NCBI RefSeq assembly: GCF_000226095.1
Contig: NC_016472.1
Coordinates: 7,316,001-7,380,000 of the forward strand
Reading direction: 5' to 3'
Origin: Thermothelomyces thermophilus ATCC 42464
Lineage: Eukaryota > Ascomycota > Sordariomycetes > Sordariales > Chaetomiaceae
Length of the DNA: 64,000 nt
Below the pieces are notes generated by a model. The model was not told the origin of the DNA and did no database searches. It was given only the letters and a program-made list of their open reading frames with translations. The position numbers and the translations under genes were made by a program. Below, piece after piece: positions 1 through 64,000 of this stretch. Position 1 is the stretch's first letter, and each line of letters starts with the position of its first letter.

Positions 1-1
1 G

Positions 2-3000
2 ACGTCCGCCGCTCAGAGCCCCGGTGTCCCAGCCGGAGTCTCGCCGGGGCCGTTTGGTGCCAAATTCAATCCCCGCGCATCGATCTCGGGATCATCACCA
101 CATGCGTGGTCTCCACAATTGCTTCTGCAACAAGGTCATCGCGGCGGTTCGCCTTCCCTTGCTAATCTCGGGGCGGTCATGTCGCCGGCGTCGCCCTTCT
201 CTCCCGACGGAATACCGGGTTCTGTGGGACATCAACGTCACCAGTCACTCCAGTTTTCTACGTTGCCGCATCAATTCCAGCCCCCAGTGAGGGCCTCGCC
301 TCGTCTTCAGGAGCTCCGCGAGGTGGACGAGGAAGCAGTGGCCGACGCTCCTCCCGCGACTTCTGAGCAGCAGCGCTTTGTCCGCCACAACGCCAGTGAC
401 AGCCTGCAAAGAGAAATTGACGAGGCGGAGTACCACTTGGAGGAACAGATGCGGTCACAGCTTGACAATGACCAAGATTACAGTCCGCACAACGACAAGG
501 ACAAGCCAGAGGCGGGTCCGAGCAGCTCGGCCCTTGGCCATGCGGGAGACCAGCTTATGCAGTTCGCACCTCAGTCTCATCGGTTTGCCAGTGACGCGGA
601 CGGCCTCGTTCTACATCATCCCCGGCCCCATAGCCGTGGACATTCGCTGTCCCAGAAGTACTTCACCGAGGACGATGTCTCCAAACAGGGAGCGTTCAGG
701 CCCACGCTGCAGCAGATCAATGCCCAGCCGGCCGAAGAGGACGAGATCGAGACGAATCCGAGCAACCTGGGGACGCCCGTGCAAGCATTGGAGTTCTCCA
801 AGCTCGTACATCAGCGCGGTTTCTCCACCGCCAGCAACCCGTGGACCGAGGAGCCTAGCAACCCTCCCAAGAGCAGCCATCAACCCCACCAGAGCCGTGG
901 CAGTGTTTCCTCCTTCTCAAAGCTCAATGTGGAGGCGCCCGAGTTCAAGTTCAACCCCACGGGTACTTTCAGTCCCACTAGTGCTTTCAACCCCACGACG
1001 AGCACCTTCAACCCGGGCGCGTTCAGTTTCACAAGCAACTCGTTCCAGCCCATGGCGTTCAACGCTGGCATGAACTCGGCCACGTTGAGCCAACCCCGTT
1101 TACCGACGACTGGCTCTTCCAAGATCAACGTCAATGCTCCTGTCTTCTCGCCGGGCCAGAGCGAGTTCAGCTTCTCGACCACGGGCCCCAAGTTCCGACC
1201 AGATGCCCCAGCTTTCACTCCCCATTCACTGTCTACGTCGCTCACGAGCCCCATCACGTCGGGGCCCGAGAGTGGTAGCAACCTGGGCGGCTCCGTATTT
1301 GGCACCATCGACCTCAAGGGTGCCGACCACGCCAAGCCCGGCAAGAGGTCCAAGGCCATCCCGATTGTTGCGCCAGACCGTCGGAAATCTCCTGCGGCCA
1401 GTGGCACGCAGTATGATGCCGACGATCGCCCGGTTGTCGATGAGTCCCGCATCAAGAGGGCTCGGGCAAATGCCGAGAATGGCGACGATGTACCGCTTTT
1501 CGCCGAGCGCGCTAAGGAGGACACGCCCGCCCCTGTGTCTCAGCCGGATACATCCGGTCAAGAGGATGGCGTGCCGGTGGAGGAGAAATCGTTTGATGAG
1601 TCTAATCTGGGCATGTCGTCAACCATGGTCTCCGAGACGACAGATACGAAGGCCACAGTTAGCCCGTCTGAACCCTCGCCGGAACAAGCCACGGTGAAGT
1701 GGGCACCCTTCGAGTTCAACAACAAGTCGGATGCGCAAGCCTTCAACGATGCGAGGCCGTTCGATCCTGAAGCGCTCAAGCCTGCTCATAAAAAGTCGTT
1801 GTCTGCAACCGCGAAGGAGTTCGTGCCGGGTGCGGCAGTATGGGAGGCGGCTGTTGAACAGGCTGAGGAGCCTGTTGTGGACCAGAAGTCCGTTCAGCCT
1901 GTTGCCGGAGATGCAGACACGGCAGCCGAGGACGATGCCGTCGCTATCTCCGCGAAGGCGCCCGAACGCTCGGAGCAAGAGGAAGCGGCACAACCTCCCG
2001 AAGAGCAAGCCGAAGAAGGAGAAGTTGCAGATGCTACCACTGCGCCCGCGGAGCCCGGTCCGCAAACGCTCTCCTCGGAAAAGGGGCTTTCCGCTTCACG
2101 ATATGCCCAGGCTTCGCCGCCTCCGCCGCCGCAACCCAAACGAACTGGCCTGGCCGCCTCCCGCTTCGCTGCCCCTCCTCCCTCACCACCCTCGGAGGAT
2201 GCGCCGGTTGCCGCCGACCACACCGTCTCACCTCTGTCTGCTGAGGAACAGCCTGCCATGCCAAATGGCGAGCAGGCAGCAGGCGAGCCGTCCATGGCTG
2301 ATATAGATGAAGTGATGCGTCTTATGAACGAGAACCCGGATATGGGCGTGAACAGGACGTACGATGATCATTCACCGTGGCATGAGCACAGTCCGTTGCC
2401 TCAGTCTCCCATTGCTCGTGCCGTGGAGTCGTCACCTTCTCGCCTGCCCCCGAGCTACTCTCGCAGCGACGCTCCGAGCCCGAGCCAGGCGGATGGTCTC
2501 CAATCAGCGGCTGTGGAGCTGGAAGATCCCTTTGTTGAACCCCCTCGCAGCGGCCAGTCCGTCGAGGGCGCTATTCACCGTCTCAATGGAAGCGAGAGCT
2601 TGCCTGCTAGTGACTGGGAAGGCGTCTTCGGTGAAGAGGAGCAGAACGAGCTCGAGTCACGGGTTGGCTTCTTCGACGGCCGTGTCAACCAGCTTGTCGG
2701 TGGCTTGCTTGACGCGCGCCTCGGCCCTCTTGAGCGGACTCTGGATAGTATCAACCGGGCTCTGTCGAGGCGGACTCGATCCAGCCGTCGCGAGGGAGGC
2801 AGCATTTCTGTCGACAACCGTGACAGCGACGCCGATGATGAGGATGATGAGGTGCCTGGTCCGCCGCGGTCCCTCAGTCCACGCCGCGACCGCAAGATGG
2901 AGCAAATTCGCGCCGCTGTTCTGGACGCATTTGCCGTGCAACGCCGAAACCAGTCAGCAGAGCTCCGGCCTTCTACCTCACAGGCATCGGATAACTCTTT

Positions 3001-5497
3001 TGTCCTGAAGGCACTGGAGGAGATGAGGGAGCAGATGAAGGAGGAGCTCGGCCGCTCAGTCCAGCCTGCAATCCGCAGCGAAGAAATCAGGAGCATCCTG
3101 GAGGATGTTGTGGAGCGCCGCATTCCGCCTCCACAGCCGGCCGCGGATAAGGATGAGCAACTCAACGAGCTTCAAGCCCGCGTTGCTGAGCTAGAACAAC
3201 AACTTGTTGCCGAACGAACCAAGGCCGAGGCCGAGGTATCGGCGAGGCGGGCCGCCGAGGACCGGGCCGCCGAGGCCAATCGTGAACTCCACTCTGCTGC
3301 TACCAGGATTGAGGTCGAGATGATGAACAAGAGCGCGTTGAACCGGCGGATTGCCGACCTCGAAGAGCGACTGCAGCATGCGGAGGGCCAGGCGGAAGAG
3401 GAAGTCAAGGGCCGAAGAGCAGCGGAGGATCGCCTCTCTGAAGTCCAACGCCTGCTTCGGATATCGTCCGAGGAAGAGACGCGGCTCCGGGAGCTTGTCG
3501 ACGAGAAGGACCAGAGGATCAAGTTAATCGAGGCCGTCAATAGCAAGAATGCGATGCGTCTCACCGTCTTGGAGGCAAGCCAGGCCAATGTCCACCAGGC
3601 CCAGAGCGAAGCCCAGAACCGGATCAACTCGCTTGAGGCTGACGCCCGCGAGGCACGCAAGGAAGCTCAGCACTGGCGGTCCGAGACTGATCGCATCGTC
3701 GCCATCATCCAAAGGCGTGACAAGGATCTTGCCCAGGCCCTCGACGAGAACAAGGCTATGCACAAGCTTATCGACACTCTGGGCACCCAGCTGCAGGAAA
3801 ACGAGCGCGTGCGTGACACCTGGCGTGCCAAGTTCATCGCGATGCAAGACGAAATGGCCCAGGCAACCAAAGCCATCACCGAGGAAAATGCTCGCCGGAT
3901 CAAGAAGGAGCAGGCGCTGCTCGCCAAGCAAGAGGTTCTCGAGGCCAGACTGCAGGCTGAGGCCAGGACCCGGGAGCGTATCGAGACGGAGCTCGAGAGG
4001 CTGGAGATGGGTGAGCGCCAAGGCATGAGGGCTGTCGCCGAGTGTAAGAGGCTTGAGGGCCTTCTGGCCGAGTTGCGCGCCGAGAACCACAAGCTCCATC
4101 AGAGCGCTCTCCGCTACCAGGCCGAGTTCCGAGAGGCCAGAGAATCGGGCGCGCGCGAGGTCCAACGTACGCGCGAGGCGATGCAGGCCGAAGTGGAGAA
4201 CGCGAATCACCAGGTCAACGTCGCTCGCGAGGAGCTCGAGGCCCAGGTGTCGCGGCTCCGGGCCGAGCTCGACCAAGTCAGGTTGGATGCGGATACGGCC
4301 AAGGCCCGCCACGATATGCTCCTCGAGGAAGCACAGAATTCGAAGCAGGCCGAGATAGAGGAGCTGGTGCGGAAGCACCAGAACGAGGTCGAGGACTTGC
4401 AGGCGCGCTACGAGCGTCAGCTCAGCAACACGACGGAGGATGCCCAGAGGGCCGAGCAGAACCTCCTGGAACGTCTCAGCATCTCGACGTCCAAGTCGGA
4501 GTACCTCCAGGACAAGGTGGCGCACCTGGAGGAGAAGCTGGAGATTGCCAAGGAGGCTGCCCGGGCGGCCGCTCAGGCCGCGAAGTCTGCTTCCGGCTCC
4601 GGAACTGCAGCCGCTCAAGCCGAGCCCGCCGCCTCATCGCGTCAGCTTGAACTGCCAGAAAAGATATCGCCGCAGGCCCTGCGCGAATCCATCATGGTAT
4701 TGCAGGAGCAGCTGCAGGAACGGGAGCAGCGGATCGAGGAGCTGGAGACCAAGCTCTCCAAGACTGACCCAGAGGCCGAGGTCAAGATTTCGAAGCGCGA
4801 CGACGAGATCATCTGGCTTCGCGAACTTCTCGCCGTGCGCCACTCGGATCTTCAAGACATCATCACTGCCCTAAGCCGTGATGACTACGACAAGAACGCC
4901 GTCAAGGACGCTGCCATCCGTCTCAAGGCGAACCTGCAGATGGAGGAGCAGGAGCGCGAGAGGGCGATGAACGGGGGCTCGGCCATCAATCTGCCTAACA
5001 TCGCGGCCACTATCCAGGCCGCAACCCCTCGAGTTGCCCAGGCAGTCGGCCCTCTCGCCGCAGCATGGGGCAACTGGCGGAAGGCGCGGGAGCTCGGCAG
5101 CGTCCTGTCGTCTCCCGCCCCGGCCAACGGAAAGGCCTCGACGCCCTCGCGGGCTAGCTCTGCCTCGGGTGGTCTCTTCGGTGGACTCATGACACCTCCG
5201 GCATCTCGCATGCGCACAACGCCCCCGAACCAGGCCAAGCAGCCGACCGCGTTCTCCAGCACGGGACGCCGGTTCACGGCGCAAGACCTCGCCAACAGGC
5301 CGAAGCCGCCGCGTTCCTCAGCCTCCCCTTCGCTCGCAGACGACGCGAAGGGTAAAGCGCCCGCGGCAGCCGCGCAAGAGACGCCTCAGCGGCGCCCGCT
5401 CGCCGAGCCTGTCACGCCGCCCATGATGAGCTCCAAGACGTATGATGATGATGCCCAAGCCGAGGACTTTGATGATGCCGGGTTCTTCGAGGATTAA
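2..5497 (+). CDS. Large coiled-coil protein with four PAM2-like motifs, 5'-truncated by the window edge
   Basis: The frame is open from base 2 to the TAA at 5495-5497, giving 1831 visible residues without an intron. The true start lies upstream; the first in-frame ATG (179) sits inside clearly continuing coding sequence. The N-terminal half is disordered (Pro/Ser/Gln-rich). It carries four segments resembling PAM2, the peptide that binds the MLLE domain of poly(A)-binding protein: 917-958 (core LNVEAPEFKFNP), 1115-1156 (INVNAPVFSP), 1184-1222 (FRPDAPAFTP, weak) and 1790-1831 (LSATAKEFVPG, good). A duplicated short motif (LSASRYA / LAASRFA) lies at about 2086-2170. Heptad-rich coiled coil runs from about 3149 to 4590, with a shorter one at about 4650-4770. 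After it comes a conserved-looking WGNW segment (5066-5077) and an acidic C-terminus ending in GFFED. I do not recognise a named ascomycete family. The architecture resembles basidiomycete Upa2, which is an inference and not a homology claim. Confidence 0.9.
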   Translation, partial: TSAAQSPGVPAGVSPGPFGAKFNPRASISGSSPHAWSPQLLLQQGHRGGSPSLANLGAVMSPASPFSPDGIPGSVGHQRHQSLQFSTLPHQFQPPVRASPRLQELREVDEEAVADAPPATSEQQRFVRHNASDSLQREIDEAEYHLEEQMRSQLDNDQDYSPHNDKDKPEAGPSSSALGHAGDQLMQFAPQSHRFASDADGLVLHHPRPHSRGHSLSQKYFTEDDVSKQGAFRPTLQQINAQPAEEDEIETNPSNLGTPVQALEFSKLVHQRGFSTASNPWTEEPSNPPKSSHQPHQSRGSVSSFSKLNVEAPEFKFNPTGTFSPTSAFNPTTSTFNPGAFSFTSNSFQPMAFNAGMNSATLSQPRLPTTGSSKINVNAPVFSPGQSEFSFSTTGPKFRPDAPAFTPHSLSTSLTSPITSGPESGSNLGGSVFGTIDLKGADHAKPGKRSKAIPIVAPDRRKSPAASGTQYDADDRPVVDESRIKRARANAENGDDVPLFAERAKEDTPAPVSQPDTSGQEDGVPVEEKSFDESNLGMSSTMVSETTDTKATVSPSEPSPEQATVKWAPFEFNNKSDAQAFNDARPFDPEALKPAHKKSLSATAKEFVPGAAVWEAAVEQAEEPVVDQKSVQPVAGDADTAAEDDAVAISAKAPERSEQEEAAQPPEEQAEEGEVADATTAPAEPGPQTLSSEKGLSASRYAQASPPPPPQPKRTGLAASRFAAPPPSPPSEDAPVAADHTVSPLSAEEQPAMPNGEQAAGEPSMADIDEVMRLMNENPDMGVNRTYDDHSPWHEHSPLPQSPIARAVESSPSRLPPSYSRSDAPSPSQADGLQSAAVELEDPFVEPPRSGQSVEGAIHRLNGSESLPASDWEGVFGEEEQNELESRVGFFDGRVNQLVGGLLDARLGPLERTLDSINRALSRRTRSSRREGGSISVDNRDSDADDEDDEVPGPPRSLSPRRDRKMEQIRAAVLDAFAVQRRNQSAELRPSTSQASDNSFVLKALEEMREQMKEELGRSVQPAIRSEEIRSILEDVVERRIPPPQPAADKDEQLNELQARVAELEQQLVAERTKAEAEVSARRAAEDRAAEANRELHSAATRIEVEMMNKSALNRRIADLEERLQHAEGQAEEEVKGRRAAEDRLSEVQRLLRISSEEETRLRELVDEKDQRIKLIEAVNSKNAMRLTVLEASQANVHQAQSEAQNRINSLEADAREARKEAQHWRSETDRIVAIIQRRDKDLAQALDENKAMHKLIDTLGTQLQENERVRDTWRAKFIAMQDEMAQATKAITEENARRIKKEQALLAKQEVLEARLQAEARTRERIETELERLEMGERQGMRAVAECKRLEGLLAELRAENHKLHQSALRYQAEFREARESGAREVQRTREAMQAEVENANHQVNVAREELEAQVSRLRAELDQVRLDADTAKARHDMLLEEAQNSKQAEIEELVRKHQNEVEDLQARYERQLSNTTEDAQRAEQNLLERLSISTSKSEYLQDKVAHLEEKLEIAKEAARAAAQAAKSASGSGTAAAQAEPAASSRQLELPEKISPQALRESIMVLQEQLQEREQRIEELETKLSKTDPEAEVKISKRDDEIIWLRELLAVRHSDLQDIITALSRDDYDKNAVKDAAIRLKANLQMEEQERERAMNGGSAINLPNIAATIQAATPRVAQAVGPLAAAWGNWRKARELGSVLSSPAPANGKASTPSRASSASGGLFGGLMTPPASRMRTTPPNQAKQPTAFSSTGRRFTAQDLANRPKPPRSSASPSLADDAKGKAPAAAAQETPQRRPLAEPVTPPMMSSKTYDDDAQAEDFDDAGFFED

Positions 5498-7054
5498 AAT
5501 AACGAAGAAGGGGGAGGGGCCGGGGGGGAGGACCTGACCTCTCACCACCTTCTGAATAACCAATCTAAACCCTTTTCCTTTGTCAAATTTTCCTTGCTGT
5601 CAGAGAAAGATCATGGAGGAAGCGCATTGTAGAGCAGCATGTGGCAGCGCAATTACGGCGGTGGTGAGAGCGATGCTTTCTGAGATACATCAGCCTATTA
5701 TTTTGTGTTTATTCTTTTTTGTTCCTTTTTTTTTTTCTCTTCTTCTTTAGCCCCCAAGCCTTTCTCTTTCCTCTTGCAATAATTCTTCTTCTACCTCATT
5801 TGCACACGCAGCGCTCAGAACTGGAGGCTGGACTAGAATGATACCCCCCACCGAACCGTTTGATCGTAACCTTTGGTATTGGTGTCTTGTTACTACTGAA
5901 TGGTTCAGGACGCTTAGGTGGTGTTTCCTTACATATAGTAATCCTTCTGTTGTGGTAGATAATACACACACCCACCTCCTTCTTGACTCGGTGACGGCTG
6001 ATGTGTGATTCGTGGCTTTTTTTTTTTTTTTTCTCTCTCACTTTCGGGATATTGGGCCTGATCAAGTTGTTTGTTGAGCTCCTGTCGGGACCGAGAGAGC
6101 ATGCTACACATTGAAGGAGGGCGAGTACGTATCTAATAAGACTGCATTGGCGAGGCGGCCCTGTCTTGCGAGTGTATGCCATTGCCTCTCGACCACTGGT
6201 AGAGTCCTTTGGAACTCACAGCTTGTCAGGAGGCGGTCGGCTGGTGAGCGGTATGGGTTGGGTTGTAACTATATCGAGGCAACTGATGTTGATGAGTTTC
6301 CCCACGTCTCGTGCGCCGAAGTGAAGTGGACTCCATCGTATCGTTGGTGGAGACCCGTTAATATCAAGCAAGACCCAGGGCTGACAGGACGTCCAAGCAT
6401 GATGATATCGCTTAGGAAGAGACGCCTTCGTGTTCAAGGGCGTGGCCAATGCTAGAATATCCACGCTGGTTATGTGATAGTCCGACGCTCGGAACTCTTG
6501 AGCTCCTTACTTGTAGTTTGTCTGTCTACACTACGTCGACGAAATCGGGATCGGCTCTTGACGCCGCGGAGATAGAACAGACTAGCCATTAGCGTGATAC
6601 GATGCGCCGCCACCTTGAACATTCGAAAAAGTGAGTGAACGCGTCGACGGTTTCAGCCTTCACCGCGCTGCCTTTCGGTTCCCCAACACATTCGCGCTAG
6701 TTACTCACTAGTCACCTCAACGAGAGTGCTGTTTTCTTAGTCTACGTATGTATGTGCGTACGAATTAATGTAAGGGATACACCAAGGAGACCAGCGGTGT
6801 TGAGTGGCGGGGGGACTCTTGTCTGAGACGGAGGAAAAAAGCAAGCATCGGCGTGTCCCCAAGGGATCGGCTCCGAGAGGGCCATTCCTGAACAAGCCGA
6901 ATTCGTCAGCTGCCGGTTGGAATACGATTGGCTCGCTCCAGCTAAGGGGGGGGGGGAACACAGCACGATGCGTGTCTCTCATGAGGTAGCTACCCGACAG
7001 CAGGTTGGTCCGAGTGCATTGCGAATATCACGTCTCTCGTTTGGAATCAAGTGG

Positions 7055-7094
7055 CAGTCAGTCAGTCAGTCAGTCAGTCAGTCAGTCAGTCAGT
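7055..7094. repeat. (CAGT)10 microsatellite
   Basis: Ten uninterrupted tandem copies of a four-base unit lie in the gene-free spacer. They run through a short spurious reading frame. Confidence 0.97.
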
Positions 7095-8067
7095 TTGCGC
7101 GGCCAGAGGGAGGGCAAGAGTGCACATCACCATCACCGCCCCAGCGGAGCTCATTCCACTTGCTAGATCTGATCAGGTCATGTCACCTGCCAGAGCTGGG
7201 GGGTTATGCGTGTACTGTATGTATGTACAGTCCGCCGCAGTAAATACCCCCTTCTCGGTTCTCTCTGTATGCGCCGTCTTCTGCCATATTCGATTGAACC
7301 ATGACAACCCTTTCTCTGAATATCGGGAAGTATGTGGGTGCGTATGTATGATTGAGCCAGGGTTCTCGCTGGTGGCTTCACCTCGTTCTGGGCTCTCCCA
7401 TCCGGGCTCTCAATGAGTCTCAGCCTTCGCTAGTAGGATGTTGCAGGCCTCGAACGAGAGAAAGAAGATGAAGGGGAAATTTTTCTGAACACACATAAAA
7501 GGAAAAGGAGAAAATGAAAAAGGGAAGCAAAGAAGGAAGGAAAGAAAGTAAGAGGTGCTTTCTGGACTGCAGCTGCGTGTTAAGAATGTGTGGAGAGCTG
7601 TCCAGTTTTGGCAGGTGCCGATAGCAAGGTAGGAGGTGGCTTTCTGGTTGCCGCTTGCCGGGAATGGCTTCAAACCCGCCCGTCCGGTAGCGACGCCATA
7701 TCCGTCCGGCTATGTCGACGCCATGACAACGAGCGGCCCTCAGGGTATGTACATACATACATGTGCGGCTGGGTTAGCGTTGCGTGCGATGAATACTGGG
7801 CTTGTTAACATCGCCGGCCGGCTGGCTGTGTCACCCAGGTGCACAAGAATAATCGAAAAATGCCAGCTTGGATTTGTCAGATTGGCAGATAGCCAGGATA
7901 CTAAGCTACTTCAAAGGTTCTGCCCATCATCGCCCAGTCCCTTCGCGCCGTAACCGAGAGCTGATGGGGATCCGTGCCCAGAACAGACATGCAGGATAAA
8001 TATTGATTGGAGCATTTGGCTCTTTCTGGTCGCGAACTTTCGGTTCTCCCCCGGTTCGTGTTTGCGC

Positions 8068-8069
<2 letters not shown>

Positions 8070-8109
<40 letters not shown>
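8070..8109. repeat. A40 homopolymer
   Basis: A run of 40 adenines lies in non-coding sequence. No coding region or retroposon-like structure with a target duplication is visible next to it. Confidence 0.95.
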
Positions 8110-8111
<2 letters not shown>

Positions 8112-11100
8112 AGAACTCGCTAGGTTATATGGTGGAAACGAGCAAAACCGTCCACCATAACCACATCACTGTTAATTATTACTTGGCTCTTCCAGAGTCT
8201 CGAAGTGCTGTTTGGTTTGCTGCTCCATGATGATCCCTTCTTCTCTTGCGATAACTACTGTTTCAGAGGTTAATCTGGTACTGTGTGGGCCTACCCAAGC
8301 CAAGTCCGCGACAACATGGAACTCGCCCCGCAACCGACTAATATACCCAACTTTCTGTGCACTAGTGTGATGCACACCCGACTATTACTGCCTTGCTTGC
8401 ACGAACAAAAAACCGTGCATCGTGACCTCCAGAGACTTCCTTTGCCTTCTATTTCATTATTTTTTCTTCTGTCTCTCTTTTTTTTTCTTATGTTGCAACG
8501 ATGGATGCGTAAAGGGAGGCTCCGCAAAACGGAATAAAGCGGTACGTTTCGAGAAGGACGCGCTCCAGGGCTGACAGAAATGATACGAGTCTTGGTACAC
8601 TACAGACTACAGTACGGATTAGTGTACATGGGATGGCAGCAGCAAAGAACAGCAAAGGAATTTCGCGGGAATCACACTTTGCCCCGGGGAGTTGCAGCAG
8701 CCTTTCCCGAGCCGGGTCGGCCCCCCCTCCCCCCCAATGTGATCAACGTCCGAGTCACTGCCAAGTATGGATCACTGCAGGAGGACGCAACATGCATGCC
8801 CAAGAGTCTGGAACCAATGCAGTTAGTGTGTCACTATTTTTGACACCCGAGTCCCCTGATCGTCAGCGGCGAGATTGTTGCTCCTGAACAGCACCGAACA
8901 AGAGCGCGGAAGACGCCACCTCACAACCCAAGATCTGTCAACGGATCTTAGCGCCAGTACGGAGCAATGGCCGTTAACCTTGTTTGACGCCACACAGCTT
9001 CATGTCCAGAGCCGAGCGTCCGATGTTGGAGATACACTATGCTAATCACTACTAGCTTGAGCAGCAGACACAACGTCGTCGACGAGGGAGCCGCTGTAAG
9101 AATCGGTCAGTCGATATCGACTAACTAGCTCATCACCGTTCCTCTGTACCGACAGAGAAACAAAAGAGGAAAGGGGAAACCGGTGGTCTGAAAAAACCGA
9201 AGACGGCTACGGATGGTTGCAAAAAGCACGGAGTGATTACGGATTCCACTAGGATCATTTCCCCAGAAGATTTGCGCCAAGGATTCAAGTTACCGAAAGC
9301 TGCCATTCCGGTGAGGTTGGGTCGCGTAGCACACGCGACAAGCAAGCAACGTGAGCGTATCGGGCTGTGCGGCGCGAAGGTGACAGGTCCCATTCCTTGC
9401 CGCTCGCGATGGTGCTTAGGTCGATCACACGAACAAACAAGCCAGACTAGGGTAGTAGGCTCAGTGACGAGTACTGCGTACAGTAAGAAGCCAGAAGTCC
9501 TTGCACATACATAGAGTACATGCCTATGTATTCAAGCATCTGGCCTAGTGTAGTGGAAAGCGTTCTCCGTACCCGAGTTAACTAGTGTATTGTTAGGTAC
9601 ATATACATATAGCACCTGCGTAGACAATGAGAAGCTTCTTAACAACCAAAACATACGTTATACGCTCTTCCGTATATAACTCCTCGTTGTATTGCGGTTG
9701 GTTTGCTCGCTTGCTCCTCCCCTCGCCAAAAATTCCCGGATGGAGAAAGGACTGATTCCGCGCATTGCCTCTCTTTGTCATGTTACGGTTCCGGATCTCT
9801 CCTCCCTCCCTCCGTTCTCCCTTCTCCGATCTACTGTACAGCTCCGGCCTGTCTTGCCTGCTCCCTTGTACTTCTCTTGCGGACAACGGAACGCTGCAAC
9901 TGTGCAGTTTTCTGTGCTTCTTCTGCGGGAGCCGGCGACAAGGCACAATGCAATGCAGGCAGCGGCAAGATGGACTAGTGTAACCCACTAACTAGGGGCG
10001 CCCAGGCGTCGACCGCCGCGCGGGAGCCCCACTCGTGACCTAGCAAGCCCTTGCCTGTCACCTCCAATCGAGCACCCCTGCAATTACACCACCCTGGACA
10101 CCCAGCTGAACACACGACTGCGGGGGCCCCCTGAGGAAAAAGAACCCAGGCGCTGCACATCGATCGGATCGAGCTTTACCACCCCAAAGAGGCAGAGAGG
10201 AGCTGGAGTCGTACCCCGTAGCCCCTAACTACTCGGTACACAACAACACATCATTCCGTCCATACAGACACACATTGATTGGTGTATGCTATGCTTGTCT
10301 AGCGGGTACAAACAAGGAGCGAAGACACCGGTTGTGCCTAGGCCTTTTTTTTCCTTGTGATAACGTTACTTAAATGGTCTTTGCCTTATATGATATGATG
10401 GACTATCCGAAAACTACCGTACCTACACTAGACCAGGACCAGTTACACTATGGCCAATGCTCAACCCCGGCTAACTACGGAGTATGTACAGGGGGAAGCA
10501 AGGGAAAGGAGAGGAAAGGGTATTTATTACATAGCCTGGCTACTAAAAAAAAAGTAAGCAGCATGCGCCGCATGCGGACATTCGCAAATGCCAAGCGCCA
10601 CGGGAAAGCTGCCAATTGTCAATGCATTCTGCGTGGCCCGTGCTTTCTGCTGGAAAGCAACACCTCGTCGCTCGCCTTGCCTCGACAAGAGCAAAAATAA
10701 AAAAATAAAAAAAAAAAATACGTATATAGAGGAGATACCTGCAATGCGGGAGTACCTGGTAGTTACGCGGTGGTGGTATTTGTACATTAGGATTGAATAC
10801 ATATATGCATGTAACTACATGCTACATTTATACACGCGCAATAACTACTCCGTACACTAAGCGACTAGCGAGCGCGGAGAGTTGCCGTGTTGATCCCTAT
10901 CCCGGCTGACAAAGTGTCTCAGGGACAGTCAAACTCTAGACCCGGCAAGCTCCAGCCGTACGCTGGCCTACTGGTGTGGATGGCCTTGTCGCGTATGTGT
11001 GTACCTATCTTATCTATGTATGCACATACATACTGTCTGTATGTACACCGCACAGTGCGTCCTACACTGGACGAACGCTTCTTTTGTCAAAGTGGGCTGC

Positions 11101-11964
11101 CAAGCAAGTGAAGAGATGATGAGGCTTGACCAGGGAGTAGTTACTTGATCCTACTGTCAGTACACTTCTATCGTGGATCCCGCTTTCAGGTTTAAGGGAA
11201 TATGGAACACAGAGCCACTCATTATACCTCAGCTCTCGAGAATCCGCGATAAATGCCGTGTAAGTCGTACACCAAAGAAGAATTGCTAACTTCCGACTAC
11301 ACGAGAAAACGAAGCTCTCTGTTTGGAAGGAATTACCTAGTCGCCCCAACCACCGGCATCCAGACTCTGAGGTGAGGACTTTTCCAGGGTGGGCAATAAC
11401 TTATTGTTGAGGGAAGGGGTGCTTATAGTAGTGTAATCTGAGTTTGAACCGGTGTGGATCTGATCCCTGCTGCACATCATGCTTTTTCGACGCGCTCGAT
11501 GAGGCCGCTATCCCCCAGTTGAGCAGCAATCCTTCTGCGCTCTGACAGCAATCCATGTAGTGTACATACATACAGATCAGGAGATGCCTCCAAGCACTTT
11601 CATCCCGCGTTCGTCTTTTGCACGGAAACGGTAAACGCAAAATTGACCGACTTCCGGGATCCCGGGCACGTTTTCTTAGATAAACCCATTTGTCGATGGA
11701 ATGGCAAACCCTCCATTGTCCACGGCTCGCGGACTGTACTGTACATCCATCCCCCGGAACAGCGGGATGCTTTCGAACCTCTGGGGGCCCTGCGAGTTAG
11801 AGACGCGAACGCTTCTTGAGCTTTTGGGGGCCCCGGGCCCCCTTCTCCTCCCTTCTCTCTACCCCCTCTTCACCCGCGCTAGCTCTGATCCAAGCCAAGA
11901 GTGCATGGACTACTCGTGAAGACATCCTGTTATGCAAGCTTGCCTGCGTGCATACTTTAGTAGT

Positions 11965-11984
11965 GTATGTATGTACATACATAC
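11965..11984. repeat. 20-nt perfect palindrome of the GTATGTACATAC type
   Basis: The 20 bases read identically on both strands and contain the core GTATGTACATAC (11969-11980). The same 12-mer recurs at 7745-7756 and 57721-57732, with near matches at about 7221, 11018, 11571, 16301, 17122, 21091 and 54395. All lie outside coding exons. Confidence 0.9.
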
Positions 11985-12655
11985 AAGTATGCTACTGCTG
12001 TTTACGGTGTAGTGTCCTAATGGTGGTGCCGTAAACTGGCACTTTTTGCTTTCACAGAAACCTATGCAGACCCTAGAACTCCCCTGTTCCGATTCCATCC
12101 AGCTCCCGCCTTTGTCCACTTGGGATTGTCCCTCTCCCACGGCAGGGAAAGAGGGGGACCCATTTCCAAAGACAGGTCAGGCTATGCCTGATCTGGATGC
12201 CTTTGCTGGGCTGGACTCTGTGCTCGTCGTCCAAGGGCCTGCTCAGCTCAGAGAGTGGTTAGATACACTCCCCTCCCTCGCTCCGCTCACAAAGAAAAGA
12301 ATCCCCCCCCGGAGGGCTGCCACATCCTCCCTCTCGAAAACCAAGTTCTCGGTATTTTTTTTCTCTTGAAATTGTGCGCAAGAATCCTCGCGCTAGCACA
12401 GAGGCAAGTTTATCTTGGCGGACGCTGGATGAGAAAGGCCCATCACTCCCGCTCAGTCAGGACGCCAGGAGTGAGGGAAACACTCCACTTCAAACCCTCC
12501 CCGGTTTGAGGATCTGAGAATGCCCAAACCTGGATAAGTGCTAATTGTGTGCGAGGGAAACGGCTTTCCAGCAAGAAGAAGGCTTGGGTGGTTCCTTCCC
12601 GCGATTGCCCATCCACTAGCCAACCTGAACTCGAACCCGACCTGCAGTAGTGTAG

Positions 12656-12660
<5 letters not shown>

Positions 12661-12705
<45 letters not shown>
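12661..12705. repeat. A45 homopolymer
   Basis: A run of 45 adenines lies in the spacer upstream of the C2H2 factor gene, with no neighbouring coding frame. Confidence 0.95.
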
Positions 12706-12709
<4 letters not shown>

Positions 12710-13284
12710 GGGAAAGGAAAAGAAAACAAAAAAGACTCAACCGGGGGCACGAGTAGCCCTTGTCGAACGGAGTACTCCTTCTCGCCATTGACCAGGCAGC
12801 GCAGTGGGCAGGTAGAGATGTATCGCAGCTTCCACTCACACACGGCTGGCACAGTGCCGGAGTAAGTTCAAGGCATCGCCCATTTGCTGCGCTCTTTCGC
12901 TCCTGCCTTCCTCTTCGCACATGTCCCAGTGGCAGTTGCCAATGTTACCAACACGCACCGGCGGCTCCTGAGACCCTAATTTCCAACCAGAAGGCAAAAA
13001 GAAACGGGGTGGCTCGCTCGTCTCCTAGGAGCCTTTCTCTCAGCCCTCCCGCGCTAGAGTCCAGATGGGCTCTAGTGTACTGGGATCTGCTCCCAAGACC
13101 AAGCCTTCCCTCGCCCTGTCCCGAACTTACCCCCCCCCCCCCCCTTCTGCTGAGGGACAAAGCGAGAAGGCACGAGGCACGAGGGGCGCAACCCCAGGCG
13201 CCCCAAGTACCGACACCCCAGTTCTACCGGAAGAGCTCTCTCAACCCGAAAATCAGAGACAAGGAACGAGGAGCCGTCACCGGC

Positions 13285-13298
13285 CTACACTAGTGTAG
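13285..13298. repeat. 14-nt palindrome CTACACTAGTGTAG
   Basis: This is a perfect palindrome. Partial copies (CACTAGTGTAG, GCTAGTGTAGTGTAG, CCTAGTGTAG) recur in spacers at about 56277, 55784 and 9544. It is a second short motif family, distinct from the GTATGTACATAC family. Confidence 0.85.
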
Positions 13299-14005
13299 TT
13301 AGTTAACTGCTCACACCCCCCGGTGCCCCCAAACACTCAGTGCCGGCAGCTCCCCGAACCTGACAGCTCCCAGCCAGCATCCAATAATTGGGGGCGTCAT
13401 ATTTCGGACAGTGATCGACACTCCACATCTTGTTCGCCAACGAGCCCAAACATCCCGTATGTACAACACATGTCCGTTCAGAGCGTGACCCTGTGGGCTT
13501 CTCAAAACCTTAAAAGTTGTGCGGCCCCTCCTCCCTTGGATGGCGGCTCACCCGACGTTGTGGCTTCAGCCAGCTTGAGCCTTGACTGCACTGTTCCCAC
13601 CCGCTCTCTCAACAGCGGGCTTGTCCTCCAACCGAACCAAGCCCACAACGGTTAACTAGGCGTTGAGAGGGCGCTTTATGTTCGGAGGCACTTGACAGAT
13701 CGCCCGGACCCGAGATTCCTCCAAGCTCCCTTCAAGACAGCTACGGCAACACCAACAACCCCTCCAGCTTCTTCGGCTCTACAGTCCCCCGAGAGGACGC
13801 CCACCGGCGAGGTTTGGAACGACACTGATCGATCAGAGGGGTTCGAGTTTCCCCCTTCCCGCCCTGCCGATCCATCGTCCGCCAATCTTGCCGCTCAAAG
13901 CCGTACCGTTTTCAGCTGAAGCACGATTATGGGAGCCTCGACCGTTGCCTCCCAGCGGCCGCTCCCACCCCCGGAGACTCAAAGTACGCGACCTCTTCCA
14001 CAACC

Positions 14006-15443
14006 ATGGCCACCATGCCAGACAACAGTCGTTTAGGAGCCCCCTCAGGGTCTCCTTCGACGAACACTGATTCCCGGGGGACATTCGTAACTCCTCCCTC
14101 TATCCCTGCCTCCTCGCGCTACAATGCCAACGCCACAGAGACCTCATCAACCCCTTCAAGCCACAGTGTTCTGACCCTTTCAGGAGTAGTGTCTGACGGT
14201 TTTCCTCCGCCGGGCGCTCACGCGAGCAGCCCGCACACGTCCCAAGCGGGAGGACCGCTCTATTACTCTGGCCACATGACGGGCTCTTGGCCAACCCCGG
14301 GGTTGTCACAGTCCTCCGCGTACACGTACGGGAGTTCCGGATCCGGATCCTCTGGCTCCGGTCCGCTCGCTCAACCCCCGTATAGCCGAACGCCGACGTC
14401 GTACGGTTCAGCACCGTCGCCCTCCCACCACCACTTTCCCAGCCGCGCCACCTCGTCGGCCCAGAGCCCAGAGAGCTTACCAGCATCGCAATCATACCAA
14501 GATCAGCAAGCTTTCTCCGGCCCGATAGGGGTCGGAGGAGGGGGGAATGGCGGCGGAAATCTCGGTTCGCCGCTCAGCCCGCAAGGGGGAAATCAACCAG
14601 GGCTTGCACAGCCCATCCTCGGAAATCCGGCGCCGAATACCACTCGTCAAGCAGGGCCGGGACCAAACGCAGGAGGAGGGCCAGTCGCAGCGCAAGATGG
14701 GAGCTCTTACCGTCCACCGCCGACACCGAGCGGCTACTACCCACACACTTCGTACTCCCCGCCAGGAACGCAACCATCACCTACCACAAGCGCTTCCTCC
14801 GCGACTGCTCCAGGCTCGATCTCCCGAGGGCCTTCCTCTGTTCCTGCAATGACCCCACCGTTACAATATTCCAGCGGCCGCGCAAACTCGGTCCCGTCAG
14901 TACCATCGTATTCATATAACGCCGGTCCGGTTCTCAGCAACATGCATCACCCCGGTGCGCCTTTGGCGATGGTCGGCAGCATGTCGGGGCTTTCCAGCTA
15001 CAGCAGCCATCATCCGGGCTTGTCTCCTCACCATCCTCACCCCCTCTATGTTCACCATCCGGGAGGTCCACCGCCACAGTCAGAGCGGCCCTTTAAATGC
15101 AACGAATGTCAGCAGGCTTTCAACAGAAATCATGACCTGAAGAGGCATCAGCGGATACACCTGGCCGTCAAGCCGTTTGGATGTGGCGATTGTGAGAAGA
15201 GGTTCTCTAGGAAAGACGCGCTCAAGGTAAGTCCGAGAGTAATCTCAAAACCACTTTCTAACTTAACACTTGCTGATGTTCATCCAGCGTCACAGGCTTG
15301 TCAAGGGATGTGGTGGCACATCACCACCGAGTGCGGCCGGCGCTGCTACGGGCGGTGGTAACGAAAGGACCTTAGAGGACCGTGGTCGTCTGGCGAGCGG
15401 TGACAAAAATTGTGGTCCAGGATCAGTAAAGAAGGAACGATGA
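14006..15443 (+). CDS. C2H2 zinc-finger transcription factor
   Basis: Exons are 14006-15226 and 15288-15443, giving 458 aa. The intron (61 bp, GTAAGT..CAG, branch CTAAC) is phase 0. The ATG at 14006 is preceded by CAACC, a good fungal start context; a second in-frame ATG lies at 14015. Residues 1-355 are Ser/Pro/Gly/His-rich and disordered, as in many fungal activators. Finger 1 is C365-X2-C368-X12-H381-X3-H385. Finger 2 is C393-X2-C396-X12-H409 and is completed only by splicing, its last zinc ligand apparently being C415 (C2HC form). The RNHDLKRH helix in finger 1 and the RKDALKRH helix in finger 2 resemble the last two fingers of the yeast Swi5/Ace2 class. I assign a DNA-binding regulator but no named orthologue. 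About 8.5 kb of upstream spacer suggests complex control, which is inference. Confidence 0.88.
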
Positions 15444-15701
15444 GTGAGGGTACCCGGCCGGGTCAAAGACGCGGCTAGCTTTAGATTCGCTAGCCGCGGC
15501 GCGCCCTGAGAGGCGATTCAAACGAACTCTGGTCTCTACAACTTTTGGCCTCAAGAATAAGCGGCCGACATATCCGGTTCTTTTTACGGCGTTGAGGGAA
15601 AATTGGGCAAGCTTGGGTTTTGGGAAAGAAAGTGGGAGGACGGACCCCGGGACATGGGAGTCTCTACGTGTCTTTGCAATCGAACCTGAGATTTTTTTTC
15701 T

Positions 15702-15735
15702 TTTTTTTTTTTTTTTTTTGGGGGGGGGGGGGGGG
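15702..15735. repeat. T-run joined to G16 homopolymer
   Basis: About 18 thymines (15702-15719) run directly into 16 guanines (15720-15735). It lies downstream of the C2H2 gene and outside coding sequence. Confidence 0.9.
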
Positions 15736-16584
15736 CAAGGGAAACAAGCCGAAAGGAAGAGGAATCACAGGTCGAATGTTTGGTTGGGATTGGACAAGAC
15801 GGTCGGGTCATAGTGAAGATGTGAGCGAGAAATTGGCAGTATCGTCACTGGGCTTGGGTGTTCTTTTGTCGTCTCTTTCCCACTCTCAAGGTGTGTTAAT
15901 TGTGTTTTGGCCTGGTCATGTTGATACCACTCTGTTCTTGTTAGTTGTTGAACTCGTGTCATCTTCTCTGCTAGCCCGGCATGTCGCGTCATCCCTCTTG
16001 TTGACTTATTGGTTCATTTCGCAATTAGATAACAATTAATGTTTTAGATCGCGGGATACTTCACATGGACAATCAGTTGTATGCGCCCGTTGGCAGTACA
16101 TACACGAGCAGAGCAAGCAAGCAAACCCGTACGGTGGTCTAGTGGCTTTTTCGAAGATTGGAGGTACTCTACGTCGAGAAAAGTCCGCAAAACAAAGAGC
16201 GGGCTGATACACTGAACAACATCAAACGCACCTTCGCGTCTCTCCTTGGGCCATACCAAGCTGATGGCTCGCTCTTGTGCAAGATTTAGTGCAGCCATGC
16301 ATGTACATACAACATTTCCCCCCCCCCCCTCTCCCCAACCCAACCAAGCTAACCATTTACGCACCAGGGTTCTGGAACACAGAAACTATCGGCTGGTCGG
16401 GCAACCACGGCAGGGAGACAGACAGCTGGAACGGGCGAGCCAAGAACACCCCCGTCCTCCAGACCAAGGGGAGAGCCGAACTTGAGGGAGGGGAGGGAAT
16501 GGGGGAGAAGGGGGCCGGGTACCGGACACAGCGCGCGCACTGCATACGAGAGAATCAGTCTCCTCTCCGAGAAGGAAAGGTGGT

Positions 16585-16630
16585 CTGTACTGTACTGTCC
16601 TGTCCTGTCCTGTACTGTACTGTACTGTAC
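16585..16630. repeat. Pentanucleotide repeat (CTGTA/CTGTC)9
   Basis: Nine tandem five-base units are arranged as two of CTGTA, three of CTGTC and four of CTGTA. This internal variant structure suggests unit-wise expansion. Confidence 0.93.
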
Positions 16631-19600
16631 TCAAAACCCCCAAGGCTGAGCTTCCCCCCCTCCTCTCCTCTGCCTCCCTCCCTCTCTCTCTCTTGCAGAC
16701 GGATCCTCCCTCCCTTTTGCAGATCAAGGCCGGGAAAGGGAGCAGGGGTGTGGGCAAAGGGTCTATCTGACCCGTAGTGTATGATGCAGCCCCCCCGGAA
16801 AAAAAAAGGAAGGGGGGAATGATGGGTGGTTTGTCTCTCTCTCCTCGAACGGGGTGGGCGCCAGCAGCGTGTGGCACGGCGTTCCCTCCGTGGGCCTGGC
16901 ACCACGACTTGCAGCTCAGCCTGCCCGGATCGGGAAACGAGGCGTTAGTTTGCTCTGTTGGCTTGCTTCCCGTGCAACCTCCTTTCCCCGAAGGGAAGCC
17001 TGGTGAAATTAATTTTTTTTGTTGGTTATGGGCGCGCAGAGGTTGTCTCTGGTGAGGATAGCCGCCGCACACCGCGTTGTGCTGGTGCCTGAGCCATGCA
17101 CATACATAGGTACGTGCATACGTATGTACATAGACACCACGTAGACTGTAGGCGGTGTATTCCGTACTTACGGTACTGAGGGCAGACGCACGCTCAGGAA
17201 ACCCGAGTCGTGTGTGAAACATTCCTGTATGTGGGCTATGCCGGCCACTACACTACCTGCCAGCCAGCCACATGGGGAGCCTTCTGCAGTGAGAACGGCT
17301 AGGCGTAGATCCGGAGAGCGCAGTCCCTGAAACTATTCACAGCTCAAGGCACACCCACCTTTCTTTTTGCCCAGGCCTCCAGGGATTGTGGGCTTTCACG
17401 GCACGCCTTTTCCAGGACGCAGAATGCAGGGTGAGAAGAGATGTGCGCCGCAGATCTAGGCTCGAGGATTCTCACTCGAGCACACCAATAAGAGGCTGGA
17501 GAGGAGGCCATGCTCTCCGCGGCATATATTCGCCAGCCGTGGGAGAGGGTGCTAAGGCGGGTTGAGAAAGTTGGCTACCGCCAAGAGCGCCAGTCACCTT
17601 GGATCCATGGGTTCAAGTGGGCTCAGCTGGGGGTACTGTTGTGGCGTGTCCGTCCATCAGAAGGAACCCACCTCACCTCGATGACAGGTTCGATTCGACC
17701 CGAGGAGATCCATAGTGACTCGACTTGTCCCTTTTGTCTTTAAGAAGATATGTAACCACCCGCGACCTGTGGCGACATTCAACAGGCCCTATGACGACAC
17801 AACAACCCAGATATCGCTCGTGTGTGATAGACATGTCGGGCGCCTCTGGTCTAGTTCAGATGGGGGAGGGAAGTGTCCCAGACCGTGGCTGTCGAATATC
17901 CTCGCTCCAGCAATGGCGGAATAGCTTCAAGGCCAATGCAGTCGTTGATAGCGTCACGGCTCTGCCCCAGGAGGATGGGTGATGTTACCGATGTCTCTGG
18001 TGTGGGCGCTGTCTAGGTTCACCGAAACTCCCTTGGATTGCTCCGTACTGTCATGGTAAGCCTGCACCGTGTAATTGCACGCTCGATGGTCGCAAAGCAG
18101 CCCTATAAAGCTGGTCAAGCTGCTCAAAAGAGTTTAATTGGGCTGGAAGAGGGGGGGAAGGGGGCGGGGGCGGTCTGAGGATGGGCAACCCGCGAAGAGA
18201 TGAGAAGTGGATGAAAGGACTCTTATTGGTGATCCTGTTAGTTCATAACAACAAGCGTAAGCGGAGTCGTTAACAAACGATGAGTATGACAAGCCTGAGG
18301 CATACTCCCGCAACGCGTTGCGCAGGGCTTGACGTCGAAATAGGCTCTCCGGGCTCCGGATCGTCGGGTCGGTTTGCGGGTGAGATCCCACAGCCGTGGC
18401 AGTTACGTGCGGGTTCGGGCTGTCGCAATATACACTCGACAGCATGCCCCTGCAGGCCGGCGTTTCTCTTGCGGCTCTCCTCGAGCCATCGTTTCCTCGG
18501 GAGAGCGAGCCCGCAGGCAGCCAGGCCGGAACGGGTACCCAAGCTTGTCGAATAGGAATACCGAGAGCAGATCTCCACCTCAAAACGGCGAATAAGGCGG
18601 CAGTGGATATGGATAAGGCACCTTATTAAACCCTAGGGCAATTCGCTATGTAGCGGTTCTGGAGCCTGCAGTTAGCGTACTATTCCGTACCTTACTTCGT
18701 AGGCGGTTTCGTTGGAATGGGAAGAAATTCTTTGGGCACCACAACACGGCAGGGCCAAACAAAGTTTCGACCGAGGAAAGATGTCATAGTGGGCAGAGAG
18801 GGATTGAAACTCTGGGTCAGAGAGATCACAGAAAACAGGAAGCCGGAGTACCTTGCTGGCTGGTTCTGGAAAAAGGCGAGAGCACTCTGCGTGTGACCAT
18901 GGGCAAGAGTGAGCGGGACGCTTTCCGGGAGCGAGGGCGTTTGCTCTCGATGTTCCCAAGCGGATACCTACTACTGGTATTAACATACTGCTGCTACGAG
19001 AGTACTAAGTATGGGGTTCTGCAAGCGCCCCCAGTGCCAGCGGCGCTTGCCGGGTACGAGTGCCTGGGTGGCTTGTGGGCCTGCCGAAAATCATCACCCC
19101 TGACCTGCCTGCGAGGAAGCAACAAAATTGCCGTGGGCTTGTTGCGATTCTAGCTGCGGCTTTGCAACGCCATTTTATCACTCTCACAAGACATGTTGTG
19201 TTAGGGCACATGCATGTACAGCACTTCTGTGTATGCACATCAAGACAGAATTCCAGACCATGGTTAGGGTGCCATCAATGCAAAGGGGCTCCTTGGGAAA
19301 CTTGCTCACCTCTGGATGGGGCAATGCTGGCCCGCGCATCCCGCGCCGCATTTGAGCAAGTTTCCCAGACAAGCCTGCCGCTCGGCAAAGTACATTTACC
19401 ATGAGTGCGTCCAACTGATCTGCTTCATGAACTCCGGCTTGTCGTATCTCCCGGTTTCATGTCCAATCCCGCCCTTCTCTGGAACAAATAGATCTTATTT
19501 AATGATACACCCTGCGCCGCGACACATCGACAATTAGCAGCAGGAGAGGTCTAGAGGTCTACTCTCTGAGGGGTGTTCACCTCACGGAAACATCCCCACG

Positions 19601-19703
19601 CCCGAAGGTCTCGTCTCTTAACAAAAGAGGTTGACCCGGGGAGCTTTTCGACTCGCGCCATCCACGAAAGATCAAGTCCGGCGACGACCAATCACAAACC
19701 AAG

Positions 19704-20254
19704 ATGGACCCGTACCGGCTCTACACAAGGCACACGCACGACATGGAAGGCATGGAGGGCATGGAAGGCAGCGGCATGGACATGAGCGACGGCAGCAGCA
19801 GCGCCAGCAGCGGCGGGGGCCACTCGACCGTCTTCCGGAACTCCATGACGGCGCCCCTCTTCTCGGCCGCCTGGACGCCCAGCAGCACGGGCACGTACGC
19901 GGCGACGTGCATCTTCCTGATCGTGCTGGCGGCGCTGCTGCGCGGCCTGCTGGCGCTGCGGTCGTGGCAGGAGCGGCGCTGGCTCGACGCCGAGCTCGAC
20001 CGCCGCTACGTCGTCGTCAACGGCAAGGCGCCCCTGGCCGAGAGGCTCAGCCGCGACTCGCTGGCCAAGAACATGACCATGGTGCTGAGCGAGAACGGCG
20101 TCGAGGAGAACGTGCTGGTCGTCCGGAACCGCGCCGCCGGCGAACGCCCGCGCCCCTGGAGGCTCACCGTCGAACCCGTCCGCGCGTTGATGGATACGGT
20201 CGTGGTGGGAGTCGGCTATTTGCTGTGAGTTTTCTTTCTTTCCTTTTCTCTCTC

Positions 20255-20311
<57 letters not shown>

Positions 20312-20485
20312 CCCGCATCGTTCCTCATCCCCCTTGATGGCACACAGACCCGCGCAGCTAACCGGAATTCCCTTAGCATGTTGGCAGTCATGACCATGAA
20401 TGTCGGATACTTCCTGTCGGTCCTCGGTGGGACTTTCCTCGGCAGCCTCCTTGTAGGGAGGTTTATTCCGGTTGTGGAACATTAG
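19704..20485 (+). CDS. Ctr-family copper transporter (Ctr2-like)
   Basis: Exons are 19704-20224 and 20377-20485, giving 209 aa. The donor is GTGAGT at 20225, the acceptor TTAG at 20376, and AGCTAAC is a good branch site; the join is phase 2 and restores the third-helix region. Ctr proteins are trimeric channels that import Cu(I) at the plasma membrane or release it from the vacuole. The N-terminus has Met-rich MEGMEGMEG and MDM motifs typical of copper capture. TM1 is about residues 63-84. TM2 contains the MxxxM selectivity motif (M175, M179), and TM3 the GxxxG packing motif (G192, G196). Length and the weak Met motifs fit the low-affinity Ctr2 type better than high-affinity Ctr1, but location is not decided by sequence. 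The intron holds a T53 tract. Confidence 0.9.
20259..20311. repeat. T53 homopolymer inside the copper-transporter intron
   Basis: Fifty-three consecutive thymines lie within the 152-bp intron (20225-20376), between the donor and the branch site. They make up about a third of the intron. Confidence 0.95.
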
Positions 20486-23069
20486 ATGGGCATTGGATAG
20501 CCCTCGAAGAACAACATGAACTACTTTCTGAATCATGGCATTGCGAGCAAAGGAGTTACGGTTACGGGTCTAATGGGTCGGGTTTCTGTTTTTTTCAGGT
20601 TTTTTTTTTTCTGTTGCCGTTTCCTTTTCAATCTACCTCCACATGCTTCCGCCAGCTATTTTGATCCGCCTTTCCTCTCGCTCGCGACCTCCTTCATGCT
20701 GGTGATGTGGTGAGGCTTGCAAAGTTTTAGAGCCCAGCTTCCGACTCCATTCATTCTGGCGGTGGGATGGCAACAAGTGATCCGTACTGCGAGCTACGAG
20801 CACGTCGGGCAGCCGAAACCGTGCTGGCGCAGAAACTTGCTCAAACCCACGCAGCCGAGGAGGCATGATCCCCGCCCCCTGCCCCGCATCCGGTGCCAAG
20901 CCGGGTAGCGGAACCGACGGCAGTTCCGGCTCCGGCCTGTGGTTTCTTCCGTGAACTAAAACAGAGAGAACAGGACCGAACAAAAAAACGGACCTTCCCC
21001 GTCTGCCGGTGTCCCAAATTTCGGTTGCCCGATCCCGGGCTAGTTGGTCCTCAAGGTCCGCTTGAACCTCGCTTCTGTAACTTGAAGAATTGTACATACA
21101 TACAATATGCATCATACGTATGCCACCAAATGCTCGTCCCAAGAATATACACTCCTTCCACGTCCCCGAGAGGTGACGTGCAGAGTGCAAGCCACATGCG
21201 AAGGTGCCATCGGATTGTGCATTGGGATGGACTACGCAGAGGCACGGCACTGATTGCTCGAGTCTGCGTTCCCCCTCCGAAAAATATGTCCCCTGCTGAA
21301 TCATCCAGGGGTGGCTAAGGTATGGGTTCTCAGTTTCGCCTTTCAGGAGTCTCGAATCCGGAAGTGGCGTTGTGTCCGTATCTTCTTTCACCAAACAGCC
21401 AGTATAGTCGAAGCACACATGCTTCAGATAAGGGGAAAATGAAGACAAGGTTGGGACACACGACATCTCGACTGTCGCCCGGGAAGGTGTTTTTGGGTGG
21501 ACCTGTCAGCTAAAGTGGCAGCTGACCGAAAGGTCTTGGGGTTGCCGTGATTCCTAACCCTCGTATTACGGGAGGGCGAGAACCACTCAACACCGACACT
21601 TCGGGACGGAAACGGAGATGCCAGCGGCGTAGCGAGACAAGCTCCTGCCCGGAGCGGGACGAGATCGCCTCGAAGGAAGCAGATGCTGCATTCAGAAACA
21701 CCAAGGGGATGCCCTCTTCCCTCCCCCCCCCTTTTTCGTGGGTGAACCGGCAATACGCCCCGCGGGCGAGGGCGACGGGTTCGCGAGCTGCTTGTGAATC
21801 AGGTCACAGCAACCGCGCGGCGGCCACCCCACTCTCTAGTGCTTGAGTACGCAGACCTTGGGTTTTGGTATGCCACATGGGTCACCTGTATCGCCTCTCC
21901 CGTAGCCAAGGCAGGGACTTGCTCTCTTTCCTCCCTTCCTCCCTCTTCCATTTCCACCACCTTCTTTCCCTCGATAGGTCACACACACACAGAAAAAAAA
22001 GCATGAGGCGCCTACCATCAGTCACTCAAAACCAATTGGGTTCGTGCTTGCACGCAAGCGACCGTCGGAGGTCAGGTCCAGGTCACAGGCTCAGAACGAT
22101 GAACCAAGCCTGGCCTAAACGTCAAAGCAATCAGTCCCGGTCGTTGCCCGTATGAAATCCGTTAAGAGTCGGCAGATTCTCACTGGTTTTTGCTCTGTAG
22201 CGAAATAACTCTCCAGGTGCTCGGGGAAGGGCAGGGCGCTGTACAGATCTGCGACAGGTGCACAAAAGCCCCATATCGCCCATGGAGAGCGCGACGGAGT
22301 CGGCTCGTCGGAGATCTTGTCTGTCTCTTAAATCGGGACACTGCCATTTTCACATCCCTGATCAGGACGGTGACATCGTGATTAGCTTAGTGGGGGGTGG
22401 AGATAACGAAGAGTGAGAGTGTGCTATTTTATTGCCTCGAGAATCGTATCCAACGTCTTCCCAAACCGGAAGGCCAACTCCCGATCAGGAAATAACTCCA
22501 TCTGTGTAAGTGATCAGTCGCCCTCAGCGGCACCGCGCGGAAACAACTGATCTGGGGGAGGGCCAAACGGCATGGCCGCCGGCGGCGCCTCGCTTGCATC
22601 GGAGAGCAACCACACGATATTTAGTGATTCGATGCGCTTCTGGCGGCCTATCAAGCGGGCAAGTCTTGGCTCAGCCACAGAGCCACCGCCGGCAGGCCTT
22701 ACTGTCTTACTGTGCTCCAGTAATTTCCAACGCTTGTTTGCCGCTTGACTGAACGCCGCATATAGAAAAAGAGCACTTTGGTGCTGTACATGGTCTCGCT
22801 GACATCAACATTGAGGCACAAAAAAGGCGTTGGGTGAAGAGATTATGGAAACGCGCAACTATCGTACATCTAGCTACGAACTCTCCCTTGTCACCTCCTC
22901 GTCGCCCGCCTCCTAAGGGGGTGTTGTTACTAGAAGCGATTGAAAAGGCGCAAAATATCAAAGGTGAAAATCAGCCAGTCGGCTCTGTTGGCCTCAACTC
23001 CCGATGCGGCGAGTGAGAAGGAAGAACATCGCTGGGGAAACCAATATTATTTCTTCGTCAGCCGTCTCC
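20486..23069. other. 2.6 kb spacer without a supported gene
   Basis: The stretch lies between the copper transporter and the possible decayed gene near mcm1. The longest minus-strand frame (20633-21466) has no recognisable domain and low-complexity content, so it is not called. A GTACATACATAC palindrome-family copy lies at about 21091. Confidence 0.6.
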
Positions 23070-23587
23070 ATGAGTAACCCTCGTCAAGTTCGTGGCATGG
23101 ATTCATCGTCGTCAACCGTCGTTGACTTCATCTCACTACCACAACCTCGAGAAACGCAACAACCTATAAGGGCAACCAACCCCGACAGCGCTTCACGCCC
23201 CGCTCCCAAACCACAAGCCCAAGCCGACGCCGTCATGTGCAATCCCAGCCCACCACCGGTCCGGTTGCTGATAAAACTGATATCTTGACTTCCAGCTTCG
23301 GCAAGCAAAGCGCCGCTCCTGCCCATCTCCGGATGGAGGATGAGCGACCCCTCAGCAAACCGAGATGATCTGCTGCGGCGAGGTTCACCCATCGCCTCAA
23401 AAGAGAGGTCGAGGAGGATGCGTTGCTGCTACCAGAAGCGAAAGCCGGAGGAGCCGTTGAAAAGATGGTGAAGAAGATGGAATAAGCAGCACACATCCCC
23501 AAAGAAACGCCGGACCAGACGAGCCTCGAAAGTACCGAGGCCTTCGACAAATGTCGACCGAAAATAGATGATTCACGAATGCATTAG
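23070..23587 (+). pseudogene. Possible decayed gene, interrupted by a frameshift and two stops
   Basis: A protein-like reading, rich in Glu and Lys, can be followed to a TAG at 23585-23587, only 57 bases from the mcm1 stop. The 5' part is open in a different frame (from the ATG at 23070), so a frameshift near 23180-23260 is needed. Two in-frame stops break the 3' part: TGA at 23366-23368 and TAA at 23483-23485. Each differs from a sense codon (CGA, CAA) by one C-to-T change. I recognise no family. An alternative is that this is simply the mcm1 3' flank with chance open frames; the minus strand also has a 105-codon frame here. Confidence 0.3.
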
Positions 23588-23644
23588 AGTATTGGGTATT
23601 TTGCGCGCGAGCTGAAGTCATGACAAAAGTTCACGTGCAGATGC

Positions 23645-24506
23645 TTAGGATTGGTGGCCAGCATGCTGCTGGAGACTGTTCGGCGGCATGTATTGGCCTC
23701 CTCGTTGCTGTTGCACGTAGCCGTAGGCGAGCGCTTGCTGGGGATCCATCCCAACGCCGGGCATATAGCCAGGAGGCATGTGGCTTTGGGGCATCCCAGG
23801 CCGACTTTGCTGGGGAGGCATATGAGCGCTCGCGGGCTCTTCCGGAGACTCGACGGGATTAGCATCGTCCACGCCGTTGTCGCCGGCAGGAGGTTCGGGG
23901 GCGTTCAGGCAAGCCTAGCAACAGTGTCGGTTAGGAGAGCTGCAAATGCGTGGGCACACGACGAAACCGCATCCTGGGAGTCCGGACGCCCTTACCTGGA
24001 TCAGGTTCTTGCCCTCTGCCTTTGTGACTAGAGGTTGGAGCTTTGGGGTAGTGAAAGTGTAGACAAGGCCGGTTTCGGAAACAACGAGAAGCAGGACTTG
24101 GGTTCCTGTCAAAACGGACAACTCATAGGCCTGGAGCACGAGACACGAGTTAGCAAGACCTGTACCGACGCCTCGACGCGCTGCATCGTGCTGTCTCTTC
24201 GTTTTCGCAAGACCCGTGAGCTTCAAAACGTTAGATGACAATAAGACTAACCTTCTTCATGATACCAGCCTTGCGCTTGGAAAAGGTGATATGACGACGC
24301 GACTTGTCGCTGATGAACTTGATCTCGATCTTGCGGCGCTCGCGGCCACCCTTCTCGTCGTCGTCGTCATCGTCGTCGGCCGTGCTAGGGCGGGCGCGCT
24401 TAATGCCGCGGGTCTCGCCAACGTTGTTGTTGCCGTTGCCGACAGCATGCGCGTCGTCGAGCTCGGTGGGCGAGGTTTGTTCGTGTTGATCAGTGATGTC
24501 GGCCAT
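23645..24506 (-). CDS. mcm1: MADS-box transcription factor, MCM1 type
   Basis: On the minus strand the exons are 24506-24252, 24130-23996 and 23914-23645, giving 219 aa. Introns (121 and 81 bp) are phase 0 with donors GTTAGT and GTAAGG, and the second has a CTAAC branch site. The MADS domain (about residues 54-112) follows an acidic Asp run (D44-D50). The DNA-binding helix (FSKRKAGIMKK) ends exactly at intron 1, and dimerisation strands (VLLLVVSETGLVYTF) follow. The short SAM-type extension and the 90-residue Pro/Gln/Met-rich tail are usual for fungal Mcm1. The protein binds CArG-like P-boxes and works with partner factors in mating, cell-cycle and arginine or recombination control. The start is the first ATG of the exon (24504-24506), just downstream of a T-rich leader. 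Assignment to the SRF/MCM1 class rather than MEF2 (RlmA) rests on the KIEIKFISDKSRRHITF stretch. Confidence 0.93.
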
Positions 24507-27500
24507 TTTTTTTTCGTTTTGGGTATCACGAAGGACAAAAAAGGCAAAGATGTGGAGATGCTGTTTTGAGCTGTGTGCCGATGGCCTAGACTTGATCTGG
24601 CGTTGAGCGGAGAGGTCGCCTTTTTGTCGCGACCACCTGGTTGGGCGTTGCCTGGATTGAGTTTGGTGTGCCCGCCGACGCTGGGCGAGGTATTTGGCGT
24701 TTTATTTTCTTATTTGCTGGGTCCAAGACGTCGCGTGTGTGGCAAGCACCGGCTCACTGTGCTCTGCTGACAGAAAGTACCGGTTTGCCGACAGTGCAAC
24801 GCGAAATTCCACGAGGCGAAGGACAAGATCGAGGCGGCGATCGTCTGATACCTTTTTGGATGGCAGGTTCCCTGTCAGGAACGAGCAGAAACGTCAAAAA
24901 AGCAGTCCCTTGCACACCTTGACCGAACGGGTTTGGCGACTGCAGAATGATTGAAAAGAGAATAGCGAGGTGGTGGCACGCAAGCTGCGGGCCGCGACCA
25001 GGCAGTTAAAGCAACGAAGGCGGGGAGTGGCGCCCCAGTTGACTGCACGGTGCGAGAACGGAAGGGGTTGGTCGTTGGTGGGGCTGGAGTGGGGAAGAAA
25101 ACACGCTAACCCTCTGGCGTCCTGCATGATTCTGCAGCTGATTTTGAGCCCGGACTGTGGTTCAGGAGACGGGGGGGGAAGATGGTCGGAATGGGCACCC
25201 GGGAAGGGCGCAACAGCCCAAGAATGAATTGGCTAGCATCAGAGCTTCGTAAAGAGCGACGAGGTACGTCAAGACAATCACTTCTTTATTCAGATCCCCT
25301 GGAACTGGGGTGTCTTTTTCCCTCGTGCATCGCGAAGTGCGAGGTGCAGTCAGTAGTATCCTGCCTACCACACAGCGAGTCGCATTTGTCTGCGAAGTTG
25401 GCACCGTGATGCTGAGAAAAATGGGACACTGTGTAAAAGAACATAGTGTACATAGTACACAGCAGAGCGGCACCGGAGATTGACGGAAAGGATCAAGGTG
25501 TGGCCAGTGCAAACGACCTTGCGGTTCAGGGAAAGAATGTGTGTGGGGGAGACGGGGAGCTGGCACAGGGAAATCGCGTTGGCTTCCCCGGGCTTCTAGT
25601 GCCAGTACAGTATGTACACTAAACAAATTTCCACTTTGGTTGCTTCCATTCCTGGAAGAAATAGATGGCGAGCACAGGGCAGATGAGAAAAGAGGAATCT
25701 GCGAACTCGAGTTTCACCTTTGACTTTGACACGAAACGGAGACTCGCAGGCAGAGGCGTCGTCTCTCTTTTTTTTTTTTTTTTGTGCGCGTGATATTTCT
25801 GGCAGCGCACTGGCATCTGACACCGAGACAGATACTTCCCAGCGAAATGGCGAGTGTGCATCGGAGCGTCCAGTTCGCCAAAGCCATGGGTGTGGGGACC
25901 AAGCACGCCGCCTCCCGGAGGAACTCATGTTGCTGGGCCTCGAGACTGCAGGGGCCCAGCGGGCATTCGCCAGCACGACTTCAACCATTCCCCGTCCACC
26001 CCGCGAGCCTTCCGTGTCCCGTGCAGGCAACGACACAAGGGTGTCGACGGGCTGGGGCCGCTTCAAGGACGGTGTCCAATGAAGCTTTTGCTGACTCCCT
26101 CGCAGTGCAGGTGTGGAAGGGACGCGCCAAGAACCAGTTATCGAATTTGAAGCCTTGCGGTCCCCACCACCTCTTGGGGAGCGGACAGACCTTCAACTTT
26201 GATGGGCTATGGACATGGGAGCAGGCTGGCGGATGCCGGCAACGAATCTTTGTGAGCGGCAGTGGACCATGCCCCTTTTCGGGTTGCAATGCCCCCCTGT
26301 CGCTAGCTGCTTACGGGGTACCGTAAAGCGGTTGTGTAGATCGAATTTTCTGTGTCCAGCTGCTCGGATCGATGCCGAGGTGGGACAGTTCTGTGCTCGG
26401 TAAGGAGTATGCTCTCGGGAGAACTGTCTACTGCATTCCTCTACTCGATCAGCCCAGTACGAGCCGAGGAATGCTTGGATACCAACATTTGATTATTATT
26501 TCTTTTTTTCCGGCGAGACGACGGAAAGAACTCGGCGTCGTTCGGGGAACACAAAAACATTGTAATCCATACAGTAAAGTTGATCAATCAAAGAGGGCAA
26601 CCAGAAGAGCGGCGGAAGCCCAGCACAAGGGTGACCCGGATTCCCCGGGACTGGCATGACAGTACGGAGCTACACAGGAGTGATTGTGCCGGTCTCTCCC
26701 TTGGCTGACTGGCGCCTTGGGGCGCTGGCGTGGATCGAGAACAAGGGTCGAAAAAGCGGGGGTGGCCGATAACATTGGCGTGTGATTGCACGCGAAGCAG
26801 GATTTGCCAGCACCAACATGCTGTGTCCTGCGCAGGAAAGGGGCAAGGGGAAAAGAGAACAACTGCCAAAGAGCGGCTGGAGCTTGTTGAGCATTCATCT
26901 GGGGGATCCTGACGCAGTTCTTTGCACTCGGGAAGGTGAATTTCTCCCTCGATTCGGGAACGAAACTAGCGAACCTACGTGCCTCGCAGGCCGAACGCAC
27001 AGCTTGTCAAACAATCAGGGCCCAAGAGTCTCTGGTATAGGCTGCTGCCCCTCGGCGATGATTACGAATTAGGCCTACGGAGTACCCTACGGAGGACACA
27101 GAGTCGTGTCTCAGACCACTGTGCATTCCCAACCGAAATGGAGTGTAACTCGATGCTTCGAAGTCAGAGAAGACCAAGCGGGCGTTCCGGCAGCAGGAAG
27201 ACTTCTTCTTACGGAAGCAAGCCACGCGCTGATTCGCCGGCTCGTGCAGCTGCCAGAACACGAAATTTGATGCTGTGTGATTGGATGCTGAGATTCCGCG
27301 CAAGATGATCGATCCATGTGCGGCTGGGCGAAACCAGGGAGCCGGTCTGGAAACTTCGAGGGCTGTCGCCAAAATAACCCCTGGGAACGTGTTCGTTCCC
27401 TTCGCGCGTTGCAGTATCCCAACGCGCTGGATTTCGCTTTTTCTCTTGGCACAGAGAGGACTGGCCAGGTTACTGGTATTATTAGCAGCCGAATGCTGGG

Positions 27501-28882
27501 AGATTCGTTGTTTCCCACTGCAGGTTTGATCCTCATTAGAGCGTGCCGCCTCGTGTCGGCAAAAATGTGGATCGTTTTCTCTGAGCTTGATCCGTTTGTT
27601 GAAAAACAACCTGGCGTTGAAAGTGAGATCATCTCCTGGGGCATGCGTGTGAAGGTAGTGTAAAAAGCTTAGAGTACGGATAATCTGTTAATTACTTGAG
27701 GTAGGTAAGGCAGTGGAGCTAGGGAGCTACTTTGCATGCTCACCGTCCGCGCCGATGGCATCACTTGCTCTATAGGATACCCTCGATGTTGTGGTGATTT
27801 TCAGAATCTTCCAATTTTTAGTCCGGGCAATTCACTGCGGAGGATATATGCTATTCATAAAATTATTCCATCCACTGGCAGTGACTCAGAACTTTTGCTT
27901 GTAAAGTAATGTGGTCTACTATGTAAGGCAATCGCCTGCTCGCTAACTATTAACTAACCGCCGGAGCCCCATCATCGCTAGCGACTTCTGGGCCGCTGGT
28001 GCTGGCCCCGGTGTAACAGCGGGCCTAAAGTGCCCTGTCATGGTGGGCGCGTATCTACGGATTACACTACACTACACCAGAAGAGGCCCGTGCGGGGCCG
28101 CCTCGCCTCGCTCCGCGACCACCCATTGTCACCAAACCCCGGTCTCCCGACGCCATCTGAAACGGTTCCCGTCAGGGAGAATGGATCGGGTTACCGCGCA
28201 GGACAGCCTCCTGCTACATGTTGAAGCAAGAGGTTGACTCGCACCGTGGAGCAAAATTGGCCCTTTCTTTCGACTTGTCTGATCTCTGACTGGCCGCTCC
28301 CCCCTGCCCCGAAGCAGAGTGCCAAGTCGATGGTTGCTGTGTCGTCGCGGCTCGAGCCCCGTCCATCGTCCCACTGATCTCGGTGGTGCTCTCGTTCTTG
28401 TCCCCCCATTTCCATCATTTCCGTCCCGGCGGGATACCCTATCTCATACTGGCAACCGTAATTCGAGGCTAGGACCTCGTTTCCTTTCTTTCGCTGCTTG
28501 ACTCTTGCCATTTGCCATTCTCCCTTCTTTTTTTTTTGCCGGTTTCTCCTTCCCCTCTTCGCCTCCCCTCCGCGGCAGGATTCTTCCGCGATTCTTCCGC
28601 CACCTTCAGGCTCAACCGTCAAGTCTTGCACTCGATGTATTGACTTAACTGGTAGCCGTCTTTCTCTCTCTTCTCACAGGCAGTTTTACTTTATAATCCG
28701 ACATTTTTTCTTGCCTTTCTTTCGCGGTGCTGGGGTTGCCGGTCGATCTCGCCCGTTTCGCTCATTGCTAGCAGAAAACCCTCCGTTCGACGCTGGACGT
28801 CAGTCGCTCGAAGCGCTGGGAAGGACGTCAAGAGGAGGAAAAACGCAGGTGCATCTGGGAAGGCCACTTCACCGAGGGCACC
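24507..28882. other. 4.4 kb spacer between mcm1 and the tetraspanin
   Basis: This spacer lies between two divergent genes. No frame has a domain or credible splice-linked extension. The 200-codon minus-strand frame at 27007-27609 overlaps a 177-codon frame in another register, as expected by chance in GC-rich DNA. A T-run lies at about 25769-25784. From about 28500 the sequence is pyrimidine-rich, as expected of the tetraspanin core promoter and leader. Confidence 0.6.
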
Positions 28883-29716
28883 ATGGCCAATAAGGTTCAA
28901 ATCGCCTATTTGGTCTCCGATGGCCTCTTCTTGCTCATGGGCATCTTCATTCTCGCCTTTTCCGTCATTGTCAACAATATCAAGGACGAGCAGCCGACAA
29001 ATGGGAGACAGGCGGCCAGGGACCTATTGTATCGGGACTTCCCGTTGTCAGGTTAGTGATTGTGTCCTTTGTTCTCGGAGACGAGGGGAGGTGCCTTGGT
29101 TAACGAAGTCGTGCAGCCGGCATCGTCAATGCCGTCTTCATCTTCATCACCTTCGCTGCCACGCTTCCCGGTCTCGCAACCTCCTCTCGCAGATGGATCA
29201 AGGCCGCAGGCTACATGGCCGTCGTTTGCCTAATATTTACAACCGCCCTTGGCCTCGATATCTGGATCAAGACTCTGAGGCTCCGGGCAGAGTTCGCGCC
29301 CCGTTTCTCGGCCCAGACCGACGCCGTCAAGAGCCTCATGCAAATCGAGGTTGGTTTTCCCGCTCACCCCAAAGCGAGCTCAGTAGGTTGATAGAGAACC
29401 CCCACCCCGACTAACCCCTGCTTTTGTGTTGGAAACCAAACAGTTCCAATGCTGCGGCTACTTCAACAGCAGCAGCCCGGCCTTCGTCACCGACGCGGTA
29501 TGCCCTAGCAAGGCGGCCGCGGCCGTCATGCGTGGCTGCGCGGCACCCATCTCCGCCTTCGCCAATGTCTTTCTCGACAACATCTTCACGGCCCTCTTTG
29601 GCATCGTCGGCTTCGACGCCATCTTCATCATGGCCACGGCGTGCCTGCTCAAAGACCGCAAGGAGCGCGAGCGGTTCCAGCATATCGATGATAAGGCCGG
29701 GTTCGGGCGGATCTAA
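28883..29716 (+). CDS. pls1: Tetraspanin, PLS1 family
   Basis: Exons are 28883-29051, 29117-29349 and 29444-29716, giving 224 aa, the usual size for fungal Pls1. Introns are 65 and 94 bp; the CTAAC or TTAAC branch sites are clear. The protein has four membrane segments: one near residues 8-30, two across the middle, and one before the basic C-terminus. The large outer loop begins with the tetraspanin CCG motif (C137, C138, G139) and has further cysteines C154 and C166. Pls1 organises polarity and septins at the penetration pore in plant pathogens and has roles in ascospore germination in saprobes. The loop and C-terminal LLKxRKERERxxHID pattern point to PLS1 rather than the longer-tailed TSP3, though I could not run a comparison. 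Confidence 0.87.
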
Positions 29717-30298
29717 GTTGATTCATGACGTGCACTGTCGTGCTCGGCACGGGAAAGGGAAACTGGTGTGGTCCTCCTGCCTTGGACTGGACGTTGTGAT
29801 ACCGTTTGGTAGGCTCTTTTGTTCGACGTCGCCTCCATGCAACCGTCCCCGATTTGGATATGCGGAGACAAGAAGGCCAGACAGTGGAATATCCAGAGCG
29901 GCATGGCCGTTCCAGCATCGCCTTCGGCTCTCGTCATTACATTTTCTTCTTAAGACAGAACGTGTAGTTATCTCATTGGATGTGCATAGAGTGCAGTACT
30001 CCCACTCCCCTTCGGTAGTGAAGACTATGAGGTTTGGCCTTTCTCGACCTTGGCTCGGCAAAGAGAGAGAACTAGTTTGTGAACCCATAAACTCGGCAAG
30101 GAAGAGTCGTCAGTCAGCAGTGGCCGAGTTGGCGGGATCGTAGGATGGGACGATGTCTTGTATATCAAGTACCTACACCTTATGGAGTGCATTGAAATCA
30201 AAGCCTACGCCTGTGCCACATACACCAAGCCAAATCACATGTCAATGCCAATCCATTTAGAACGCCCGTTTGACGAAGCAGCGAAAACAAAACTTGGA
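29717..30298. other. Short convergent spacer
   Basis: The 582 bases between the stops of the tetraspanin (+) and the NIPA-like gene (-) should hold both 3' ends. No gene is seen; the open frames on either strand lack domains. Confidence 0.6.
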
Positions 30299-32113
30299 TT
30301 ATACTGGGGTATCACCAGGCCTAGTATCCCTCGACTCCGACATTTGGCTTGCCTTCGAGCCAGGTGCTAGCGACGTTCTTCCCTCCGCCGAAGGCCCTGC
30401 CAAACCTGACTCCAGATCATCTCTATATGGCGGCACTGCCCAACTTCCAAAACTCGCTCTTGGGGCGTCTGTCGGCATCGCTTGCCTCGGCTTACTGCCC
30501 CACCACTTCATCCCAAACACACTACGCGCCAGGGTCTGAATGCCCCCTGACGTCTTGCGGCCCGTGGTCTTCCGCGCTGTAAAGCCCGGAAACCCGGTCG
30601 ACTTCCGCCTCCTCCTGAAATTGCCCCTGGGCGACGAGAGAAGTGGCTCTGCCTCTTCGTTCGCTCCAACCTGCTCTGAATCAGCTGTTTCGCGTCTCAC
30701 AGGCCCTAACGAAGGCGAGCTTCTGCGGTCGGGTAGGGTAGTTGACCGGCGTCTGTTGAAGGAGGGAGATGCTGGCTCCGGCGTGCTGCGGTCTTCGAGC
30801 TCGCCCCAGATCTCGGCCTGTTCTGCCCATCTGGACGAGGCCGCCCTTGTCGAACGGGCCATCAAGCTCGGTCTCTGGGGCGCAGGTGCAGCAGCAGATG
30901 CCGTAGAGAGCTCGGGAGACAGCGGCGTCTCGAATGTTTGATAGTTAGACTGCGTTGCTACCGCAGTCTCGCCCTCGCTGAGGAGAGCCGAACGCAACGA
31001 AACATCTTCGCCCTCCTCCTCGGCGTCAGTGTCCTCGAGGAGCCCTAGACCGGGCGCGAGCGTTGACTGCCCAACGCCTGGTGTGTGCTGCTCGTCGCTG
31101 AGGCGCCAAGACAGCGCGAGGACGCCAGAGAGGAGGACAACGGTGCCAAGGGCGATAAGGCAAGCGCGTAACGGGTTGATGAGGTCGGTTTGGCGGAAAT
31201 AGATGAGGCCGTCCAGAATCGCGATGATGTTATAAATGCAGAATATGAGCGGGTATAAAACGGATGTCGAGACCAGCTTGAGGCCCCGGTGAAGGTAGTA
31301 CAGCTGGGAGAGAGCAAGGGTGACGAGGCCGAGAACTAGCATCCACGACTGCCAGTGAACGAACTGGTTATCGCCGTCGGCGATTGTCCTGACGATGAGC
31401 TCAACGGCTGATTTGGCCACCAAAAGGGAGTGCGCTGACAGGGTTCCGCTTATGCATCCATACGAGAAGCCCCGCGCGAGACGGAACCGTGGATCTTGCA
31501 TCAGCGTCGTGAAGTGGCTCACGAGCTCGGTTGCGACCGCGAGACTGATGACGAAGAGGGCTTGGAAGGCCATCCAAAGCACGAAGGGTCTTCTCCCCAG
31601 CAAGTCCAGCAGCTCGCTCAACTTGTGTGCCGGCGACGGGATCGCCCCAAAAACGGCGATGAGGACGGCCCCGGCGCAAACCAGTAGCGTCCCCCATAGT
31701 GACCATCTCGTAAACGGTTCCCCAAGGATAAGCGTGGCGCAGATCGAGTTGAATACCAGACCTGAGGCCTGCAGAGTCGAGAGAACAGGCAGCGGGAGCA
31801 TGGAAATCTGGACCGAACTCCCAACCACGTTGGAGATGATGAACATTGCCATCCCCAGCTGCCACCTCCTCCTTCGGTATGGAGGCCGCCTCACATCGTA
31901 CGGTACCTTTTCGTCTTCGAGAATATGCGACTTCCGTTGGAGCGTGAGGCCCAGGCTCTGAACGCTTGTGGACAAAAGACCAACGATGATGCCGAGCTGC
32001 ATGTTGTCCCAGCGTCAGTGACCGTGAACCAAGGCTTTGAACAAGGGAAGAGGGAAGGAAGGTAGGCATACAGCTATGCTCCCGCCAGGGGAGATGCCGC
32101 CTATGAGCCCCAT
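30299..32113 (-). CDS. NIPA/DUF803 membrane protein, putative magnesium transporter
   Basis: On the minus strand the exons are 32113-32072 and 31996-30299, giving 579 aa. The 14-codon first exon (MGLIGGISPGGSIA) is too short for open-frame detection. I infer it from a GTATGC donor, a CTGAC branch site and a GCAG acceptor that join in phase 0 directly before LGIIVGLLS. Without it, translation would start at an internal ATG inside the first membrane helix. About nine hydrophobic helices fill residues 14-350, including the conserved QSLGLTLQRKSH stretch after helix 1. The C-terminal 230 residues are polar, Ser/Arg-rich and probably cytoplasmic and phosphorylated. Animal NIPA proteins carry Mg2+; transport by the fungal branch is inferred from family membership. 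It is divergent from vma4. Confidence 0.88.
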
Positions 32114-33338
32114 TGCGGTGGCAGCAAGAGGCTATAGGCGGTGTACTATGGTAAACACATGGGATGATAGACGACTTTAGAAGATGCGGCGAGTTGCAAA
32201 GACAGTGGCGGAGGATGTAGGCTTCACCCAGAGAGGTCGATGGATTGGGTCTGGGGATCTCTTGAAAGGTACTTGGGTCGTCTGGCTGATCACAGACCTA
32301 ATTACCGGTTCGCCTGGGTTAGATCAGATGGCCGTCTTGTCGCTGCCAGACCGGTCTCGCCGAGGGGTGCAAGTCTTTGACGTCTGGTAAAAGCGAACTC
32401 GTATGCGAAGCGCGGTCACGGTCGGGTGTTCGTCAGACTCGCAGGGTTGCGGCCAGCGATCATGCGGCGCGGCCGCCCGTCGTGGGGAAGCGACCCTGCA
32501 ACCAGCCAGCAGCACACCGGGTGCGGCACAATTGTGACACAATGGGTCCTCTCGAGAAATCTTGGTCGCAAAAATGGTCCAAGGGTGGCCGCCGAAACGG
32601 GGTGCACCTCACCTGTGCTCTGAAGAGTGAGATAATGTGTGAAGAATGATGGCAGGCGAAACGTTGGACCGTCCCTGGTCCAGTCCGCTGTCACGGCCCC
32701 TGGCACACATGGCCTTCTGACGCCAGCTCGGATGAGCTGGCGCTGGGGATCAATGCAAATCATCGGCACTGTGCGTCTCCACATAACTACAGATAGAAGT
32801 GAACAGCCAGCTGGGCGACAGCCATAGGATCCACAAGGACACCCTTTGTGGCTGGTGCTGCAACTTGTCAACTTGTCGTGGCCTTATCTTATCGGCGGCT
32901 CCTCTGCAAGGTTGGGGCTTATCATCCCCGTGGCTGGTGTTCCCCTCTGCTTCGGTACCTGAGTACATAGGTACAGACCTAGGTACTGTACGGATTAACT
33001 ACAGGTAACGTTATGAAATCTTGGTTGCCGTCAGTCCGCGCCTTTGCCAAGCCGCACCAGCAGGTCACCCATGTCTGGAGGAGGAGCTGCGTCAACGGCG
33101 CTGTTGGTCGACAACTCCGGAACACAACGCCGCAACACCACCACTACGAGGCTTCTATAGCCCCCGAATTAGACGAGGCCCTTGTCTCCCGACCTCCCCC
33201 GTGTTTTCTCGGAGAACGATCAATCCATCCAATTCTCTCCCACAAGCTCGCGCTTCTTAGCTGCGCCCTTCCGTTTCCATCCCCGATCTCGTCAGACCGC
33301 ACCCCTCCCACGCCAGCCCAACAAACTTTCCCGTCAAA
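32114..33338. promoter_or_regulatory. Divergent promoter region between NIPA-like gene and vma4
   Basis: This 1.2 kb separates two outward-reading starts. It contains three GATA-type sites within 41 bases (TTATCT 32884, TTATCG 32889, TTATCA 32919) and a pyrimidine-rich leader from about 33180 to the vma4 start. No coding gene is supported. Confidence 0.5.
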
Positions 33339-34276
33339 ATGTCACAAATTCACAGCTTGTCCGACGACCAGGTACGGCGATACTGCTAGACATTGAACTT
33401 GCGCATACTGCTGCCGGTTCATCCTCCCAAACCCTCGATCTCAATCAACCTCGGCTCGCCCATCTTCCTCTTGCCGAACAAGAAAACACCACCCATCTTA
33501 AGAGAGCTGGACACTAACCAGACATGTCTCCCCACCCAGGTCGGACAAGAGCTGCGTAAGATGACGGCCTTCATCAAGCAGGAAGCCGCGGAGAAGGCGC
33601 GCGAGATCGAGATCAAGGCGGACGAGGAGTTCGCCATCGAGAAGTCCAAGCTGGTGCGGCAGGAGACGGACGCCATCGACGCGGCGTACGAGAAGAAGTT
33701 CAAGCAGGCGGCCATGTCGCAGCAGACGACGCGGTCGACCGTCGCCAACAAGACACGCCTGCGCGTGCTGGGCGCGCGCCAGGCCCTGCTCGACGACATC
33801 TTCGCCGCCGCCGAGAAGCAGCTGGGCGACGCCACCAAGGATGCCGGCCGCTACCAGGAGATCCTCAAGGGGCTGCTGCTCGAGGGCTTCTACGCCATGG
33901 ATGAGCCCCGGCTGCAGGTCCGCGCGCGCAAGGCTGACTACGAGGTCGTGCGCAAGGCGATCGACGACGCCGCTTCTGAGTACAAGGAGAAGACCGGCAA
34001 GGAGGTCGAGGCGACGATCGACGAGGAGAACGACGTACCAGAGGGGAGGTAAGGATCTTGGCTTGCCAACCGACACCGTCGTCCACTGCAGGACGGAGTT
34101 GCTGACACAACTTGTCTCCTTTTAGCGCGGGCGGTGTCATCATCGTGGGGGGGAACGGCAAGATCGATCTCAACAACACATTCGAGGCTAGGCTGGACCT
34201 GCTTAAGGAGAGCGCTTTGCCAGCCATGCGCGAGGCTCTGTTTGGCAAGAACCCGAACCGCAAGTTCTTTGATTAA
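33339..34276 (+). CDS. vma4: V-type proton ATPase subunit E (Vma4)
   Basis: Exons are 33339-33371, 33540-34048 and 34126-34276, giving 230 aa, the family norm. The first exon encodes only [11 protein letters not shown]; its 168-bp intron has a CTAAC branch site and joins in phase 0 to VGQELRKM. The second intron (77 bp) restores [12 protein letters not shown]. Subunit E is the long-helix part of the three peripheral stalks that tie the V1 catalytic head to the membrane sector of the vacuolar and endosomal proton pump. The N-terminal 110 residues are a Lys/Glu/Ala-rich helix, as expected. The C-terminal globular domain contains [17 protein letters not shown], typical of the family. Expression should be constitutive. 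Confidence 0.96.
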
Positions 34277-34576
34277 GGCTGGCCACTTGATCAATGGGGT
34301 CATCGGGGGTTGTCATTTGTATTCGACGGCGGTTAGCTCGGGGGATGACAGGGTTCTACGCATGACAGCCTGTTTTGAGAACGGATATTATACATCAAGA
34401 TTCCAAACAGAGCCGATCCAAGTCAAGCGCTGACCGGGGGGGGGGGGGGGGTATCTCTGGAGTCTGTATGATACAATATGGGGGGGGAGGTGATCATAAA
34501 TGGGGTGAGCCGGATAACTTAGAGAAGACGTAAACCCAAAGCTGCTGGTCCTCTTGAGTGCTTGCCCTGCTATGCT
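34277..34576. other. Convergent 3' spacer with G-run
   Basis: The 300 bases hold the 3' ends of vma4 (+) and the PIP-box gene (-). A run of at least 12 guanines lies at about 34437-34450. Nothing else is seen. Confidence 0.6.
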
Positions 34577-36525
34577 CTAGGATGTTCTCGGCGGTGTCTT
34601 CTTCTCAAAGAACCTCCTCATGAACTGTTGTTGTTTGGGGCGCTGAATGTCGTCCTCTGTGGTATTGAGGCCGAAGATGTCCTCCTTTGGTGGCGGCCGT
34701 GTTCTTACGACGTGTTGCAACTTCCGCTCAAAGTCTCGCAGCTGAACTCGAACCTCCAGCCTGGACATGTAGGCAGCGCCCTGCTCATGTATGTTGGACC
34801 ACATGTGCTTGATCCTCTGAGACAGCTCGTCGACTTCCCTGTTGAACTGTTTGATAACCTCCGGGCCAACATCCCCGACGGGTGGCGATCCGTCGCCGAC
34901 TGCAACGCTCAGCATCTCGGAGAGTGCCAGTAGCTCGAAATAATCGGTGTTAGTGCGGTCGACGACAAATTCGTCGGCCTGGTCGAGTCGATCTATTATA
35001 GACCGAATGCTGAATGTGGCGTCTGGCGGAGAAAAGGCACGGCGTGGGTCATCGAAAACGAAGACAAGTGCTAGCCTCCGGCGTAGCTCAACCAATCTGG
35101 AGTGAAGCAGGGGGATGGAGGAGACCGCATTCCAGCGGAGAGTGGCATCCTGAGTAAAGGAGTAAAGGGACTCGCTCACATCTCCACACTAGTGATGGGG
35201 GTCATATACGTGTCAGCTGGGTCCGCGAGACGGGCAAGGGGGGCTAGGTAACCCACAAAGTTGTCCCATAATCGCCACGGCACGGCCATTACAATCCGAT
35301 GTAGCGCATCTTGATACTCCGCGGCGACTGCTTGATCCTCGCGTACGAGATTGTCGATACCGAGGCGGAGGAGAATGGCCGTCGTCCGGGTTAGCGCGCC
35401 AATTCCCAAAGCATGCGCACTCGTCGACAAGACGCGCAGAACAGTCTCGAGACGAACACGGTCATGTTCCGGATAAGGAGCACCTTCTTCCAAACTTCCA
35501 CTCGGAGGAGCAGCGCCTGTCGAAAGGGCACGCTCCGAGGCCCCGAGGTTCTGGAACAGCTCCAAGATAGCCTTATCATCCAAGAGCCGTCTGATTTGGT
35601 CTGGACAGACGCCAAGTAACCGCACATATTCGTCCCGGAGCTTCCTGGACTTCGCACGGGGTGCCTCATCTAGCACCCATTGGAATATCTCATCGGGCAA
35701 GTTCTGCATCCGGCATTGGACGTTGTAAGGCAAACCGTCTTCAAAGACCTCAGACCTGTGCTGCTCCTGGCCAAGGAACGCCCAAACTCCGGTGGCCTTG
35801 GCCTTGGGAAACGTCCGCCGTATCTCCATCTCCGCGCTGTCATTAGTTGGTCCCTGCCGGTCGAAGAAGTACCACTCCTTCCGGCCAACCGATGCCTCTG
35901 TCCGTTTCACAGCGCGTAGCAGCCTTCCGCGGTTACCCTCATCCTGGCTACCCTCGGGGTCAGACAACACGTCCAACATGGCATCGTGGAGACTGGCATG
36001 TGCCCCCTTGGCTGGCACCCCGCAGTGCGCCGTCGGAGACTCCTGGGCTAAGAGGGCTGCGGTGCGCTGCTCGCTTTCCTCAAGGGCATTGTCTGCCGCG
36101 GCATGCTTGACCAGCGCCTTCATGTCAAACTTATGCCTGGTGTTGATCGTCAACGGCGACGAGTGGAACTCTATTACCCTCCGCTTCGCATTGGGCGTTG
36201 CGTAAACGCTTCTCTCTTTTTCGGGCGCTTGAACCGGGCGACAACTGCGAGCCGGTCTCGCAAACAGTTCAGGAAAGTCATCGTCGGAACCGAGATCATC
36301 GTCATCCTCATCGTCCGAGGCCCGGATCACCGTGTTCGGGTCTCGGACGGTCGCTGTAGGCGCTGGCGGGGATGAGGTGACAAGGGCGGGCGGTGGTGAG
36401 GGCGAAGGCGGGGGAGGGGTCGATGAAGCTTCAGTTCTGGATGCTATGGGCTGTGTGCTCTGCGGCAGCTTCGAGACCGGTTTGAAGAAACTGGTAATGT
36501 CTCCTTGCTTTGACATCTTGAACAT
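34577..36525 (-). CDS. PIP-box protein, candidate SMC5/6-associated (Nse6/SLF2-like) factor
   Basis: On the minus strand the exons are 36525-35257 and 35188-34577, giving 626 aa. The 68-bp intron (GTGGGT..CTAG, branch GCTGAC) is phase 0 and links two frames that otherwise overlap by four bases. The N-terminus carries a canonical PCNA-interacting PIP box (Q7-x2-I10-x2-F13-F14) directly after the start, as in many replication and repair proteins. An acidic stretch (DDEDDDD, about residues 72-78) and a disordered region follow, then an all-helical folded region from about residue 215 to 600. The region beginning WYFFD and containing LPYNVQCRMQNLPDEIFQWVLDE recalls the CANIN domain of human SLF2 and yeast Nse6-type proteins. 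I am not certain of that match; replication-fork association is the safer statement. ATG 36525 is used; an ATG four codons in would also keep the PIP box. Confidence 0.8.
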
Positions 36526-39150
36526 TCATTGACATATCGAGTCATCGCTCTTGTTGTTAATGATTTCCTGCGGGCAGCTTGGTCTCTTGGCATCGACGGT
36601 AACGCGTGCTGGACCGCGTTTCGCTGGCTTAGTTATTGGATTAGTCACTGATGGTTACCTGGTACGGAGTGCAGAATGCGCACTGTACCGTAACGTTAAG
36701 CTTCCCGGCCCGGGTCCTCGGAACGGGCATTCTGATTGTCAAAGGAAATGGAAGCGGCTGCGGTCTGTTCCTTTGATGCTGCGTAACAAGGCATTCGCTC
36801 CGACACCAAGGCACGAAACCCAAAACGCAGAATTAAGGATGGATGATCAGTGCATGGGTTAACCCACCACTTTGGCTGGGGCTGAGCTCGACGTCCCGGT
36901 CGAATCCATCAGTCATGGCGAGGACAGGAGATTGCAGTTCTTCTGATCTCCAAGGCTGCCACTGAGCTATGTACATCCATGAACCTTGCCAACAAACGGT
37001 TTTCCATAACAACGCGGAGATCCGTACACAGAATATTGCGATCTAACGCTTCATTGCAAGCACAGCACCACGAAACGTCAATACACTCTAATGTACGCCG
37101 TACTGGGTATGGAACCCGTACGCTCCGGTCTTCAGACAAGCCTGGCTCGCCCCATTCGTAGTACCCCGCCACCCTCGATCATCACTCTGAATCAGTGATC
37201 CGTACATGAAATTTTTGGCTTCGTCCACTTCGTCACCCGATCTCACCGATTGCCCAGTTTTCTCGTCATCGAGCGGACCCAATGTGATAAGCGCTGACCA
37301 TTTCTTACTGCATTGAGTTGGAACATGTTTGTTAGAGGCTTGGATGCATTGTAGAATTTTCAGGCTGTGATTGGACAGCCTGCCAGAGAGGCAGCGGCGT
37401 AGTTTCCTCGAGAGTATTGAATGATTGGAAACGAATGGCCCTGTGCCTCTTGACTGTCCGCGACCTGGACGACACGGCCGCTATGTTGATCCGCAGCAAC
37501 GCAGGAAGCAGTACCTCTTCATTTCTCGATCAAGCCACAAGTCGAGGCGAAGTGCTTTTATTAGGCAGAAGGCGCGTCGGTGTTACCCACTAGCGTACGA
37601 AGCAAAAGCATGCTCCTGCTGGCCACGATGCTGACCGTCTCTGAATAGTGTGTTGCACTTTTCTTTAAAAGGCCAGACAGGAACGAAAGCCCTTGCGCAG
37701 GGCTGGGCAGGGAAAACGGGGCAGAGACATTGAAATTGCCGGGACAACCGATTGCCTCCCGCCTACTTCGTACTGCGTACTTAACTATAGTGAATGCTCT
37801 CATCGTTGTCGCGCGTCGACTAGGAGGCGACCGCGAGAGTGAAGCAGGGCCGCAATCCCACCATGTGGCGCATCGGTCACCGGGGTCAGCCAAAACCCGA
37901 GAGGAAAATGGTGCGGATTGCTGAAATCCTGCTGGGGGCTCCCCCCTCCACTCCCCGGAGGGAGAATTACCGTTAGCCCCCTGACAAGATCGCCAACCTT
38001 TCCAATCTGGAGACTCCTGGCTTAGTGTGCCCCCGCCTTGGCCTCCACCGGATGACTAGGGAGCGCAGACATACTAGTATAGAATACCGCGTTTGGTATA
38101 GGGTTCTGATGATTACAAGTTCTGCCACGCCCTCCCCCTGAAAGATACGCAATTCAGATCTGTACAGCATTCGAAATATAGTGTAAACTACTTGAAGCGT
38201 CTGTGAGCTCGGATGTCCTAGGCGTAGAATGGGTGGGTGGCCATCCTTTGGGCGTGTAAATCGAGGATGGTTGTCCCAAGAAGCATGATCTTTCCGAGAT
38301 GAGAACCCGAGAAATACGAAGAAATCAGTCAGGCACTCGGTGCTTCGTAGGTCATACCTGTGGTGCGTACCAATCTGGTTCGGTACATGATGCAAAGCGG
38401 CTGGGACCGAAATTTCCAAGAAAGCCGAGAGCGACCAAGCAGAAGACCCACCTCAATACCGCGAAGCCATGAAATGAGGGTGCTGACCAATTCAGGGACA
38501 CGGCGGGCATCGTTTCCCCGATAGTGCAGTCTGGCCTCTTTGGGTCAAGGGTATGGGAAAAAAAGGTTTCCCTAGAGCCTTCTAGCTTCATCAATCAAGT
38601 GTGCAGAATCTGTACATAGCATTCAGAGCTTCTAGTTTTCCTTTTTTTGCCCTGTTCATGCGGGCGTTGTCAGGGAACTCCCGGACTCGCCTTTCGGGTT
38701 TCTTGTCCGTCGAGGCTTGCCACATTGAGAAACGGCCGACCCTTCCGGCCCTAGCAAGTACTGATTGCTCCGTAACAAACACCTGCAACGTTCAGCGCCG
38801 CCCGCGCATCAAAATCTCTCCCCTACACCAACTACGACTTTCTCATCCTCTCGACTCATCTCGTCCGCCGCCGTTTTGTCCCGTTCCCCTCTCGTATAAT
38901 CCCTAATCACCGTTTCGTCTGCGCCGCCTCTGCTCCGAGTCCGCTGAAGGCAATCGCGCTCTCGACGCACGACACGGTCTCCGACAGGCTTTCGGCGCCG
39001 AGCCCGCGCAATCCCCGACTTCCAGCGACATTGGACCCCGGTTTCGTATACATTCGACTAAAGCGGCTTGAGAGAGCGATTGGGCCAACCCTGGCTATCC
39101 TGGCGAGCATTTCAGGGTGATCGGGCCTTGCCCGCGAGCCCTCCTCCATC
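36526..39150. other. 2.6 kb divergent spacer
   Basis: The spacer lies between the PIP-box gene (-) and the flippase gene (+). No gene with a domain or coding-like frame is supported. The final 300-400 bases are CT-rich and probably hold the flippase promoter and leader. Confidence 0.6.
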
Positions 39151-42100
39151 ATGGCTTCTTTGGAGGGAGGAACGGGAGAACCTACCGGGGCAGAACTCTC
39201 AATGCAGAGGTCGAGATGGGCTACTCGGAGGTTGACGGTAAAGAGCAGCTCCATGAAGCGGCTCTCGTTAATGGGAAGGCGGCACAACAGGGGCGTGGCG
39301 AGCGAGAAGAAGAGGACATCTGGAGGGACCGACGTCTCCCGACAGGCCGACTCTGACGCGCCAAAGGATGAGAGTAGCGAGGAGGAGGTGCGCGGTAATG
39401 GCTCGGAATCGAGGCGACTCTTCTTCAACCTGCCCTTGCCGCCCGAGTTCCGGGACGAAGACGGGCATCCAATACAGCAATTTCCGCGAAACAAAATTCG
39501 AACTGCAAAATACACGCCACTCTCGTTTATTCCAAAGAACCTTTTTTTCCAGTTTCAAAATGTCGCCAACATCTTTTTCCTCTTCCTTGTTATCTTGGTT
39601 GTAAGTTGCCTCTTACCCCTTTCCCACCCGGAGCCTGAAGAGTTGACTGACGGGTTTCCAAGATTTTCCCCATTTTTGGCGGCGTGAACCCGGGGCTCAA
39701 TGCCGTGCCTCTAATTGTTATTATCTGCGTCACGGCGATTAAAGACGCCATCGAAGACTACCGAAGAACGATCCTGGATATCGAGCTCAACAATGCTCCC
39801 GTCCATCGGTTGTTAGGCAAAGAAAACCTCAACGTTAGGGAGGACAATGTGTCCGCCTGGAGGAAATTCAAGAAAGCCAACTCCCGCTTTTTCGGCGCGA
39901 TATGGCACGCGATCGAGGCGCTGTGGAAGAAGGAGCCTCAGCTTCGCCGGAACTTTACGACCGCAGACCCTCGCATGTCAATCGAAAGCAGAGCCACGCC
40001 GTGGGAACCCGTCGCCTCGCCGCGCTCGCGCCATTCAGTTTCTTCGGCCCATGAAGAGATCCAGATGACGCCTGTGCCGTCGCCCCTCCCGCGCGACCCG
40101 AACATGCCCAGTATCTCGTCCACGGTGGAGAATGAGGCGGCTCTTCTGCAGAAACTCCAGGGCGATTTGATCAACCCGGAGTTGCCCGTATCCGGGCAGG
40201 CGAGGTTCCACAGGGATGCATGGAAGAATCTAGTCGTTGGCGACTTTGTACGCATCTACAATGATGACGAGCTTCCAGCAGATATCATCATCCTGGCCAC
40301 CTCGGATCCAGACGGCGCGTGTTACGTGGAGACCAAGAACCTGGACGGCGAGACCAATCTCAAGGTTCGGTCAGCCCTGCGGTGTGGCCGGACCCTGAAG
40401 CATGCGCGCGACTGCGAGCGGGCCCAGTTCACCATTGAGAGCGAGCCTCCGCAGCCGAATCTTTACAAGTACAATGGCGCCATCAAGTGGAGGCAAAGAG
40501 TTCCCTGGGATCCCAAAGCCGAACCGAGGGAGATGTCGGAGCCCATCACCATCGACAATCTGCTTTTGCGAGGTTGCAACCTTCGAAACACAGAGTGGGC
40601 GCTCGGCGTGGTCGTTTTCACCGGTCACGATACGAAAATCATGATGAATGCCGGCATCACGCCAAGTAAGCGGGCCCGCATCGCGAGGGAGCTGAATTTC
40701 AACGTCATCTGCAACTTTGGCATCCTTCTCGTCATGTGTCTGATGTCGGCCATCGCGAACGGCATCGCGTGGGGCAAGACGGACGCGTCGCTGACCTGGT
40801 TCGAGTACGGGTCTCTTGGGGGAAGTCCAGGTCTGACCGGCTTCATCACGTTCTGGGCCGCCGTCATCGTCTTCCAAAACTTGGTTCCAATCTCGCTATA
40901 CATCTCGCTCGAAATTGTGAGGACCCTGCAAGCCTTCTTTATCTACAGCGACATCGGGATGTACTACGACAAGATTGACCAGCCCTGCATCCCCAAATCC
41001 TGGAACATATCCGACGATGTTGGCCAGATCGAATACATCTTTTCAGATAAGACGGGCACTCTCACGCAGAACGTCATGGAGTTTAAGAAGGCAACCATCA
41101 ACGGCCAGCCGTACGGCGAAGCGTATACCGAGGCCCAAGCCGGCATGAACAAGAGATTAGGCGTCGACGTTGAGCAGGAAGCGAAGGTCATCCGGGCGGA
41201 GATTGCCGAGGCCAAGGTCAGAGCTTTGCGCGGGCTTCGGGAACTCCACGACAACCCGTACCTCCACGATGAGGACCTGACTTTTATCGCTCCCGATTTC
41301 GTGGAGGACCTCGCCGGCAGAAACGGCCCCGAGCAGCAGCAAGCAAACGAGCACTTCATGTTGGCCTTGGCCCTTTGCCACACCGTCATTGCAGAGAAGC
41401 AGCCGGGCGACCCGCCAAAGATGATCTTCAAAGCCCAGTCCCCAGACGAGGCGGCACTGGTGGCTACGGCGCGCGATATGGGTTTCACAGTGTTGGGCAC
41501 GAGTAACGGCGGCATCAATGTGAATGTCATGGGCGAGGACAGGCATTACCCCGTCCTGAATACCATCGAGTTCAATTCAAGCAGGAAGAGGATGAGTTCG
41601 ATCGTCAGGATGCCGGATGGCAGGATCTTGCTCTTCTGCAAAGGCGCCGATAGCGTCATTTATTCCCGCCTCAAGAAGGGCGAGCAGGCTGAACTCCGCC
41701 AAGAAACGGCCAAGCATCTCGAGTTGTTCGCTGTCGAGGGTCTTCGAACTCTCTGCATCGCCGAGAGGGAACTGTCTGAGGAGGAGTATCTCGAATTTAG
41801 AAGGGAGCACGAAGTGGCCGCCACGGCTCTTGAGAATCGCGAGGAGAAGCTCGAAGAAGTCGCCGATAAGATCGAGAGAGACCTGATGTTGCTGGGAGGG
41901 ACTGCTATCGAGGACCGTCTCCAAGACGGCGTCCCGGACACGATCGGGCTTTTGGGTGACGCTGGGATCAAGCTCTGGGTTCTCACCGGAGACAAGGTCG
42001 AAACAGCCATCAACATCGGCTTCTCCTGCAACCTGCTCAACAACGACCTGGACCTCCTTCGCATACAGGTCAATGAAGACGAGACCGGCCTGGGGACCGA

Positions 42101-42844
42101 AGAGGAGTACATCGCGATCGCCGAGGAGCAACTCAACAGCGGCCTGGCAAAGTTCAATATGACGGGCAGCGACGAGGAACTGAAGAGGGCCATGAAGGAC
42201 CACGAGCCCCCGGCGGCCACCCACGCGCTTGTGATTGACGGTTTCACGCTTCGGTGGGTGCTCAGCGACAGCTTGAAGCAGAAGTTCCTGCTGCTGTGCA
42301 AACAGTGCAAGTCTGTTCTCTGCTGCCGCGTCAGCCCTGCGCAAAAGGCGGCCGTTGTCTCGATGGTGAAGAACGGCCTCGATGTCATGACGCTCTCTAT
42401 TGGAGACGGTGCGAACGACGTGGCCATGATTCAAGAAGCCGACGTCGGCGTCGGCATCGCCGGTCTGGAAGGGCGGCAGGCTGTCATGTCGGCCGACTTC
42501 GCCATCGGCCAGTTCCGCTTCTTGCAGAGACTGGTACTGGTTCACGGCAGATGGTCCTACCGCCGCCTGGCAGAGTCGATCAGCAACTTCTTCTACAAGA
42601 ACATGATATGGACTTGGTCCATCTTTTGGTTCCAGTGCTTCACCGATTTTGATATCTCGTACCTCTTCGAGTACACCTACATCCTCATGTTCAACCTCTT
42701 CTTCACATCGGTCCCGGTTATCCTTATGGGCGTCTTGGATCAGGATGTGAGCGACACGGTGTCTTTGGCGGTGCCCCAGCTCTACCGGCGCGGTATTGAA
42801 CGGAAGGAGTGGACTCAAACCAAGTTTTGGTAAACATCTTCGCA

Positions 42845-42876
<32 letters not shown>

Positions 42877-43931
42877 CACTCGAGGATTCACTCTTGTTGG
42901 TCATCCAAGGTTGCTAATATGGCATTTGCAGGGCATACATGATTGACGGCGTCTACCAGTCGATCATAAGCTTCTTCATTCCGTTCATCTTCGTTAGTCT
43001 GACGACCACCGCGTCCTCAAATGGGCTCGACGTCGCGGAACGTACGCGGCTGGGCGCCTACATTGCCCATCCGGCCGTGTTTACCATCAACGGTTATATC
43101 CTGATCAACACGTACCGATGGGACTGGCTCATGATCCTTGTTATTATCATCAGCGATGTCTTCATCTTTTTCTGGACAGGGGTGTATACGTCATTCACGG
43201 GCTCCGCCCTTTTCTACCAGGCAGCGCCGCAGGTCTACGGGGAGTTTACTTTCTGGATGTGCTTGATCGTCACTCCCGCTCTTTGCCTTCTTCCTCGCGT
43301 CGTGGCCAAGACCATTCAGAAGCAGCGGTTCCCCTACGACGTGGACATCATCCGGGAACAGGCCAAGCGGGGCGACTTCGCGGATACCAATGCTGCTGGG
43401 GCTTCCGCCGTGGGAGTCATGGAGGGCGTAGGGGGCGGGTCCAACAAGTCCTCGACTTCGTCGGGCAAGATATCGGGCCGCAGCAAGAAAGCGAAGCACG
43501 CCCAATACGCAAGCGTCGATGAGGACAGGCGGCCGATTTATCCGCCCTCTGTCGCGACCCATAACACGCGGACGCAGAACGGCAGCGACGGGACAACGTA
43601 CATCATGAGCCGGGCCTCGGCGGAGCTACAGCTGCAGCGGCAGCAGACACAGCGGGATGAAGAGATTGGAGGGGAGCCGGAGCCCGCAGCCAGCCGGCCG
43701 TCAGTAGACCGCTACAGGCCGTCGTACGACCGGGTACGGCGGTCTATCGACCGAGTCCGGCCGAGTTTCGAGGCTAGCAATGACTTTACGTCAGCAGCGC
43801 GCCTCAGCATGATCGAGTCGACGCATTCAGCCCAGCAGCTGCCGGGTCAACGGCGGTTTAACCTGACGACGGTGCGGAAGCGGGGGCTTTCTGCCTTCTC
43901 CAAGAAGAGTGCGGACCCGCCGGATGAATAG
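39151..43931 (+). CDS. P4-type phospholipid flippase, Dnf1/DnfA type
   Basis: Exons are 39151-39600, 39663-42829 and 42932-43931, giving 1538 aa. Introns are 62 bp (phase 0, branch CTGAC) and 102 bp (phase 2), the second with a T28 tract. P4-ATPases move phospholipids from the outer to the inner leaflet using ATP, with a Cdc50/Lem3 partner. Visible are the actuator motif DGET (from D378), the PISL helix before it reaches the P domain, and the phosphorylation motif DKTGT with catalytic D612. Also visible are the GDGANDV hinge and about ten membrane helices; the last five are completed only after intron 2 (KFW|AYMIDGVYQS). Length, the long basic N-tail and the FEYTYILMFNLFFTSVP segment fit the plasma-membrane Dnf1/Dnf2 group rather than Drs2 or Neo1. 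The C-tail is Ser/Arg-rich, with repeated SxDRxRxS units that look like kinase sites. Confidence 0.95.
42849..42876. repeat. T28 tract in flippase intron 2
   Basis: Twenty-eight thymines lie just after the donor of the 102-bp intron 42830-42931. Confidence 0.95.
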
Positions 43932-45033
43932 ACGAGGAGAGAGGATCAAACTGTATGTGGTCTGAAGTAGAACTTCCCATCGTGGTGTCAATTGTTTTTT
44001 TTTTCCCCAGCTGCCCTTTAGGGCCCTAATCTCTTCATCATCAATAACCCTTTATTGTTTTTTTTTTGTTTGATATTAAGAAAGCACCGCTTTGGATGTG
44101 TATGCATGGAGGAAGTTGCATGAAATCCCGGGTCCGACATCGGCGAGAGTGGAAGGGGAGGAAAAAAAAGTGGCAATGTCGTCTTTCGGTGTTGATGACT
44201 GATAAAATACGGAGGAAGGGGAGGCAGGTGAAACTGGTCTCTGCAGCGGCAGCGGCTGCTGCTATCGGTGCGTTTCATTTCTGTTCTTTATTGCTACTTT
44301 TTGTTTCCAGGGAAGACGGCGTTTTGGGTGGGCGCATTTTGACGCTGCGAAAGAAGGGTTTCTTTCTTTTTTCCCATCTTCTCAAATCGATTTGGGCTGT
44401 ACAACACAAGAGTACAAGAGTCCCATTGCATATATGAGAGCATGTACGGACTGGATTATACCTGCCTGCCTGCCTGCCTGCCTGTTGGAAGTCAAAGCGG
44501 ACCCGTAACCTTCTGGCGTGACTACCTAAGTTCCATCCATCAGCGGCGTGTATCGTCTCGCCATGATGTTCAAATGGTCAACTTGCCGCTCTCATTTCAC
44601 AATCTAGTTAGTCCGTCACTACTCGAGGAACTAGAAGTCTGGGGCGCCGAGCCTCTGCTACGGCTCCAGCGGCTGTAATTCGTTTTTGTGTACCAATGTA
44701 GGTACAGTACTTCGTAGTATGCATTACCGATCCGTAGGCGTGGAGCCGTGTTAGTGTGCACTACACTACTGCGGACCCTTGCGGCAAGCCGCTAAGTTTC
44801 CCCTGCCAAGCCCCCGAGCCAAGAACGGGGAGCCCCACCAAAAACTGCGAAAGTGGCGTGAGGTCGGCCAGCGTCTTGCGATGCGCGCTGGCCGGTTCTT
44901 CCTTCTCTCCAGCATCCAACGCCCGTCTTCTCTCACCTGTGTCAGGTCTCCAGGCAGCCAATCCGATAGCGCTGCTTAGCTTCTTCGTCTTGGTGCGTTG
45001 AAGCTGTTCCCCAAAGCTCGCGGGCGAACGACA
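43932..45033. other. 1.1 kb spacer, flippase 3' end to aldehyde dehydrogenase promoter
   Basis: No gene is seen. A (CCTG)6 microsatellite lies at 44461-44484, and T-runs follow the flippase stop. Confidence 0.6.
44461..44484. repeat. (CCTG)6 microsatellite
   Basis: Six tandem copies of a four-base unit lie in the spacer upstream of the aldehyde dehydrogenase gene. Confidence 0.93.
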
Positions 45034-46987
45034 ATGGCGATCGACGCGGTGGGGAGACTGCTCGAGCAGCTCCGCGTCGCGGCACGCGACTTGAGGTGAG
45101 TTACACACACATATATATATGTATTTTGGCCCGCGGACAGAGTGGTTGATGGGGTTCCCTAGTCTGGATAACGTTTCCGGAGCTGCATGGCCGTTCTTCT
45201 GGACGGGCTTGGGCGCTCTGACGCTCCTGTATCTCGTCCTGCGCGAAAACGATCAACCTATCCGATACACCGTCCCGTCGCCCAAGCAACCCGAGAAGGT
45301 CGAGATCCTGGACGAGCCAGCAATCAATGTGTGTTACTAGTCCCGGGTGGTGGCGGAATCGCGTGTTGGCTCGCCGGACTAACCCTGCGGGTTTCAGGTC
45401 TCGGGCTCGACGGCAATCCAGTGCTATGCCCCCGCGACCGGGCAGTTCCTCGGCTTCGTGAACCCGTCGACTACAAACGCCATCGACCGAGCCGTTGAGC
45501 AGGCACAAGCCGCCCAGAAGAAGTGGGCCACCACCTCGTTCCGTGAACGCCGCGCCGTCCTCCGCTCAATGCTCCAGCACGTTCTCGACAACCAGGACGA
45601 GATCTGCCGCGTCGCCTGTCTCGACAGCGGGAAGACCATGGTTGACGCGCAGCTAGGCGAGGTCTTGGTGACGGTCGAGAAGCTCCAGTGGACCATCAAG
45701 CACGGCGAGAAAGCCCTGCGCCCTTCCCGGCGGCCGACCAACCTGCTGATGGCTTACAAGCGCAACACGGTTCGCTACGAGCCCCTGGGTGTCGTGGCAG
45801 CTCTCGTCAGCTGGAACTACCCCTTCCACAACCTCATCGGCCCCATCATCAGCGCCCTGTTCTCCGGGAACGGCATCTTGGTCAAGGTCTCGGAGCAGAC
45901 TGCCTGGAGCTCCTCCTACTTCGCCAACATCGCCAGGGGTGCCCTCGTCGCCCACGGCCACGACCCAGCCCTGGTCCAAACCGTCGTCTGCTGGCCGCAG
46001 ACGGCGAACCACATCACGTCTCACCCGGGCATCAGCCACATCACCTTCATTGGCTCTCGTCCCGTCTGCCACAAAGTCGCCGCCTCCGCCGCGAAAGCGC
46101 TCATCCCCGTCATCGCCGAACTCGGCGGCAAAGACGCCTCGATCGTCCTCGACAGCGTCAGCAACCGCGACCTCCCACGCGTCACGGAGACGCTGCTGCG
46201 CGGTTCGTTCCAGGCCTCGGGGCAAAATTGCATCGGGATCGAGCGCATCATCGCCACCCCGGCCATCTACGATCGCCTTGTCTCCATCATGGAGCCTCGC
46301 GTGCGCGCCCTCCGCCCGGGGCCCGACGCCGACGTGGGCGCCATGATCTCCGACAGCTCCTTCGACCGCCTCGAGGGCCTCATTGCGGATGCAGTCAGCA
46401 ACGGCGCGCGCCTGCTCGCCGGCGGGAAACGCTTCGTCCACCCCGACCACCCCAAGGGCCACTACTTCTCCCCGACCCTCCTCGTCGACGTCACCCCGGA
46501 CATGGCCATCGCCAACGAGGAGTGCTTCGCACCCATCATGGTCCTCATGCGCGCGCCGGCGCCGACCGCAGAGGCGATCCTCTCCGTCGCAAACGCGCCG
46601 CACTTTGGGCTGGGCAGCTCCGTGTTCGGAGCCGAGTCGGACCCGCGCATCCCACAGATCGTCAGCGGCATCAAGGCCGGCATGATCGCCGTCAACGACT
46701 TTGGCGCCACCTACGCCGTCCAGCTGCCCTTTGGCGGCGTTTCCGGGTCCGGCTACGGCCGGTTCGCGGGCGAGGAAGGGCTCAGGGGGTTGTGCAACGT
46801 CAAGGCGGTGTGCGAGGATCGCATGGGGTGGCTGGGTGTCCGCACGTCGATCCCTCCCCCCATGCGGTACCCCGTCAAGGATCAGGAGAGGAGCTGGCGG
46901 TTCGCGAGGGGAGTCGTGGAGGTCGGGTATGGGTTGGACATTGCGAGGAAGATTGGAGGCGTCTTGGGGATCGTGAAGAACAGTTAG
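45034..46987 (+). CDS. Membrane-anchored aldehyde dehydrogenase, Msc7-like
   Basis: Exons are 45034-45095, 45163-45328 and 45398-46987, giving 605 aa. In the first intron the nearer acceptor (45140) would lead to an in-frame stop; the acceptor CCTAG at 45161-45162 keeps the frame. The second intron (69 bp) has a CTAAC branch site. An N-terminal hydrophobic helix (about residues 28-47) anchors the enzyme, as in yeast Msc7 and unlike soluble ALDHs. The remainder is an NAD(P)-dependent ALDH: Rossmann-region PWNYPFHN-like SWNYPF, general base E317 in ELGGKD, and nucleophile C354 in GQNC. The reaction is oxidation of an aldehyde to its acid; the in vivo substrate is unknown. The yeast name comes from a meiotic sister-chromatid recombination screen, and a direct role there is unproven. 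Confidence 0.93.
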
Positions 46988-48298
46988 AGGGCGGGCGCCT
47001 AAAGGAAGAAGGCGTTGGCGAGCTTTGTTTATTCCAAGAGCACAAGAGTTTCAAGAAAAGGTTGATTAAAAAGGGGGGGGGGGGTTCTCGACGGTACCTT
47101 GATCGGGCCCCTCTCTCTCCCTACCCTATTTTGGGCGGCTCTATGTCGCCACCTAAAATCTAGTAGTAATTCATAATTTATCAACACGCTTCTGAAACAA
47201 ATCATATCAAGCGGGCACTTAAAAACAGTCTCTCCGCTTCCCTTCCCTGACGGTCTTTTTTTTTATATATATCAACATCACACGTTGCGACATGCATCGG
47301 TTGGAGAGAGCAAGTTGGTTTATGTTCCAGCTCTTGACCGGGAAAGCCCCAAGATTCTACTCTAGACTATTCACGCAAGCAGCGGAAATAGTTACGTCAA
47401 GGATGCCCGTGCCGTGAATGATTTTTTTTTTTTTTTTTTTTTTGGAATACTAGGCTCTCTCATTACGCGTGTACAGTAGACAGCGAGTAACCAAGCCTAC
47501 TTGGTAGCTCTTAAGACCTGCTGCGGCCACAGCCGGGGGCCCCCCTCCGGTCCAAATGAACCCATCAAAAACCACAGCTGCGGACGTGTCAAATCCGTAA
47601 TCATAAACCTCGCAAAACCGTAGTCGTAGTTAGTTGTAAGGAAGGGTATCCCGATCGTCTCTCTACGTGCTCGACCACCATTCACACCCCTCTCTCTCTC
47701 TCTTTGCCTGTCCACCGTGGTCCCGTCCCATCTAAGGTAGGTGGTCAACCTCACAGATTAAACCCCTCCTTTCCTTCTGTTGCCATAATAAACCCGAACC
47801 AAAAGCTCTGATGTTGTACGTATATGTACGTCGAAGAAAAAGACCGAACCGCATTCTTGATCCGTTGTCCTTCCTTCTTTCCGTTTGGGGAAAAAAATAA
47901 TAAAAATGAAAAAGAAAACAAGGATAAAACCGTCTCTGCAACGGCTGACCGAATGAATGTCAAAGAAAAAGAAACAGTTGTACGATGCCAGCCTGCCTAA
48001 CGCGTAGATGATGCTCCAAATCCCCATATATGCGGTCCGCTCGTGCTGTCTCGGCTCACTCGCTTGGTTTTGTCCCCCTTTCACCAACCCCGCTTCTGAC
48101 ACTTGATTTCCTCCCTCAATAGAGGAGGCCGTAAGCAAAACGACCGCCCCAGGCAGGAAGAAGGGAGTCAGACTAGACTAGCAGGGTCGAACCAGTCACG
48201 GGGGGGGTGGTGGGCTGACCGGGAGACCAAGCAGTACAAGGCGACGGCCGTGATTCTATGGCAGACCCGCCTTCCTCTTCTTTCCCCTCCCCTTCCCT
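46988..48298. other. 1.3 kb convergent spacer
   Basis: The spacer should hold the 3' ends of the aldehyde dehydrogenase (+) and areA (-) transcripts. T-runs, a T23-type tract at about 47421-47443 and a G-run at about 47074 are present; no gene is supported. Confidence 0.6.
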
Positions 48299-49176
48299 CT
48301 ATAAACTCATGGTCAACCACTCCCACTCCTGTGGCGCAGGCCGCTGGCTTCCTGGCCCGGCCAATGGCCTCTGCATGCCGCTACTGCCGCCGCTACTGCC
48401 AAAGCCACCCAAACTAAAGCTACTAGCACTGGGCTGCAACGAAGCCAGCCCCGCGCTCGAACCCAGGCTCGGCTTCGACAGGCCCGCCGACGACGTTGCC
48501 GCGCCCTCGTTGGATCCCGTAGAGCTCTCCGGGCTGTCGATGTCCATGCTGTTCAGCGACGGCTGCTCTGCCGCTGTGACGCTCTTGCTGTGGCGGCGTT
48601 GGCGTTTCGACGAAGACAACGAGGAAGAGGAGATGGCTGTGGTGCGCGGTACGGAGGCGGCGCCCGGGCCGGGAAGGTTCTTCGCCGGGGCCGCAGCGAT
48701 CGGAACGACACCCTTGCCGCCAACGGCAACATTGGTAGAGGAGATGGCATTGCCGTGGTAGCCGGTTGGCGTGTTTCCATTCCCGGTCGACGCGGCGCCG
48801 TTCGCGGAACTTTCGCTGTCGTTGGCGTTACCGGTCCGGTTCGAGGCTGCCGGCGGGGTGCTCGCCTGAGCTGGGGGAGGGTTGGCGCTGGAGGAGACGG
48901 ATAAAGTCGAGCCCCTCTTGCTTATCCCCCCAGAGGAGCCGCCGTTCTTCCTCGACCGGGTGCCGCCGCCGCCGACAGGAAGACTCGAACCGGAGCCGCG
49001 GTTCCGCTTCTTGATGACGTCCGTCTTCAAGCTCAGCGGGCGAACCACACCATGCAGCTTGAGGAAAAGACCGCAAGCATTGCAGAGGGGTTGGCCTTCG
49101 GGATTGCGGCGCCAGAGCGGCGTTGTCTGGGTGAAGCAGTTGGTACATGTTGTGGGGGTGTTAGTGTTGGAGGAAC

Positions 49177-49210
<34 letters not shown>

Positions 49211-51739
49211 GGTGGTGGTGGTAGTGGTGGTGGTGGTGGTGGTGGTGGCGTTGGAGTTGGAGTTCGTGCTGCTGCTGTTGCTCTCGTTCTGACTGCTTCC
49301 CGCGGCGGCTTGGAGGTTGGTTGTGGAACCCTGCCTCGAAGCTGGAGGAGGCGAGGACGGGCGGCTTGTAGAGACAGAGGAGAAGGCCGAGTTCTGGTTG
49401 GCCTCGGCTGGCGGCGAGTTCGGGGTCGACTGTGCCAACCTGTCGAACGGATTGCCCTTGCTTGTCAACCTCGGGGTCGATGCTGTCCGCGGTACCTTCC
49501 CGACGCGACCGTTCGTTGTACGGAAAGGCTGCGACTGCGACCTGTTCAGATTTCCGCCCTCCCAATCCCCCTTCGAGTCGACGTAGTCGGTCGTGGTGCC
49601 GCCTATTGTCACCTGTTTCCGAGTAGGCCCGCCAGGATACCTAGCCGCCTGCATGCTAAAGTTGCCCGGGAGAGATGGATCCCACTGCAGTGACGAACAG
49701 TCAAACGCACCGTCATCCATACTGCTTCCTTGGGGCGAGAGGTCCTGCGAGATTGGCAGATTGCGGTCGGCAAAGGCGCCGCCGTCCTCGTCGTCGGAAT
49801 CCGCTCCGAAGGAGAACATGCTCTCTTGGCCCAGCCCGACGGCGGGGGAACGAGCAGGGAGGTCTTGCTGGAACACCCGGGTCGGGTCGACATGGCTGAA
49901 AGAGCTCGGCGCCGTAAAAGCCGAGGACGTCTCGGGGCCGGTCGATGCGGCCGGGAACATCAGGTTTCCTCCATTCGCGCCGTAGGGGAACTGTTGGCCT
50001 AGCGGGTTGGCCATGGCGGCAGGGCCATTCCTATACGGATGTTGGCGCATCTGCCGCACATCCATGGAGCCAAAGTAGAAGCCATCGGCCTCGCCCAGGG
50101 GATGCGGTGTGGAAACGGCAGACTGATAGGCCGAGCCGGGAGGGGAATAGAAGTCGGCCCCTAGGGAGCCCGAAGGCATCGAGGAGGCATTATAGAGGCT
50201 GGCGAACGGGTCATTCGCCGCCATTGGCGAGGTGGCCGGCGAGAAGGAGAAGTTCTGCTGGAAGGGCCCGGCAGAGCTTATGCTCAGGTCGTTCCCCAAG
50301 CGGAAGGTGTCGAGCGGGAAGGGAACTCCCATCTGATTGGGCGGTTGGCTGGCGGCGGCGGGATGTTGTAAGTGGTCGAGTGAGTACTCCTGGAGGTCAG
50401 CGTCGGCATCGAGTCCACTTGTCGACAGGCCGCTGTTGACGGCGGGTACGTGGGGGGAGAAATTGGCCGGTCGTTTGCGGGTCTAGAGAGAGAGGCAATG
50501 GATCATCAGACCGCCATCACAAAAAAAGCAGGAAGGCATCTCGTGTCATCGAAAATACAAGACGGCTTCAAGGGGCGCGATGGATTTGACTCCAAAGACG
50601 ACCTGTACGCAGCAGCAAAAGGCGAGAGAACTTACACGTTGGCCGGTCTCGTCAATGCTAGTTTTGCGCGGGTGCCGAGGCAGATAGCCAAATTCGTCCT
50701 GAGGCCTCTGGTGGGCGGCAACGGGCACCGACTGGGGTGCAAGATGCTGAGACGACGACGAAGACGACGACGACGACGGCTCCTTGCGGTTCTTGATGGG
50801 AATGGCCGTCGCCGTGGTGTGAGCCGACCTCTCCTCCGCCTGGCGCATCGTTTCTGGGGTCGGGGTCAAGGCGAGGCCGGCCGGGGTTCCGACGTTATCG
50901 TTGTGAATGAAATCGTCCAGGTTCATCGGGTCCAACTGTGGCGGGGCATGTTCCGACGACTTGCGCAATTGCGCAATCCCACTGGGGGTATTTGCTGATG
51001 AGCTGGATGCACGACTTGTCCTTTGTTTGCCCACAGAAGTCAGCAAGCATTCTTCTTTTTCTACCCGGCTCTCTCCCAAGCTTTCTTTCTTTTCTTTTCT
51101 TTTCTTTCTTTCTTTCTTTCTCCCAGTCCTCCAACCGGCGAAGTACCACACAATCCGCGGGACACCAAGACGGGAAAGAAAGAAAGAAAGAAAGAAAAAA
51201 ACCTACTTTGTCGTGTTGGCTGCCTTCGTCTTCTGCAACTTGAGATGCATCATCCGCCACGTCAGGTTTTCCATGCGCTCCTGGGCGGGCAGGAGCTGTT
51301 TTGTCTTTGCGTAAAACTTCCAGATCTGGGTGGCCAGCGGGTCTTCCCTCTGCATCTCCTCCAGGCTCTGGGCCTCTCGCCGGGCACTCTGCTGGAAGGG
51401 CGGGAAGGCGGAGGCGCGCAGCAGGTCAAGGTGGGCGGCACCACCACCCTGAGCCAGGCCTAGGTTCAGGCGGCCATCGAGCAGGCCGGGACGCAATCCG
51501 CCGCCGCCCGCCGCTGCCGTCGTGGTCCCCGACGTCGCCGTCCTCGAGGCCGCCGTCGACGTTGATGTCGGCGGCACCGGCTTGGTACCGGAGGCAGATT
51601 CGAGTCGGTCGGTTTTCCGCGCCCCGGTCGCGGCGTCTGCTGGCCTTCGCGGAAAGCGAAAGTCGTGCTCTGTCATGGTGGGATGCATTGGGGCCAGCGG
51701 ACCAGGCGCCGCAGAGGAATCCGTCGTGGTCGCTGCCAT
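48299..51739 (-). CDS. nit-2: AreA/NIT-2 GATA transcription factor, nitrogen metabolite activator
   Basis: On the minus strand the exons are 51739-51207, 51020-50636 and 50482-48299, giving 1033 aa, very near the length of Neurospora NIT-2. Intron 1 (186 bp, GTAGGT..AAAG) restores [12 protein letters not shown]; intron 2 (153 bp, GTAAGT..CTAG) joins in phase 0 to [10 protein letters not shown]. The N-terminal region has the AreA-family block [18 protein letters not shown] followed by [10 protein letters not shown] second block ([17 protein letters not shown]) begins exon 2. The single GATA finger is C752-X2-C755-X17-C773-X2-C776, the fungal 17-residue loop class, followed by the basic arm. 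A Thr/Asn tract lies just before the finger. The C-terminus EWEWLTMSL is the segment through which NmrA/NMR restrains the factor. It activates genes for secondary nitrogen sources when ammonium and glutamine are scarce. The start is the ATG at 51739; an upstream GTG frame extension is ignored. Confidence 0.97.
49178..49250. repeat. Trinucleotide tracts encoding Thr/Asn runs next to the AreA finger
   Basis: On the plus strand GTT repeats (49178-49210) pass into GGT repeats (49211-49250). On the coding strand they encode about 12 Thr followed by 11 Asn, about 15-20 residues before the zinc finger. Length polymorphism between strains is likely. Confidence 0.9.
51081..51200. repeat. Inverted CTTT/GAAA repeats in areA intron 1
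   Basis: A CTTT-type tract (51081-51120) and a GAAA-type tract (51174-51200) are complementary and about 53 bases apart. Both lie inside areA intron 1 (51021-51206). In the transcript the U-rich arm starts immediately after the 5' splice site. Confidence 0.85.
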
Positions 51740-54700
51740 TGATTGCACTTCACTTCAATGGGCGAGACCTGGATCCAAACGATGTTGAGTCTGGATGGAG
51801 GGTTGAGGGAGCAACACCCGCGGGGCGGTCGACGCAATGGACCATCGCTCGTTCGTTGGCTCCGTTACTGTCCTCGGCTCTGGGGCCTTCCCCACGCCTG
51901 TGTGCAGCACAGGCCGCCCCTGCGGTGCAGTTCCCGGGTTCAGGTCCTGCCGATGGGGACTGGGCTTGTGGGCGCCCGGCGCGAATAGCCTGGGCAGAGG
52001 CGAACTGGCACTCCGGCTTTGCACAGTGTGTTCGGCCGCGCCTTTTCACTTAGTTACTGGCAAATCGGGCTTTTGACTATTAACAACCCACGAAATAAAT
52101 AGTGTAACGTCGCCAGAGAGGAACAAGAGGAAGAAAAAAAAGAAAGAAAAGAGTCCGAGACAACTCTAGGCGAAAGGCTTATTTTTTCTTTTACGTTTCT
52201 CGAAGGTTTACGGATGGTAAAGGAAAAAGCGGGTGGTTGCCCTCTGGGTAATTGTTCATGTGTTTTTTCTGGCTCCGCTCGCCACAGCGCCTCTCTCTCT
52301 CTAGCTGAGAACGGTGGAGATTCCCGTGGCCCCTGCCTGCCGCTGCTGACATGTCGCGATGTAATGGAACGCGGCCCCGCCAAGCCTCGTGGGAAGGCCC
52401 GGGACCAGGTGGCAACCTTGGGAAAGTGGGATGTGAAGGAGGAGAGAATTGCCAAATAAGGAAGACAGAAGGCGAGACTTGCGCGACACCCCAAAGACTC
52501 GATTGCTTCGCCAGCATGACAATGTGTACGCACGTCCGCGCCTAGGGATGCTGACATCATCATCATCATCTTCTTCTTCTTCCTCTCCTTCATCGTCTTA
52601 AATATGTGCCGAAGAAAGGAGGATTGCATTGTTCGCATTAACTCGAAAGTGCCACCGCCAGAAGGGAAGCGGTCATCCCAGCTCGTCAGGTCGTTTGCAA
52701 AGCCACGCCGGCCACCAGACGGCATGCAACCCACTACCGTAGTAGCGTTCGGGGACAGGGACCAACAAGGGCCCGTATGCTCAGTCCATTCAGAGACCCG
52801 CAGCGATTTCCGCTTCGAGTTGCTCCGCAGTCAACGACTACACTAACGACTAGTGTCGTGTAAGTGCGTAGTGTACGGAGTGCTGTACTGTACTGTACGG
52901 ATTACATACCGAGTATACTACCGCTGGCCTTGCTTCCTAGGAATGCAGGTCAAAATAACAAAGCGAACCTAGGAAGCAAATAGTTATTGCGGGACCGCTC
53001 TGAGATCCGCCGATGGTGTCGAGCATCCGCCATTCTCTCTCTCGCGCGCGCGCGTTTCCCGAGCCCCATGACTACTCTGCTGCCGATTTCAATCAGCTAT
53101 TTCAGAATTCCAGATTCAGAACGGACCGGCCTTAAATCTAGAAGCAACCTTTCCGGGATTGCAGGTGGGGGTTCCCCCCCCCCCCAATCCCTCCTTCCCT
53201 CCCTCCCTTCCCCCTTGCCCGGGAGCGAGCATCCAAAAGCTGAAGGCAACTGGTACGTCGGGCTAGGTAACTGGTACGTGAACATGCGCCTGGGTACATA
53301 CATACCTGACTAACTCTCAGTGCTAGAGCAACCACACACCGTGAGTTTGGAAGAAGCCAGGGCGGGATGTGGCGGTTTCTTGGCTGAAAGCACCCCGCGT
53401 CGCCGGCGGCGTTGTTGTTTGTTCGTTTGTTTGTTTGCAAGGGAATCAGTTGCAGTGCGCAGAACCGGAAGCGATTGTAAGGCACTCGAGTCGAGAGAAT
53501 GCGGCGGTTCATACCATGGCCGGTGATATGGACCAGGTTTCGCGATCAGCGGGTTTCGAAGCAGGATGTGCAGTTTGGTTCGCTAGGCAATCAGGAGTTC
53601 AACTACTCGCGATTACGGAGAACGGCGGCCTGTCTGCACGTTAGGGAAAACTCATACTGGGCCCCTCATCTAGGATATTGTACTATGTATGTAGGAGGCC
53701 TCTTCCCGGAATGCTTCTTGAGATGCCGGTTCAACGCAGCCAGCGGCGCGGGGTGCGGCCGGGTAGCGTACCAGGTTCGAGACCAGTCGACCGCTCACAT
53801 CACTTGTCTAGACCGGCCTCGAGGTCCGCACCGCTCCATCAGTCATGGCGGGATCATGGCCGTTGCCCCAAACTCATCAGAAACCGAGACGGGTAATGTG
53901 GACGTACTAAAGAGCAACAGAATACACCATCCCCCGTGGGTTGCGACAGAGATCTCGCCAACAAGATCGAGGCTGGCAACTTCGCACCACCCATCGTTCA
54001 GCCGACCTTGACCTGGTCTTCCCCCCACGCAGTTCCTGAAAGCGACAGTGCCGGCAAGACCTAGACCGAGCTCCCCGGCCGCGGTTGAGAATAGCCCGTT
54101 GGCAATTCTCCTCGTACTTTCACAACGTCTTCGTGTTGTGGAAGCCGCCAAAAAGTGGAGGGTTGGGAATGGAGCAGTTATCCCAGTTATCCCACCTTTT
54201 CTCGAAGACACGCGGATACGGGACCCAAGAGACGCGTTCTCGATTCCTCGAACGCGGGCTGCCCCGTGCATACATAGGTATCTTAAGGTAGGTAGTTATA
54301 GCGATTCGGTCCCCAGCTTTGCTTGCTCGAGTCGTCGAGGAGGGACCACGGGAGTACCTGTGCATGTACCGACCCGTACTGAGTACTCGTATCAACAGTA
54401 CATACATATGTACATACCAGGCACGGCGGGCCAAGCTTGGGAGCCTTTAGAGCGCTTGCATGGGGACCCCCACTCGATAAACCAAGCTGGGAAACAGCCC
54501 TCCAACCTCGGACCTCGAGACCCTAAAGCCTTTGCCGCGTCTAACCTTCAGTTTCCAGAGAGGCCAAGAGTGGGAGCTCGAAACATGCCACCGTCCCAAT
54601 TAGCCTCGCACCGAGATGCAATAGCGGCTATGTTGAGGCGCTGTGTATAGCTACTTCCAGAGGCTCTATGGTTCGTAGTCGAGTATACTAACACTACTAC

Positions 54701-54742
54701 TACCTTGAGTTAGCGCGGGTGGGTAACCGGTATTGATGTATG
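51740..54742. other. 3 kb upstream region of areA, no gene supported
   Basis: The first 1 kb should contain the areA promoter and leader, which is long in known homologues. The rest has C-runs (about 53176), a GTACT repeat near 52884 and CG-rich runs at about 53044. Open frames are short, overlapping and without domains. Confidence 0.6.
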
Positions 54743-54744
54743 TA

Positions 54745-54772
54745 CAGTGGGGTCAGAAAAGTGTTTGCCCAC
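54745..54772 (+). repeat. Left terminal inverted repeat
   Basis: This matches the reverse complement of 55674-55701 over 28 bases. TA precedes it. Confidence 0.95.
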
Positions 54773-55673
54773 CCACTTTTTCCACCCTCCAACTTCAAAG
54801 ACATACAGAACACGCAAAACAGGGCCAAACTGCCACCAAATTAATATTACAACTACGGCTATTTCAGTACTTGATTAGGCCACCTTGTGATTGAGCCAAA
54901 AGATCCATCCTTTTCCCCATACCCATAGTCAAATTGACCAGGAATTCAACAGGTATTTGGCTCCAGACTTCCTATAGTACTATAGCCATCTGAGCCACTG
55001 TCTTAATCTGATACCGCCTGTCAGAGATTTTTATCTTCATCCGGTGCCAGATATTTAATTAGACTGAGGTCTGGGCTCTGTGGTAGCCACTGAAGTAGCC
55101 GAACTTCGGCAGCTCTCTTCAACAGTTAAATAGACCCCTTATAGTGATATATTGCCCTATCCTTTTGCAATTATACCCCAGAGCCATAGATTGACCCCAT
55201 CTTATTATAGAAAGGAAAGAAGTATGGTATGAAGATCTGGTCGGTATATTTGAGTCGGTTTAACCGGGTACCCTAGGGCAGGGTGGTATAAGTGATTTAA
55301 GGGTATCTATTTGGTTAGTTCTTATATACCGTAGAAGGTACCAGACGGCTTGGTCATCTAACTTAGAAGGTCTTCCAGATCTGGGCTTTGATTGGAATGG
55401 CTTGTCGGCTCTATTGGTAAGGTTATATTTAACTTTCGAGATGGTATAGTTAATGGTCTATCGGCACGGGCTGTAATTATACCTCCTTTCAATCTAGCCA
55501 AATGGAGGCTATAAACTAGAGATATCTGGGCTTCTGTAAGTTCCTGGTAAATAGTCTTTGGTCTGGAAGCCATCTTATAGTATTGAAGAGGAGGTTGAAG
55601 ATGGAAAAGTCGGCGTAGCCGTCGTTGAAGTTGAAGAGGGGTAGTGATTTGGAAGTGGATTTCCAGGGTTGAA

Positions 55674-55701
55674 GTGGGCAAACACTTTTCTGACCCCACT
55701 G
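55674..55701 (-). repeat. Right terminal inverted repeat
   Basis: This matches the reverse complement of 54745-54772 over 28 bases. TA follows it. Confidence 0.95.
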
Positions 55702-55703
55702 TA

Positions 55704-58700
55704 CATTACGCTAGCGGAAAGTACACTAGTTAAAGCACTACTGGGTGTATACACTAGAGTAGGGATCGGTAGCTACTGCGTACGCTAGTGTAGTGTAGTC
55801 CCTAATAAAATACCTTATAACTGGTGTGGAATACTGCGTGGTATGTACAGTACACTACATACATAGTGCGGGTGAGTGCACGCCCCCGGGCCCACCGAGA
55901 TCCTCAGCCCCGAGGGCCACCCCATGGTTGCATCCAGCAACGGTCGCTTTCCCATCTTCATCAGCATCGAAAAAAGAAAGGCATGGGTCTTGATAATAAC
56001 TTTTTTGGTTATTCCCCCCGACACGGCTACACATACTTAGTGTACATGGGGTCCAGTACGTTGGGAGAAAAATTTGAACAACGCGGCGGTCGCCGTCACA
56101 GCCATGACACAGTCGGGCGAGTTTCACGTTTGTCTCCAGACACTCCTCCCTCCCTCACCTTGGAATCGCAATTTAGCCTCTGCGAAAACCGGCCGTTCGG
56201 CAGGAACCGGAACAAGTAGCTTCGCTTGCAGCCCGCCGGATGCTCGCTCCCGACATGGTGCGGTTGCCGTCTCTCCACTAGTGTAGTGTAAAGGATCCTT
56301 CCCAATCTTCGCCCGTACCGGAATCGGCCCGCATAGACGGCTCTTTCGAGTCGTTGCTTCGTGCGTTCCGGGCCCCTCGTTGTCGGTCTGCGAGGCTGTC
56401 GTTCATCCGATTTCGCTGGGGTTTCCCGCTCTTCGCAGCAGGCGTAATCCGCTAGTCCTTCTTCCCCCTCTCCTTCTCCAGTTGCGCCTTATCAATGGAC
56501 CCGATGTGTGTCGCGCGGGAAATCTGGGTCTTTTGCGAAACAAGACAGGGGGTTCCGGGGGTCCACGCTTACAACTACACATCCCTAGCCGAACCTGGTC
56601 CCGCTGCCCATTCACATGCCTTGCACGGCGATGCTCGACTCGGCGATAAGCTTAGCATCCGACAGCATCCACCAAATTTCCATCATCATATTAATGATGC
56701 CTCCAAAACGGGAACACGAACATATCGCTCTTTTCAACATGGCGGTGACAAGATCTGCCTGCTGGCATCCCCGCTTTGATCGAGTAGTGTATACAGTACT
56801 TGCCAACCTCGGTCCGCCCCATCGGACGGATCCCGGGGGGCGATCTCGATACCTTCTTCGGCTGTGCTCCGTCGTTGGCACGCGACACATTGCGTGAGAG
56901 ATCTTTGTCCACAGGTCCTCCCCGGCCGCGGCCGCTGCCGCTGCCGCTGCTGCTGCTGCTGCTGTGGGGTTTGCGTGGTTGCATGTGTGTGTACGGAGGA
57001 GTACTGTGTAACTTGGCTTCTGTGCTGGAGTCGAGTCGAGCAAAAAGCAACCGGAGGCTGTTTCACCGGAGAGCGCCCAATCAAGGGTGCAAGTGTGCGA
57101 GCCCTGTGGGGGTTGACCGCATCCGCCATGGGTGCCGGGCGGGTGCGTGGGGGCAATTGGGTGATTGCCCGACACATTGATATGAAATCGATTGTTTGGA
57201 CTGATGACTGTCAATAACGAGCCGTTCCGCTCTGCAGAACCCTAACCCTGTCCCTCACCTCGGGAGGAAGAGGTGGGGGGGAAGGGGGAGAAGGAAATGA
57301 GGGGTGGTCTCGACAGGCCAAAAAAAAAAAATAATAATAATAATAAAAGAAGAAGAAGAAGATTGCGATGTTCTCAGTGCTCGCTATACGTTTGGGTGCA
57401 AAGGGCGTGGGAAGGAGATTGGGGCAACGTCCTGACTATATACACCTCGCTCGACGGAGCGACTCCCCTCCTCCCCTCCTATCACCGAGGTTGATATGGC
57501 TCTGCCGTTGTCCATTCAGAGTCTGGGGATACGGTGAGGTCTGATTCGCAATCTCTTGCACGGGTGAGCACATGGGTTGCGGACATGGGCGAGCGCACGG
57601 GTGAGCATCTTTTGGAGTTCTCCGTGGGCATGCTTCCCCTAACTACGCGCGACATTATCCGTACATAAAAGGAGCGTTCCGAGCAACACTGGTACAGTAC
57701 ATACATGACCACGTCTGTACGTATGTACATACTTCGTACGGCACATCTGATTATCTGCCTCCGCTCATTATTACAACTGAGGCTCGAGGATCCTCCCCGT
57801 TCGTGCAGTCCCCCATTGGACCCCTATATATACATACCATACCCCCATGGGGCACCAAAAATATGGCCTTGGCGGACCGAACCGCATTCCTCCAAAGACA
57901 GAGATTCGGCACCCCGTTCGTTCTTGCTACGTTCCAGGGATAGGTATCCCCGAACTCAGGATGACTAACACTACCGCCGGCGTGTCCGGCCGTGGAACTC
58001 CATCTTGCAACAGAGTTGGACCCTCGTCACTGTTCTCGCTTGTCTGGTTTTTCCTCCGGCACTAGCACTTGCACGATAACCGCAGCCCACTCATTCCTCT
58101 TTCTCTACTGCATGGGACTTCTTAGTGAGTGAGTCCATCGAGTTCCGTATTTACCCCAAACGCCTCGGAGCGAGCCAAGTCTTTCCCTTCTGAGAGTGGT
58201 TCAAGCTGGCATGCCATTACCGCCTCCCGTATTGGCCGTCTTTATGGATGACCTCGTCCAAGGGACGGAGCACCGAGTACGTCTACTGCCTAGTGGCACC
58301 GACAACAGATGGAATTGGTCGTCGAGCGTGACCTTATTTTTTTTTTTAAAATCGTTTCTCTTTAATCTTAAATCTTATTCCCCACCAGTTTCCTCCTGTG
58401 ACCTACAAACCAGCAACAGCAGTCTGCCAGAGATTCCAAGGGCTGCTCGACGGCGGCGTTGATCTGCGTGTTATGGCATGGTTGAGGACAAGAAAAAATT
58501 AAAAAGGAAGTTGCTATATGCTATCATAGAATCATCTTATACCGGGACATCAGGTTTCTTTGCAAAGGACTGAGAAAACATTCCTCCACCATCAACCTCG
58601 GGTCAGGGGTACACCGCTCCATCCAGAATGGGCCCCTCTCTCTCTCTTGCCAGGACCATCGAGTAACAGCTCCCCATAAGAGACATCAACCCGAGAACAG

Positions 58701-58788
58701 AGGAAACAGACAACGAGCAAACGCCTCCCCCCTCCCCCTCCCCCCCCCCCCCACAAAACTCACAACGGGCTGGCCCCACGCCAGCCTT
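55704..58788. other. 3.1 kb spacer right of the transposon
   Basis: No gene is supported. The stretch begins with a dense patch of GTACACTAG- and TAGTGTAG-type motifs (55705-55860). A perfect GTATGTACATAC copy lies at 57721-57732, and a purine-rich microsatellite at about 57321-57362. Its right end is the 3' flank of the GPI-protein gene, including a C-run at about 58736-58752. Confidence 0.6.
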
Positions 58789-59878
58789 TTAAAGCAGGGC
58801 AGCCACAGCAATGACGCCGCCCAGAACGGCCCCGGCAACCTTGACCCCGAGAGCGCCATCCCCAGCCAAGGCAGCGGCCGCGTCCGGAACCGAGCCACCG
58901 CCGCTGCCGCCGGTAGCACTGGGGCTGTTGCCAGCGGTGCCGGTGCCGGTCGTCTCGGCCGCCCCGACGACGCTGGTGCTCGTCACGTCTCCGCTGACGG
59001 CCAGGGCGACCAGGCCCGGGCCGACGCTGGTGGACAGCGAGGTGGCGCCGCCCGAGCTGGTGACCGTGACGACGCGCGTGATGGTCTGCGTGACGGTGGT
59101 CACCCGCCAGCCGCTGCCCCAGGGGCCCCAGGGCGAGCCGGCCGCGCCGCCGATGCCGTAGCCCCACGGCCCGCCCGCCCACACGTTTCCGTCCCACTCG
59201 CAGCCCGTGACGGTGTAGACGCCGCCGGTCCAGGTGCGCGTGAACTGCGACCAGCGCGAGCGGAAGCGGTCCAGGTCGTCCCAGTCGTCGTCGTCGTCAT
59301 CGTCGTCATCATGGTCGTTCCAGTCGAGGTCATCCCAGTCGAGGTCGTCCCAATCGTGATCATCATCAAGGTCGGGCCATCTGCCGGTGAATGCTAAAAG
59401 GAGGTGGGGAAGGGGTCGAAGTTAGCTTGCCCGAATGAGGCGAGGAGGTTGGGTGGTGGTGGTGGTGGTGGTGGAAGGGGCAAAGAGTGGGATTACCTGG
59501 CGCTGTGATGGTGTACACGCCCGTGGAGCCGGCAGAGCTACACGATGACCACCTGGAGCACAGTGACGCGGACAGCGAGCTGTACGAGGTCACGGCTGTC
59601 GGGGTGGCCGAGCAGGCCGTCCTGAGGCAGTTGGATACGGAGGCTCCCTGGTTTGCGGAGCAGTAACTGGTGGGAGCCGGCCAGGCGATGGCGGAGGACC
59701 ACCACGAGTTGAAGCAGTCATACTAGGGGCAACCGATTAGGATTTCCGTCCGGTCCCACAGATGGAGTTGGGGGGATGGGGGAGGACGAACAGCACACTC
59801 TGGAGCACCTTCCCACCAGGCTTCGGCCTGAGCAAGTGCCGCGTGGCCGAGGAGTACGAATACGGCGGTGTTCTTCAT
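58789..59878 (-). CDS. Secreted, probably GPI-anchored CFEM-like surface protein with Asp/Trp repeats
   Basis: On the minus strand the exons are 59878-59792, 59722-59497 and 59393-58789, giving 305 aa. Introns are 69 bp (GTTCGT donor, CTAAT branch site) and 103 bp (GTAATC donor, CTAAC branch site); the joins are phase 0 and phase 1. Residues 1-18 form a signal peptide. A Cys-rich domain starts with P26-x-C28-A-x-x-C32, the opening pattern of CFEM domains, and has seven cysteines by about residue 97, with one more later (GCEWDG). After it comes an Asp-dominated segment with repeated WDDLDWDDLDW units (about residues 108-145). A Gly/Ser/Thr-rich stalk and a C-terminal hydrophobic tail (VAGAVLGGVIAVAALL) suggest GPI attachment. 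CFEM proteins bind haem or act at the wall; I do not know the role of this one. Exon 1 is weakest because its donor is atypical. Confidence 0.78.
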
Positions 59879-62009
59879 GGCGGAATGGGGATCAGCGACG
59901 TGTCTGAGAGAGGTTGTGAGGGCAAAAAAAAAAGGCAAGGGAGTTAAGCGCCGTAATATAACATTGAGGACGGCATGCGTGGTGACGCACGCTGACCCAA
60001 AAAAAGGCTGAAAGGACTGATTCAGATGCCTCTTCTCGGGCCGTCGGTCGTCGACGGGCGAGCGACTGTCAAAGGCGGTGTCCAAGCCGTATCACGAGGT
60101 GCTATTGGTACTCCAACAGCAAGAGAGACAGACGCTTGTCCCTGCAAACGGCACACACGGAACCACACAGTAAGGCATATCGAAAGCTAGCTGTACGCAC
60201 TCAGCCCACGGGAAGTTTTCCGGGTTATCACAGTGCCAGCTAGTCGATCTCGAGCGGGCGAGACCAGACAGAGAGGGCACTGCCCCTGCTGCTGCCGCGC
60301 GGCCTGCCGTCACGTAAAGAGCCTCTCGTGTCAAACATCTGGAAATGAAATGCCACCGGGACGTGGACGTGGCGGTGACACGGCAGGAGCAGCGTGTTCG
60401 TCATGAGACAGCCGCGAAAGCCATGCCCCAGTGAGTGCGCGGTCCCATGAACCCCGCGATCACAGCGCTCGGTGGTGGCGCGGAGACTTGGCAAATGCGC
60501 TAGCGAATGTGCGGCATCCGGATCGTGGCCCACCCCCGCTTCTTCATCTGGCGATCTGCGGTCCGGGGCCGAAGGCGGGCGGAAGCGTGGCTGAGAAGGA
60601 ATGCCGATATCCTGGATCCATGTCGCTATGTTGTACATAGTAATGCCCAGGCATGGTGGTAGGTAGTGTACCCTGGGTCAGGGAGGTAAGGCATGTAGGA
60701 GGCATGTCCACGTGGGACAAGTACATAGTAATCCTGCAGGTTAACGAGAGGCAAGCTGAGTCTCCTGGTTGCTGGCGCTGGGGTCTCTTGATTGTCAAAA
60801 TAGTTCGGGTGTGGTGCCGTGGGGAATATCCGATGAACCAACGGCAATCTATGAACCAACCGCAGTCTTTCCTCCGGGGGTTCTGGTCTCGGCTTGAATT
60901 TAGCTCGAGCAGTTAGTCGCCAGATCGCAATTCGAAAATCTGGCTTTCCTTCCACACCGGATTTATTTGCTTGCCTCCTCCATTGTATTTCAAAAGGTAG
61001 AGCAGCGCGTGGCGGATGTACTACAGTAAGATGATGAATCGAAAGGATTCCTCTCAAAAGAGTCGGCTCATGGCTGGAGAGTAACTGTAAGGGGAGGGGG
61101 CGCCCCACTTGGTACTCTCGGTGCCGGGGAAGGCAACTGCCGAGAGATTAGATCCTGTCACGACATTGGATGGTTCCAGCGGCGAGCATCACTCAAGCCA
61201 AATGCCGCTTCAGCTTGCTACTAGAGTTCTCTCTGTAGTGCAACCTAGGTCCTTCACTTTGCTGCCCATTTCAGACCTGGATGACGACGCTCAGTGTGCT
61301 CTCCGTGGTGTAGATCGCGTACACGGCAGAGTCCTGTATGTACGAATTCATGCAATTACATCTGGTTCCGCCGCTTCGCAATGTCTCACCACGCGGCCAG
61401 CAAACGGGCAACAATCCGGAGTATTCTGTCTGAGCTGACGCGTCAGCGCTTCGTTTTGCCAAGGAGAGTGATGATGATCTAGTACAATTTCTCTATCACA
61501 TTCACACAGTAATATTCACACGCCGACGATCGGCATGGCCCGGCCAATCAAACACCCGAGCAATGCCCATCTAGTGCAGTCATCTATTTCCCGACTTCCG
61601 ACCAGAAACCCCAGGACACGCAGAACAAAAAAAAGCAATGCTGAAAAATGTGTCGTGTACCGTCGACGGTCTCTATATCGTCCATGGTCGAGAAGTCGGC
61701 GGAAAGGAAAAACAACGAGAATAAAAAACAGAAAAGTGAGTCAAGCAAGGAACCAGCCACACAGCCCTCCAGCCCTCGCCAAACAAGGAAAAAAAAAAAA
61801 AAAAGAAAAAAAACCGACTGGTGACACGTGCCCAACTACGCCATCAGATGTATGTACTTCCTGCCGTCATACCGACCATAACGCCCTAACAAATGCCCCG
61901 GCATGCGGCTCTCGTGCACACTCTCCAGCGATCTGCTGGGGCTGCGCTAAGAAACCCTGCAAAGAAAAAAAAGTAAGTTCGGCCTGGAGCCGGCGCGGTT
62001 GGCACTAAC
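59879..62009. other. 2.1 kb spacer
   Basis: The region lies between the start of the GPI-protein gene and the stop of the kinase gene, both on the minus strand. It should contain the promoter of the former and the 3' end of the latter. No coding gene is supported; frames of up to 160 codons have no family resemblance. Confidence 0.6.
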
Positions 62010-63978
62010 TTAGAGCATGGTGCCAAAGTCGTCGTTGTCGTCGTCGTCGAAGGGGATCGGTTTGCGCGGGGTCCCTTCGTCGGTCGCCGGCTTGCGGTGG
62101 CGGAAGGTAAACCCGACAAACAGGCTCTTCCTCATCTCGTCCTCGCGGTCCGCCATGGTCTCGAGCGCCTGCTGCTTCTCATGCACTTCCTTGTACTTGG
62201 CCATGTCGGCCTCGTTGCTGAAGTCGTCAAAGTAGCCCGCGTCCGTCTCCGAGTCCAATTCGGGCACGAACGGCGGCTTGGTCTCGCGCAGCACGGCCCA
62301 GTCCACCTCGGCAAAGTACTGGTGCGCATAGATGTCCTTGATGTTGGAAAACCTCCTGGACCTCGAGTTGATGCAGCTGCAATTTCGTCGTCAAGTCAGC
62401 CCCTCTCGTCTCTCTCGTCTCTCTCGTCTGCGCCCCACCCGGCAGTTACCTCGGCCGCGGACTTACGTCGTGATAAAGTTCCATGTCCGGTTGCTCAGGA
62501 AGTAGTTCGGGTCTTCCCACACCGGCCGCTTTAGGACCTCCTTCCAATGATTCAGGTTCCGCCACGTCTCGTCGGCGGTCGCTCCCGCGAAGGGAGGGAA
62601 GCCCGTGAGGGCCTCAAAGAGCATGCATCCCAGACTCCAGTAGTCGACCGTGAAGTCGTACTGCTCGCCCCTCAGCACCTCGGGCGCCATGTAGTCCGGC
62701 GAGCCGACGATCGACTTGGCGTAGTTCACGTCCCGCTCCCTCATGGTGCGGTAGCCCTCCCGACGCTCGGCAACCGTACGCTGGTCCATCGGTTTGCCAA
62801 ACGGGACCGGCGCCTCGGACGCTTTTTCCAGGCGGATCCTCATCGACTCGATCTTGGCGGGAGCCAAGAACCCGGCCGCCAGGCCAAAATCGGTGAGCTT
62901 GACGTGGCCGGTCGAGTCGACCAGAAAGTTCTCGGGCTTGAGGTCGCGGTGGATATAGCCCAGCTGGTGCAGGGCGTCGACGGCGCAGAACATCTCGGCG
63001 ATGTAGAAGCGCGCGTGCCGGTTCGACAGCACGCCCGTGTTGTTGAGGAGAGTGCGGAAGTCGCCGCCGGGTACGTATTCCATGGCAAGATAGATATTCT
63101 TGTCGTCCTGGAACGAGTACAGCAGCCGGACGAGCCAGTCACTCTTGGCCGTCGTGAGAATGTCGCGCTCGGTCAGGACGTGCCGGACCTCGTCCAGCTT
63201 GAACAGCAGCTTCTTGCTCATGACCTTCAGAGCGCACACCTCCTTGGTATCCTTCTTTTGCGCGAGGAAGACCTGGCCATACCCTCCCTGGCCGACCTGC
63301 GTCAGGATCTGGAAGTCGGCGTGCCGCAGCCTCACCCGCCGCTTGCGGAGATTGGCGCGTTCTCGGCCCGTGTACTTTGCCCACATCTGATTATAAGTTT
63401 CCTCGTCTGTCGCCGGGGGTGGGGGGAATTCTTCTCTGAACGCATTGAGCCGGTTCTGCCTCTGACTGACATAGGTCAGGAGATCAAAATAGTAGTCAAG
63501 GAAATCTGACGAAAACGAAGTCAGCAGCAATCCTGGGAATGGGAGCGGCCCGAACTCCCGCGGACGTGTGCTTACAGAGCTGGGTGACGTTGACCAGGCG
63601 CTTGACGGCGGGCTTCTGGAGGAGCTCGCGCTCCTCGGGAGTCAGGCCCCTGGTAGTGTTGAATCGCCGTACCGTCGGCGACGGCCGTTCTCTCGGCTGA
63701 TACAATTCTTGGCGCGAAAGGGCGGCATGGCTTGGTTGGTATGTCGGCTCGGTGAAGGGGTCTCTCGGGAGGTTTGGGGGGGTGTTTTCCTGTCCTTGTT
63801 TTCTCAGAGGACTGCCCGTTCGGGGAGCGCCCTTGCGGATGATGCTGTCGTCGACACTCGGTGAACCCTCTTCCAGAATCTGTAGGTTACTCTTGCCGGG
63901 AGACAGCGGCGCGACCACGCTCTGGGGACGGGTGAGCTTCACCGGGGTGTCGAACGCGCTCGGTGGGTTGATCTTCAT
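62010..63978 (-). CDS. dbf-2: NDR-family serine/threonine kinase, Dbf2/Sid2 type
   Basis: On the minus strand the exons are 63978-63576, 63505-62467 and 62376-62010, giving 602 aa from the first visible ATG. The frame remains open to base 64000, so the true start may lie beyond the window. Introns are 70 bp (phase 1, restoring LYFLDYYFD) and 90 bp (phase 2, restoring ITTCINSRSRRF), each with a CTGAC branch site. An N-terminal Mob1-binding helix region precedes the kinase domain (from about residue 199). Present are the glycine loop GQGGYG, catalytic HRDLKPEN, DFG, the 60-residue insertion before the activation loop that marks NDR kinases, and GSPDYMAPE. The C-terminal hydrophobic motif is FVGFTF with its regulatory Thr. 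Dbf2/Sid2 with Mob1 ends the mitotic exit/septation initiation pathway. The insertion sequence favours Dbf2/Sid2 over Cot1/Orb6. Confidence 0.94.
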
Positions 63979-64000
63979 GCCCTGCAGCGCGGCAGGGAGC

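Follow-up and report, generated by a model that had tools for sequence, protein, structure and literature searches.

The Ustilago mRNP scaffold Upa2 is a protein of about 2100 residues in which PAM2 motifs, a coiled coil and a C-terminal tryptophan-containing motif follow one another in that order. Upa2 dimerises and carries four PAM2 motifs together with a C-terminal GWW that is crucial for endosomal binding, and its interaction with the MLLE domain of Pab1 is lost when the four PAM2 motifs are mutated (PMC9249222). Stein et al. (2020) cite a phylogenetic analysis in which ascomycetes lack both Upa2 and Rrm4, and suppose that the complex is made up somewhat differently there (PMC7550108). In Sordaria, Pab1 and GUL1 nevertheless travel jointly, most probably on Rab5 endosomes, with co-localisation of the two in about 91% of the processively moving units (PMC7550108), and in Neurospora GUL-1 co-immunoprecipitates PAB (PMC10512220).

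Here we report a candidate protein with several PAM2 motifs and a long coiled coil, encoded in a stretch of 64,000 nucleotides (hereafter the window; C1:7316001-7380000) of the genome of Thermothelomyces thermophilus, a member of the Sordariales; this genome was searched as 38,744,216 bases on 7 contigs. Like Upa2, the protein has several PAM2 motifs, a coiled-coil region and a Trp-containing C-terminal region. Three PAM2 motifs are recognised, and a further segment (motif 3) is PAM2-like only. Unlike Upa2, the protein has an internal WGNW in place of GWW, and it is encoded in a genome with no detected Rrm4-type MLLE protein. With Paip2, ataxin-2, eRF3, Pan3 and GW182 it shares the type of PAM2 peptide, motif 4 aligning weakly with that of Paip2, but it differs from these usual PAM2 proteins in that a single chain carries more than one such motif as well as a long coiled coil. 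It also differs from the FYVE-RING proteins Upa1 and Pib1 in having neither a FYVE nor a RING match, and resembles the Spitzenkörper adaptor SPZ-1, known here by description only, as an ascomycete coiled-coil scaffold or adaptor. The likeness to Upa2 is one of architecture, and the protein may be a relative or a look-alike. With GWW absent, one of the four segments failing the PAM2 model and the comparison confined to architecture, we do not class the protein among the orthologues of Upa2.

Gene and protein architecture

The gene is spliced, and the first base of the window already lies inside it. Its second coding part (2..5497, plus strand) is open from the first bases of the window until a TAA stop codon and encodes 1831 residues. 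An upstream exon frame was read from the DNA before the window (L002 5416-6709, in the coordinates of that locus), followed by an intron of 65 bases (L002 6710-6774, GTAAGC...CTGCAG) with GT...AG ends. Joining the exons gives a candidate frame of 2338 residues (~254 kDa) with a provisional N-terminus: no in-frame ATG is found near the one upstream donor candidate examined (300 bases before the donor, three frames), and the exon's first in-frame ATG is residue 265, from which a protein of 2074 residues would start.

Order-promoting residues make up 15% of the N-terminal tail and 31% of a segment at about residues 335-448 (KKKIPWKGKSVIVLLPK...), the highest share in the protein. This segment, which runs from L002:6418-6709 into exon 2 at L002:6775 (KKKIPWKGKSVIVLLPKDEERG...FDLYEPDEDAD...AWKRYVDELNEAKLRALGV), matched nothing in Pfam or NCBIfam and nothing of significance in the PDB, and may be the most useful part of the protein for locating orthologues. 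All four PAM2 or PAM2-like segments lie in a part of about 1060 residues with much Pro, Ser and charge, and after this part come a coiled coil of about 480 residues, another helical stretch that is shorter, and a tail rich in Pro that contains WGNW.

Apart from PAM2, no domain scored above its Pfam cut-off in the protein (window part, with the N-terminal domain and the C-terminal tail scanned alone), and the N-terminal domain on its own matched no Pfam family. Seven Pfam families matched the C-terminal tail, all under their cut-offs, and weak RUFY4 and Golgin_A5 matches are read as coiled-coil noise; NCBIfam returned one sub-threshold SMC match across the coil. When compared with the PDB by sequence, the C-terminus had no match and the N-terminal exon matched a GH31 enzyme alone (E 0.26), which is read as chance.

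A paralogue search of the same genome returned only the protein itself. Two scans of the genome_contigs collection yielded 18 and 139 pattern-matching stretches, and three scans of viral_contigs yielded 0, 8 and 6, with 0 confirmed relatives in either; this null result is silent on fungi because the collections are bacterial, archaeal and viral. Among the open-licence papers listed, none was seen to name an ascomycete multi-PAM2 scaffold, which is not proof that the protein is undescribed.

PAM2 motifs and their comparison with chance

Four segments were scored against the published PAM2 consensus xxLNxxAxEFxP, as matches out of six positions (PMC9249222), and with the Pfam PAM2 model. Motif 1 (920..952, KLNVEAPEFKF) matches 5/6 of the consensus and reaches 20.6 bits when scanned alone, motif 2 (1121..1153, KINVNAPVFSP) matches 4/6 and reaches 16.7 bits, and motif 4 (1796..1828, SLSATAKEFVP) matches 5/6 and reaches 17.9 bits, all on the plus strand. 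Motif 3 (1190..1222, plus strand, KFRPDAPAFTP) matches 3/6, counted by eye and under the threshold of 4, and gives no Pfam PAM2 match. As single segments, therefore, one of the four lies above the Pfam cut-off (motif 1), two lie below it (motifs 2 and 4) and one is not matched. Scanned as a whole, the 1831-residue window part scores 23.3 bits (E 4.6e-5) with Pfam PAM2 (PF07145), whose cut-off is 20, and three of its stretches are matched when E up to 10 is allowed. Three further pieces of the same protein had no PAM2 match when scanned alone.

The earlier note had placed four PAM2-like motifs here, with coordinates that prove right for the cores at 920-952, 1121-1153, 1190-1222 and 1796-1828. 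Its count holds for motifs 1, 2 and 4, which Pfam PAM2 recognises, and has to be relaxed for motif 3; the pattern it gave (hydrophobic-N-x-x-A-x-x-F-x-P) is followed in full by motif 2 alone; the final P is replaced by F in motif 1, and N is replaced by R in motif 3 and by S in motif 4.

Motifs 1 and 2 are separated by an FxP-rich low-complexity linker (956..1090, plus strand) that itself yields weak PAM2-like windows, and motif 4 lies about 190 residues past motif 3, outside the FxP-rich part. Among PDB sequences, only motif 4 aligned with a PAM2 peptide, weakly, namely that of Paip2 in 1jgn (E 0.67). Matches of the PAM2 region to occludin (E 3.9), of motif 1 to ColH (E 1) and of motifs 2-3 to the Pol II CTD (E 5.6) are read as chance. 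A search of the protein for PAM2L-type EFxxP or EFxP found only the EFVP within motif 4.

Consensus scores were compared with 3000 shuffles of the whole protein and 3000 shuffles in 60-residue blocks. The two windows with at least 5/6 (motifs 1 and 4) were equalled in 0/3000 and 0/3000 shuffles, respectively, and these two motifs are clearly above chance. The looser test, three windows with at least 4/6, is weak because 70/3000 and 36/3000 shuffles reach the real count. A relaxed five-position pattern finds ten windows with at least 4/5, a number reached in 0/3000 of either shuffle, and two windows at 5/5, reached in 0/3000 and 3/3000; it cannot vouch for motif 3 because several of its windows fall in the FxP-rich linker. 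Motifs 1-3 have a common repeat (K/R-hydrophobic-xxx-A-P-x-F), three copies of which occurred in 0/20,000 block shuffles, with a pattern that was picked after the motifs had been seen. Motif 3 is weak alone, and its support comes from this repeat, shared with motifs 1 and 2 in the form K-hydrophobic-xxx-A-P-x-F.

A background set was drawn from the window and from 20 C1 stretches, each of 10 kb; in six frames it comprises 799 open frames no shorter than 100 residues (137,698 residues, mean ~172), mostly short and many of them non-coding. The multi-PAM2 frame is alone among the 799 in having at least two windows with at least 4/6. A single 5/6 window occurs in one other frame, and two others each contain one 5/5 match to the relaxed pattern. 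In a six-frame PAM2 search of the genome, four places were found, all under the cut-off, namely motif 1 at 18.0 bits and three single ones elsewhere. Uniqueness as a multi-PAM2 protein is not supported by this search, because it missed the gene's other motifs.

The other frame with a 5/6 PAM2-like window lies at 62463-63641 of the window (minus strand); its match, LNAFREEFPP, is likely chance. By eye, this is followed by what is presumably a Dbf2/Sid2-like protein kinase domain.

Coiled coil and WGNW region

The main coiled-coil region (3152..4594, plus strand) spans about 481 residues, with ends placed by eye from the loss of Pro and Gly. A second probable helical stretch (4670..4885, plus strand), which includes EIIWLRELLAVRHSDLQDII, also has ends placed by eye, and its heptad signal is weak. 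Periodicity at 3.5 residues was measured in 84-residue windows with 500 shuffles each. The signal is strong where windows begin at residues 1513-1723 (0-5/500 shuffles) and at 1975 (0/500), weaker in those starting at 1765-1849 (19-29/500), weak in those starting at 1933, 2017 and 2101, and absent in the window starting at 1891 (292/500). Residues 1891-2038 contain zero Pro and zero Gly. The window that begins at residue 631, which is not part of the coil, scores too (5/500).

The WGNW segment (5066..5077, plus strand) lies in a moderately amphipathic stretch, 139 residues ahead of the C-terminus, whose best hydrophobic moment falls between the 95th and 99th percentiles of the protein itself; GWW occurs nowhere in the protein. 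A coiled coil of about 480 residues and a C-terminal WGNW, both named in the earlier note, can be retained with some correction: periodicity extends over much of residues 1513-2059 but is uneven and lost in the window at 1891, and WGNW is present but internal, with no GWW beside it.

Putative Pab1 scaffolding and its alternatives

Pab1 of the same genome has an MLLE domain with KITGMLLE intact. All matches of a genome MLLE search (E up to 10, one first-look candidate scored) lie in this one gene, and within the same first-look limits no second MLLE protein of the Rrm4 type was detected.

Overall, we favour, with modest confidence, an mRNP scaffold that binds Pab1 multivalently and functions in the manner of Ustilago Upa2. 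This reading is preferred because of the PAM2 matches of motifs 1, 2 and 4, the weak alignment of motif 4 with the Paip2 peptide, the chance tests, the coil, the MLLE domain of Pab1 and the lack of any Pfam domain above its cut-off that would suggest another function. Counting against it are motif 3, which fails the PAM2 model, motifs 2 and 4, which alone are below the cut-off, motif 1, which is below the cut-off in the genome search, the heptad gap in the coil, and the single PAM2-like matches in other genes of the genome. An Upa2-like mRNP scaffold, as the earlier note proposed, is partly supported: a multi-PAM2 coiled-coil protein, an intact Pab1 MLLE domain and the absence of other Pfam domains above their cut-offs agree with it, and the missing GWW, the unrecognised motif 3 and the lack of a detected Rrm4-type MLLE protein speak against a strict match.

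Such a scaffold would be cytoplasmic and would self-associate through its C-terminal coiled coil, probably as a dimer. The three to four PAM2 peptides in its disordered N-terminal half may hold several Pab1 molecules by their MLLE domains, and poly(A) mRNPs could in this way be gathered into a multivalent assembly; a dimer would double the number of Pab1 molecules gathered. Binding to Pab1 is what we infer from the PAM2 sequences, and it is more speculative still that the protein might ride on endosomes like Upa2, with the WGNW region as a membrane or adaptor contact.

A narrower form of this reading, overlapping with it in probability, is that of a true distant Upa2 orthologue that shuttles on endosomes and that previous surveys overlooked, given how rapidly disordered and coiled-coil sequences diverge. 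An orthologue would be expected to show what is seen here, namely several PAM2 motifs, a long coiled coil and Trp residues towards the C-terminal end, but the protein has no GWW, a second MLLE protein was not detected in the genome, and ascomycetes are reported to lack both Upa2 and Rrm4 (PMC7550108); we regard orthology as unlikely. Somewhat less likely again, the protein could be one already studied or acting elsewhere, either a Pezizomycotina coiled-coil scaffold such as SPZ-1 (NCU02049) or a tip, septal or vesicle tether, in which the PAM2 motifs would serve secondarily to capture mRNA locally. SPZ-1 is described as a coiled-coil protein of multicellular Ascomycota that is not in budding and fission yeasts (PMC7275032, PMC5309816), and the C-terminal half of our protein has features general enough to be compatible with it; against this, words beginning with 'pab' or 'mrna' occur 0 times in the main text of PMC7275032. 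JNS-1, at about 100 kDa (PMC7275032), is too small.

On a par with the SPZ-1 type, and likewise improbable in our view, the motifs could have arisen incidentally in a disordered region rich in FxP and AP, without Pab1 binding. Such an origin would account for the ten relaxed-pattern windows (at least 4/5), several of which fall within the FxP-rich linker, for the failure of Pfam PAM2 to recognise motif 3, and for the 70 and 36 of 3000 shuffles that reach three windows with at least 4/6. It sits poorly with the two 5/6 windows, which 0/6000 shuffles reach, with a window part that passes the Pfam PAM2 cut-off, and with the position of motif 4, some 190 residues beyond motif 3 and away from the FxP-rich part.

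With the multivalent scaffold as the preferred reading, this multi-PAM2 coiled-coil protein becomes a concrete candidate for the missing ascomycete scaffold and fits the gap around Pab1 and GUL1. The fullest version of that role is doubtful at present: the protein would be what ascomycetes have in the place of Upa2, scaffolding Pab1 multivalently for endosomal mRNA transport without Rrm4, anchored by WGNW and not GWW, and with an uncharacterised N-terminal domain (IPWKGKSVIVLLP...).

At G000:C1:687685 (L004), QQLNPGAPAFTP starts an open frame of 287 residues and scores 18.3 bits for PAM2 in the genome search and 15 bits in a Pfam scan of the frame. At G000:C4:2380427 (L006, minus strand), LNPNAGEFNP lies near the C-terminus of a 1997-residue frame, which we take to resemble the Mlp1/Tpr nucleoporin, and scores 15.9 bits in the genome search. 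At G000:C1:3691845 (L007, minus strand), LNVSAPEFV scores 14.7 bits in that search; its frame also matches CCCH zinc-finger and HBS1_N models below threshold. Pfam scans of the L006 and L007 frames returned no PAM2 at E up to 0.1. A FYVE and RING gene at G000:C1:1554159 (L014, plus strand) resembles Pib1 or the C-terminal part of Upa1, with no PAM2 in the two frames scanned. Three genes with an RNB domain are present, one of which may be the Ssd1/GUL1 homologue. Within the window, a frame at 48299-50482 (minus strand) has what resembles, by eye, a GATA-type zinc finger, with a long Thr/Asn run just ahead of it.
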